Assembly: GCA_963930775.1 (NCBI GenBank)
Contig: OZ005701.1
Location: 3,479,669-3,543,668, forward strand
Reading direction: 5' to 3'
DNA: 64,000 bases
Source: Cliona cf. orientalis
Lineage: Eukaryota > Porifera > Demospongiae > Clionaida > Clionaidae
Shown: one piece after another, positions 1 through 64,000 of the stretch
Layout: every line of letters begins with the position of its first letter
Numbering within the stretch: the stretch's first letter is position 1
Notes under the pieces: generated by a model
Database searches by the model: none
What the model saw: the letters and a program-made list of their open reading frames with translations, nothing else
What the model was told of the DNA's origin: nothing
Program-made: the position numbers and the translations under genes

Positions 1-290
1 ATAATTATATACGGTAGCTACAATTTTAGTTTGTTCGGGTTTCATGTATAATAATGGCTTAGCTTAATTGTACTCCAATAGCTTAATTTTAGATCCTACT
101 TGTAACAAATACAGTGATCTGATTGGTTGAATTGCAGTATCTATCCTTCATAAAAAACCTTGTAAGCCCCATAAAAAACCTTGTAAGCTCCATAAAAAAC
201 CTGGTAAATTTTGTTTGCCTATGGCTAGTTTGTTGCTAGGCAATTGTTTATATACAAAGCTGTTGGGCATTGTTGCTAGGATCTAAAGTA

Positions 291-426
291 GTTAGACACT
301 GTTTAGTCGGTTTCTACGTGATTTAGAAGACCTCAGGGCTCAGTAGAACCCTCGCTTCGCTCGGGATTCTACACAGAGCCCTTCGGTCTTCTAAATCACG
401 TAGAAACCTCCTAAACAGTGTCTAAC
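291..426. repeat. Foldback element (hairpin repeat)
   Basis: GTTAGACACTGTTTAG at the left end is answered by CTAAACAGTGTCTAAC at the right. The arms continue inward with TTTCTACGTGATTTAGAAGACC and its complement, interrupted by a few mismatches. The whole 136 bp would fold into one long hairpin. It resembles 47695-47795 (TCTACGYGATTTA in both stems). Confidence 0.8.
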
Positions 427-603
427 TATTATATAGTAATTTGTATATTCTATGTTAACTTTTATGCTTTCCTTCATGTACTATGGATGGATAGCCAGTA
501 AGTTAATCATGCTTGTAGTACAGAAGCCATACAAATCAAAGGATGCCGACAATAGCTAAAATTGCTTACCACCCAACTGCCTTCCCGCAGGACGTATAAT
601 TAA

Positions 604-661
604 ACCCGCAGGACAATAACTCCTGCACTGCATATAACTGACTTGTTATTGTCCTGCGGGT
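604..661. repeat. Perfect 17-bp inverted repeat
   Basis: ACCCGCAGGACAATAAC at 604-620 is exactly complemented by GTTATTGTCCTGCGGGT at 645-661, with a 24-base loop. It may be a small foldback element or an arm pair of a larger one; CCCGCAGGAC also appears just upstream at 584. Confidence 0.75.
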
Positions 662-1676
662 AGCAGCTGATGGAAAGCACCTTGTAGCTCATGAACTGTC
701 TCTCTCTCGTGCTATAACCTATATATATAATATATACAGGAAACTAAAATTAGAACAATACTATAGACTATACTAGGGCCAGTAGTTGACCATACATTAC
801 AATTATTTAGCAAGGGTATTAAACAGAGATAACTGATATTGATAACTCTCTAGCCTATACTTCAATTAACACATACACTTATAATCACTGATTAGACCTG
901 AGGATTTCATGATCATGCTGGTTATCTAACTTGCTTGTGGCAGTAGCCAAAATAATATAAGTGTTGTGGTATAATTTATCATAGCAGTTGAAGTTTGATG
1001 TGTTGCTAAACACATGTTGACCTCTTGTGTTGAGGGTGCCCTGAATTGGGTCCCTTGATGTATGCACTGCAGCTGGAAACAAGCTCTGTGTGGCCAAGGA
1101 TAATAATTAATATAGTAAGGACAGGAAGTGCAACAGTGAGCCATTATGTCATTAAACCAACCACAGCACTGGCTCAAATTGCTAATTGTATCAATCTGCC
1201 ATGGATTCATATCCTGAATTATGGCCCTCACAGAAAACTAGTGTTTCCCACTATATGTGCAACACAATATTATGCATTACACTTTCCTTGGTGGCTGTGT
1301 TACAGAATGATGCTATCCTCTCTCCTACTCACACAATGTCCTACACTCATGCATAATTATTATATTATTTTTATTGTTGAAGAATGAATATGCACATTTA
1401 AAATTTGCCGACAAATAAAATTAAGTGGTCTAACCGATCCAAACATACACTTCCGCCTTAGTAGGAGTGACTATTAGAATCAGTGAGCTTGGCATGACAT
1501 TTCGAGTGTTTGCATACACATAATCAAAGGTAAGGTATAGCATCAGAGTTGTATGGTAGAGTGTGTGCATGTTTGGTGGAGGAAGATAAAGCAGATAATA
1601 CTAGCGAACCACCGATGAACTATTAATATAATGAACTGTACAATTGCAGGACTACAATGAATGTACTTGAGTGCAG

Positions 1677-2307
1677 AACGCTCATCGCTACATGCATCAA
1701 TGATTCATAACTCATGCGCATGCATAGCATGGCTCACTGTGTACGCTTGTTCAATATACATGTATATCAGGAATATTGAACTACATACCCTGCACCTGAA
1801 CATGGTTATGGTACTGTTCAAGTCTCTTCAGAGTCAGTGCATGATCTAGGAGTAGCTAGGGGAAAGGCACCTGGCTATGTCACTATACAAACTGAAAGCT
1901 TCTGTGACAACCTAAACTGCATTATGCACTTGAGAGCCACTGGCTGTTTACACTGTCACTGCACTGACAACTGACCAGCAAGGCACAGAATATTGTAATC
2001 AGTCATGTAGCTGCTCAAGGTAAGAGCCATGTAAACAATACCGAATGTGTAGGCTAAATGGAGCAGAATCGGAGTTTCAATGTTGAATCTATATTGAAAT
2101 ATTGTGACGTTAAGAGAGGGGGAGGGGGTAAAATGTTAGCATAATAATGACATTAATTTTTCCATAAGGGCTGGACAAGCTCCCTTAATTTCTCGGATGA
2201 CCCTTACCATTAATTTTAGCATAGGAGAGTTGCAACGGATGGACAGACAAAAATCGCCAAAAAATTGCAGTAACCCTTTCTCCTACGCTTAATTTGCGGC
2301 GAGGGTT
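1677..2307 (-). repeat. Non-autonomous element, copy A (minus orientation)
   Basis: The reverse complement matches 20286-20764 over most of its length, for example the shared GTTTACACTGTCACTGCA-type and GACAGACAAAAATCGCC-type blocks. Its right end is GGCGAGGGTT (2298-2307). The left end is a decayed version of the same terminus (AACGCTCATC at 1677). It is longer than the other copy, with extra sequence around 2050-2200. Confidence 0.75.
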
Positions 2308-3059
2308 AATAAACTATAGGGAGAGAAGAATTATTATTGATTTTGAATCATACCTTATAATAGTGAGACACACCATACTTTGTTGCAAAATAACCGCAAT
2401 GATCACTTAGTACCCATCCACCAAAATAACATGTCTGAGATGCCAATAAGCTAGAGTGATTCCCCGTGATTTAATATTATGTTTTGATCCATAAGATGAT
2501 CCAACTAGTCATTGATACTATAGCTAGAAATGTTCACCCTCATCTATGTGTAGCCTGGGCCAAATATTCATGAATAATTTTTTGAATAATAGGCAGCTTC
2601 TTGAAGAAGTTAAATAATGGGCTTTTCAACTGCTCAAGGAAGTAGTGCGCATACACAATGTGTGCTTAAAATATAAAATTTTGTGTCATGTGACATGAAT
2701 CTGTGGTCAAATGGAGGAAGCACTAACTAGAGCAAACAGCTCAGACAACTATATAGTCGTCGATCACTTTTGGGAGTGCTAAAAGTTCCTTTAGCCTCAG
2801 AACTTACAATAAAGAGAAAAATTGCATGTAATCCAGTACTTGTTGACCAACATATGTGTACATTCTGGTCATAATATTATTCATGTTTCATTTGCCTTTT
2901 TTTAGGAATAATAGGTAACTTTCTCTTGAATAATGGGGTAGATAAGTGAAGAATAATTATTTGAATAATGGGCAAATTTAAAGGAATATTTGGCCCAGGC
3001 CTATCTATGTGGGGTATCTGATCATGGACTGGGGCTGTGGCCACTGCCAAAACTTGAAT

Positions 3060-3230
3060 TGCATATTGACGACCTTTACCTATGCATGATTGTGCGCATG
3101 AGACGAATTTGTTGCGCATGCGCGCGGGGAAACACGGGGATGCGGTAATGGTCGTCACGAACTCTTCTCGAGCGAAATTACATGTACAGTCAACCATCGA
3201 TCGTCTTCCTTCGACGAAATAATTATGGTT
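3060..3230 (+). promoter_or_regulatory. Candidate CpG-rich promoter and start exon for SETX
   Basis: This short stretch is unusually rich in CpG (GCGCATGCGCGCGGGG near 3113) in an otherwise AT-rich region. It contains one copy of the recurrent TGACGACCTTTACC word at 3067. An ATG at 3225-3227 is followed directly by GTTAGT, a usable donor. Joined to the acceptor before 6240, it would place Met immediately before DDSDV, close to where human senataxin starts relative to the CxWC block. This is inference; no transcript evidence is visible. Confidence 0.25.
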
Positions 3231-3315
3231 AGTTCCCCTACCATGAATGCTTTAATAGGATCTGGTACTTGACTACAGCTATCTAGATAGAACTGGGTTA
3301 AATCATATATGATGC

Positions 3316-3316
<1 letters not shown>

Positions 3317-3352
<36 letters not shown>
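3317..3352 (+). repeat. Poly-C tract (36 bases)
   Basis: An uninterrupted run of C. Comparable runs of C or G occur at 3982-4006, 13807-13821, 17667-17695, about 19350-19370, about 38228 and 57574-57613. Lengths in such runs are unreliable in assemblies. Confidence 0.9.
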
Positions 3353-4291
3353 ACTGAAGAGACATAATTTAATACTTCTGAGGGATCTGTTTTTATCTTG
3401 ATGGATAAGTACCCTATTTTTATGCGATCTCTCCTGAAGACAATTTTTGGGGCCGGGTTATCAGGGATTAATACAGGATTTTTACGTAGAGGGGGAATTC
3501 TAGTATGTGGTAGCATGCGGCCGGAGTCTAGTCTCGTGCCCAGCCCCCTTCATGCACGCGCGACAAAGGGTCTGTCTGATCTGGGGAATCATGCACATCC
3601 AGCGTGTCCCAACAATGCATGACGCATACAAAGTACAAGGTATAATCAATAATTGAATGTTTTTGGTCAACGCACCATGCGCACTGCAGCTCTGAACATT
3701 AAGAACATCACGAGCGCGTGAAATTAATATTATATTCCATACGTTCTTGAGCTATCATGTGCTACATACTGCAATCTGATTGGTGCCTGGAAATTCCTAA
3801 ATGGGGACAAGCTGGATGTGCACGATTCCCCAGACCCTCTCTCTCTCTCCCCGGGTGCGTAGGAGGAAATTTACTACCTCTGAGACTTCTGGTGGCTTCT
3901 GAGATCATATGCGCAAGTAAAAAGTTGTTGTATTATCACACTCTACAATATGTATTAGTATATAACACTTGGCAATTTTCCGGGGGGGGGGGGGGGGGGG
4001 GGGGGGTGGGGGGTGGGGGAGGGAATCCCAGGGTCCCCCCCTGTATTAATCCCTGGGGATCATGCAAATGCCATTGCATCTTATTGCATTTTAATGAGTC
4101 TTAGAGGGATCAAGTCCTCTTTTTAATTGGCTCTTGAAGATTGAACAAAGTCAATAATTATTAGGCTTCCTGAGGGTATAATCCAAAATTTTGTCTTCCG
4201 TTGGGGTGTGTCTTAATATATTTTTCTGGGCAAGTGCATATGAGCAACCATTTGCCTAAAGATACTTGGGCAAATGTAGCGACAGCTACTG

Positions 4292-4466
4292 TATACCGTA
4301 CTTAATCTAATACTACGCATGGAAAAAAATTATTTCAATTTTGAAAAACGTGCGTTTTTCTGGTAAAGGTCGTCAATTGCTCCATATATAAACGTTATGA
4401 AAATTCATAAAATGCTAATTTATTGCGTTAAATTGGATCATGCGTTGTATTCAATTAACTACGGTA
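4292..4466 (+). repeat. Short TIR element carrying TGACGACCTTTACC, copy 1
   Basis: Ends resemble inverted copies of ATACAACGCATG (left CTAATACTACGCATGG, right CATGCGTTGTATTC). The centre has GGTAAAGGTCGTCA at 4362 and TATATAAACGTTATGA. Nearly the same sequence occurs in reverse at 49745-49908 inside a SART1 intron. Confidence 0.78.
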
Positions 4467-5625
4467 GTGATGATTAAAATAGAGGGGCCCACTGTACAGC
4501 ACGTGATCATATCACAGCCCTTGCCAAGAACTGCCACTCTCGACAAGCCTCACGTATACTCCGAAACTATGCAGATTAGCTGATCTTAGTATAGGCCAGG
4601 CCTGACTATAAACGATCATGACACATGGTATGATAAAGCCCTTCATCAGGACATCATCTCACTGATCACAATAGCAAGAATTAAACTACCCATGACGTGC
4701 ATTAGTCCTGTGGAGCCTGACCCTTACACGCAGGGAGAGGGTCTGGTGACTCAATTGCTATACATGGAGTTATTGATCAGCCAGGCTGTACACACTGGCA
4801 CCAACCAAATTGCAGCTTTACCATAGTCATGTGCCCCCACAATAATCACGTATTGACATTAAATATCGCATGTCCTTTGAAATAATAGACAAGCGCATAC
4901 TGCTCAATATAAACTTAATGTGACATCACATAAGACAGCCAATTATTGCATTCCAGCAGTATATAACAAGTCACCAGACCTTCTCCCCCTGTGTATGGGT
5001 CTGGCTCCGTGAAACTAGACATACCGGTAGGGGACACCTCATTACACGTGTGTGGCTCAATTGACTATTCCTAGCTATTAACTTTGTACTGGTATGAAAG
5101 TTTAGTATACATGTATGTATAAGTCCTGGAAAGGATCGATAAATGGGGAGGGGTCAGTAAGGCTGTGTATAGACAATTCAAATTTGTATAGTGAGCAATG
5201 CCATTTTTTTGTTTTTCATTCCTGTGGTTATGTCATATGACTATGCTAAAGCTGCAATTTGATTGAGATGTACAAACTTCTGTGTGGGTCATCAACAGGA
5301 CCAAGCCTTTTACCCGAAGTCACCTTTTCCCTCCTCAATGTTGGGGTCTGGGGACGAGACTAGCATGCTGCTGGCCTGTATGGATACTGTATGAACAGTG
5401 GGTATACTAAGTTAGCCACATTAAAATTATTACTATAGATTACTCTGACAAACTCCCTCTAAAACCAAGAAGAGTGTGTTGTTAATTTTTTGTTCAAGTA
5501 AAAGGGGTGGATGTTAGTGGTGTGTACCCAAGTATTGCTGTGGCCAAACATTTGTGGCAGATATTCTACTGATTGTGAGACACATACAATAATGATGTGC
5601 ATGGTTGATAAACTGGGGACAAGGA

Positions 5626-6059
5626 TACCGTATAACGTATTATGGTGGCTAATTTTCTTGGGGTGCTGGTTGACATAGCAGTCACGAAAATTCCACCCAC
5701 GCAAATTAATGCCTACAAGCACGAGTGGATCCGGACAGATGATGGGCATGGCCAAAAACATCGTGGCAGCACAGCCAACAATTTTAGTATTAGCAAGCAA
5801 CAGTAGCCACTGTCATCCAGCTGATGGTGTCTTCTATGCTAATATTCTTCTATCTGATACTATTTGTCCAAGTTTCATTGCAGATGTGGCTAAGTGACAA
5901 AAAATTGCGAGCGAGATAAAGTGCGTGTATCAATTATATCATTGTTTGCGCAGCACCATGCCCCTGGATTGAAATTTAAAAGCATAAAAATTAATTCTGA
6001 GGGCTTTCTCTGACTTTCCATGAAAATTAGCACCCCCGAAAATTTTCCGCCATACAGTA
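5626..6059 (+). repeat. TACCGTA-type MITE, copy 1
   Basis: Begins TACCGTATAACGTATTATGG and ends CCGCCATACAGTA. The interior matches 16742-17136 closely (AGCAAGCAACAGTAGCC, CATCGTGGCAGC, GTCATCCAGCTGAT). It lies immediately upstream of the first recognised SETX exon. Confidence 0.78.
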
Positions 6060-6239
6060 TTAGGATCTCAGTGGGGTGCTATTACATGTACCTAACTACA
6101 CATACATGTGGTGTGTAGCATTCATGTGTAAGCTAGACTACCCTGCCACCTGGGATGGAGAATCAGCTCTTTCAAAAAGTTCTCCCTTGATTTCCGTCAA
6201 ATGTAATCATGCCTTGACTTACCTTTCATTGTATTGCAG

Positions 6240-9200
6240 GATGACAGTGATGTTATTGTGATTAGTTGCCTCTGGTGCTCTAATGTGTCCTTCGTCTCTG
6301 AGTGCCTCCATGACTATGTTCAAGCTAGAACCAGTGGAGAGGGTGGGAGTGGCCAATGTGAACAGTGGGTCAGTGATGCTACACAGGATCTATGCAGCTG
6401 CTCTGATTGTGTGGATGAGTACCACCGAGCTTTGGAGAAGGCTTTCCAAGATGACCCACATTTTACCGTTGAGTTAAAGAAGCTAGTCTACGCTAGTGAT
6501 GTGGCTAGGCTGGAAAGGTGTTTGGGTGACGTTCTCGCAAAATGCAAGCTAAATAGTGAAAAGTTATCTGAAGAAGAGGAGGAGGACATGATGATGTTTT
6601 GGTCAACACAGAGGAGCTCCACCCTCCAGCGAGAGTTTGAGTGTCCAATGCTAGAGATACTCAAGTACCCACGTTTCTTACTGAATCGTCGTATCAATGA
6701 GCTCTTTGTTTCAGCTTTGGATGAGATGGAAACCATTGATCGGCAACTGGAGATCCATGGCAAGTATCCGGGTGTATATCTGCTACTTGTGCATCCAAAT
6801 CATAAGGTATGATTTATCTTAGTTACCTAGAATTAGATCATGTCTTTCATCACTACTTCAATTACATGATCCACTGTACACGTGCTTGTTCAATCATTGA
6901 GTTTATCAGACTTTACTTATTTCAACTATAGCAGACAAAATTAATATGCTCGAGTCTAACGTTCTTATGATGACACTAGAATGAGCATGGCTAATGTGGT
7001 CATTGCAATCCATGAAATGCATGTACGCTGTACTTACTTTACCCTATATAGCCATGCATGATTACTGCAATTATCAGCCTAGTGACCACATCTGTGTGTT
7101 CAAACATCTCTGCGTTGAAAGGCAGCTTGGGACGCCCTGAATTTTTTTTAGTTGCATTATAGATTACTTGTTACTAGGTTATATCTAAGAATGTTATACT
7201 GTTTGTTAGTGATTTCATGTGTATATTTCAAGGCAAGGCTATTATAATTTACCTACGTAGATACATGTACTCGTGCCTAAGCAATAATCGGATGGGTTTG
7301 GCCATGGATTGGTTGTGAAAGATAAGTCTCCACCGCTTCCGGTTTCTTGTTTATTCGGGGCTTGCTCAGGCTCGTACCATATTATAGTGATCAAAAATAT
7401 AAAACAATTGATAATATCCTTAGTAGCTGCATCATTGCAATTGTGCATATCGTATGATAAAAGATCGCCAAATAATAATATTATCCAAGAGAACATGTCA
7501 CACGCTGCTTGTAAAGTATTTGCTGGACACACGCCAATACATTTACTGATTTTCAATTTCCACGAAGGCTCAATCGAGGCCCTGAATTTTCTCATAATTA
7601 CTTCATAGGTTGCATCACAATTATGTCATAATGTCATCATTGGTTGCACCATAATTACCTCATTACATCCCTAGTAGCGATTTACTTTTCTAAGGGTATC
7701 ATATCGTAAGGGTATTGAATCGTGAAAATTTGGCACAGATACAGGTGAATATGGAAAATGGTTCTATAAAATTAATAATAAACTTATTAAGTTTGTCATT
7801 TTCAAGTTATGCCACTTTAAAGCATTTGACAATTACCGTATTTCTTCTAAAAATTCGGCATGAAAATAATAATATTGCTTTAGCTTCGCCTAATTTTTAG
7901 AGGTTAATATTCAACATTCTGTCTGCGTGCGCATTCCCATTCCCGTTTATAGCATATACGCATGACGACCTTTGCCGAATAATTAGAGGCTATATTCAAT
8001 CATTCGGTAAAGGGTACCGAATAATTAGAAGGGCCGAATTTTTAGAAGAAATACGGTATGTAACATTGCATAACTTAGGTATACATACATAGTGACCCTT
8101 TACCACAATGCAGCTACTAGGGATGTGGTAATCTTTTCATAACCACAGAAAAGTAAATTGCTACTGGTGATATAATGACGTAATGCACGAAAAGGGCCTG
8201 TGGGCAATGTATCTTACTTTGGGCTCAAAATGGAAGGGGGATGTGTACTGGTATATGGTGCACCTGCACTAGTACAAGCCACCATGCAGCAGTGTACATG
8301 TAATTTGCGCAACCAATCACACTGGTCCACATCCTTAGTCAAGGGGGAATTCCTATTTACATTGCATATAGGTATTCTTTAAGACCTCAACAGGAAATTG
8401 AGGCCAAACTGGGGGATAAATAGACAATTCATATTATTGGGGGCTGCTCTTCATAAACCTATTGTATACCTCCTGTGAATATAATGCTAATGATAATTAA
8501 TAACGTTGTGGTGGTTACTGGTAGTATGGCAATACAACATCAATGATGAGGTTCACTACATGTCCAGGTTCGTCGTTGGTCAGTGGATACTGTTCAGAGC
8601 CTTGGTCAGGTGGACTGGGATGACTATGATTCTCTGGAGGAGGTGTTGAGCTGGATAGTTACTGTCATTACATTTGATCAGTTTGATGACCCACAGGAAG
8701 AAGCAGGTGTGCATGTATAGTACATTACGTGTACATCAGTATTTCCGCTACTAGAAATAATAGTGTACATGTATGTAATAAAGTCTTGACCAGACTCCAA
8801 ACTCCACCCTCCACTCTTGAAGGGTCTGAACATTTTCTCAGTTTTTGTAGCCTCAGCTCTCTTGTTTTCACGCAAGCCAGTCACGTTGCAATTCTTCAAT
8901 TTTATATCCCGTTGGATATCTGTGCTGCTCTCTATCAGCAGTCGTGCTAGCCTATCAGAATGCAGCTCTATGATTTTACATTCTATTGCATAGCAAAGTC
9001 CAGTAAAGTACTTGGATTAATTTTATCACTTTCCTACCTGTTGCTACTCACTGAGATACCTAGTGTTTATGTAGTAATCTGGTGGGCAGTATAGCAAGTA
9101 TGAAATTTTACCCCCATGATAATTTCCCACGGTAGTTGTGTTTAGTGAAGCCTATTAAGAAGGTATTTTGACTTGTTAATTAAGTGCATGCCGAAATATT

Positions 9201-12200
9201 ATCTTGTGGCTTTAGTACACAGTGGAGTTCACTAATTCTATGATGATAATAACGTTTATTGCAGGCACAGCAGCATGGAATGACTCACAAGATATTGTAC
9301 TGCTTCCAAAACATACATTTGCTCATGAATCTCGTAAAGACTTTTGGATTGGAGTGTGTATGTTTATTACAGCTCTGAGTGGTCCGTGCATTCGATCAAG
9401 GTTGGTGAGCAACCGTGAGGATCTCATCCAAGTCATTGTCAATGCCTTAGATTGCAACATGTCAAGCTCTGAAGCATTTTGGCCAGCTTTACAGTGCCTT
9501 CGCACTCTTTTACATAAACTTGGCTCCCGCTTTTGGCAATTTGCTCCTCATAATAGTAGCTTTGATTATGTTTTGACGTGTATTTTGAAGAGCCCAAAGT
9601 TTAATGAGGAACTTGCCAAGTGGAGTGAAGAGTCCCAAGGTAGTGACGGTAGTGATGTAGATGATGCCACTAATAGCCAAGTAGTTTATGATTTTTTGGA
9701 AGAAACATTAGACACCCAGCCGACCAAATCTGTATCTCTAGCAGACACAACTGGTTCAGTGCATCGTCAGAGATTGCCATTCACATGGATCATCCCTTTC
9801 CTTCAGTCATTGCTTGATTTTGGTGAAGCTGCGTATATTGCCGTTAGTGACCTCTTTCGTGCTGTTCACTCGTTTCCTACCCAACGCAGAAACCCGTCCC
9901 CTCTCTTTAATGAGTCTCTTTTCATACTTTCTCAAATGATACAGCTGCTTTTCTCTAAGGGAGCATACTCAATTATGTATGCATTCAAAGGTAAATGGCT
10001 TAGTGCAGTGAAAATTGCTTTAGGTTCAGTTAAAGACATCTCATATCTTTCTAGTTTGAAATACTTGTTTAATGTTCTGTTGGGAATTCTTGATACTGAT
10101 GAGGCTAAGGAGCTTCCTGAAAATAAAGAAATAGTCTCTTATCTACAAAAATTCACACCATCACTGAAGTCTCCTGGACATCATCAGAGAGGGAGCAAAA
10201 TTCCTCCCAATGATATCATTAGCCATGTTGTTCGAGTTCTAGAGATTCTTAAGGAAACACATACTAGTCCCACACCATCGTTTCTTGGTGATCAGCTAGA
10301 ACTACCACCAAATCAAATTGAGGAGCAGGAGCAGCAAGCTCATGATTTAGGTAAAAATAATGGAATCATAATGCATATAATAAAATGTACCGTAAATCAC
10401 AAATATTTTGTGTCTAAAATATTTCATGCAATATAATTTCACGTTAAATAATTTTCAGACAAACAATCCCGTACCGCATTATAGTTAACATTGCGCATGT
10501 ACCTATTTTCGTGCATTTAATTTCACACAAGCCAGGCTATCCGAAAATATTTCAACAACAAAATATTTGCATTTTACGGTACATGCTGTCAGGAGTAGAT
10601 ATTACGTGTGTGTCTTATTGACCACTATCTAGCTGCTATTTGTATGTTGTTCAGGTGTTGGAGGATTGGGCGATGTTAACATCAAGGAGGAACCTAATAT
10701 CGAGGATTCACCTTCTGACACTCCTACATTCTCAGGATCGATTGCTGATCATAGACCATCACATTCTAAAGTTAAATCAGTTTCCCCAAGAAAAGCAAGA
10801 AGAGTGCACCGAACGATTCATGTAAGAAAGAAGCCAGATGTTAGCCCTAGAATGGCTTCCTCAAGTGATTCAACTGATGAATTAGAAGATTTTGAGCTTC
10901 CTACACAAATTCGTCATGCCAAGCAAAAACACTTACCTCTTAGACAATCGAATCATGCTGGACAAAAATCACCATCAAAGGTCCTTCAACAAGAGTCACC
11001 ATCAAAGGTGAAGGTCCCACAATCAAGAGTTTTGTTTTCAGATGACACTACAGATGACATGGATATAGACACAAAGCCAACTAGTGAAGATGATGACAAT
11101 GTGTTTGAACGTGTGAATAAACCGAATATGCAATCTTCAAAATTGTCTAGCAAAACATCCCCAGTCTCCACTCTGCATCAATCACGAGAGCCACATAGAC
11201 AAAATGTACAACAGAGTACTTCTGCTGGTGCCACTCCTGTGAAGAAAGCATTAAAGTTATCTCTAAATAGGTGCAAATCTTCACCAAAACACAATCCTAA
11301 GAAAGTACTCGCACATCAAACTCAAAAAGTTTCCACTCTTTCCATTCTACTAGGACAATCTGAACAAAAATTGCCACAGAGATCTTCAGCTGACACCAGT
11401 CCCATGAAGAAGGTATCAGGTCATAGGCCTTCACCCAAAAGTGATTCTATGGATGTGCGTACTCCCTCTCGGAGATTGTCTATGGAAACACATTTATCAC
11501 CTACTAAGGAAGTACCAATGCTTATATCCTCAAGCAGTACACTTGTGCCATCACTCAGTACTACTACTCATCAACAACATCCTCCATCTATTACTACCAT
11601 TGACCTATCAAATGACGACCTGAAAGAATTCGAAAGATTCAGTGATAATGAAATAAGTGATGATGTATCCACTCTGAAGCAAGGGACACGTACAGGTACA
11701 GATACCAAGTCTGGTAATGAATCGCAAGGATACTATCAATGGTCAAGCAAGAAAGAAAAGAGTGTCGAGAAGGTTCACAAGCGGCAGCTGGACGTCAGTA
11801 GTGAAGAAAATACTATTGCTGAAGATGTAGCTCAACCAGACAGCCAAGCCTCTAGGATCGAACAAGTAACTGGCAATCTACCAGTTAATAAAATAATCTG
11901 TGATCAACAGTTAAAACTTACAGCAGAATTAGAGCCAGTCAGTTCTTCCCTAGGATTAATAGATATTGAAGCAAAACAGTCAAAGAACACTTCACAGTCA
12001 GACAAGGACAGATACACACCAGAATCCACTAGCTCAACCAGCAGTTCACTACCCCCAGTTGAGTGGGAGCAACCGGTACATCCAACAACTGTTACTAAAC
12101 CAGAGAAAAGTGTAATAGTAGGCGGAAATGTGGAGAGAGTACTGAGCAAGCAATTGCAGTCAGCACTGATCAGTACAAGCAGTGATAAGCAATCTTCATC

Positions 12201-15200
12201 CCGCAGCAATACTTCTGCTATTGATATCAGATATGAAAGAGGACATTCAGATGCTTCATTGCAAAAGGATATTATTGTAATTGATGATGATCACAATGAA
12301 ATTAGTAGCAACCAACTGGATGAGCAGGACACTTCTGAAGAGGTGCATCAGGTAGAGAATAACCTTCATGACAAAAGCATGAAGGGCATTGCTGCTATAA
12401 GTATAGAACTTGTTCCTGACACCAATGAAGACAGTGAATCAGAATCAATGTCCATTGGAAGTCCTATGGAAGTCATGTATCAGTCAGAGTTAGCTGTCAC
12501 TGAGGATTATACAGAATTTGAAAAAACTATAGACAGAAGCGAAGCATCCCATGATCTGCCAGTATCGGAACAGTATAGTCACAGTGTAAGCCATTCCAGT
12601 ATGGATGAATCTAGTATGCCAATTAAGAGCAAGACTAGTGAACAATTATCTGCTTCCACGTCTCCAGCTGATCAGACAACAAAACATCTAGTAGAAGGAG
12701 CAAAACCAAAAAGTAGAAAAGTACCAGGGAAGACTGTACTTACAGAAGTTCCAGGAATGACCTACTCAGGTCGGAAGGCTATCCTAAAGAGAAATACTTT
12801 GCCTGATCCAATACAGAGTCCACTTACTGAAACACAATCAAGTGGTACATCTTCACTAAAGCCAAGCAATATGTGCCAAACTGAACAATCTCTGCCAGAA
12901 CAACGTTTCAGAATTCGATCAAGTGATGCATCAGCCACCATTAAGAAATCTTTACCAACTTTATCTGCAACTTTAGCAACAAGTAAAGCAGTGGAGAAAC
13001 GCAAGGGCATCACTTCGCACTTGCCTAAAAAGATTCAATCAAGTAGTGCTTGCCCAAATACCAGTAGTCCGAGTGCACTCTCTGTTTCAACCCAGAATTT
13101 GCTGGACAGTATTGGCCAACCCTCTACCATTGCTAATATTAGCAGTAAATTAAGATCAACGCATCCACCATCCATTATTCCAGCAAAAAAATGTATTTCA
13201 CTGATGCCTAAAGTTTTGCCTAAAGTTGATGATTTTTCCAGAGAAGTTCTCTCCTGGGATCCGACTCGGTTTTTGTATCCTCAGCAAGCTGAAGATGGGA
13301 AGCTAGTAGAACCTAACATTCAACTGAAGGAAGAGCTGGTGAAGGTGCCCAGTATTGAGCCATTTGAGAGCTTTGATCACTATCTTTCTACATTTAAGCC
13401 ATTGATATTTCATGAATTATGGAGTGCAGTAAGTTCACATCAGTGTGCTTTATAATTGCAAAAGTAAATTCACAGAATTATAATTCTGTGAATGTACTGT
13501 TGCAATCATAATATAGCTATAGTCCCATCAACTAAGATTTTCTTAATTTGCCCTCTCACTGAAGAGCATCATGCACTGGATCAGTCAGGCTAGTCGTAGA
13601 CCATGGTGCTAGCCTTGCAAGCTTGAATGGACAGTACTAGAGCGCTAAACTGTTATTATAGCTGCATTGTGGAGATGGATAGACCAGGCTTCTTGATGAT
13701 ATATCAGGATAGATGGTTCTTTTTCATTTGCATCTCAGCATTTCTCTGCTATCAAAAGAAGGCTGAACTCTAGAATGAGTTATTTTACTTCTAATACCAT
13801 GTATAAGCCCCCCCCCCCCCCTTTCAGCAGTAGACATGGCCGAAACTGGGGAGAGGCGATTATTTTCGAATAATATTATACGCAACTCGCCTTGAATATA
13901 AGCCTCCTCTAGCAGATGGCTTTGGTGACCATCTCTTCTCTGCCTATATAATGCTCGTCTAGTCTGAACAGTATGTCTGTCATTTGTCAGCTCTTCCTAC
14001 TGAACATCATGGCAAAAGAATGGAAAATGTTTCTTGAATGGTGGCATAAGCCTAGCTGGCGGTCTGGCTAGTATCACAGAGTCAATTGCAGTGCCTCATC
14101 TTTGGAGCTCAAGATGAGAGTGGACTCCATACAATATGAACAACAATGTTTCTCTTGATCTCCAGGTGTTAATTTTTGCTGACGGTGCAAATTTCACATG
14201 GTAAGGGTGGGGGGCTTATACATGTAAATGAGGTAAAAAATACCGGTGCAAGATCAATACGGTACTTACTATATTGTGCAATTATTTCCCAAATTATACT
14301 CAAATTTATGTGATTACCTATACTCTAATTCCTAATTCATGCAGATCTTCAATGATATCCATGAACCTGATATCCCGAAACCTGATCCAAGTTTTGGGAA
14401 AATTTTGTCAGTGACCAAAGCTGGACCTAGACTCCAAGTTATGAAGTGGAAGGCTTTCATTTCCAGAGATGTTGCTAGGAGTAATGCTCATCCTGTTGAA
14501 GATGACCTTATTGTGGTTGACTTTAGTCAACTCAGTGAGCACGTCTATTCATCTGCATTGCACTTAAGTGGAAAAGACTTACAATTTCGATTTGCAATGG
14601 TTGAGAGTGTAACAAAAGATTTTAGTGCACAAATTGATCATTCCAGACGTGGTCCTAATCATCCAACACAGCAGTGTGTGTTGATATTGACTCTAAAAGT
14701 CAGTGATCTGGAATTTGCCACTACTAGTGAACTCCTTGATGGTAGTGAGGTGGAGCTAAAGATTGTGACATCGCTTAAAACTGTTCGCCGACAGTGGAAT
14801 GGACTAATAAATCTTCACAACAGTATTCTTGTTAGAGACATTATTTCTCCTCGTGGTGGAGCTTACTTCTGTTGTCCAACCCCAGGTTCCGAAGCATTCC
14901 AATATAAATTGATGGTATATTAACTGGTACTAACCCGTGATCATTCCTATAATATTATATTCTTTTATGTAGGAAAATAAGAAATACAATGATTCCCAAA
15001 GGAATGCAATTCAGTCCGTTGTTGAGGCCGTATCATGTTCATTTGCTCATCCTCGAATATGCTTGCTTCATGGACCACCTGGTACAGGAAAAACTCACAC
15101 CATCTCTGGAATGGTCTCTGCTATGCTCACGGTAAGCAAATACTTCATTTTTTTGGCAAAAAAGCCAATATACTATCATCAGGTGGATAGTTTCTGGGGT

Positions 15201-17666
15201 ACTCATACTCATGAAATACTAGACTACATCTCAAAAGTGATCCTGAGTTTTATGTTGCAGACGAACATAATTGATGATTGGCTTCATACATGCTGAAATA
15301 AAAATCGAGGTCTAATATAACTGAGCTTCAGTGCCAATTAGAGGATCAATAAAAATTCTGACAAGAACTTTATTGTTACTCATGGGCTCCAGCCTCAACC
15401 ACTTCTATTCCATACAGCAACATTAATTTTCGCAGACGCATAATATTAATATTTTCATATTTACCTATTGATTATGAAAATAATGCCACACAAGACTATT
15501 CTTTAATAAATTTAAATGATATTATATTGATGACATTTGAACCTTGATTGTAATATGTAACTTGTGTAGGAATTGAAGTGCTCCTCTCATTCCCATCTCC
15601 CAAAGTCAGCTTTGCCTGGCCAGCACACTACAGCACTAAAACCAACAAGGCCCCGTGTCCTGATTTGCACACCTTCCAATAATGCAATCGATGAAATTAT
15701 TCGTAAACTTATCAAGAGTGACGTTATCACTGTGGACAAGTGTAAGAGTAAATTAATGATTATGTACTTCATGCACAAGGCCCACTATGTTATTATAGTA
15801 CATATAGCCCATAATATTGTAGTGTCAAAAAGGTCATAATGAATGAACATGGTGAAAGCTTGAGCAGAAGGCATGTGCGGCCGGACTGGAAAGTGAGAGA
15901 AGGTTGGGGATCAGTGCACAAAGATAGTGTCTATCTATAGCAGTGAGGCTACAAATTGTGGTCTGTTTCTTTGCTTTGGCTGACTGTACATTAGCCAACC
16001 TTTGTATAGTCAGGCCATGGAACTGCAGGGTCGAGCCTAGAGAGACAGTATTAGCGAATATAGCCTCTTCCTAAAGGTTCACATTGTGTATTCATGTGTG
16101 CCAGCTCAGGATTCCATGCATGCAACAATAACATAGTTACCTACATCCACCGTGGATCAAATTTTGCATAATAATGTATAGGAAAGTCACTAAAGTATTG
16201 TAGATTGGCGCAGCCCTGTTCTTAAAAATCTTTGATGCGTTTTTAAGCCACATTTTAATCACAGCATCACTTTTAGAGTTAGTTTTCTTCTAGTGACTTG
16301 CCTTATTTTCAGATTTTGGTAATTTTATCACTTTTTTATATGCACACATCTGTTGATAATGACAGACATGGAAAATCAAGACCCCACTACCAAAGGAACT
16401 TCCCACTCAAGTGAAAGGTTCAACCTTGTACGGATTGGCAAACCAGAAAGAATTCACTCAGAACTTTCACACTTAAGTCTTGATTACCAGGCTAAGAAGT
16501 TGCTTGCTAAAAGTTAGTGAAAATGGTATAAGAGAAGGGATAGGAGAACGTGCCTCCTCCAATTGAACATACAAGTACATGTAAAATGAAGATTCTCTGT
16601 GGTGAGAGCTACTCGGTAAAAATTACTGATATTTCGACTAGATGCTCTAGTCATCCTTTGCCCTGAGGATGACTAGAGCATCTAGTTGAGACATCGACAA
16701 GTCTACCAAACAGTTAAGTTGTCCACAGAGAATCTTCGTAATACCGTATGGCGGGTAATTTTCGTGGGGTGCTAATTTTCGTTATTTTCGTGGTTGACTT
16801 GGCAGTCACGAAATTTTCCCACCCACGAAAATTAATACCTAACGTGATATGCGAGTCCATGATGATGGGCGTGGCCACAAACATCGTGGCAGCGCGGCCA
16901 ACACTTCCCAGTATTAGCAAGCAACAGTAGCCATTGTCATCCAGCTGATAGCATCTTCGATACTATTATTATTCTATCTCATGCTAGTTATCTAAATCTC
17001 TGTAGATATGGCTTAGTAACAAAGAAGATCACGAGCGAGATCAAGCGCGTGCATCGATTACATCATTGCTTGTGCAGCAGTGCCATGCTCCTGGACTGGT
17101 TGCTGTCATAAAATTTAAATTATCCGCCATACGGTAATATCAAATATTAGTACCCACCGATATAATCATATTGTTACAGTAAGTAACCTATATAAGCTGC
17201 TTTGCACTCTCGGATGAACCACCATATTTGTGCACAGAGCCCTGACCAATTTGGAGCATTCAGAAAATGCATCTTTCCTGGATACTCAACAAATGTCGAT
17301 GCCCTCCAAGAAATGATGCAGACTAGAAAGGCGAAGAAATAGTTTTCGCTCTGTGTAGTACAATATTTATGAGACATTCATACCCAATTACCTAGTTTCC
17401 CCAAGGGTAGCAAAGGAGCATCTGAATAATAATAATATTATTATACGCTATCCTATCAATTGTCTAATGCCATTACAGTATGTTGGTTAGCTATAATATG
17501 TGCATGTGGTCACAGTCCATGAATTTGCATTCCGAAGAGATAAATGTTTTTGCTATGATTAAATTTTTTGTTTGAAATGCAGATTCCGGTGCTGATACAG
17601 CTACTGACCTGAACAATATCAGGTATGTATAGTCTAGTACCATGACACTTTTCTTTAGACTCAAGT

Positions 17667-17697
<31 letters not shown>

Positions 17698-20600
17698 GGC
17701 TATCAATATTGTGTAGTACTAAGTGCTCAGCTCACTGTAAAAAAAGTAAGACATGGCTGTACTACCATGAAACTGCCATTAATTTTGTAAACCAGTCTTG
17801 CACATCCTCAGGCTTGCTAGTCGTGGATAGCTTTATAATATGTTTAAGACCTTAGCAGGAAATCAAGGCGTACTAGTAACTTGATTTGGGGGAAGAGAAG
17901 ATAATCCATATTCTTCCTCTATTAGTGTGCAATCACGTAAATTGTCATAGATATTTGTATTTGTGATAAGGCATCCTGCTATCTATACTACAAAACCAGG
18001 GTTTCATCCAGTAGGAGGGACAGAGAGAACTTTCCCCTGCATTAAGTTTGTAGAATATTTTTATTTAAGCTCTACAAGTAACGTATAGCCGGAAATATTG
18101 GCGGGGAATTAAATTTGACGGTTTGGCAGTCTACATCACAACTGCTAAATTAAAATCTGCCAAAATTTCCTACACGCATATATACGTATGGCAATCCCAT
18201 ACCGAACCGCCAAATTTAAATCCGCCAATATTCTTGTAATAGCGATTTGGGGCTCAACCACCACCAAATTTAATTCCCGCCAATATTTCCAGCTATACAG
18301 TATATTTGACATCACAATCTTGGAATAATGTGGCTAATATGCATGAGTTACTCACAGTATTAACGCTCACATACTTAGAAATAATCTGAACAGCATCATC
18401 TCCCTAACTGTACGTATGTCAATCATTAGTACAGTGCACATACCAGCTGCAGCAGCATAAACTTTTACCCTGTTAGTACCATAGTATTACCTCATGTTCG
18501 TAGACCACACCCTTTGATGCAGGCTGTTCGAACTCGCCACTACAATGGCAATGTTCTCGCTCTGTCGAATCCACCACCAGGCTATGACAAAGAACAGACC
18601 TCATCTCTTGCTTCGCTCTAGGCTCGGTGGCCTGCTGAGCTGGCCTCTCGAAACACACAGCGCTTTGCGCCGTTCAAGAATGCATCTCTATGGCCACCAT
18701 TATTTGTGCACACGGCACTGCAAATCTGACCAATCGTGGGCCTTTTAAACTTGTAGAAGAGCGCATCTTTTATGCCCTCCAGGTTAGGACACAGACTACA
18801 TAAGAAAAATGATTGTCTGAAAAATATTTTTCGTTGTATATAGTATAATAAAATCACAGTATTGCACACCCCCTCCTATTATTGTGCCACAGTCAGCTAT
18901 CTTTAGTAGTTAACTGTGCTTCTGGTTTTTAAGTGTTGGCCAGATAGCATTCCACATGCGGTCACATTTAGATGATAGAATCCATGATTATCTCCCTTTT
19001 CCAAAATCCATGCTTCCATTTATTTCAAGCTACATCGTATGTGTCCCTAGCTTGCATAGTTACGATTGGTCAGCATCAAAGTGGGTCAGCATGGTCTGTA
19101 GTACTATAATATCATCCTTGGTAATCATTATCACCAAATTGGTAATGTTCCTTCAGATCACAGTTACAGAACGTTGATAGTGAAGTCATTAAGATGGAGA
19201 AACATCTGCATATTCTTGAGCTTGCACACAAAAGTGCTTCAACCGCTGGGGTAAGTGCTTATTGGTAGGATTCTGTTCTGTGATATGCATATTAATCACT
19301 ACATAAGTGGTATTAATTAAAGAAAAACCTTCATTCAAAATTACTTTTTCGGGGGGGGGGGGGGGGGAACAAAAAAAGTGACGGTCAGCAGATTAGGGAG
19401 CAGTGGCAAATTTGGGGGGGGGGGGGGGAGGGGGTGGTGGAAGGTTTCCAATGAACATCCAGTACTAAGAAGTACTGCATGATGGTAGGTTAAATGGAAC
19501 TCCCCTCTCTGGCTACAGAATTAAGGAAAATGCTACTATGGCTCGCCTTAGAAAGCGTTAGCAGAAAATTTACTAAATATCAAAATGGGCATGGCTTTAC
19601 CCCAAATGGGTATGTGTAGAGTACACAGCATGTAGTAGTACATTGCAAAGTGGATCTATTCGAAGGCAGACCAATAATGCTTTACATGATGCCATACACA
19701 AGGGGTACAGCATTTCATACAGAATCGTCGTTAAGACAAGTAGATAGAGGACCAGATGCCATTGTGATGGGGAAGTAATACTAGAATTCCCAGGACACCC
19801 CAGTGTTCCTGAATATAACTCAGATATCTGGAATTTGTGATGAAGGCATACTACTTTGGTATTAATTTTATTTAATTGTAGCTATACATTTCACAACACC
19901 TTATGGAATGACCATTCTGCATGTTTAAGTTTCATGTATACAGAAGTATTATTGTATACAATGCAATATAACAGCCTCAGATTAAATCAGATATAGATCA
20001 GCTGAAAGAGAGCTTAACTAGATACAACAGCAAGAGACAGGAACTTTCAAGGAAGTATAGAGATGTAAGTAATGAAATGAGTATATACTATTATCTTGTG
20101 TTATTCTACGTATGATAGGCAAAAGTACGAAATGAAAACAATATCAGAGGTGACGTTAATGCCAGGAAAGCTATCTTGATGAGAGCTGATATCATATGTT
20201 CTACTCTGAGTGGAAGTGCATCTTCAGCTCTTAGAGATTGGTTAGCAATTATTATCCAACAATAATATACATGTATAATATTATTAACCCTCGCCACAAA
20301 GCGTAGGCAGAGGGGTTACTGCAATCGTTTGGCGATTTTTGTCCGTCTGTCCGTCGCAACCCTCCTATGCTAAATGGTAAGGGTCGTCTGAGAGAAAGTA
20401 CGCATTCGAGGTATACCGGACACAAAGGAATAGTGGTCATGCAAGTCCTGCCCAGTTGTGTAGTAGTGTGCAGGTGTTGCCTGTCTGTATTTACATGGCT
20501 CTTACCTCAGCTACATGGCTGATTACAATTCTGTGCCTTGCTGGTCAGTTGTCAATGCAGTGACAGTGTAAACAGGCAGTGGCTCTCAAGTGCATAATTC

Positions 20601-23600
20601 AGTTTAGGTTATCACAGAAGCTTTCAGTTTGCAGGTGCCTTGAACAGCACTATAACCATGTTCGGGTGCAGGGTATGTAGTTCAATATTGAATAAGCATA
20701 CACAGTGAGCCATGCTATACGTATACATGCGCATGAGTCATGCATGCATGTAGCGGCGAGGGTTCTACACTAAAGTGCATTCATTATTACTGTTACTATA
20801 ATATTTTACTCTACAGCAGGAATAACTTAAAATTTAGCTGCATCATTATTGACGAAGTAAGAGCCATAAAATTTTAATGATTGAGTTTTTCTACAGTTGC
20901 TTAATTAATGCCTTCACATTTCTGAATCAGAGTTCTCAGTGTACTGAACTGGATGCACTTATCCCACTGAAGTACATGTGCTCCAAGTTAGTTCTTGTTG
21001 GTGATCCGTGCCAATTACAAGCCGTTGTCAAGTCAAAAGCAGCTTCTCAGTATGGATATGGACAAAGTCTCCTTAAGAGATTTTGTGATCATTTTAATGC
21101 TAGAAGTACTGCTCAAGGATCAGGTATATTCAGCTAGTTCATATTATTTAAGATGCTGTGATATTGTTACATTCAGTCACAGAAAATCCTATTCACATAT
21201 TGAAGATTCAGTATCGAATGTATCCTGAGATTTGTGATTTTCCTTCAAGGCACTTCTATAGCAAACAGCTCGAGACTGACAAGTAAACATCCACATATGT
21301 CGATATGTTTCTGAATGCTCATGCAGTATTAAATTTTCAGATCGCTAACCGAAAAGAGTAAGAGATCACCTTTCCATCCCTTTTTGATGTTCGATGTCGT
21401 AGATGGAACTGAAATTTCTGGAAAGTATGTAGTGAATTGGCTTTGTACTGTTAGCTGTTACAGTAGCCAGTTGCTGTACTTTACAGATCTGTAGAGAATG
21501 TAGAAGAGGCTGCTTTAGTGTTAGATTTGGTGAAAGTGCTCCTGGATAAAGAAGTTTACCCAAGGAGTATCGGTGTAATAACTCCCTACAAGGCTCAAGT
21601 GAAGAGGATTCAAAACAAGCTAAAGGAAAGGTAGGCTTTATTGTATGATTGTATTTTCTAAGAAGCTGATATGAATTCTGTAAATCTAACGTATTCTCCA
21701 AAAATCACTCTTAATCCCCACATTGTGGTGCTAGTCCCATAATTATATGCAAAACTTTTTGCCAAGAGAAAAATTTTGCCATTAAATTTTTTGTCACCTG
21801 TTCTCATTGATGAAAATTTAATCATGGTAATTTTGTCCTGTATTAAAGATTGCATTGACGATATGGCAACCTTCACCACATTGGCCAAAAAATTGTTTTC
21901 CACAACAAAGGTAGTGAAATTTTTTATCCAGCAAAAATTTCACATACACAGTAGATTGAGTTAGACACTTACTAGAGCTTGGAAAGGATCTTGCTAGGGT
22001 CACATTTGAATGGATAATGCTAAAAAGTAATGTGAAAGTGGTGAGTGAGAAATCACAACAATGCAAGATTACCTTAAGGACACTTTTGTTTGCTGGTACT
22101 AAATTTAGCGAAATTAGCGATTTATCTGATTTTCGCTAATATTTGTATCCGCGAATATTAAAATTTTCAACATTTTCGAATAAATAGAATGTTAATTTTT
22201 GAAAAATCGCTAAAATGAGACCCGCTAAACGCACTATTTCAAAAATCCACTAATATTTGTACCCGCAAATAATCGTAGCCCTAAGGTAACAGCTTCTTGA
22301 TGATACAGAGTAATTTTCAAGGATCATTGAAGCACATGCAGGTAGCATGTTGTCATTGTAGGCTTGCCTGACCCTGCAGATACAGGGTCAAACTGTGATG
22401 AACCACCTGCACACCAAGCTGGCTCTGAGCACCAATATACTGTATAGAAATATTATAGGTGGAATAAACTTAACCAATGCAGTAAATGTTGCCGCATCTT
22501 CTATGAATTCACTTTACGTCACAAAATTTTACCAAGTGGTGAAGTTAGCAAAAATTTCTCCTGGTGGTTTTAAACTGAAAATGTTATCAGTTCTGTGTAT
22601 ATAGGTTTGATTGCACAACAATTGATGTGCACACTGTGGATGGATTCCAGGTAAATGCACAGTTATGACACCATTTCCATTTTGTATTATCTATCATCAT
22701 TATTAAGGGCCGAGAAAAGGAATTTATCATCATTTCTTGCGTTCGAGCCCGGAGTCGAAGTGGCTCCATTGGGTATGTGCACAAATGTTCCAATTTTGAA
22801 TGACATTGTGTAATATAATTATAATAATATTATGTTTAGGTTCCTCTCTGACAAGCATAGACTGAATGTTGCAATCACCCGAAGCAAGGTGGCACTATAT
22901 GTCTTAGGACACTTGAAATCATTAATGGTATAGTATTCAATCGTAATGCAATATTATTATTAATTTAATTATACTTCTCTAGGTAAATGATCATTGGAAA
23001 GCACTCATCACCCATGCTCAAACATGTAACGCAGTCATAACTGTAAAGGGTAATCACAGTACTGTTGTGAATCGCATTCTGAAAAAACGCCTGAGAAGTC
23101 AAACTGATGATGGTCATCATCATCATCAGTTGGGGAATTCACGAGATCCACAAAAACGAGCAACTACTTCAAGTCATCAACAAGGGAACAGGCATAGGTC
23201 AGATTCTGAAATTGACAAGCAGTATCAAAAATTCCCAGAACAACATGTAACTCCTATGGATCCCAGGACAGCTTGTCCACTGAGTAAACAAGATCGTGGC
23301 CACACCTTACAAAATCCTCGTGTGCTATCTTCTCAAGTGAGTGGAGCGCCAAGACGGCACACAGTTGACTCTCCTCATTCAAGCAGAGTTGAACGTTATG
23401 AATATTCAGCTCATAAGCCGGTTACACAAGTTCGAAGTGAATCTGGTGTCAATCAGAAGAGAAAATCTTCTATACAACAACAGCAACCAATGCTTTCAAG
23501 TTCAACAACTTCAGGTCCTTCAGCACACATATCACCAGACTTTGTACCAAGCATGGCTGGCCATACTCATGCACATTCATCTCTCTCACCAAGCCATACA

Positions 23601-23749
23601 TCCATTACAGGCAAAGGGAGGAAAAGGGTTGCCCATAAAAGTGAGGAAGAGATTAAAAGTCAGCGCCAAGAACATAAGTTATCAACACCTGTTAGCCCAA
23701 CATTGGATCCAGCACCTCCCTCAAAACGTCCTAGAGTGAGAAGTACTTC

Positions 23750-23790
<41 letters not shown>

Positions 23791-23849
23791 TACGTAGTAG
23801 TAAAGGTGGCATACGAGCAGACTTACTGAAGAAAATGACAAAGAAATAA
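6240..23849 (+). CDS. SETX: Senataxin (Sen1-type superfamily 1 RNA/DNA helicase), 21 exons
   Basis: Likely nuclear helicase that unwinds R-loops and aids transcription termination (family knowledge). Exons: 6240-6806, 8568-8706, 9265-10350, 10655-13428, 14345-14914, 14973-15131, 15570-15741, 16366-16512, 17583-17622, 19157-19250, 19981-20064, 20119-20240, 20820-20856, 20931-21123, 21177-21282, 21341-21424, 21487-21630, 22605-22650, 22708-22772, 22840-22927, 22983-23849. All phases agree, giving 2,527 codons plus stop (human about 2,680). The N-terminus has the senataxin block LCSCSDCVDEYH and MLEILKYPRFLL. Exon 4 encodes about 925 Ser/Thr-rich residues without recognisable domains. The helicase core starts near residue 1,713: Q motif NDSQRNAI, Walker A GPPGTGKT, TPSNNAIDE, a coiled coil over exons 9-12, Walker B IIDE followed by SSQ (DEAxQ is usual), GDPCQL, QYRMYPE, VDGFQGRE and LNVAITRSK. 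The tail is basic with a Ser run from an AGT repeat. Exon 1 opens at an acceptor, so an upstream exon must supply the start codon. Confidence 0.93.
7500..7672 (+). repeat. Dispersed repeat (CATAATTACYTCATAGGTTGC family), copy 1
   Basis: Shares TACTGATTTTCAA, AAGGCTC..CGAGGCCCTG and CATAATTACTTCATAGGTTGC with 59610-59730, in the same orientation. The last part is an internal degenerate tandem of CATAATTACCTCAT-like phrases. Confidence 0.7.
7834..8058. repeat. TACCGTA-type MITE with near-perfect 26-bp TIRs
   Basis: TACCGTATTTCTTCTAAAAA (onward to TTCGGC) at 7834-7859 is complemented at 8033-8058. The 225-bp element is in the first recognised SETX intron and contains a one-base variant of the recurrent word (TGACGACCTTTGCC, 7963). 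Related half-sites (TTTTTAGAAGAAAYATGGTA) recur near 50850. Confidence 0.85.
10388..10581. repeat. TACCGTA-type MITE in SETX intron
   Basis: TACCGTAAATCACAAATATT at the left and AAATATTTGCATTTTACGGTA at the right are imperfect terminal inverted repeats. The 194-bp element sits between SETX exons 3 and 4. Confidence 0.78.
13798..14224. repeat. TIR element with CATGTATAAGCCCC ends
   Basis: CATGTATAAGCC followed by a C run at the left is mirrored by a G-rich tract and GGCTTATACATG at the right. It fills most of the SETX intron between exons 4 and 5. The homopolymer run lies within the terminal repeat, which may explain how such runs spread. Confidence 0.72.
16588..16737. repeat. MITE with GAAGATTCTCTG ends, copy 1
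   Basis: Left GAAGATTCTCTGTGG and right CCACAGAGAATCTTC are terminal inverted repeats. An inner palindrome pairs ATGCTCTAGTCATCC with GGATGACTAGAGCAT. It abuts the TACCGTA element at 16742. A second copy is at 53651-53764. Confidence 0.83.
16742..17136 (+). repeat. TACCGTA-type MITE, copy 2
   Basis: Terminal inverted repeats TACCGTATGGCGG (16742) and CCGCCATACGGTA (17124-17136) enclose about 395 bp in the SETX intron between exons 8 and 9. It is the better-preserved member of the family shared with 5626-6059. Confidence 0.83.
18083..18298. repeat. MITE with GTATAGCYGGAAATATTGGCG ends
   Basis: Left GTATAGCCGGAAATATTGGC and right GCCAATATTTCCAGCTATAC are terminal inverted repeats, extended by GAATTAAATTT and its complement. 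Internal CGCCAAATTTAAATCCGCCA phrases also appear at 39140-39200 and 63700-63740. Confidence 0.83.
18430..18855 (+). repeat. Dispersed 400-bp repeat, copy 1
   Basis: Matches 40250-40655 in the same orientation. Shared pieces include AGAATGCATCTCTATGGCC, CTGACCAATCGTG, AGCGCATCTTTTATGCCC, CCAGGTTAGGACA and the 3' end GTATATAGTATAATAA. It lies in the long SETX intron between exons 9 and 10. A weaker relative lies at about 17200-17350. Confidence 0.8.
20286..20764 (+). repeat. Non-autonomous TIR element in a SETX intron, copy B
   Basis: The element starts AACCCTCGCC and ends GGCGAGGGTT, exact 10-bp terminal inverted repeats enclosing 479 bp. It lies in the SETX intron between exons 12 and 13 (20241-20819) and is the inverted counterpart of 1677-2307. 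Confidence 0.8.
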
Positions 23850-24178
23850 ACAAAAGTAGCAGTTATAATAATGTCTATTTTTGGTGTTGTATTAATTGTA
23901 TCATTGTATAATAATATTATCATAGTGCATAATATCTATATTCATAATATCTTGTTGCCAATAATATTATTATTGGTTATGATTCATGAATAACTGTGTA
24001 TACTGAAGTGGGAGTGAAGTGCACATGACGTAACAAATACGGTAGATCTGATCATGAATTAATGAGCTTTAAAAGAAGTTAACTCTTGAAGCTACGTAGC
24101 CTTAGCAGCTGCCACCTATTATTATAATAGTATCACTACATAATAATCTGCTGGTCCTTGCTGATAAACTTTGCAATA

Positions 24179-26468
24179 ATGTTTTGGTTGACAGCAGCTC
24201 TGTGTGGTTTACTTGGTTTAATATCTACAGGTAATTAAGATACTATATTATCATTATAATTATTATAGCATAACGATCGAGATCAACTGAGTCTAGATAG
24301 ACACTATAATTATACCTGTATGCATAATTATGATTCTACTCAGCTTCAGCACAAGGTTCAGACTTCCGTTTCTCCACCATCTATGGAGACCACATGGTGT
24401 TACAGCAGGCTCCCAACCAGGCCAATGTCTGGGGATACACATCTGACTGCGAGGATAAAGTATCTGTCAATTTTGATACTAAAGATTATCCAGCAACCAT
24501 TGTCAAGGGTAGGAATTAGAACTAAAGAGTTATGTACTGCCTATGAGTAATGGATCTTTGTATAGGTGCAACTGGCATGTGTAAGTGGTTGGTAACATTG
24601 CTGGCAACCAAAGCAGATGCACAAACAACCTACACTATCACTGCCACATCTCAGAAACATGGCAGCATCAAGATCAGTGACGTCCTGTTTGGTGACGTAT
24701 GGGTCTGCAGTGGCCAAAGCAACATGCAATTTACCGTGCCACAAGTATGGGGTTAATTGAAAAATTGAATTGTAATAATGCATGAATTTGTTCCTTCTAG
24801 GTTTATAATGCTACAGATGAGATTGCCAAGGCTGCTAATTATCCCCTTATTCGATTGTTTACAGCAGCACTTAAGGACTCTACTACTCCTCTAGAAGAAC
24901 TTGAAGAAGTTGAGCAGCCATGGTCTGTGGCTACCCCAGGTGCACCTATCATGCATTAATTTTAGTCTTGCAAGTGACACCCTTGCATGTAAGACTATGT
25001 TACAATCATGCAAGTGACAATTATTGATCAGGAAGGACATAAAGATTGAATGTTTTCAGAATCTGTGAATGGTGGAGCTTGGAAATTTTTCTCTGCTACC
25101 TGCTGGTTCTTTGGCCGTGATCTCTTTGACTTCTTGAAGTATCCAATTGGTACGTTCACACTAAGGGCCAAGCTATAGCTATGTATAGACTTCATGACTG
25201 TACTATAATAATAATATTATTATTATCATTATTAAATAGGATTGGTTGATACAGACTGGGGTGGCACTCCAGTCGAGGCATGGTCATCGCCAGATGCTCT
25301 AGCTAAGTGCAAAATGGACGATCAAACACATTTAAAATTGACAGGGTACATAATATTATATTATTGCCATGAACCTGTAGCTAGATTCCTGTTAGACCTT
25401 ATTATGTTATTAGCTCAGAAAGTGCTCCTGATATCAGCCCCCATGACCATTCAGTGCTATGGAATGCTATGATCAATCCATTCCTGAATATGACTATCAA
25501 AGGAGCCATCTGGTATCAGGGTGAAGCTAATGCAGGTATCATGAGATAACATTACGACAATAGTGACAATGAAAACTGCTTGCCTAGCATAATGACTGTG
25601 CACTACCTGTATGACACTGTAGTGTTAATGCCTGTAGGAAGCAACAACTATAATTGCACCTTTCCTGCTATGATTGATGACTGGAGAGACAAATGGCATA
25701 CATCTACTATGCAGCAGACGGATCCCATGTTTGGTTTCGGATTTGTTCAGGTAGCCATTGATTGGAAGCATTGATCATAGCATCGATTGCATGATAATAT
25801 AATACAGCTGGCTGCTGATGGCAACAATAATCAAACTGTTGGAGGATTTCCAGTTGTGTGATGGGCTCAAACTGCCAACTATGGCTATGTGCCTAACGAT
25901 AGGCTACAGAATGTCTTCATGGCTGTTGCAATGGACCTAGGTGATCCAACATCACCTTTTGGGAGTGTTCATCCTCGAGATAAACAGGATGTTGGGGACA
26001 GACTGGTGCGGAGTGGAAGAGCAGTGGTGTACAAAGATGACAGTGTTTACTACCAGGGTCCATTGGCAGAGAGTGCCAAGATAAGGTTTTAATACATGCA
26101 GCTACAGCTCAATTTTTGCTCTCATCTTTTGAATGAATTCTCCTGTACTCTATAGCAAAGCCATGGGTCCAACGGAAGTGACTGTCAGCTACAAGCTTCA
26201 GAGTCAAGATCCACTGAAACTCAACTACAAGTATGGTTTTGAGTTGGGCTGTGGAAATGGCACTGCTGGAGCTTCTCAGTGGATAGAGGGCACTGCTACA
26301 GCAGCTAATGGACAAAGTGTACAAGCGGAATTTGCTGACTGTCCTTCACCTCTCTCTCCAGTCTCCATTCGGTACTGCTGGCGTACTGATCCATGCACTT
26401 TCAAGATGTGCCCAATTTATGCTGGTGATCTTCCATCACCTCCATTCATGATGGATTTACAGAAGTAG
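24179..26468 (+). pseudogene. SIAE: Sialate O-acetylesterase copy 1, interrupted by one in-frame stop
   Basis: The family removes O-acetyl groups from sialic acids in the lysosome, cytosol or outside the cell. Exons: 24179-24230, 24344-24508, 24566-24744, 24801-24939, 25060-25149, 25240-25345, 25423-25535, 25638-25750, 25808-26085, 26156-26468 (515 codons; human 523 residues). Exon 1 encodes a signal peptide (MFWLTAALCGLLGLIS). The nucleophile block CSGQSNM is present with Ser at about 124. In exon 9 the codon expected to be Arg in the conserved RWAQTA block is TGA (25859-25861), consistent with a CGA-to-TGA change. Translation would stop after 336 residues, before the His block SVHPRDKQ. Everything downstream is still open and highly conserved, so the stop may be recent, polymorphic or a sequencing error. 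The start lies 330 bp after the SETX stop. Confidence 0.85.
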
Positions 26469-26687
26469 CTGCTAGCTACTTACGACTGTCTTGAATGCAT
26501 GGCACAGTCTTAACTATCTTTGTTTAAAACATTCATTTGTTGTTGAGTTACATATTAAATTTTTAGTAGGCATGAATATCATAGTAGCTATGGGTATGCT
26601 TATCATGTGATCATTATAAGCTCAAGGGAAAAGTATCATTTCGAGCAGCTGTAGCTATTCTCTACCTGCAATCACCATTCGATTGCC

Positions 26688-29298
26688 ATGCATATGATTC
26701 ATGCTGCATTGCTCTCTGTGATTTTTATCAACTGCAAAGGTTAATTAGCCCTCTTGAGTATCTTAGTATTGAGCTCAAGTACGTGCATGTTTAGTTGCAT
26801 CACAGGCATCGGATTTTCGTTTCTCTACTATCTATGGCGACCACATGGTGCTACAGCAGGCTCCCAACCAGGCCAATGTCTGGGGATACACATCTGACTG
26901 CGAGGATAAAGTCACTATAAAATTTATTCAAGAGGAATACTCTACTACACTTATAAAAGGTACTCTAGAGCTAACTGCCTTTTGTTTCTCTAGTCTGTTC
27001 CTTACACCACGCACCAAGGAGATTAGCTACATGGATTGTCAGAGAACCTACGAGCCCAATAATTATTGTAACACAGTGCTTCTCTGAAATTCTTGAGTAT
27101 AACCAATCTATTATAAGAATGTTGCAATTCCTACCATAGATGATGCAAGTGGAAAGTGCAAGTGGCGAGTGACCTTACCACCGACACCAGGTAGTATACA
27201 AGAGTCCTACACAGTAACTGCCAGTTCTCAGAAACATGGCAGCATAAAGATCAGTGATGTCCTGTTTGGTGATGTGTGGGTCTGCAGTGGCCAGAGCAAC
27301 ATGCAGTTCACTGTGTCTCAAGTGAGATCTTAAATTAAACACACCACAGTTAAATGTTACTTGCACTACAGAAAGACTGTGTGTGTGTGTGTGCGTGTGT
27401 GTGCGTGTGTGCTTATAATAGGCATGGTGCTTAAGGCATGGGCATGGGCGTGTACTTATATAACAATATGATTCTCCCTGAACTACTCCAGGTGTTTAAT
27501 GCTACAAAAGAAATTTCTACAGCAGCGAATTATCCTTTCATTCGTCTATTCACTGCGGCACTGGTGAGCTCTCTTGTTCCACTGGATGAGCTGGCTCAAG
27601 TTGAGCAGAAATGGTCACCTGCTAGTCCAGGTACCAAGTTTTATCGCCGCAGCCTACAGAGATTTAGAATCTGGCCTTCTTGCCACACTATTAATTTGCT
27701 ACTCCACAATCAAATCAGTAACATACTATTTTATTACCCTGTATGCAGATTCTGTAAATGGAAGTGATTGGTCCTACTTTTCTGCAACATGCTGGTTCTT
27801 TGGACGAAACCTATTTGATAGCCGACAATATCCAATAGGTAGCGATCATAGAGTTGGTAGACTATAAAAGTAGAGATGGCACAGACACACCCATACTATA
27901 TATTATGTATGTAATAATCTCAAAACAGTAAGTTTATAAAATTTCTAACGTGATCACATTATAATATCAGTGCATAAGGGATTCCGACTAGTATTATCCT
28001 ATAACTCTTGCAGGTTTGATTGACAGTGACTGGGGAGGCACACCTATAGAGGCATGGTCATCCATCGATGCTCTGTCTCAGTGCAACAAAGCAACACAAG
28101 TGAATGTTGCTAGAACTAGGCCAGAGTCTGATGATTTGTACACTTTTTATCATAGGTGTGTAGAACATAATTATTAAACCTTGAAAATGTGTGTGACAAT
28201 ATTATAGTGTGCTCTACACTACCCAGGCATAGTAGAAGAGCTAGTGAATCTTTCAGTGGTCCTAATCCTTCACAGCCGACTGTTCTGTGGAATGCCATGA
28301 TCTATCCCTTTCTGAACATGACCATCAAAGGAGCCATCTGGTACCAGGGTGAATCAAATGCAGGTGAGTACCATAATAGTTATTCTGGATTGGCTTTTGT
28401 AAATCTTTAAAATTAGTACTCACAGAGGCTAGGTGGAAAACATTCTGACTGCAGGTGATCCTGGTAATTATCACTGCAACTTTCCTGCTATGATTGATGA
28501 TTGGAGACTCAAATGGAGCACCTTCAGCATGCAGCAGACAGACCCTCTCTTTGGTTTTGGCTTTGTTCAAGTAAGGTGGCTATAATATTATGTCCGTAGT
28601 TACCTCTATGAAGAATTTCATTCACCATTTCAGCTAGCTCCTACTGGAAATGATAACCAGACTGTAGGAGGATTTCCTGAGATTCGATGGGCTCAAACAG
28701 CCAACTACGGCCATGTTCCAAATGATAGGCTCAAGAATGTATTCATGGCTGTAGCAATTGACCTTGGTGACCCTACTTCACCATATGGGAGCATTCATCC
28801 TCGAGATAAACAAGATGTTGGATATCGACTTGCGCTGAGTGCCAGAGCAGTGGTTTACAATGACCAGCTGGTCATGGATGACTTTCAGGGACCAATACCT
28901 CAAAGTGCTGAATTGAGGTGAGTCGCACACTTGCACTGTATATACAATAGATGAACATTGTAAATAATTGCAGCAAATCCACAAAGGAAACTATTGAGGT
29001 GATTGTCCACTACAGAGAACTAGACAGTGTTACTCTTCGATATCCATACGGTTTTGAGGTTGGCTGTGGAAATAGCAACACAGGAGCTTCTCAGTGGATA
29101 GAGGGAACTGCTCGCAATGGAACTGGCTTTTCATTCCAAGTAGCAAATATCTCCTTTCCACTTTGTCCACCATCTCTCTCACCTGTATCTGTTCGATACT
29201 GTTGGCGCACAGATCCTTGTACCTTCAATATGTGCCCTATATACAGCTCTTACCGAAATCTTCCATCCCCTCCATTTATAATTAACTTGCAGAAGTAG
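26688..29298 (+). CDS. SIAE: Sialate O-acetylesterase copy 2, intact
   Basis: This is the best-preserved copy of the array. Exons: 26688-26739, 26795-26959, 27140-27321, 27492-27630, 27749-27838, 28014-28155, 28233-28363, 28455-28570, 28634-28917, 28974-29298; all phases agree and give 541 residues. The 52-nt first exon encodes a hydrophobic signal peptide beginning [13 protein letters not shown] and has the same length and phase as exon 1 of copy 1. The SGNH-type nucleophile block CSGQSNM has Ser at about 125 (human Ser127), and the partner block SIHPRDKQ has His at about 394. Other family blocks are [51 protein letters not shown] and WYQGES. Several Asn-x-Ser/Thr sites and many Cys fit a secreted or lysosomal glycoprotein. 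Exon 6 is longer than in the other copies and adds a charged insert before the LWNAM block. Confidence 0.9.
27375..27413 (+). repeat. GT dinucleotide microsatellite
   Basis: GT repeats with occasional GC in SIAE copy 2, intron 3. A complementary CA tract lies at about 38126-38144 in the MRPS21 intron. Confidence 0.85.
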
Positions 29299-29617
29299 TC
29301 ACTTTCTAAACGATTTCCACAACTGCTTCAGCTGAGATTAACAATACTTAATGCCGATATTTTTATGATTTCTTATTACTGAAATGCAGAATTTTTTTAA
29401 CTTTGATGCATGAACAATGTAGCTCCAGATCTGCTATTAGTGTAATCATAACCTGACAACTAGTTATTTGTCACCTGCTGAGCAGATCAAGAGCTAGTAC
29501 ACTAAAACGCGATCACTGAAATGAATAACATGTCATAAATACTACGTAATTCCACATGACGTGTGGCTGGAATCAACAATGTGACTCACAAAAGTACGCA
29601 GACTACAAGATAATAAT

Positions 29618-30730
29618 ATGGATCCAGCTCGCTGTTCAACACTTTTACTGTTGATAAGCGCAGGTACCGTATGTATGCTTCTCATTATACTATAGCTGGA
29701 ATGTGATGGGTAACTGCAGTATGAATGCACGTGAACTTGATGACTCTGTGCTATGGAATGCTATATATTATGATCTATCCTTTCTTAAACATGACCATCA
29801 AAGGAGCCATCTGGTATATATCAGGAAAAGTCTAATGCTGGTAAGTGCAGTACAAACTGGAGATAGAGTAACTATTGTGTAATTAATGCACAGTAACAAT
29901 GATACCGTTTGTATACAGGAAGCAACAACTACAACTGTAGATTGTCTGCTATGATTAATGACTGGAGAGAAACCAAATGGATCTGTCTGTTGCATACTGA
30001 AAGTATGCCATTTGTTGTGCAGGTATGAAAGAGCTTAGGTAGGCCTATAGCTAATTGATTTGTACGTATAAATGCAGCTAGCTGCTACCGGAAATAGCAA
30101 CAATAGTAATGATGGATTTCCAAAGATTAGGTGGGCTCAAACAGCAAATTATGGCTCTGTTCCCAATGATAGGCTTCAAAATATCTTTATGGCTATTGCA
30201 ATGGATCTTAGTGATTCAGATTCACCACAAGGAAGCATTCATCCTCAAGATAAGCAGGATGTTGGAGCTAGACTGGTGCTAAGTGCTAGATCTGTAGTAT
30301 ACATGTACAGGGATGATACTTCATAATTATTATCAGGGTCCTTGGCTGACACTGCAATAACAATATTATTAAGGTATAATAAATATAGCTATCTTGAGTT
30401 CCCACTATGACATCACATTAGTTAGGAAGAGAGCTTGATCAAAGTCACTATTGGCTACAAATTTCATTCCAAAGATCCACTGGAACTCCGCTACGAGTAT
30501 GGTTTTGAGTTGGGCTGTGGAAATGGCACTGCTGGAGCTTCTCAGTGGATAGAGGGCACTGCTACAGCAGCTAATGGAGAAAGTGTACGAGTGGAATTTG
30601 CTGACTGTCCTTCACCTCTCTCTCCAGTCTCCATTCGATACTGCTGGCGTACTGATCCATGCACTTTTAAATGTGCCCAATTTATGCTGGTGATCTTCCA
30701 TCACCTCCATTCATGATGGATATTCATAAG
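29618..30730 (+). pseudogene. SIAE: SIAE relic: exon 1 and exons 7-10 only
   Basis: A signal-peptide exon (29618-29663, MDPARCSTLLLLISA, normal donor and phase 1) is followed directly by exon-7-like sequence (about 29737-29840), exon 8 (29919-30022), exon 9 (30078 to about 30374) and exon 10 (about 30424-30730). Exons 2-6, including the CSGQSNM nucleophile block, are absent. Exon 7 carries a small insertion after LWNA. Exon 8 is scrambled at its 3' end, exon 9 runs into TAA after a frameshift, and the His block reads HPQDKQ instead of HPRDKQ. Exon 10 has lost a base around the CTFKMC position. Exon 10 nevertheless remains almost identical to that of copy 1, which hints at gene conversion or recent origin. 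Confidence 0.88.
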
Positions 30731-30735
30731 TATAA

Positions 30736-30775
30736 CCAAGGGCTTATAGACCCCAAAGGGTCTATAAGCCCTTGG
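30736..30775. repeat. 18-bp inverted repeat after the SIAE relic
   Basis: CCAAGGGCTTATAGACCC at 30736-30753 pairs with GGGTCTATAAGCCCTTGG at 30758-30775 across a four-base loop. The same half-site, ACCAAGGGCTTATAGACCC, appears alone at 37860 downstream of the array, so it is a dispersed element rather than a gene-specific terminator. Confidence 0.8.
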
Positions 30776-30827
30776 TATAACACCGGTATAAGATTTTACA
30801 CTATATCTGGCTAATTATAATAGATAG

Positions 30828-30866
30828 CTGGCTACAAGTGCACATTCCCTGCTTTGATTGACAACT
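30828..30866 (+). pseudogene. Isolated SIAE exon-8 fragment
   Basis: A short piece encoding YKCTFPALIDN matches the start of SIAE exon 8 ([11 protein letters not shown] in copy 1). It lies about 100 bp past the end of the truncated copy and just after a hairpin. No other SIAE exon follows before copy 3 begins at 31254, so it is a remnant of a further lost copy or of a local rearrangement. Confidence 0.6.
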
Positions 30867-31253
30867 ACATTACAATCACAAGCTGTTATGAGTACCGATG
30901 TGCCTGTGTAGTTATTAATACTATCATAAAACCACACTTTTGGTATATATCGCTATCATGAATTTGTACATGCAATTCCTTTGATGACTCCAAAAATTTG
31001 TCGGACAATAATACGCCAGAATAACAGGAACATTTCTTGGATGATATTCGTGACGGTATGAGTCAAGATTAGAATAATTTGCCTACTCCTAAAGGACTAC
31101 AAAAAGCATGCACATACATAATGAATAATAATAAATTCATGTGTGGGTGTGACTGTGAGAGGTCATACCATAATACAGCATCCAGGACCTAGTAGTATAA
31201 TATAGCTACAGCTCATAACTAACACTGAGCTACAAATCAGACAAACTACAATA

Positions 31254-33344
31254 ATGGACCTTGTTCACTACTTTCTTCTACTACTTGTAGTGATAAAAGG
31301 CAAGTTAATTCCTAAATTAACTTTAGCTACATAAAGAATTATTGTCTTTATTAGCTTCCGCACAGACATCAGAGTTTCGTTTTTCCACTATCTATGGCGA
31401 CCACATGGTGCTACAACAGGCTCCCAACCAGGCCAATGTCTGGGGATACACATCTGACTGTTCTGACAAGGTTACTGTAAACTTTAATCAAAATGATTAT
31501 TCTGCATCTCTTATTGTGGGTAAGAGCTGGTACTATAATTATTATAACAGTGTATGCCATATCAACATTACATTGCCATTCTATAATGGAAGATGCTAGC
31601 GGAAAATGTAAATGGCGTGTCACTCTGCCTCCAACCAAAGCTGACTCAGGGACAATATACACTATCACTGCTACTTCTCAGAAACATGGTAGCATCAAGA
31701 TCAGCGATGTCCTGTTTGGTGATGTGTGGGTCTGCAGTGGCCAGAGCAACATGGGATTCAATTTACAGGGTGTACGTAAATTGAATATGGCAGCATGATG
31801 ATACTGTACAACTTACTCCTTGACCATTAAAATTTCAGGTTTTTAATGCATCCACAGAAGTAGCTAAAGCTGCCAACTATCCTAAGATTCGGATATTTAT
31901 GGCTGCACTAAAACGTTCACCTGTTCCAGTCGACGAACTCTTAGGAATATCAAAAACATGGTCGATTGCTAGTCCAGGTAGGCAACAAGTGATAGATCTA
32001 GCTTTAACGTAAATACTATGCTCATACTCAGCAACTGTTCCACCCTTTTCTGCTGTCTGTTGGTTCTATGGACGTGACCTTTTTGACTATCTCAAATATC
32101 CAATTGGTAAGCTTGTTAACTCATTAATTAGCTAATATAGCACTAAATCTCATTGTTCATATTATTTTTTATACTACATGCAGGTTTGATTGCCACTGAT
32201 TGGGGTGGCACAGCTATTGAGTTATGGTCATCTCCTGATTCCCTAGCAAAATGTGGAGTGAAGAACAGGTACTTAGCCAGTTATGAAGCTGATTAAATTC
32301 CTACTAGGTTTTTACAAATCACGTAGTGCTTTCTCTGGCTTATGGAATGCCATGATCTACCCTTTCCTGAACATGACTATCAAAGGAGCCATCTGGTATC
32401 AGGGTGAAGCCAATGCAAGTAAGCATAATTAATCATTGTAGCAGTACTGCCCCTAAATGGGTCCTGTTGTTTATCCATCATTCAGAGTAAATAATATTAT
32501 TATGGCCATTAAATAGATAGCCAAAACTACGACTGCACCTTTCCTGCTATGATTGATGACTGGAGAGACAAGTGGCATACTTTCACAATGGAACAGACGG
32601 ATCCCATGTTTGGATTTGGTTTTGTACAGGTGTATAAGATAAACTAAAGTAGCTAAGCTGGTAAAGTTTATTTCGATCCATTTACAGCTAGCAGCTTATG
32701 GCAATGAAAATGAGACAATTGATGGATTTCCACCAACTCGCTGGGCTCAAACAGCCAACTGTGGCTATGTACCAAATGATATGCTACAGAATGTCTTCAT
32801 GGCTGTTGCAATAGACCTAGGTGATCCAACGTCACCTTTCGGGAGCATTCATCCTCGAGACAAGCAGGATGTTGGAGCCAGACTAGTGAGGAGTGCTAGA
32901 GCAGTCATATATAAGGACAGCACTGCATACTATCAGGGTCCTTTGGCAGACAGTGCTAAGATAAGGTACGTACAATAACTTCTTCAGTGTTACTAGTTTA
33001 AATGCACCAATAAATGTGTTAATTCTGTTGATTTCAGCAAAGCCATGGGTCCAACGGAAGTGACTGTCAGCTACAAGCTTCAGAGTCAGGATCCACTGAA
33101 ACTCAACTACAAGTATGGTTTTGAGTTGGGCTGTGGAAATGGCACTGCTGGAGCTTCTCAGTGGATAGAGGGCACTGCTACAGCAGCTAATGGACAAAGT
33201 GTACAAGTGGAATTTGCTGACTGTCCTTCACCTCTCTCTCCAGTTTCCATTCGGTACTGCTGGCGTAACGATCCATGCACTTTCAAGATGTGCCCAATTT
33301 ATGCTGGTGATCTTCCATCACCTCCATTCATGATGCATCTTTAA
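31254..33344 (+). CDS. SIAE: Sialate O-acetylesterase copy 3, intact, with a GC-AG first intron
   Basis: Exons: 31254-31299, 31355-31519, 31593-31771, 31839-31977, 32032-32106, 32184-32268, 32327-32418, 32517-32629, 32688-32965, 33038-33344; 492 residues, phases consistent. The signal peptide begins MDLVHYFLLLLVVI. The only donor that keeps the family's phase-1 first intron is AAAAG followed by GCAAGT at 31300, a classic GC-AG site; a nearby GTTAAT would break the frame. The nucleophile block is CSGQSNM (Ser about 122) and the His block SIHPRDKQ is intact. Exon 5 is 75 nt against 84-90 in the other copies, and exons 6-7 are also shorter, so the loop before LWNAM is reduced. GGTAIELWSS replaces the GGTPxEAWSS of the other copies. 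An AATAAA lies at 33480, about 135 bp past the stop. Confidence 0.86.
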
Positions 33345-33667
33345 AAGTGATATCATGACATTGTGGTGTTGTGTTGCTTAAGTGCTTAATTCGAAGTTTA
33401 TGTGCAAGGCATTTATATTGCTTACTCAATAGATGTATTGTTATTCATACTAACGTGCATGAAATCAGTCCAAGTGATGAATAAAATAATGTCACATCAT
33501 GTGATGGTGGTGGCATGCAAATGCTCTCTGTATAGCTCCAGTGCAGCACAATATGAATCTGTCCACATCGATTAAATTACATGGTAAAAAAATTTTTAGA
33601 GATCACTTATTGACATAATAATAATATTATAATAGTGTGCTCACTTAACCAGCTATCGAGTGGCAGC

Positions 33668-35797
33668 ATGGATTTGGTTCATTGCTTAACCCTTCTAGTG
33701 TTCATCAGTACAAGTGAGTTAATGACAACTAACTAGCAATGTTGTAACCACAGCAATGCTACAGGCTCTCAAGCTTCAGCACAAGGTTCAGAGTTTCGTT
33801 TCTCCACCATCTATGGAGACCACATGGTACTACAACAGGCTCCCAACCAGGCCAATGTCTGGGGATACACATCTGATTGCGAGGATAAAGTCACGGTTAA
33901 AGTTAACCAAGATGATTATCCAGCCACAACTTTGGTGTGTAACACATCATTGTTAATGCCTTGATACTTGACATCAATCAAAATTACAGATGGCCAGTGG
34001 AAAATGTAAATGGCATGTCACTCTGCCTCCTATCAAAGCTGACTCACAGACTTCTTACACTATCACTGCCACTTCTCAGAAACATGGCAGCATCAAGATC
34101 AGTGATGTCCTGTTTGGTGATGTGTACGTATGCAGTGGACAAAGCAACATGGTGTTCCCATTGCCACACGTAATACAAAGTTCACACTGATCAATGTGCA
34201 GATAATTTTTATCATCATTATCTTTCACAGGTGTATAATGCTACTGATGAAGTGGCTAATGCTGCAAACTATCCAATGATTCGACTCTTCACTGCTCAAT
34301 TACAGAGCTCCACAACACCAGTTGATGAGCTCTTAGGCATTACAGAGCCATGGTCTGTTGCAAGTCCAGGTTCGTCAGCTTCTATCCTATCATGTCTCTT
34401 AGTCAGATTAGCCACGATATTAATAAGATGTTTGGGTATTGCAAACAGAGGCTGTTAATGGTACTGGATACTTCTCTGCTGTCTGCTGGCTATTTGGACG
34501 AGGTCTCTATGATTATCTGGGTTATCCAATTGGTATGTACTCATCAATAAAACTAACTTCACCAGCTCTCAACTTGTTAACCATTAGGCTTGATTTCTAC
34601 GAACTGGGGTGGGACACCAGTTGAAGCGTGGTCATCCCCAGATGCCCTGGCAAAATGTGGAGTAGATGCAGCAAACATGAAGCCACAGATGAGAAAGTAG
34701 GTAGCTACAATCAGTAGTTGTCACTGTGTTATCATCCATATACATGCACCGGCGTGTATTTCCATTCTTTTGTAGTAGGTTTATTGGGCATCCAGAAGGG
34801 CCAGGTGATCATTCAGTGCTATGGAATGCTATGATCTATCCATTTCTCAACATGACTATCAAAGGAGCCATCTGGTATCAGGGTGAAGCAAATTCACGTA
34901 AATCTAATAATTATGTCATGCATACAACAGGAAACATAATTATGTACGTCACTGTCATAATAATTATTATGATTTCATAGATGCTCCAGAAACGTATCAC
35001 TGCACATTCCCTGCTATGATTGATGATTGGAGGGAGAAGTGGTATGCCTCTACAAAGCAGCAGACTGATGAGCTATTCGGGTTTGGCTTTGTTCAGGTGT
35101 GTGGTACATTAATTAGTTTATGGACTATACTAATACTATATAGTACTCCATTAGTTAGCAGCAGATGGTACTAGCAATGAAACAGCCGGTGGTTTTCAAG
35201 ACATCAGATGGGCTCAGACAGCCAACCGTGGCTATGTTCCCAATGAGAGACTTAGGAATGTTTTTATGGCTGTTGCTATAGACCTGGGTGACCCCAACTC
35301 TCCATATGGAAGTGTTCATCCTCGAGACAAGCAAGATGTGGGAGTCAGATTGGTGCGGAGTGCTAGAGCAGTAGTATACAATGATTTGAAGGTAGACTTT
35401 CAAGGACCACTAGCAGAGAGTGCAGTATTGAGGTGAGCACCATCGTTGATTCAATATCTATGCTATAGTTATGATGACTATTGTACATAGCAAAACTCAG
35501 GCCCCAATAGAGGTGATAGTCCACTTCAAAAGCCTGCTGTCACTGGAACTGAAGTACAAGTACGGATTTGAAGTAGGCTGCAGTAATGCTACCAAAGCAG
35601 CTTCTCAGTGGATAGAGGGAACCGCTATAGAAGCTAATGAGAATGGTGTACGTGTTGAATTTGCCGACTGTCCTTCACCTCTCTCTCCAGTCTCCATTCG
35701 GTACTGCTGGCGTACTGATCCATGCACTTTCAAAAAGTGCCCAATTTATGCTGGTGATCTTCCATCACCTCCATTCATTATGGATCTTGGAAAATAA
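33668..35797 (+). CDS. SIAE: Sialate O-acetylesterase copy 4, intact
   Basis: Exons: 33668-33713, 33774-33934 (the acceptor could instead be before 33765, adding three codons), 33990-34169, 34231-34369, 34449-34532, 34588-34696, 34776-34897, 34981-35096, 35155-35432, 35491-35797; about 513 residues. Signal peptide [14 protein letters not shown], nucleophile block CSGQSNM (Ser about 121) and His block SVHPRDKQ are present. The second intron has moved from the family's phase 1 to phase 0: a shifted donor in exon 2 pairs with an exon 3 that starts at a full codon. The exon-3 block reads DVYVCSG where the others have DVWVCSG. It is the last copy of the array; about 1.5 kb without genes separates it from MRPS21. 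Confidence 0.85.
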
Positions 35798-37284
35798 TAT
35801 AGCAGTTAAACTTTGCTGATTACACTTTTGAGTTTTTGCCCTGGACATTAAAACTTTATGTAGAGTGTGCAAATTATCTGTAGTCAACATCAATTTTACG
35901 TTCTAGCTGCTATAATATTATCAGCCTGGAAGCATGATGCTAGCAAAGGCACCTATTAGTAAGCTACTCTTTAGCATGATGCATGCATGAACTGGAGGCT
36001 CTCTGTACAATTTCCCTTGCTGTTTGTACACCATGTACTCAAATCACCAATGCATCAGGATTTATTACAAAGGAAAGTGCCTTCAAGCAGCAGTAACTAC
36101 ATTACAGTTAAATGATTGCATTGAGCCACTACACACTACGTACCATTGACTCAACAATACAGGTTTACTCAATTGCAACCAGTCACTGTCCTCTTCCTTG
36201 AATAATCATACTATCACAGTCATATTATTGCAAAAAATAGGTACCAAAAACTGCAACTGCAGACAATGATCTCGGCCTGAATGGGCCTCATCAGTGCAGT
36301 GCAGCACTCTCTCAATAGAAGACCTAACCCATCAGTACAGTGCAGGCTTGGAGTCCTAAAGCGCTTGTGGGTTTTGTAAAAGCTCCCAAAACATATATAT
36401 ACATCTTTGTTCAGCTTAAATTACTAGGCTTCACTAACGCTCAGTAGAATATTACATTACTCAGTAAGCTGAAACCACTCACCAAATAATATTGGAGCTG
36501 TGCAATGTGCCATGCACAGCGTGACCACAAGGTATTAAGCAGCTGTTCAAAAGTTCTATAATATTATGGGGAAGTTTTAAACTTTCCAACCATAGCATAA
36601 TAATTATTGTGGTCATTTTTGCTACTCCCATTATTGTTTGGAGCATGGTCAATAACAATAATATGTATGTACCTGGAAAAGTTCAGTATGCTTAAGTCTT
36701 TGTGAATGAGGATTAGAGGCACAATGGATTGAGGTAAGTACAAGCAGTATTGGATAGGACTTCTACTTGCAGATCTAGATACATGCTCAGTCAATTCATA
36801 GGAAAGCCAACTAATTAATACAGCACTAGTTGTCATGATTATCACTCTGTCTGACCACAAAATATTGACTTACACCCCCAAAATACTGAAATGATGCATG
36901 TCATGAGTTTTTCTCAACTCATAAAATGCACAAAACACTGAAAGAATTTTCAGTACCAGTACTACTAATTTTTATGGAGTCAACCATAAAATAGTACTGA
37001 CAATATGTGGTTATTAGATTTTGGAATGTTGTGTTTGCCATATAATACTGGTGTGGTTCCCAATAATGTCATGCCATCACTGAACTTTTACTATACATGC
37101 ACAATGTCATGTAAAATTTGATAAAAAAATTTCAGTGCTTAGATATAGGTTCCTGATATTAGAATATAACAATGAATACATAGATTGTAACATGATACTG
37201 TGAGGAATGAGATAGTAAGTGCCGTGAGTATTATCTGCTTACATACCATAACTGAGTACCATGTTTAGTCCACTGTATTAGTGA
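35798..37284. other. Intergenic stretch between the SIAE array and MRPS21
   Basis: AT-rich sequence with no gene, long inverted repeat or recognisable relic. Both flanking genes end towards this space, so it should hold their 3' untranslated regions. Confidence 0.6.
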
Positions 37285-38755
37285 TCAAATTGGCGGTAAA
37301 GGGTCATTTTGCTTCATAACAAACTCTACCTTCCTCTTCATCTCTCTGTCATAAAGTCGTCTGCACTTCTCATATGCCAGTCTCTCCCGTCTCTTTGTTG
37401 GCTTCTCATAAAACCGTTTCTCTGCCACCTACATGTAGAGATAGACCTCTCTGGTATAGATACTAGTAAAGCACATGTGCTTAAGAGAAAACATGTTCAC
37501 TTTTTGAAAAAATGGAAGCCACACTCACAGCGGAGAATGAAGCTCAGTCAACACTGACCTCAAGCTTGGACATACATGTATCTTTTGCCGGAGTAGTCAT
37601 GGAAAATGGTGCTACGATCACTTGTTCAGATGCCGTAACATCAGCTAACGCCCAATCGGCTCAACTACTTGTAGATGTAGCAGCATGCAGGTGCCTGTTG
37701 ACGATCATTACCTACCCACTAAAGCAACACGTGCACATCCATGCGACTTTGTCAATCAGAAACTTATTATTAGCAGTCTTGTAGCTTTGCTTGCAAGGGC
37801 TTCCAAGAGGAGACACTTACAATAGAATCGCCTCCCACTGGAAAACACCTATGGATAATACCAAGGGCTTATAGACCCTTGAATACTGACTCCAGAGTGT
37901 CGCTCTTTTGCGCTCACCAGGCCACCTTATGCAAATGTAACTTCAATCTAATTCTACCCTGCCATCGTTTTGAAGCAGCTCACTTTAGCCACAGCTTGGA
38001 CCACAGCCAGCCGTGACAGTATATAGGCTGTCCATTATAACATCCCCAAGTCCAGTTTACCAAGAAAAGAAAACTTAATTAAGTTATCTTGGATCAAGTG
38101 GCTTCTGGTTACCTCCCACTCGTACACACACACACACACACACATATAATACAACAGATGGACAAATAATATAAGCTTAGTATAATAATGCCCTACTCTG
38201 GTCTGGCGGGCCAGCCCCACCACCACTCCCCCCCCCCCCCCCCCAACCTGCCAGACAAACTCGTCTCAAGCAGACAATGAATTAATGAATCAAACTTGGC
38301 AAAAACTGGCTTCAGTATGCTTCAAATCTGGCAGTGGACACGGTCCACGAATTTCACAATAGTGCCCTTTTGTTGGCCACCATACTATCGACAGTGCCTA
38401 CTAGGCCATGTGCTTTCTGCTCATGCATGCCAGAATATTATGCAGGTAAAGGTCGTCAACAAGTTCACGCGTGCTGCTAGGTGCTGCAGCTCTCATCTCC
38501 GCAGATGTGGCACACGGAATATAGTGCAGTGGGTGACAACGACGTACTGAGCACTTTACCCCTTATTTGTCACCATATCCCCCATGCCTACAACGGACTG
38601 TGGCAAACCATGCACATGATCAGATCTGCATAATGGATGCTGGCATGTACCTTCTTATGTAGTCCAGTGTTGAACATAATTCTGTTTAGTGACTGATAGG
38701 CCAGTAGAACTGATCGCCTTCCAACCAGAATCTTTCTTCCAGTCTGTGAAGCCAT
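37285..38755 (-). CDS. MRPS21: Mitochondrial small-subunit ribosomal protein bS21m, two exons
   Basis: Two coding exons on the minus strand, 38651-38755 and 37285-37428, join in phase 0 to give 82 residues (human MRPS21 is 87). Exon 1 encodes a start followed by AYQSLNRIM, matching the family's AYRTLNRIL block. Exon 2 encodes RFYEKPTKRRERLAYEKCRR and REMKRKVEF, matching the conserved YEKPxxRRxRxxYExCRR core. The protein is a small, basic component of the mitoribosome 28S subunit. The 1.2-kb intron holds repeats, a C run at about 38228 and a CA repeat. On the minus strand the word GGTAAAGGTCGTCA sits about 43 bp upstream of the ATG. The gene is convergent with the SIAE array and points the same way as SART1. 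Confidence 0.88.
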
Positions 38756-39672
38756 GCCACCACAGTGGTTGGTAGAGATCGTCAAAACTAGGCATAGTGA
38801 CGACCTTTACCCTTTACGCGCTCAAAACATTCAACATCGATCCAGAAGTACACTGTACAATTTTATTGTTTGTGTGATCACGTTATTATACATGTAGTAA
38901 CAGAGATGAAAGAATAGTTAATTTGAGAACAGTTAAGAATGTCAGATACATGATCGATCATGGAATATTCATTTTCCTTTTGCAAGATTTGGCCTATATA
39001 CAAGAGAGAATAGTATAATAATGAACAACTGTCACAAATCTCATAACAGAGCTAGTCTACTATGAATGCACTTTATATGAACTCATGCAGCTGGCTTGCT
39101 CATCAGAAAGTGGGGATCAGATACCGTATACCTGGAAAATTTGGCAGATTGGCCTCAACCAGCAACAATAAAAATATTGGTGGATTTTAATTTGGCGGAC
39201 AGCCGAGTTCGATCAAGCTCAAGACACGCCCTGAACTTGGTGCCTGCAAGTGCTCCTAGTATTATTAATCAATGGGAGTGTGAGCAGTACATACTGATTC
39301 CATCAATTGAGCAACATGGAGTCGAAATTAGCAGCTGCAAACAAGGCATCCTTTTTCAAAAATATTTGGACTAGCTACAATCATCGATACAGGAATAAGC
39401 CTTGAAAGATCGCTTGTCAGTAGCATTGTGATTTGAGTAAGCAGCAAAAGAGCCCCAACTTTCTTTGCACTGCATGAGTGCCTTCAATACAGGATGATGC
39501 AATATTTGGCAGTTGGCTGGTCAATCCACCAAACCACTAAACTCTCTGGCTATACAGTACTAACACAATGGAAACTACCAATGAAAATCTAGCACTATTA
39601 ATGATTACTGTTATCATTAGTACAGTAGAAACGGAAAATAGCTACTAGTTCCATAAATATGTACATATATAC
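38756..39672. other. Intergenic stretch between SART1 3' end and MRPS21 5' end
   Basis: Contains the TGACGACCTTTACC word at 38798 next to the MRPS21 start, a TACCGTATACC site with ATTTGGCGG-type repeat phrases at 39120-39200, and otherwise AT-rich sequence. The 92-codon open frame at 39096-39374 has no family motif and overlaps the repeat. Confidence 0.6.
38798..38811 (-). promoter_or_regulatory. Copy of the recurrent word TGACGACCTTTACC upstream of MRPS21
   Basis: On the minus strand it reads GGTAAAGGTCGTCA, ending about 43 bp before the MRPS21 ATG. The same 14-mer occurs exactly at 3067, 4362, 38445, 48543, 49827 and 60400, with near matches at 7963, 53102 and 59272. A promoter role is only inferred from position. 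Confidence 0.35.
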
Positions 39673-42600
39673 TTACGCTAGCATTGATTGAGATCCACCA
39701 CTGAGAAGGAGGTACGGAGTCTGGGCAGCTTTCTGCTTGTTCTGTAGTACTGAGAGCATATTTAGCGGCGTGTCCACAGAACTGGATTTATTCAGTAGCT
39801 ACAGGTAGGAAGGGAGAGGAGAGGGAGGGAGGGAGAGGGGAGTGTCAGAGAGAGGAGAGAGAGAAAAAGAGAACGGGAGAGGGGGGAAGGAAATCTAGAG
39901 TGAAGTGAAAGTAGCACACTTGAGCTACCACAACTATTAATGCACATGTACCTGTTGTTCCATCAGCTTCTTCATTCTCTTCTCGGTCTTCTTTTTCCCA
40001 GATCCTCTCCCATGGAATTTGTGAGACATGAACCGGAATGCCTGTAAGAAGTGGCATCTATGATAACCACTACATCTAATAATAATTATTATTATTATAA
40101 TATTATGGCATAGCTAAGTACACAGCAATAACAGCTGATGGCATATTATATTCTAGAAAAATTAGGTACTTGTATAACAAGTATGTTTGATGTCACAATC
40201 ATGGGATAACAGCATGCTATTGTATAATAGAGTGCCAGTTAGTACAGTGCACATGCGCAGATGAAGACCACACCCCTCACTGCAGGCCAAGAGTAGCTGC
40301 TCAAACTCACCGTGTAATAGCGACGTTCTCACTCCATTCGAACGTCGAATCTACCATCAGACCATGATAAGGAGCAGACATCACCTCTCGCTTCGCTTGA
40401 GGCTTGGTGGCCTACCGAGCAGGCCTATCGGAACATACGGCGCTTGCGCCGCTCGCTCGAGCTCGAGAATGCATCTCTATGGCCCCTAGGCTCTGGCAAC
40501 CTCGTTTGTGCACACAGCACAACAATTCTGACCAATCGTGAGTCGTCTGAACCTGTAGGAGAGCGCATCTTTTATGCCCCCCAGGTTAGGACATGGACTA
40601 TATAAGAAAATTGATCGTCTGAAAAATATTTTTCATTGTATATAGTATAATAACACCATCATCCAACAAGAAAACTCCAAATAAACACCCTTGGACAAGC
40701 AGTTTCTACACTTTCACAGACCTGTGCATGCATAAAACTGGCAAGCTAACACTGCCATGACATAAACACCTGCAGTAGCTACTCTTAGATATACAGAATG
40801 TTCTTGTAGTCCTGTCTGTGGGGGAGCCTGATAATAATAATATGCTTCAGGCGTGGGCCTAAGAGAATAGGCTAATTTAAACATTCAATCAGCTTAGAAC
40901 AGCACTGCATATTTACCTAATGCTCATACTACGTAGCTACAGATTTCATAGGCAGCCAGAGGAGGGAGAGGGGTCACATGACTAACATTTTTATTGAATG
41001 GGGAGGGGGCAGAGGAGGTTGGTCACAGAATCTAATTCGAGTGCATTTGCCATAGGCTGCAATGTACGCCCACGCAACCCAGTCAACCAACTGAGTCAGC
41101 AAAAATAATATATTGCACGTTACGTGCGATAATAAAATGCACATTCCACAAAAATCGTGATCAATCTCCTCTAGGGAGGGGGGATTAGATACAAGGGAGA
41201 ACAATAATGGACACTATAATTATATCAATTCCTGTTCAGCAGATAGCAGGAAACTTTGAGGGAGACGAATTTCAGTTTGCAAGGTACCCGCACAAGTTTT
41301 TTCCACAAAATGCTCACTTCTATTGATCAAAAATTTCTCTACTGAAAGTTTCCCGCTATACTGTATGCATTAGCCACTGAACCAATAACCCCCAGGCTGG
41401 ACACACAAGACGTAGAAGAGTTATAAATCAACTAATGCATAATCCATGGGGTCTAGCAATAAGTTTAACCATTATTGTTGGCCAGAAACAAGAGCACAAT
41501 AGAGAGGAATGCAAGGATAGAGTCCGAGTTTGCAGTGTCCTCCCCCAGCTTTATGTTGCAATGAGCGTCAGTGTGAATATGCAACGCAATCCCTTGCGCC
41601 ATAATGTGAATGGGGCCTTAGTCTCATAAATGTGGAGAACCACTGGTCAAGCTAAATGGGTCTGGGAATGCACTCTGTACCTCCTTTGTTGTGAGGAGAC
41701 GTCCTTTCTCATCAACATACTCCAACTTAATGTCCGGAGTGTAACCCTTCTTTTCAGGGAAAGACTGGTCCCTCTCATAGCGAGATAGCTCCCTGCATTC
41801 AACAAAATTAGTGAAATTTATGAAATAACACAATCATGACATGGTATATTAATCAAAGCAATGCATGTACCTATCACCATAGATATTATAGACTTACGTA
41901 CACGGGATTGGAAACTGCTCACGTGAGCAATATAAACGCGCGGGCAATCCGTGTCCCATTATCATGCCCAAGTAGTATTGCATGCGCATACATGTATGCA
42001 GCTGCACTTTACCAGGCGAATTGCAGATAAGCACTCAAGTACGTACCCACTTAGCGGTTTGCTACAGCGTGGCTAGCGGTGGTTTTGTGGTCAACACACT
42101 TTTAGGATGTCCAGGGAAGCTCATGGTAAGTGTGTTGACATAGTGTTATCAATACTATACTAGACAGTTAAGATTTATTACTCACTCATAGGTGTCCTTA
42201 TCAAAGCATTTCAGTCAGTTCTGAAGGATGAGGAATTTGACCTACCCACACCACCAGCTGTTACAGCAAGAAAGGGTGCAGAGTGTGTGCTGACTTGGTG
42301 CACTAAAAATGAAGATAGTGTGGAAGCATTTGCTGGGCAACTAGTGGCTACTTTGGAGGGGTGCTTCACAGAGTGTAAAAAGATTTCTACCCAAAAAGAG
42401 AAACTTTGGGAGCGCTATTACACACTGAGAGCCACTAAAGAGTTTGCCGATAACTGGGCCTCCTTTTTGAAAAGTAGTGGTGCAGCACCTTCACGGACCC
42501 TATACCAGCACATAACCGACGTCGTATTTAACCACCTTATCAAAGAACATTATACCACAATATCAGAGCCTACCCCAGACCCATGTACATCAACACTAGA

Positions 42601-45600
42601 GTATAACGAAAAAAATGCACTTCGCTACATATCAGGCTACATTAGTCGACAAGTTTAAAGGATTCAAAACATATTTTAAAAGATGAATTATGTTTATGTT
42701 TGAGTGAAATGAACGATGTGGATCCGGACGAAATGGAAGACGAGTCGAGTGAATGGATAAGTGTAATTGATAGAGGAGGCCTGAAACATGTAACAAATAC
42801 GACGTACAGTATGTTTGCTAGTATGGAAATTGAATTACGGAAGCACATTCAAAGTACCACTGGACTCAGCGAACTCAACATTCTTGGGGCGAAGAAGCAA
42901 ATCATGGAGAGTGATGACGTGATTTTTTATTGGTCGATGGTATCATCCAACTGGGAAGAGGAGGTGGCTTCAATACTGCTGGAGATGGTCATCAGTAGCT
43001 ATGTTACAATCAGGGGCCACTCCACTGCCTCAGCTTGGCTTGAGAAGTTCAAGAGGGAGTCCAAAAAATCAGTTCAGAAATCGAAAGGAGTGCGTAAACA
43101 ACTCATTTCCAAATCCACACCGTCCTGCAAAGAGTCTACATCAGGGAATACTACCGAAGACTAACTAGATTATTTCACTGTCTTTTTTATGTTTGTATTG
43201 TATTCCATATAATGCTCACTTCAGTGGTGGTCTTTTATTAGAAACCGAGCACATGAAAATAAAAATAATGGTGAGTGCACACTACTACTTCTTGCGTTGT
43301 CGCTTATATAATGGAATTAAACTATTATTATTCTCCTTGAGCCCATCATTGGACTTGCGGCAGTTTCCCCGAACTGGAGCTCTGCAGAATGAATCAATCA
43401 CTCGTAGTGCTTGTGTATTTTGGCAGAACTCGAGAACGTTAGGGTTGTCGCTGGTTCCTCCCCTCTGCCGCTGGCACCCGAAGAATTGTTCCAGTGGGTC
43501 CTGGCAGAGGTTGTTGCTCAAAAATGCCAACTTCTTATCGCTTACTTGAGGTAGGGAGAACAGGAATTCAAGCAATCCAGTGAATGATAGAGCTGCAAAT
43601 AAATTATTATTGTGAGTAATGTGAGTTTCATTACAATGTAAATACTATGTACTTACCAGTCATTCGTAGCCCCAAGAGTGTTTGATCACTAAGAAGCATT
43701 CGCTTCCTTTGAGATTCTGTAAATCCCTCACGTTCTCTCACACTCTTTTCCCAGTCTTGGAGATAAGGGAGAAACTCCGTCTTTAGCCACTACATGCACA
43801 TGATTTTACAATATCACTGACTCACATCATATATTTACTTACCGCCAATCTAAAATCATCTGCCGATCTATAGGGATTCTGAAATGGCTTTCTCTTCCTT
43901 TTGCCACTTGTGAAGTTAGAGACATTCAGAGCATCAAAAAATTTGTCAATCATAGCTACAAATTTTGCCGTCTCACTGACTCTGTCACCTCCAACCAGTT
44001 TGAGTGCTTTGCTCACTGATTCGCTTAAAACCTGTAATTATGTTCATGTTAGGTATACACGTGTATGTATATACGTATGTGAAAAATATTACTTGTGCAG
44101 CAAGGTCAACTCTCATCTTAGAGAAGGAGGTGAGCTGGATATGCTCATACTTGAGCTTTGGCAACAGAGCGAGACCAGATGACCTTCCTGAATCTCCTTC
44201 ATAAAGATCAATCAAATGTTGCCAAGTGATTTCTTGTCCGTTGCACTAATATGATTATCAAAATTTAAATGTACATGTTTAGTTGATTTGGATCTTTCTT
44301 TACTCACCCATAGGAATCGACACTTAGATGCCCAGCAGTTTCTGGTCGTCTTCAGTAGATGAGGAGGGTCAGAAAAAAAGAATAGGTCTCGTTCACTATC
44401 ATTGGCGTGGATGTTATTGACTTTGTAAGTCAGTGCTGACTTGCTGCTATGCAATTTAATCATTCGCCTGTTGTTAGACGCTCCATCCATGGTTGCTCCT
44501 AGTGCCTATTTTTTTTTACATTATAATATTATTAGCTTGCATTCTGTTACATGTATCTTGGTTAGTATAATTATGTACCTTGAGACCTATTCTCTCCACC
44601 CTCTTAACCACCTCCCAAAAGAGTTGAAACAGGGAGTCGCCTGTCAACTTTGTGCTTGAAAATTGCACATATGGGAATTGGAGGTTTGTGAATAGCCCTT
44701 TAACCATGAACGTCAACATCGACTTTGCAGGTGCTGGACTACTGCTGTCAATGGACCGCTCAAAACCAAGGAGATGATTGTTGACCTCTCCAAGGTCAGT
44801 GTACCCAATCAGTGCGCCTGTATGCTTATCATACACAAGATCTTCCCTGTATAGAAATTAGAGGTTACTAGAAGAAATACAATGTTTATGTAGAATAACA
44901 TACCGTATGTACATCTCGTCTACTAGAATGACAACATACTTCTGCCATTCTTCACAAGTAAGAATTCTAGAGGCGAGAAGCAGCTGCTGATCCACTGCAT
45001 TGGAGAAGCCAGTCTTGGCTTTGCAGGAATGGGTGTAGTCCCTCAAGGTGCGTTGAGACGGTAGGGCTATCCCTCCCCCCCGAAGGGTGTCGTATGCCTT
45101 GGAGGATTGGTGTCTCAAATACAAGCACCATCTGTGGTACGGATAGTTGAAGTTATCTATAAATATTCTGTGGGGTACCAGTATTAAGCCTGACCTTATC
45201 ATAAGAGGATGCCACCTCATTCCATTTGGATGTTTAGTTAGCGCCTCTTTCTGATGATCCCAGAAAATGCGCATGAAAGACCCGTCTGGGTGTTTGTCCC
45301 TGATACCTTCAATGTTTCATCCATAATTGATTGGGAGGGGCGGATTTGATTTAAATAATATGACAGCGGTTAATAATGTACAATGTAAGATCAAGTGGGG
45401 AAGAGGCCCACTTCACCATGCTCAAAATGAAATACTGACCTTTGTCCTCCTGTTTCATTATCTCCTTCAGGTCACCGTTCATGTCTTCATCCAAGCACAC
45501 CCCACTTATTGCTGTTAGCTCTTCCAGTTTCTTCAACAATCGGTCCATCTTTTTCTGCGACACTCGGTTTTTGTGCTGGAGCTCTTTGATTCTAGCAACC

Positions 45601-48600
45601 TTCTGAGGTGAGCTGAGGTATCTGTGATTGGTGTGGCTATGTGCTGGTGTTTCCGTGTCAGCCTTCCGATTTGCTGCCTTAGCCAGAGTTCTCCGATAGA
45701 TTGTACACCTTTCACACTGATTACTATGGGAAGATTGCGGTAGCAGTAGGGAACAATCCACATGCCGGATTACTGGCCTTGGAAGTGCTCTGCTGTCCAA
45801 ACGAGCAATGACCTTTGTTCCTAATAATAATTAGTTTTATTAAACTAATTAAAGTGATAGTTTCATGGGTGGTGTTATTATGGTTAATATTGTATTTACC
45901 CGATTGATCGTACAGATTCCCCTGGTGGTGGAGAAGACAGGAGTACTGCTCATCAGGATTTCCTATGCAAAGTTTACTCCTATCTACAGTGGCGAGCAAA
46001 TCAATCACTTCCTGGAGGCATTTGAAAGCTATAGGGGCTGTTGGGATCTTTGCTGGTGTGATGATGGTAGAACCCATGGTGAGTGTCCAGGTAAGGTCAG
46101 TGTGTATGACGAGTGAGTTTGTGAAGGCTGCACCATCAGCACCATATTGCACTTTGTACACTGTTGTATATGCCGTGTCAATATCATCTGCCACTGACCA
46201 ACCCCTGGGAAGTAGTGTAGTGTTCACTCTCAGCCTGTCACCTAAGTGTTTCCCATTGGAAACTGGTGCATTTGCATACACTGATATTGGCAGGGACATG
46301 TGCAGTGGTAGCACCTTCAACGTGGCCAACGGTATAGAAAATTTAAGTGCTCTCTCATAATTTTTCCTTAGGTCAAATTTGAGCTTCCTCCCCATTGGTG
46401 CAATTATTGATGTTTCTAAAATGATAGTAGCATCCAATGAATAGCTTGTGTGTCAGTACTAACCCTCTATCCCGGTGGTCACACTACCAATGTATGTATA
46501 TATGTTATTCTAATCTGACCCCACTTAGTTTCTAGGAAGTTCCAGGTCCGACAAGTATGGCATCCCAGAGGTGAGTTTTTTGTCTTTCTACCTCAAAAAC
46601 TCTGTATGTATAAACATGCTTTTCACATTTACCATTTCCCCCGGTATCCCAGGTGGTGGTCTAACTGTTGCAAGAGTCAAGAAGCTGAAATATTACTTTA
46701 CTACCCAGCTACAAGTCCACAAAGTCTCTCAACTAGCTACTTGAAAGTTTATCTGTTATGAAACACAATTTTGCTCAGTAATGCTGCTACTGCATGCATG
46801 CACAGAGCTGCAGATAGTTAGAGTAATTATGTGTGGTAGCTATTAGTATGTATTCATACCTATTGCAACTTCCTCTTTGGAGATATGATAGAATTCCTGT
46901 GGTTGATGGCGGTCAGAGGTCGCGTTCGTTGGTGCGTGACAAGCGCTTTCCGTGCTACACGGATTGCCCCAGCGCGTTACTACGCGACCATATTGCTCAC
47001 GTGAGCAGTTTCCAATCCCGTGTACGTAAGTCTATAATATCTATGCTATCACCTACATCCCTCTCCTACTACACACTATCAAAAGTGCACAATGTCATGG
47101 AGTGGTCCATATTTACTTGTACCATGGTTGTAACATTCTGACCAATCAGATTGATTTATAGGAGGTGTCTAAATAAAATAGACACCTCCTAGGAGGTGTC
47201 TATCTAGATAGACACCTACCTCTGAGGCTATGAAATTTTACATGATCATGCCTGCTAGGGTAGTTACAGCATCTTTTGTTAATAGTGAAAGAGATGAAGT
47301 ACAGAGCTCTGGTGCAATGCAGAGTACTGTATGCAGATGATTAGTGGGCAGGTCTTACTGCGTTAATTGAATGGGTGGAGCGAATGATTGCCAAGTCAGC
47401 AGAAGTAAAAACTGAGCTGCACTCTGACTACCTCGAGTTGAAATCAAGACAGCGATGACATGGCCGGCCTTTTGTACGCAGCGACAGTAGTATTATGGTT
47501 CTGAATGTCAAGGAAGAAGCTCGAGTTGGACAGAAAACGGCGTCAGCTCACTATGCATCGATGTCCAGCGTCGACTCGATCGACGACGATGGTTTGAACT
47601 GTTGCTAGGTACGCGCTCGAGCCTTTTATGGCCGGCGCTGTAGTTGCTAGGCTGTAGATACGTTGTCAGGACCACGTAGCCCATGGTACAAGTCGGTTAC
47701 ATCACTCGGTTCGGTCTCTACGCGATTTACACAGCCTCGGGCCTCCGGCCCTCGGTGTGTAAATCCCGTAGAGACCTCCACCTCGTGATGTAACCTATAC
47801 ATACCGTTCTCTTTCTTGCTTCCTTTGACGTTCATAGTCCCTGAATGTGTAAAATACATGTACAATATGAACTACTAAGTACAATCCCCAATACTGTGGT
47901 ACATTACAACAATATATTGTCCACAAATTTAATACCAGGATGAATGTCAAATTTGGACCACATGCCTCTGTATCAAATCGTGTTAGGATGTACTCACAAA
48001 TCTCTCTTGGCATCAGTGGCTGTTCTCACGGACTCCCCAGCCTCTCTCTTTGGCTTCTCGTTGGAGATGAATCCCTTCTTGGAGGCCAGCTGGAGGGCTG
48101 CAGCTATCCCACCAGTCACAAGTGGCTCCGCCTCTTGGTAAAGATCCTCCTCCTGTAGGATAGCATAGGTACAGTCAAGATATATACTCTTGGTACAGTA
48201 CATAATTTTAACAGTGTCATTCAACATAAGCACAACAAATCATACATGTAGATCACAACATAGTCCCAGACCTTGTCCTCATTGCGATAAAATCAGTATA
48301 TTAACATAATATACTAGAGCTCTACACAGCACATACCCCACGCACACATTGCGCAATCTATAGATATGCTTTTGTTGCTGCTTGCCCTTGGTTGTAATAT
48401 AGGGCTCTTGGTGATATCAGCCAAAACACCACTAACTCTCTCTGCACTAGATCTAGACTAGGTATCTTACATTCCGATTCGATGGGGCTTTGCATTCCAG
48501 TCTGCAAATAGCTACCAGCCAAACGTGTGCCACTAGCATTATTGACGACCTTTACCAGTCCATAATATTCAATGTTATGTGCATGAGCAGAAAGCACAAG

Positions 48601-51600
48601 GTTTGCATGCATAATAAGCATTTAGTGGGCACTGTCGATAGGCGTGGTTATGAAGGCTAACAAAAAGGCACTATTTGTGACGCTTGTGGACCATATCCCT
48701 CGATTTGAAACACACTGAAGTCTGTTTTTCGCCGAATGCGACTGATTCATTGTGCTTACTAGTCGCTCAGGTGCCTAGACCTCGAGATATGGTGAGTTTT
48801 TTGCTAATGACAACGACGATACGACCGATTACTTTACCCCTTGCACATACGTGCGGGGTAAATATACAAGTACATACATGTAGATGTACCTTTGGATCTG
48901 GTTTTTTGTGTGAGTGTGGTTTCACCTCTGTCCATCCTCCAAGCTCCTCCTGGATCAGCTGGTCCACCTCCATCACATCATCCCTTCCCTCCTCCCCCTC
49001 CTCCTCCTCATCATCATCATCTTCAAGCCGCTGTTCTCCATCATCCTCCTCATACAGACCACCACGAGACTCTGCAGGGAAAAACAAACCATACCACTAC
49101 CACCACCACTACTATGACGACAACGGCGACAACTATAGACTGCTATCTACATGTAGTTTCTAGCACTAATAGCTATCGCTTTGTGCACTCCTACCGAGGT
49201 TTTGCACTATAGTGCTTCACCTGCAAGTAGCTACACAGTTCACTCTCTCTCACCTTCCTCCTTCTCCCCTACTTGTCGACAGAACTCAGCAATGGTGTCC
49301 AGTATAATGGGCCCTCCTTCAGTGTCCCCTGACTCTACCCCCAGCTCCATCTCTGGCTCCTCCTTCTTCACCTTGGGAACACTCTGCAGCATGCTCAGCA
49401 CTTTAGCCGTTCCCTGCACACCAGGTTTGCTCCTCTGTAGCAGACGACGGGTTCTGGGACCAAGCACAGAATCAATGGACTTATACATATGATAAGTATG
49501 TATGATAGCATGAAAGAACTCCATGATAATTTGATAGTCAAGATTTGAGAATTACCTGGTCAATGCTAAGTCCATGTTAGGATCAGCTTCGTCCTTCAAG
49601 TCATCAGCTACAGGAAATGAGAGAAAAACGCATACGCTGTCAGTCCAAAGTTTGTGTAGACTTGGACCTCATGACCAGCCCCTCCCAGCTCTTACCACAA
49701 GCACCTTAAAGCTCATAGTGCTTCTAGACATACATGTACATTTACTACCGTAGTTAATTGAATACAACGCATGAACGCAATAAATTAGCATTTTATGAAT
49801 TCTCATAACGTTTATATATGAGCAACTGACGACCTTTACCAGACAAACACGCGTTATTCAAAATTGAAATCTTTTTCCATGCGTTGTATTAGATTAAGTA
49901 CAGTATCAAATACCAGTTACATGTACATGTACCTGTGCTTGGGTCAATATCTATCTCCATTACTGTGTCTTCATCATCAGCTCTACCCCTGTCCTTACGA
50001 TCACCACCACGACCCCTGATAGGAGTGACATCCACGTATGCAATTATACACACTCACATGTACAAGCATATACAAACATGAGGGGGAAAAGCCCACTTAT
50101 TCCTTCTAGACATCTAGATAGCTGACCTTCTGGAACCATGATCTTTAGAGGCTCCTCCAAAGGAGTGTTTCTGGCTCTCCAGGGACAAGAGATCATCTGC
50201 CTTGACCTTCTCCTTCTTCCTTATCTTTCTCCTCTTCTTGGGTCTCTTGAACTGCACCATCTCCTCTGCAGTGTAGTACTCACTGGCCACCTGGGCCGGG
50301 GCTAGCTCCAGGGACACCTGAACACAAACAACAACCAAACAACAGGGATACCATAATTTGTGTATAAATCACTATCTATGGGGTGCCAAGTGTGTCAAAA
50401 TACTGTATATACATGTATAATTTATGTATATACATGCATGCATGTTTACAGGATGAGGGCACTGACCTCCTTCTCCCTGAGTCTCTGCCTGACTAGCTCC
50501 CTCTGCCTGTCCTCTGATGTGTCCACCTCTCCCTGACTCCCTGCATGCCAGGGAACATCAATATCCACAGCATTCCACAAACACTTGTATGACAAATATA
50601 TTTGGTTGGGGGGGGGAGTGTTTAGCTTCCCTCACATTATAACTTTAGAGCTTAATGATGCTTGGCACGTTATACCATGTTTTTCCAAAAATCTCGGCAC
50701 CTCTAATTATTTGACATCCCTTAACGACCAATGTTAGGCAAAAGTCGTTGCATGTGTAATAATAATATTATCTGCTATAAACTGGAGAAGAATATGTGCA
50801 GCTTATACTAGTACTTACCTTCAAAAATTGGGCATTTGCTTCGTGCCAAATTTTTAGAAGAAACATGGTACATGTACATGTACATGTACATGTAATATAA
50901 TTATACACATTATTTTATATGAATAATACATCTGCATGCAAATATAACCTTCCACCATAAAATCTATGGCACACACAACAGCAACTCACCGAGTGCAAAT
51001 GAGGACTTCTTTTCTCCTTCAATCTCCTCATCATACTTCTTCAGAATGCTCACCCTCTTCAACTGCACATGAATGATATACGTGTACACATTATTATCAC
51101 TAAGATGATGCAAGTAATCAAGGGGAAACCATTTCACCTTGTATGAGTACTGCAAGGTCAGCAGTATGTTGTCAACACAAAAACCTTAATAATTATTTAG
51201 CTTACATTTCCGAACTCGTCGAGCTCCTCCTCATCGTACGGGTTGTAGCCAGGCTTGCCCTTCTTCAGCTCCACATTCTTAGCAGCCTTCTCATCATCAA
51301 TAATGTTCACATTCAAAAGAACATCCCCATCCTCATCCAGAACACCTGAGCAGCAAATGAAAGTTCATACATGTTCTAAATTAAGGTGAATTATAATAAT
51401 ACATGTATTAACAAAAAATTGCACTGAATAAATGTGTTACTAAAAGCAACAAGCGTTGTAAGTTAGCCTAGGCCATTCCGCAAATCACACAAAGAAGCTA
51501 GTACCTGCAAATACATGTAACTGCCATCTTAACTGACCTTTGTCCTTGAGAGTGAGTATGATGTCCCTTCCCTCCCTGAATGCCTCGGTGCTGTGCTCCA

Positions 51601-54600
51601 CCTTAAGTCCACTCAGGTCCTTCGAAGTGTAGGCCTATGATGTGAGGAAGGAAAGATCATTCACATTTGTATTGAACTGTATTATAACACCACAGACCCT
51701 TCATTCCATCTTAAATCTACATATGTATAATAATATTATGTAGCATAATATGCTAATGCTCAGATAGATCATGTCAGTTGCAGGCTCACCTTGTTCTTCT
51801 CTTCTTTAATGCTCTCTCTCACCAAATCTCCAACACCAAACTCTTCATCCATTTCTGCAAGCATCTGCGCCTGCACACACAATCAACAACTTTAGTGAAG
51901 TACCCATACATGTATACATGTATACATGTATAGCCTACTTTCAAAGTTTTGCTACATGTAAATTCTAAATAATGCAAGTGGTCAAGCAACTAGCCATGTC
52001 TTGCATCTGTTGTGTCCATGTGAACTACGAACTTCGTACAAGAACATTTTTGTGGATTTGTATGAAATCCATAAAAATTTTAGATTACACAGCACGAACA
52101 TGTGTTGTACTACAGGTTTTACAATTATTACAAATAGTGTATATTCTAAGGCATTGTACAAAGGGGGTGGAGAGTGACAGACCTTTTTCTCAGCCTTTTT
52201 CTTTTCCTCTGCAAGGCTCTTCATTCTGATGATCCAGCTAGCAGCACTTTCTTCATCGTCAGCTGAGCCGAGGGTCTTGACACCACTGCAGCAGGGAGAG
52301 GGCCAACACACTCAACCAGCTGCATTATAGCCACTGTCACCAGACCACCCACTTATCCCCCACCTCACCTGAGAAGCTTGGCCACTCTTCTTGTTTCTCT
52401 CATTACAGCCATTTTCTCCTTTAACTAAAGGAAATACATAATCTACAATTCTGAATCATCAAAATCATCACCTATCACAGTACATTCATTTGCCACTGAT
52501 ACAAATTTAATATTGTGCATGCATGCATGCATGCCTATTTCTATAGACGCTACCCTCAAATTGTCACCACATCTAACAGGGGCTAGAAATAAAAAAATCT
52601 CGCTGTGGTGATATTTTGAAGAAACATGGTATGTACACATGTATGCGAGAGGAATTGGAGCAATCTGTACCTTCTCTGCTGATTTGATGTCTCCAATATT
52701 CTTAGCTGGGACATGCACATCCTCCTTCTTCTTGGCTGCTGGAGCTTCATCTGCAATATTAAAATTTAAATTATAACTTTAAGCAATCCTGCAACGATGC
52801 AAATGCATTCTTGTAACATAAAATATCATAATATGGCAAGGTACATGTACATGTAACTTCCTGGAATGCTGGTTTTCATTAGGCCATGAAAATTAATGTC
52901 CTGGTCGTTCTATCATACTATATAGCGTTTCAATTGTGATACATGTACACTGTATTAGTTGCAAGACCTTAATTAGAGTGCACGATCAAAATGCATGGTC
53001 GAATACATCCAGAGTTTTCTAGGGTACATACCCAGCATGCTGCACTGCATCTATCTGCAGAGAAAATGAGCCCAGCGGCAATATGCATCCATTAATTTTG
53101 TTGATGACCTTTTCCTATATTATTATGCAGCTTGTGCTCATGAGCAGAAAGCACATGGGAGTGCAGTTAACAATAAAAAAAAAGCAGTTTCAGCAATGCT
53201 TGTGGCCCTCACCAAAATTAATAATTCTAAGCACAGTGGAGTTTTCAACAATTTAGGCAGATTTGTTATGCTTATGAGTTGCTTAGATGCCTAGATCCCG
53301 AGATCTGGTGCTGACAGACGCCGATTACTTTACCCGTAAGTACTGTGCATGTAAGTGGGGTTATCAAGGCCTTCCAACTATTTTATTGGCTTCCTACTCC
53401 CTTCATCATTGGCCTCTGGTAGATAGTGATTTGCCTATACAAACTTTGGCTGCTATTGATAATGGCCATCAAATAGTTTGTAGGAATGACCACATCTCTC
53501 AATGACACCGTAAAGTATAGAAATATTCACAGTATGATACCATCACAAAACTTCCATCATAGCGCATACAAACCCTTTCCCCCAAAACCAATTCCAGCAA
53601 ATCCCATAGTGAAGTGATATTGTTCTCAGCTGCTATCTGCATGAAACAAGCGAAGATTCTTTGCAGATAACTTAGCTGCTCGGTAAAACTTGCCGACATT
53701 TCGACTAGATGCCCTAGTCATCCTCAGGGCAAAAGTGCAATAAGTTGTCCGCAAAGAATCTTCGTTTGTTTCAAATCCCATAATTTTTAATAGCTTTACT
53801 GTTACCAGTGGTTTGTCCTTTGCCATTGGTGTCTGTGTCTGTCTTCCCAGAGTCCTTGGAGGACGAGGAGGCTTTGCCATCTCCAATGTCAAGAGGCTTA
53901 AGACCAAGTTTAGCACGAAGTTTGCTAATTTGTGCATGTACATAAAAAATTACTATAGTTACACATTCTAAAGGTTGTTCCATTTCTTGACTTGAATAGT
54001 CCAGCCACGGTACATGTATGTGAACCCAACCCCAGCCTTCCTTCCAGCAAATACATTTGTCTGAGGTTTAATGAAATCAGACCTCGCCTTTGAGTAGCTC
54101 TAGCTCAAAAGATACATGTTGATGCTAGCCCTAGGCCCTACCTGGTTGAAGCATACTCTCAACCACACCGCCTCGTGAGCTTCTGCTAGAGTCTGAGTAT
54201 TGCTACTGTTTTAGGATCAATCGCTTACTGTACTCTTATTACCATACCCTCACAAAAAAAGAGCACATGGGCGGTGCACCTTACATTTGCCCAAGATTGA
54301 GGGATGGGCCAATATTCGAAGTATAAGTGTCACATTTAGATGTTGAAGAGCACTCAGATAAGTTATCCGCACCATCTTCATAATCTAAATAGTAGCAGCA
54401 GGTACTATTCAAGCACAGTAATACCAATCGAGAGCAAGGGCGCCGGCTATCGGGCTGATGCTTCACCGTGTGTCGTTGACGGCAGCCATTATTAAGTGGG
54501 CGTGGTTACAGTAGCAAGCCTTGCATGATCATTCATTTTGAAACGTGGCATAAAGATAGCTAGACTTAGTTCTACGGCTGTTTGGCAGGTTACTTATCAG

Positions 54601-57048
54601 TCTTGCCAGCCATTTGAGCTGTGTTTTTAAGGGCAGCTAAACATGGGCGCATATTCGAGTAAACATTAGATCTTAGCAGTGAGTCCAAAGTGGGGAGTGG
54701 GCCGACATTCCTTAGTGGGCCCTCTTTCGTGATGGTACGGTATTACTCCTCAGCTGGTACATGTAAATACTGTGATAGACCTGGAGCATACTCACTTGGT
54801 TTCCTCAATGCTGAGTGAGATGGTATCCCCAGACAATGAGGGTACAGTGGTCACCTCCTCTCCAGAACCCTCCTCCTTCTCCACTGACCCTCCCTTCTCT
54901 CGCTCTCTATCCCTGTCCCTTTCTCTCTCTTTATCTCTGTCTCTATCTCTGTCTCTTCCTTTGTCCCTCTCCCTCTTCCTGTCATAGCCTTCATGTTTCT
55001 CTCCTTCCACGCTTGAACTAGAGCTGTATCTTCGACGACGGTGACCTACACATTCATTAAAAACATTCATATTAATGCACACACTGTATGTAGGCTTTGA
55101 CCAGTTATGCTCAAAAAATTGCCTATTATTCTATTCTTTTATGCTCAGAGTTCTGCCTATTATTCCACCATGCCTGTAAAGCTCGTATTATGCTTGTAAA
55201 AATGATCAAAATCCATAATATTAATGAGTAAAAAATTATACAGTGTCACATCGTGAATTGTGTTGAATCATAACAGAGGTTTGTATAATTACATGTATGG
55301 TCTCTTAGGGACTGTTCTGATGATGGTTGAAACAGAAGTGCTTTCTTGTATGCATTCGACCATTCGGGAGGTCTTGAGACCATGTGCCATGTGGTCAAGA
55401 TCAAATCACATCCCAATTTTGCTAACCACACCCACAATTTGGTAAATCTGAGCCTATTATGCTAGCATTATGCTCAATGCTAATGCCACCAAAATTTGTC
55501 CCTATTATTCTAAAATTATGCCAGCATAATTGGTCAAAGCCTAACTGTATGTATATGTAATCTGTCATCGAGTATTATTCCTTAGGTCTAAGGACCTACT
55601 TTTTTGAAAATGCCACTACACATACAATACAAGCACAGTTTCACCTCATACTTATACATACAGCTAGTGTATATGTACATAAATGTCCACATAGTGACTC
55701 AGAGTGACTTTATCCACCTACCATCTCTCTTTTTGCTTGATTCTTTCTCTTTCTCCTTCCCAGAGGACTTCCTGGATGAATCACGTTCACGAGAGCGTGA
55801 TCTGTCCCTGGATCTATCCCTCCCCTTACCTCTCTCCTTGCCACCGCTTCGCTCTCGACTCCTGCTCCTGGACCGAGAGTGAGCCTTCGCACGACTTCTA
55901 TACAACAAATCGAGGCAATAATAAACATATAGGGTGTGTCCCCCCCCCTCACCCCACCCCCACCCCTACCTGCCACTATTCAAAACATTATTTACTCCTT
56001 GCTCTACACAATGATAATCAAATTAATCCTAGCACCCCTTGGGCTGTCTTGATTAATCCAGTCTTACTTCATAGGCAACCAACCCCCCAAACCATGCAAT
56101 ATAAATCATGCAAATATTATACATACATGTATACTAGCAACCATGGTGTCACAAATTAGGGCCCATGGGTGATGCAACTCACTTCCGGCTCAAACTGAGG
56201 GATGGGCCCAGAGTGATGCAAATAGTGTGACACGCACCTTGTACTGTACACATAGAAATTTTGCCAGAAGGAAATTTCACCAATTTCGCCATCTGCTCTC
56301 ATTGGAAAAACTTTTATCACGCTAAAGTTCTGTTCTATGCTAAAGATTGCATAGAGCATACATGTAATACTATGGTGACCAAATTTTCTACAATACAACA
56401 GTAGCTAGGCTTGGCGAAATTATCCAGCAAAATTTTCATGGTACTAGGGGATGGCGCACGCATACATTGCCCGTTCCACAGGGCTACGGTCAAGTATTAT
56501 CATTATAGTGTACACACTAACCTATCCCTAGACCGATCCCTTTCTCTGGAACGATTCCTTCGTTTGCTTGATCCTGCATATTTAATTTTTAATAATAGAA
56601 TGAGTATTGCCATCACTAGTATCATTGAATATGCATAAGCTTAGGCCAGGCAAAGTTGATTCATTGTTTCTCATCGGCTCCTGCCTCTATTTCATTTCAA
56701 GGTTCATTACTTATTGCCTTCAAATTGGAGCATGCCCCTTATATATAATTGACTGTGGGACCTCCTCTGTGCATTATGCCATGTACTTTACCTCCACCCA
56801 CCCTCAATAAATTCCTGGAATTGATTGACAAAAATCACAAAATTTCAAGTATGTATTCTTGGCCTTTTTTAGAATTATTGAGAAGAGATGTGGGGAGGTA
56901 CTCCCACCCTCAAATTTAATATGTTAAATGTTAAATGTTTTTACGTACTAGAGGCTTCTTCCCCTGAATCCCTACGTCGCTTCTTACTGCTACTTGTTTC
57001 TTCCTTGTCTCGCTCACGATCACTTCTGTCTTTCTTTGAAGTCCCCAT
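39673..57048 (-). CDS. SART1: SART1 / Snu66, U4/U6.U5 tri-snRNP protein, 23 exons
   Basis: Spliceosomal protein needed for tri-snRNP recruitment and activation (family knowledge). Minus-strand exons in coding order: 56949-57048, 56522-56573, 55722-55897, 54796-55045, 53806-53924, 52671-52750, 52369-52424, 52183-52285, 51790-51870, 51538-51634, 51206-51345, 50990-51062, 50467-50540, 50127-50317, 49933-50015, 49556-49607, 49254-49453, 48890-49071, 47998-48152, 47805-47840, 41681-41792, 39952-40041, 39673-39798. All phases agree: 875 residues (human 800). The first roughly 190 residues are Arg-Ser/Arg-Asp rich, partly from a CT repeat. Next come [73 protein letters not shown], an acidic stretch, [31 protein letters not shown] and a C-terminal [20 protein letters not shown] ending in a TPYLLLSGG block. 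The intron after exon 20 contains a whole DNA transposon. Confidence 0.93.
40250..40655 (+). repeat. Dispersed 400-bp repeat, copy 2
   Basis: Second copy of 18430-18855, in the SART1 intron between exons 21 and 22 (40042-41680). It carries the same 3' sequence GAAAAATATTTTTCATTG and GTATATAGTATAATAA. No terminal inverted repeats or reading frame were seen. Confidence 0.8.
42107..43164 (+). pseudogene. Second (accessory) gene of the P-like transposon, frameshifted
   Basis: A short first exon (42107-42125, MSREAH) splices in phase 1 to an exon from 42192. That frame runs through GYISRQV to TAA at 42656-42658. From 42661 a second frame stays open for 168 codons to the stop at 43162-43164 and includes the block [20 protein letters not shown]. 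The two halves differ by one base around 42656-42660 and no intron of plausible size separates them, so the simplest reading is a single-base loss in one gene of about 330 codons. No known enzymatic motif is seen; ALRYISGYI and DRGGL blocks recall uncharacterised proteins carried by invertebrate transposons (from memory, weak). It converges on the transposase with about 120 bp between stops. Confidence 0.65.
43285..46437 (-). CDS. P-element-type transposase, ten exons, apparently intact
   Basis: Minus-strand exons in coding order: 45900-46437, 45440-45820, 45195-45306, 44904-45131, 44579-44846, 44308-44505, 44093-44245, 43843-44031, 43657-43789, 43285-43592. They join in phase into 835 residues with one stop. 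Hallmarks are [80 protein letters not shown] and [14 protein letters not shown], plus a C-terminal [15 protein letters not shown]. These fit the RNase-H-like transposases of THAP9 and P elements. A His/Cys motif (HVDC...CERC) precedes a coiled coil in exon 2. I found no N-terminal C2CH THAP domain, so an extra 5' exon may have been missed or the domain may be lost. The 63-bp third intron removes a stretch that would otherwise disrupt the [16 protein letters not shown] block. Confidence 0.85.
47180..47201. repeat. Perfect 22-bp palindrome in a stem-loop cluster
   Basis: AGACACCTCCTAGGAGGTGTCT is self-complementary. Flanking TAGGAGGTGTCTA (47159) and GTGTCTATCTAGATAGACAC (47197-47216) form further stems, so four GGTGTCT-type units alternate in orientation. 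Confidence 0.85.
47695..47795. repeat. Foldback element beside SART1 exon 20
   Basis: GGTTACATCAC pairs with GTGATGTAACC, and GGTCTCTACGCGATTTACAC pairs with GTGTAAATCCCGTAGAGACC. This gives a 101-bp near-perfect hairpin whose edge is 9 bp from the SART1 exon-20 donor (47804). It resembles 291-426. Confidence 0.85.
48630..48855 (+). repeat. CpG-rich dispersed repeat (GTCGATAGGCGTGGTT family), copy 1
   Basis: Direct match to 61868-62090: GTCGATAGGCGTGGTTA, GGCACTATTTGTGACGC, TTTTTCGCC, GTGCTTA..AGTCGCT and CTCGAGRTATGG. It lies in the SART1 intron between exons 18 and 19. Partial relatives lie at 38400-38580 and 53100-53340. Confidence 0.78.
49745..49908 (-). repeat. Short TIR element carrying TGACGACCTTTACC, copy 2
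   Basis: Inverted copy of 4292-4466, located in the SART1 intron between exons 15 and 16. It shares the AATACAACGCATG terminus, TCATAACGTTTATATA and the central TGACGACCTTTACC at 49827. Confidence 0.78.
53651..53764. repeat. MITE with CGAAGATTCTTTGC ends, copy 2
   Basis: Exact 14-bp terminal inverted repeats CGAAGATTCTTTGC and GCAAAGAATCTTCG enclose the shared interior TTTCGACTAGATGCCCTAGTCATCC. It lies in the SART1 intron between exons 5 and 6, about 40 bp from exon 5. Confidence 0.85.
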
Positions 57049-57573
57049 CCTTGAAACGTCACCAAGATACGTCTACTCTAATTGGCGCACATCACAATAC
57101 AGTGTCCACGGCAAACCACGCCCCTCAATCGCGTATAATAATATTATTATTCCCTATGGTGCAAGTACCCCGCGCGCACTTTGCGCAATGGGCTCTTCCA
57201 TTTACACCCCCATTGAGGAGTGATAATTTCATCCTGAGGGGGCTTTTTTTGCGAGTTTCTTGAGGGTCCTTTTGGCAATTTTGGTTCTTATGGGCCTTTT
57301 TTGGCGATTTTAATTAATCTTGTGAGGTATTTTCTATCAAAAAGCAGATTCCAGAGGGGTCAAGCAACCACTTATTAATTTCCAGGGGGTATTTCAGATA
57401 AATTTAATTGATCCGAGGGGGTTCAACTGTCCAAATTAATTATTCTTGAGGGGCAAAACGAGTTAATTAGTTCCTGGGGGATCATTTCACAATAGGGGGT
57501 ATTTGCTTATAAAATGGAAAAGCCTAATCTATAGAGTTGCTTTTGTGTGCATAATTTCAAGGCTGTAGATAAT

Positions 57574-57613
<40 letters not shown>
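57574..57613 (+). repeat. Poly-G tract (40 bases)
   Basis: The longest homopolymer in the window. It is preceded from about 57220 by a degenerate series of G-rich phrases (GAGGGG, AGGGGGT, CTGGGGG) spaced every few dozen bases. It lies just outside the 5' end of SART1. Confidence 0.9.
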
Positions 57614-58048
57614 CTAGGGGGTGTGCAACCCATATAGTGTAGCTAGTAGTACAATCATCTCTTTCCAGATTTTACATCATAGAATATATAATATGCAACC
57701 ACTAAAACCATGAAGTCATGAATGTTGTGTCTGCATTGTCCTATCAGTAACTAGCTGCAGCTGCAGCTATACAGAATGTAACGTAACTCAGTGGTTGCGA
57801 CTTAAGTACCTTCTAATGATATTCAGGCACATGTACAAGGGTGGTTGTGATATCACATCTGGAAAGAGATAACTATTTTGTTGGTAGTTGACCTCTGTTC
57901 ATCATTGGCCTACTTTATGATGACCCAACCCCTTCTCATAGCCGGCAAATTGCCTATAAAAACTTTGGTTGCTAAGCAACTACCAACAAATGTTTATATA
58001 TGCTACTATTGTGTGCATTGCATACTCCTCTTAATTGAAGATCTTTTA

Positions 58049-58756
58049 CAGTGCTACAGAGCAAGAGAGCAAAACTTTTAATTTTCCTTTGTAAGCAGAT
58101 TTATTGTCACAAAATTAGTCAAATGTTGCTATTTTAGCTATAAAAAGTCATTTCAGGCCAAAAAATTTTTCACGATTTTCCCCATAGAGTTCAATATAGA
58201 AACCATACAAGTGCAGCTAGCTTTTCAGTAAAAAATCTTGCAAATTTTGACTTCAACTGCAAATATCTCGAGAATGCAAGCTCATATAGACTTCTTATTT
58301 GGTACCATAGTATGTCACTACAGTCTCTATATGTACCTAAAATATGGACTCTTAACAGGAAGTGGAAGTAGTGATTCTTATCCCAAACGTTTTTGGACTA
58401 TTTTTACTTAAAATTTAGCATATTTTTGCAAGTTTCTCAGTAATTCCTTGGAGTTCACAGTTCTAGCTCAGGACTAAGTTCTTACCTTGCAGTACCTACG
58501 ACTGTGTCAAGTCGGCATTCTTAACTCAAAGCGGTTTGTCTAAACTGATCCCAAACATTTTCTCAATACCTCGGTACAGAAATATGGCCACGCCTCCTTA
58601 TTAAAACCACATGGGAACTCCTCCCACTCACTGAAGCTCAATAAGGACTAACTATATAAGAATCTGTTGTCAATTAGTATCCAGTTACTATATGTTTTGA
58701 CTTAGACATAATAAAGTACAAATTGAAAAGTTTTGCTCTCTTGCTCTGTAGCACTG
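58049..58756. repeat. 708-bp non-autonomous element with TA target duplication
   Basis: CAGTGCTACAGAGCAAGAGA continuing to CAAAACTTTT at the left is mirrored at the right by AAAAGTTTTGCTCTCTTGCT and CTGTAGCACTG. Arms are about 31 bp. TA dinucleotides flank both ends (58047-58048, 58757-58758), as in Tc1/mariner-type insertions. The interior encodes nothing recognisable. Confidence 0.85.
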
Positions 58757-59609
58757 TACACAATTTTGAATTTCTTAGCCAAATTTTGCACCTGATTTCC
58801 ATAAAAAGTGTCTGAATACATTCAGGGTGACATGAGGAGTATGTACTTAAAGTTTGATTTAAGTAACACTGTGGGCTAAAATTTGGTAGCCGGTGACAGC
58901 AAGGGTAGCTAGGTGGTCATAAGTTCCAAATCTGGCACTCCACACGTCATTTTTAGTGGTGAGGGAACTAATTGTCTGAAATTTGGTACAAACGTCTGGT
59001 AGTTGCATAAATCAGACAGGAGAACATTTTTATCTCCAGCTCACACGTGATTTATCGCAGACTTCGGATTTGGTATGTGATCAGCATTTGACTAGAGCTA
59101 CCAGTCAGTACAAGAAAAGTGATCATAACTCTTTCTATTCCTGAGATACAGGTGTCTGATTTAATATATGCGGTGGCTGATATTTGATTGTTGACTCTAG
59201 TATAGCCATCTTACATTATGATGAACACTTGACCATATCCCAAGTAGCTGCATATAGTGTAATGGTGCATGTGGTAAAAGGTCGTCAATAGAATGCGTAC
59301 ACATCGATCGATGCTGGCCCCAGAAATCATGGAGATGGCGTCTAAGATCGACTCTCAATCTTGATAGCGACAAGTTTCGAGACGAACTCGACAACACAGT
59401 ATTCCTTCCGAACAGGAACTTCGGGTTGGTCGCGCTGCTGCAGTCTCGCGCGGGCCAGCCCCTTGTGACAATGATGGCTGCTATAGTAAAGCGCAAGGCT
59501 AGCTTTATTTATCCACGGCATTACGTAAGCCGAGAAGTGCAACCAACGGTACTTCTCAGTGAAAGTAGCGATCAGCTTGTAATCTATTCGCTGGATACAC
59601 GCATAAGAT

Positions 59610-59735
59610 ATTCTACATATTTACTGATTTTCAAGACCCAGAAAGGCTCCAGCGAGGCCCTGGGTTTTTTCATAATTACCTCATAGGTTGCATCATAATT
59701 TCACCATAGGTTACACCACAATTACCTCATAACCG
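59610..59735 (+). repeat. Dispersed repeat (CATAATTACYTCATAGGTTGC family), copy 2
   Basis: Matches 7540-7672: TACTGATTTTCAAGACC, GGCTCCAGCGAGGCCCTG, then CATAATTACCTCATAGGTTG and further CATAGGTT phrases that continue in degenerate form to about 59985. Confidence 0.7.
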
Positions 59736-60031
59736 CGCGGCTTGAGCCGGTTGACCCGGATGTGACCTTCACCTGCCATGAAAGCGAACTGAGAGAATCG
59801 CCATATCTCATCGCTAGTCCACGATATCTTCTACGCTAGGTTCGAATTCTGGGTCCCAATAAGCTTTCATGCGTGCTAAACATTTTGAAACAGTCTTCAC
59901 AGTAATTACATCATAGGTTTCATCATAAATTTCGTCATCATTTCAATTTCATCATCATTTCATCATTACTGTCGTCATCAATTACTCATCGGTCGGCCGA
60001 ATTCTTTTTTTTTTTTTTCAAGCAAGCCTAC

Positions 60032-60307
60032 ACACTAAGGCCAAATAAAATTGAATATTAGTTTCTCATCCCCGCCCGCCTCTAGTTTTTCCTCTGCCTG
60101 ACCACATTTTAAGTTCATGAATATCATTAAAACTATCATTAAAAATGCATGAGGCATTACGTCATAGACTCGCCCATTTTTTAATGAAATTCATGATGAC
60201 ATTTAATGATATTCATGACAAAAAATAAAATAAAAAGCCACCCTCCCGCCTGGGGAAATTCCTGAACATAGGATGAGAAACTAATAATCAATTTTGCTTG
60301 GCCTAAG
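60032..60307. repeat. MITE with TAAGGCCAAA ends
   Basis: TAAGGCCAAATAAAATTGA and TATTAGTTTCTCATCC at 60037-60072 are mirrored by GGATGAGAAACTAATA and ATCAATTTTGCTTGGCCTAA at 60270-60305. Inner copies of CATGAATATCATTAAA and TTTAATGATATTCATG extend the stem. Confidence 0.8.
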
Positions 60308-61867
60308 CAAAAAAAATTGTCCGGAAACCACCATATAATCGAGCTGGATGCACAGTAGAACCATACAATGCAAGCAACTTCAATTTTGGCAAAAAAATTG
60401 GTAAAGGTCGTCACATTTATGTGTGCGCGAAGCCTCGCCCCTCACGTAGCGCGTGGGCGGAAAACATTAATACGCATGGCTTCCCTGTACAAACATATGG
60501 GGAAATTTCAAAGGGCCGTAACTTTAATTCTAAGGTGTGAATCAAAATTCCGCTTCCAAGAAACTTCTAGTTATGACCCATTCTGCATTCTCATATCAAT
60601 AATTTGTCGTGAATGTTTTCCCAGAGTCTCAAACATTTCTTTACTTTACTTTACAATAAGGTACCATTAAATTGCGTGGGCGTGAGGTGGGGTATATGAC
60701 ACCTAAACTACATCAAAGTCATTAGTGAGGTACATGTTGTGTGACCACGCCCTTTTAATTGTCCAGGTCTCAGGGGTGTGGCTGCTAGAGCCGGAAGTGT
60801 TCATTTAATATCCTCAATGGACCGGAAGCCGAGTTGGAAGGGAGGGGCCAGGCCACGCCCAAAAGAGCACCACCCTGTGCCTCGAGGACAACCATTCTCA
60901 ATCAAGTGCCGACTGGCCACCGGATGTCCACCGGAAGCCCACATGCAATCAATCCCAATTAAAACACACAGCTTCCTCAAGGCCAAAACATACACAAACA
61001 CTTCAAGGCCGTTCTGCCACACCGCCCACACAAGAGCTCACCTCATTTCCTATGTGGGCGGGGTAACAACACGTCATCGCAACCACATCCGCTTCAAATC
61101 ATCGTCAGCTTCCGTCCAGCCGTACGGTCCCCTCGATCGCACCGGCGTACAGTGCCTCATTAACAGACATGGCCTCACCTTTGACCTCCTGCCACGCCCC
61201 CAAAGCCTCCTCGCGGGGTTCAAAGGTCACCACTGCTTCCGGGACACGCCCACCTATCGCCGAGGCCTGGGAAGGCCCCGATCTCCAAGCACTGGCCCGT
61301 GAAGCCACGCCCAATCGGAAGCAATAAAACCTGCATTAACGCATACGCACACGTACACACTGCACACAGTGCCAGGAACACGCCCACATGCTTAATTAGG
61401 CTTAATTAGCTTTTTAAGTCGTTGCGGTTAATAGTTAAGAAAGAATGCTTTGATCTTGCTTTGATGTGGGCAATTACCGGTGTTTTCTTCAGGGTCCACT
61501 TCCGGTCGCTAATTACACGCGCATAATCATCCCTAGCCCTGGCCTGGCCGATTCTGGACACGCCCACCTTCGACCAGAAGCACTCGTATGGCCTCTTCGA
61601 CCACGCCCCTTCACGATTCGCTAATTGAATTAGCCAATCCTCACGCTCACGCCCACGCAATTTAATGGTTCTTTTTTTTACTTTGTGTGTAATTTGGAAT
61701 TTGGACTCGGGGACGTAATAATTATTGTTCCATATAGGGCTGCAGATTTCAGCTCCTTCAGGGGATGCGGATATTTCACGAGCATTACTAATTTCAGTTA
61801 AATTCTTGGCTACTTAGTTGTGCGCATGACAATGGGCAATGAATTATGCATTGTTACAGGCACTAGC

Positions 61868-62090
61868 ACTGTCGACGTCGATAGGCGTGGTTACATTTAG
61901 CCATAAAATGGCACTATTTGTGACGCACGTGGACCGTGTCCATCGATTTGACGCAAAATGAAGCTACTTTTTCGCCAAATTCGATTGATTCGTTGTGCTT
62001 ATGAGTCGCTTAGATGCCTACATCTCGAGGTATGGTTTCGGGTTTTTGTACTCACAACGACACGATCGTACCCCTTGCGCATGCGCACAC
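61868..62090 (+). repeat. CpG-rich dispersed repeat (GTCGATAGGCGTGGTT family), copy 2
   Basis: Second copy of 48630-48855 in the same orientation, ending near CCCCTTGCGCATGCGC. No coding motif is seen in it. Confidence 0.78.
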
Positions 62091-63767
62091 TGTACCGACT
62101 CAGGGTGTTTCATCTAGCGACAAAAATTTGGGATGAAAATGAGTGCGTGTATTCAGCACGCGAAGTTTCTTGGGACGTATTTATAGTTACGCTGTGTCTA
62201 CAGTGCCGGTACCAGCACCGCAATTTTAGGCAATATAAATTTGTACATAAAAATGCCGGCATTCTAGTAGCGATTTCGGACGATCGACCAAGGCGCATAA
62301 AAGCAGTTATATCTCAACACCGGAGGGGATTGACAACAAAAAACAAAAATCACAAGATAGTTTAGGAAAGTCTCTTTCATTTAAGCCTGAAACAAGCAAA
62401 TCGGTTGAGTACACGCCTCGCAGATTTAATTTTTAGCTCTATGGAAAAATGTATGGAAAAACAATGATCGGCGCGTAAATCGGGTACAGTTCAAACTTTC
62501 AACAAAAAACACATATGGAAGCTATCGACACCTTAACCATATAAATTGCTATTGCCACCAGTTTGCACCATCGAGCCGAAAAATTAGGTGTCCGGAATCA
62601 CTACCTCCAGGTAATTTTTGATTGCGGTATCATTATAATATAGTTGCTGCATTCCGCCAAGCGCAAGAATCGATCGTGAGTTCGAGTAACTTGCATGAGG
62701 TCAAGGGTCACATACGCAAAATGCGCCTACTTAGGTCAGATGCTAGTGGTGACTATTCTTAAGGGAAGCTCCCCTGCGACTTGAACATACCATTTTAATG
62801 CATTACCAAACGAGAAATCACACCCTCAATCGTAGCTAGATGTTGGTAGGTTACTTTGGTTGTTGGTAGGTTACTTATTCTCGACGATCGACAGCTCGAA
62901 TCAACGATCAATTGATCACGTCGCGAGGACCCCTTGCACAGCAACTTCATGGGTATGCGAGGTAATGGTGCCCAAACGGGCATACTGCTCCATTAGCTCA
63001 CGTTTTACATACAAGTGCTGCTGAGCGCAAACGCGGTCCAAGTTTGGAGGGCAATCTGCCGGCCACTGGCCGATTATCGGACACTGGAATATCGCGAAAA
63101 CGCAACATCGCTCCAAGCATCCTCGCTATGGCTGATGGTCCGACAATTGATCGTTTGCTCTACAAGTAGATCGAACACGTATGAGATCGAGACGCTTGTA
63201 CGTTTGCGATCGCTAGCACACGCATACGCACCGCGCTTAAACAAACGGGGTGTGGTCACGTGTAATATTCATTGCGTTTTCTTTTTTTTTTTTTTTAATT
63301 GCGTCTCGTATAAAAATTCGCAATTCGCAATCAAAAGAATCCGCATTCAAAACCTACGGTAGCTGGACGCATGTGCTTATACTTGTACTTCCACAGGAAG
63401 CTAACAGCGAGATGTCCCTAACTAAAAATAGCTACACGCATGCGCGTTCCGCGGTATCATTTAAGGGGCGTGGCCAATCGATCGACAGCACGATCGTCAT
63501 GATTGTTCACGTTGCTGCATTCCGCCCAGGTCGAATTGGCATTTGCTGTGAGCATATCTATTATCTATGCTGGAAGAACCTGAGAACAGTGATTTCCACT
63601 AACTTGAAAAGGCTGGGCACGCTAGCCACCGTGCATACGTATACATCGAGGTCAAGGGTCACATAATATTATGCGCTTATACGCGGAATACCGTATCAGT
63701 CCATATTACAACCGCCAAATTAAAATCCGCCAAATTTCTTACTCGCATATATAAACCCAAACCCATT

Positions 63768-63992
63768 ATGGGAGTACCCGTCGCAAGACTAAGAACAAGC
63801 ACACATGCCCTTAGGATTGAAATTGGTAGATATAACCTGCCAACACCAATCCCAGCTGAGGAACACTACTGTTGGTTCTGCCAAAACAGCCTAGTGGAAG
63901 ATGAATGTCATTTCCTTTTTGACTGTAGAGAGAAAAGTGCACTTCTGAATTATTGCTCATTCCTCAACCCTGCCTTCCCCCCACCTAAATAA
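63768..63992 (+). pseudogene. 3' end of a non-LTR retrotransposon reverse-transcriptase ORF
   Basis: A 74-codon open stretch ending in TAA encodes LRTSTHALRIEIGRYNLP followed by EEHYCWFCQNSLVEDECHF. That matches the C-terminal LRxSxHxLxIExGRY ... Cys-x2-Cys ... EDExHFLxxC tail typical of many LINE reverse-transcriptase proteins. Upstream sequence is not open for long in this frame, so this is a truncated copy, or its remainder is separated by the repeat at 63690-63750. Confidence 0.6.
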
Positions 63993-64000
63993 TGTGGACA

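Follow-up and report, generated by a model that had tools for sequence, protein, structure and literature searches.

In Drosophila, the P element transposase is active only with its C-terminal third, and the form without this third represses, as set out in PMC7776569. The C-terminal third is joined on in the germline, when the last exon is spliced in. Two genes, one of them for a helper protein, also occur in other DNA transposons, such as MuDR (mudrA and mudrB) and Harbinger (a transposase and a Myb-like protein), whose transposases are unrelated to that described here; we know of no transposon helper that is a piece of transposase. Here we describe a P-like element of the sponge Cliona cf. 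orientalis, located in a window (the whole stretch of DNA analysed, 64,000 nucleotides) of contig OZ005701.1 in assembly GCA_963930775.1, and accompanied by a second gene, ORF2.

Insertion site and age

The element occupies positions 41878–47045 of the window (5168 bp) and lies within an intron of SART1, with the flanking 7-bp repeat CTATCAC intact on both sides, as the preliminary description had stated. The SART1 domain PF03343 is matched by three of the four open frames scanned, all on the minus strand and in gene order, and the element sits between two of these; the fourth frame (48770–49096) has no match in the SART1 domain scan. The 300 bases of the left flank occur once in the assembly, which therefore contains no empty SART1 allele.

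Two sister copies elsewhere in the genome, L009 and L010, are 99.5% and 98.2% identical to the window element, and each has its own perfect 7-bp duplication. The element is very young and has moved recently. The earlier reading of a recent P-like insertion in a SART1 intron is thus borne out by the duplications, the sister copies, the P-type domains and the PF03343 frames.

Features of the P-like element and of its SART1 host gene, in window positions
Feature	Position	Strand	Basis or remark
SART1-exon open frame, downstream of insertion	41627..41833	-	PF03343 E 3.5e-8
Left target-site duplication, 7 bp, CTATCAC	41871..41877	.	sequence
Left terminal inverted repeat, 56 bp	41878..41933	+	same as right
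Palindrome, 14 bp, CACGTG core, left repeat	41916..41929	.	
ORF2 exon 1, with start codon	42107..42125	+	inferred from splice-site reading
ORF2 exon 2	42192..43164	+	frame broken in window copy
Transposase gene, 10 exons, 821 codons	43285..46395	-	exon borders inferred from sequence
Transposase exons 1–5	46395-45900, 45820-45440, 45306-45195, 45131-44904, 44846-44579	-	
Transposase exons 6–10	44505-44308, 44245-44093, 44031-43843, 43789-43657, 43592-43285	-	
Right terminal inverted repeat, 56 bp	46990..47045	-	
Palindrome, 14 bp, right repeat	46994..47007	.	
Right target-site duplication, 7 bp, CTATCAC	47046..47052	.	sequence
SART1-exon open frame, upstream of insertion	47997..48239	-	PF03343 E 0.0012, under curated cut-off
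SART1 open frame	50117-50368	-	PF03343 E 1e-8

Element ends and target-site duplication

The 56-bp terminal inverted repeats (TIRs) are identical, as previously claimed, and a looser inverted match at the ends spans 77 and 89 bp at 85%. Both repeats contain the 14-bp palindrome TGCTCACGTGAGCA, which had been pointed out in the window copy and proves to be a family feature: of the 22 copies examined, 17 have it at position 38–40 counted from each end, differing by one mismatch at most. It is a putative binding site for the transposase or a host factor.

A search for other genomic copies recovered the same terminus together with 7-bp duplications, and the different termini at other insertions that would speak against the preliminary description did not appear. 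Of the 32 copies checked, 21 have a 7-bp duplication after correction of one coordinate, which makes it the rule for the family, and an 8-bp duplication is rejected, as none of the 32 has a perfect one. The P superfamily is recognized by TIRs with duplications of 7 or 8 bp, and the element has both features, with 7 bp. The consensus of the duplication, drawn from 21 copies with L043 not among them, approximates the palindromic GTTWAAC. Six copies were excluded from the comparison: L024, L025, L032, L034 and L036 have altered ends or show a repeated insertion a second time, and the right end of L044 is altered. Ten copies in the comparison lack a 7-bp match; eight of them have an altered terminus (L015, L018, L027, L030, L031, L033, L035 and L040), and the other two, L019 and L039, have intact ends, yet show 2 and 3 mismatches in the duplication.

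The transposase gene

The transposase reads without a break across ten exons separated by GT-AG introns, so that the open frame reported earlier stands, although the present splicing gives 821 codons and not 835. The product matches PF21787 (2.5e-22), PF21788 (3e-21) and PF21789 (5.2e-8), and among PDB entries 6p5a (1.7e-16); the PF21788 match predicts a GTP-binding insertion in the RNase H domain. The P-type RNase H catalytic core is present with its D, D and E residues, and D401, D502 and E754 align with D230, D303 and E531 of 6p5a; the alignment of the D401 stretch is weak (5.2 bits), and PF21787 covers this stretch. Judged by these domains, the element belongs to the P superfamily of DNA transposons.

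Both ends of the predicted protein are unusual for a canonical P element. No THAP domain (PF05485) is found in four transposase reads (the window copy, L042, L044 and L060, of which L042 and L060 may be short of the first exon), and the idea that an exon nearby supplies one is rejected, with no THAP match within 6 kb of any of 89 transposase loci. The protein ends 67 residues beyond the catalytic glutamate, and the C-terminal domain that canonical P elements carry in the same polypeptide is not part of it, ORF2 lying on the other strand.

A second, convergent gene

ORF2, which the preliminary description missed, is a second gene on the plus strand, convergent with the transposase gene. In the sister copies L009 and L010 its frame runs uninterrupted between stops for 336 codons, the first few of which are intron. 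Compared with both sisters, the window copy has lost 10 bp at 42653/42654, and the frameshift is followed by a stop at 42656–42658; the second half is open (42646–43164). The suggestion that this copy is possibly autonomous is therefore doubtful: the element has two genes, one of them frameshifted here by a deletion that neither sister has. On its own, the window copy is probably immobile, and since its transposase is open and its ORF2 broken, it would depend on the ORF2 of another copy.

ORF2 is widespread in the genome, with 69 matches to the window query and 73 to a divergent query, forming 86 loci after clustering. Of 89 transposase loci, 67 have a convergent ORF2 downstream at a distance of no more than 6 kb (0.1 expected; median gap 1352 bp), and the coordinates of the sole non-convergent neighbour identify it as the ORF2 of the adjacent copy. 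No ORF2 is present within 6 kb at the remaining 22 loci; two of these have one at 7–8 kb, and two others that were inspected downstream have none. An alignment of 22 members contains 12 invariant columns, with identity down to 22%. A chance open frame is rejected by the genome matches, the alignment and the pairing, and ORF2 is not a transposase exon, as it is on the opposite strand. Fused one-gene P elements were also sought in the genome and rejected; the three candidates inspected, L060, L061 and L062, which have long transposase frames, all have pieces of ORF2 on the opposite strand. An NCBIfam search with ORF2 gave no useful match, and no relatives were confirmed in viral and prokaryote contigs.

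The divergence of ORF2 follows that of the transposase across seven elements (r 0.88; none of 5000 permutations as high), a set that omits L041 as well as L037 and L062, whose ORF2s are broken. Compared with L045 and L020, the L009 ORF2 has pS of 0.78 and pN of 0.29 and 0.38, respectively; two closer pairs have dN/dS values of 0.38 and 0.28, and one pair with few changes has 0.94. ORF2 is thus shown to be under constraint and paired with the transposase.

Resemblance of ORF2 to the P transposase C-terminal domain

ORF2 weakly resembles, at the sequence level, the C-terminal domain of Drosophila P transposase and of THAP9. The fly domain is a separate chain entry of 135 residues in 6p5a/6pe2, and nothing in the canonical domain corresponds to the first ~140 residues of ORF2. 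In the alignments, the motifs YxxGYV, GGL, E and LLxxI...IR occur in ORF2 in the same order as in the P/THAP9 domain. With hhalign, none of 200 shuffles matched the fly domain as well as ORF2, and 1 of 100 did so for the THAP9 piece (a provisional sequence), with probabilities for the C-terminal matches of 4–6%; with hmmsearch, 2 of 2500 shuffles were as good for each of the fly domain and the THAP9 piece. In the reverse test, at least 10 bits were reached by 4 of 24 ORF2s against 1 of 2400 shuffles, and at least 3 bits by 10 of 24 against 58 of 2400; the ORF2s of L009 and L010 scored -1.1 bits. With PF12596, four of the 22 ORF2 members had matches at E values no higher than 1, the best being 0.03; the single score given is 12.4 bits against a cut-off of 22.6, and the divergent pieces of L060 and L061 had no match. 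The 6p5a_B chain was not among the PDB matches of the ORF2 profile at E 10. A search of the genome with the PF12596 profile gave no match and is uninformative, as its controls were silent too.

A candidate split transposase

We consider it rather probable that the element, which is young, moves by cut and paste, belongs to a deep P-type (TNP-like RNase H) branch and uses two proteins, with ORF2 as the detached C-terminal domain. The minus-strand gene would encode the catalytic protein, in which an N-terminus that is not of THAP type, but has a possible zinc-binding stretch, precedes the RNase H/GTP-binding core and the chain ends soon past the catalytic glutamate. The product of ORF2 would be a protein in its own right, equivalent in its second half to the domain that forms the C-terminus of both Drosophila P transposase and THAP9. 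Because that domain would be added in trans, in a complex with the catalytic protein, both proteins would be needed for the element to be excised and to insert through cuts staggered by 7 bp. We put at about even the broader proposition that an entire P-type lineage in this genome has its DNA-contacting C-terminal domain as a separate convergent gene, and that supply in trans could switch the catalytic protein from a bound-but-inactive to an active state.

ORF2 could instead be a genuine second gene encoding an independent helper for DNA binding, insertion targeting or transposase import, in the manner of mudrB in MuDR or the Myb-like protein in Harbinger. The pairing, constraint and co-divergence show only that ORF2 matters to the element, its N-terminal part is unlike the canonical domain and the C-terminal match is statistically weak; nevertheless, the shared motif order and a transposase that lacks just that part make such a helper unlikely. 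A repressor or dose sensor, dispensable for movement and acting much like the 66-kDa P repressor, would make the window copy over-active, and this copy is indeed young with an open transposase and a broken ORF2; P elements are also described as encoding a repressor through intron 3 retention (PMC7776569). However, the Drosophila product that represses is the one without the C-terminal third (PMC7776569), so a protein supplying this third should activate, and we regard a repressor as quite improbable. An autonomous P element of the usual kind, with one gene, a 7-bp duplication and a captured or chance ORF2 (the earlier reading, so far as it extended), would agree with the open transposase frame and identical ends, but is contradicted already by the genome matches, alignment and pairing of ORF2, and has very little likelihood.

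If other P-type elements carry the C-terminal third as a gene of its own, the two-state regulation of P would be more modular than splicing alone implies, and the function of the C-terminal domain would become testable by co-expressing the two proteins. For this lineage, a call of autonomy from the transposase frame alone would then be unsafe.

Comparison with known P-type elements

The ends of Drosophila P begin with CA, as do those of the sponge element. The Drosophila element, with its 87-kDa transposase and 66-kDa repressor, shares the RNase H DDE core with a GTP-binding insertion, and has introns in its transposase gene, as here. It is described as having an 8-bp duplication and a 31-bp TIR, and as carrying the THAP and C-terminal domains in one polypeptide (PMC7776569); the sponge element differs in having 7 bp and 56 bp, no THAP found, and a C-terminal part that is apparently a separate convergent gene.

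The preliminary description had set the 7-bp duplication against the classical 8 bp; the 7 bp are real, but not unusual for the superfamily, since Galileo, a P superfamily element of Drosophila, is also reported to make 7-bp duplications (PMC2775673, PMC4168063). The preference given for Galileo is the palindromic GTANTAC, compared with approximately GTTWAAC in the sponge family. Galileo is further described as having a transposase with a THAP domain and TIRs that can exceed 1.5 kb (PMC4168063, PMC2775673), unlike the sponge element. THAP9 and zebrafish Pdre2 likewise have a P-type transposase with a C-terminal domain, but this is a single protein with THAP, and a 13-bp TIR and 8-bp duplication are given (PMC10983969), unlike those of the sponge element. 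Pdre2 is also reported to have internally deleted derivatives with the same ends, a likeness to the sponge family.

Genome organization of the window element

The P-element-like transposon in the SART1 intron carries two convergent genes, a minus-strand transposase gene and ORF2, a plus-strand open frame situated on the left-end side of that gene. Both 56-bp terminal inverted repeats (TIRs) are identical and contain a palindrome, and the 7-bp duplication CTATCAC is intact, as the preliminary description had it. Its claim of an unbroken spliced transposase also holds, with ten exons and GT-AG introns giving 821 codons and one terminal stop (835 codons were given previously). Placement within SART1 is likewise upheld: of the four flanking open frames scanned, one matched nothing, whereas three match the SART-1 family, lying in gene order and including one that falls short of the curated cut-off; the element is situated between two of these three. 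The left flank is single-copy in the genome.

Features of the window element, with insertions in the sister copy L010 placed on window positions
Feature	Position	Strand	Remark
Left duplication	41871-41877		CTATCAC
Element	41878-47045
Transposase N-terminus	45440-46395	minus
L010 insertion	near 45812		50 bp, in transposase
L010 insertion	near 45919		4 bp, in transposase, apparently frame-shifting
Right duplication	47046-47052		CTATCAC
Hairpin repeat	47161-47220		short, immediately right of element; GGAGGTGTCTA and its inverse, twice

Copies elsewhere in the genome

The left end, as a 60-base query, gave at least 43 matches in the 216.8-Mb genome (149 contigs), a lower bound since 40 of 332 candidates were scored, and 32 stretches around matches were retrieved. 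Copies sharing the terminus exist, including two full sisters, L009 (99.46% identity, 5178 columns) and L010 (98.24%, 5232 columns). L020 and L037 are full copies at a greater distance, as are L041-L043 and L045, which came from protein searches.

Ten derivatives of 770-800 bp (L012-L014, L016, L017, L022, L023, L026, L028 and L029), most with L020-type ends, all have 7-bp duplications, perfect in every case but one, which has one mismatch; they are a MITE burst, probably driven by the L020-type element. The micro-elements L011 (93 bp) and L021 (86 bp) are scarcely more than two ends, with a single CACGTG palindrome common to both ends and perfect 7-bp duplications; such elements, less than 100 bp long, are apparently mobile. 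Nine places, namely L042, L043 and seven more on C4, C5, C6 and C10, gave identical scores with a 551-codon transposase frame (two were retrieved); they represent another putatively split P-type lineage, probably a second young family.

With both ends compared, the 7-bp duplication length recurs across insertions: it is perfect in 21 of 32 copies (L043 included) and has one mismatch in one more, with ten copies outside these groups, and no copy of the 32 has a perfect 8-bp duplication. The target preference from 21 duplications, L043 not among them and both orientations pooled, approximates G-T-T-W-A-A-C, plus a T three bases ahead of the first G. Among 22 copies examined, the palindrome begins 38-40 bases from both ends with at most one mismatch in 17, and is absent from L041-L043.

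ORF2 accompanies the transposase

Searching with 110 transposase residues yielded 119 matches at 89 loci, and ORF2 searches gave 69 (window query) and 73 (divergent query), clustering into 86 loci. At 67 of the 89 transposase loci, ORF2 follows on the other strand no more than 6 kb downstream (median gap 1352 bp; 0.1 expected); by coordinates, two further loci have it at 7-8 kb, and the sole non-convergent neighbour is part of an adjacent copy. Two of the 22 unpaired loci were read over 3.5 kb downstream; neither had an ORF2 match at E 1 nor, among frames of at least 70 codons inspected by eye, a transposase exon.

ORF2 spans 336 codons from stop to stop in L009 and L010, where it is identical (the first few codons are intron), and both genes of L009 are open, judged exon by exon from open frames. 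A 10-bp deletion, found in neither sister, breaks the window ORF2 into two frames, one of 164 codons and one of 172. The ORF2 protein is under constraint. The alignment of 22 members has 12 invariant columns, with identity to the first member falling to 22%; L009 differs from L045 and L020 by 0.29 and 0.38 at nonsynonymous sites with pS saturated at 0.78, and closer pairs have dN/dS of 0.28, 0.38 and 0.94, the last from few changes. ORF2 distances track those of a transposase core segment across seven elements (r 0.88; none of 5000 permutations as high, with only 5040 orders possible).

Similarity of ORF2 to the P C-terminal domain

Excerpts of PMC7776569 describe P transposase as having six domains, the last an all-helical C-terminal domain attached by a disordered linker, which is placed with RNase H on one side and another subunit's GTP-binding domain on the other, and contacts transposon and target DNA. 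In the deposited structure it is a separate chain of 135 residues. The window transposase ends 67 residues past the catalytic glutamate, with similarly early ends by eye in the last exons of L020, L042, L044 and L060, and the second half of ORF2 has the motifs of the C-terminal domain in the same order.

The Pfam profile of this domain, PF12596, matched four of 22 ORF2 members (best E 0.03; the one score given is below the cut-off) and did not match the ORF2 pieces of L060 and L061. The ORF2 profile scored 15.1 against the Drosophila domain, at a reported probability of only 4% (at most 9.8 in 200 shuffles), and 24.4 against a provisional THAP9 piece (1 of 100 shuffles as high); a PDB search with the ORF2 profile at E 10 did not return the domain. 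With hmmsearch, ORF2 against the two domains gave 8.5 and 4.6 bits, each equalled by 2 of 2500 shuffles. In the reverse test, 4 of 24 ORF2s reached at least 10 bits (1 of 2400 shuffled) and 10 of 24 at least 3 bits (58 of 2400), with L009 and L010 at -1.1. From these sequence comparisons, ORF2 is likely homologous to the P C-terminal domain.

At its other end, the window transposase N-terminus has no Pfam match, and the 94 genomic THAP loci are all more than 6 kb away from each of the 89 transposase loci. By eye, a C-x8-15-C-x2-C-x2-[YF]R stretch recurs there in the window copy, L020, L037, L041, L042, L044, L045 and L060-L062; it suggests zinc binding and is possibly a new DNA-binding domain replacing THAP.

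Comparison with known P-type elements

Most likely, the catalytic protein would bind the ends through its own non-THAP N-terminus and core, and be made competent by ORF2 protein docking at the site that the C-terminal domain takes up in the complex of the fly. With its own ORF2 broken, the window copy would depend on ORF2 from another source; that it is nonetheless young could be explained by movement in trans or by a deletion later than the insertion.

Our literature search, with few subscription papers and Repbase outside its scope, found no P-type element described with a second opposite-strand gene, and we claim no priority. The comparison draws on excerpts of PMC2775673, PMC4168063, PMC10983969, PMC13228809, PMC10027918 and PMC7776569. 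The last reports repression by a 66-kDa P product without the C-terminal third, and the Galileo target GTANTAC, given in PMC2775673 and PMC4168063, resembles the preference found here.
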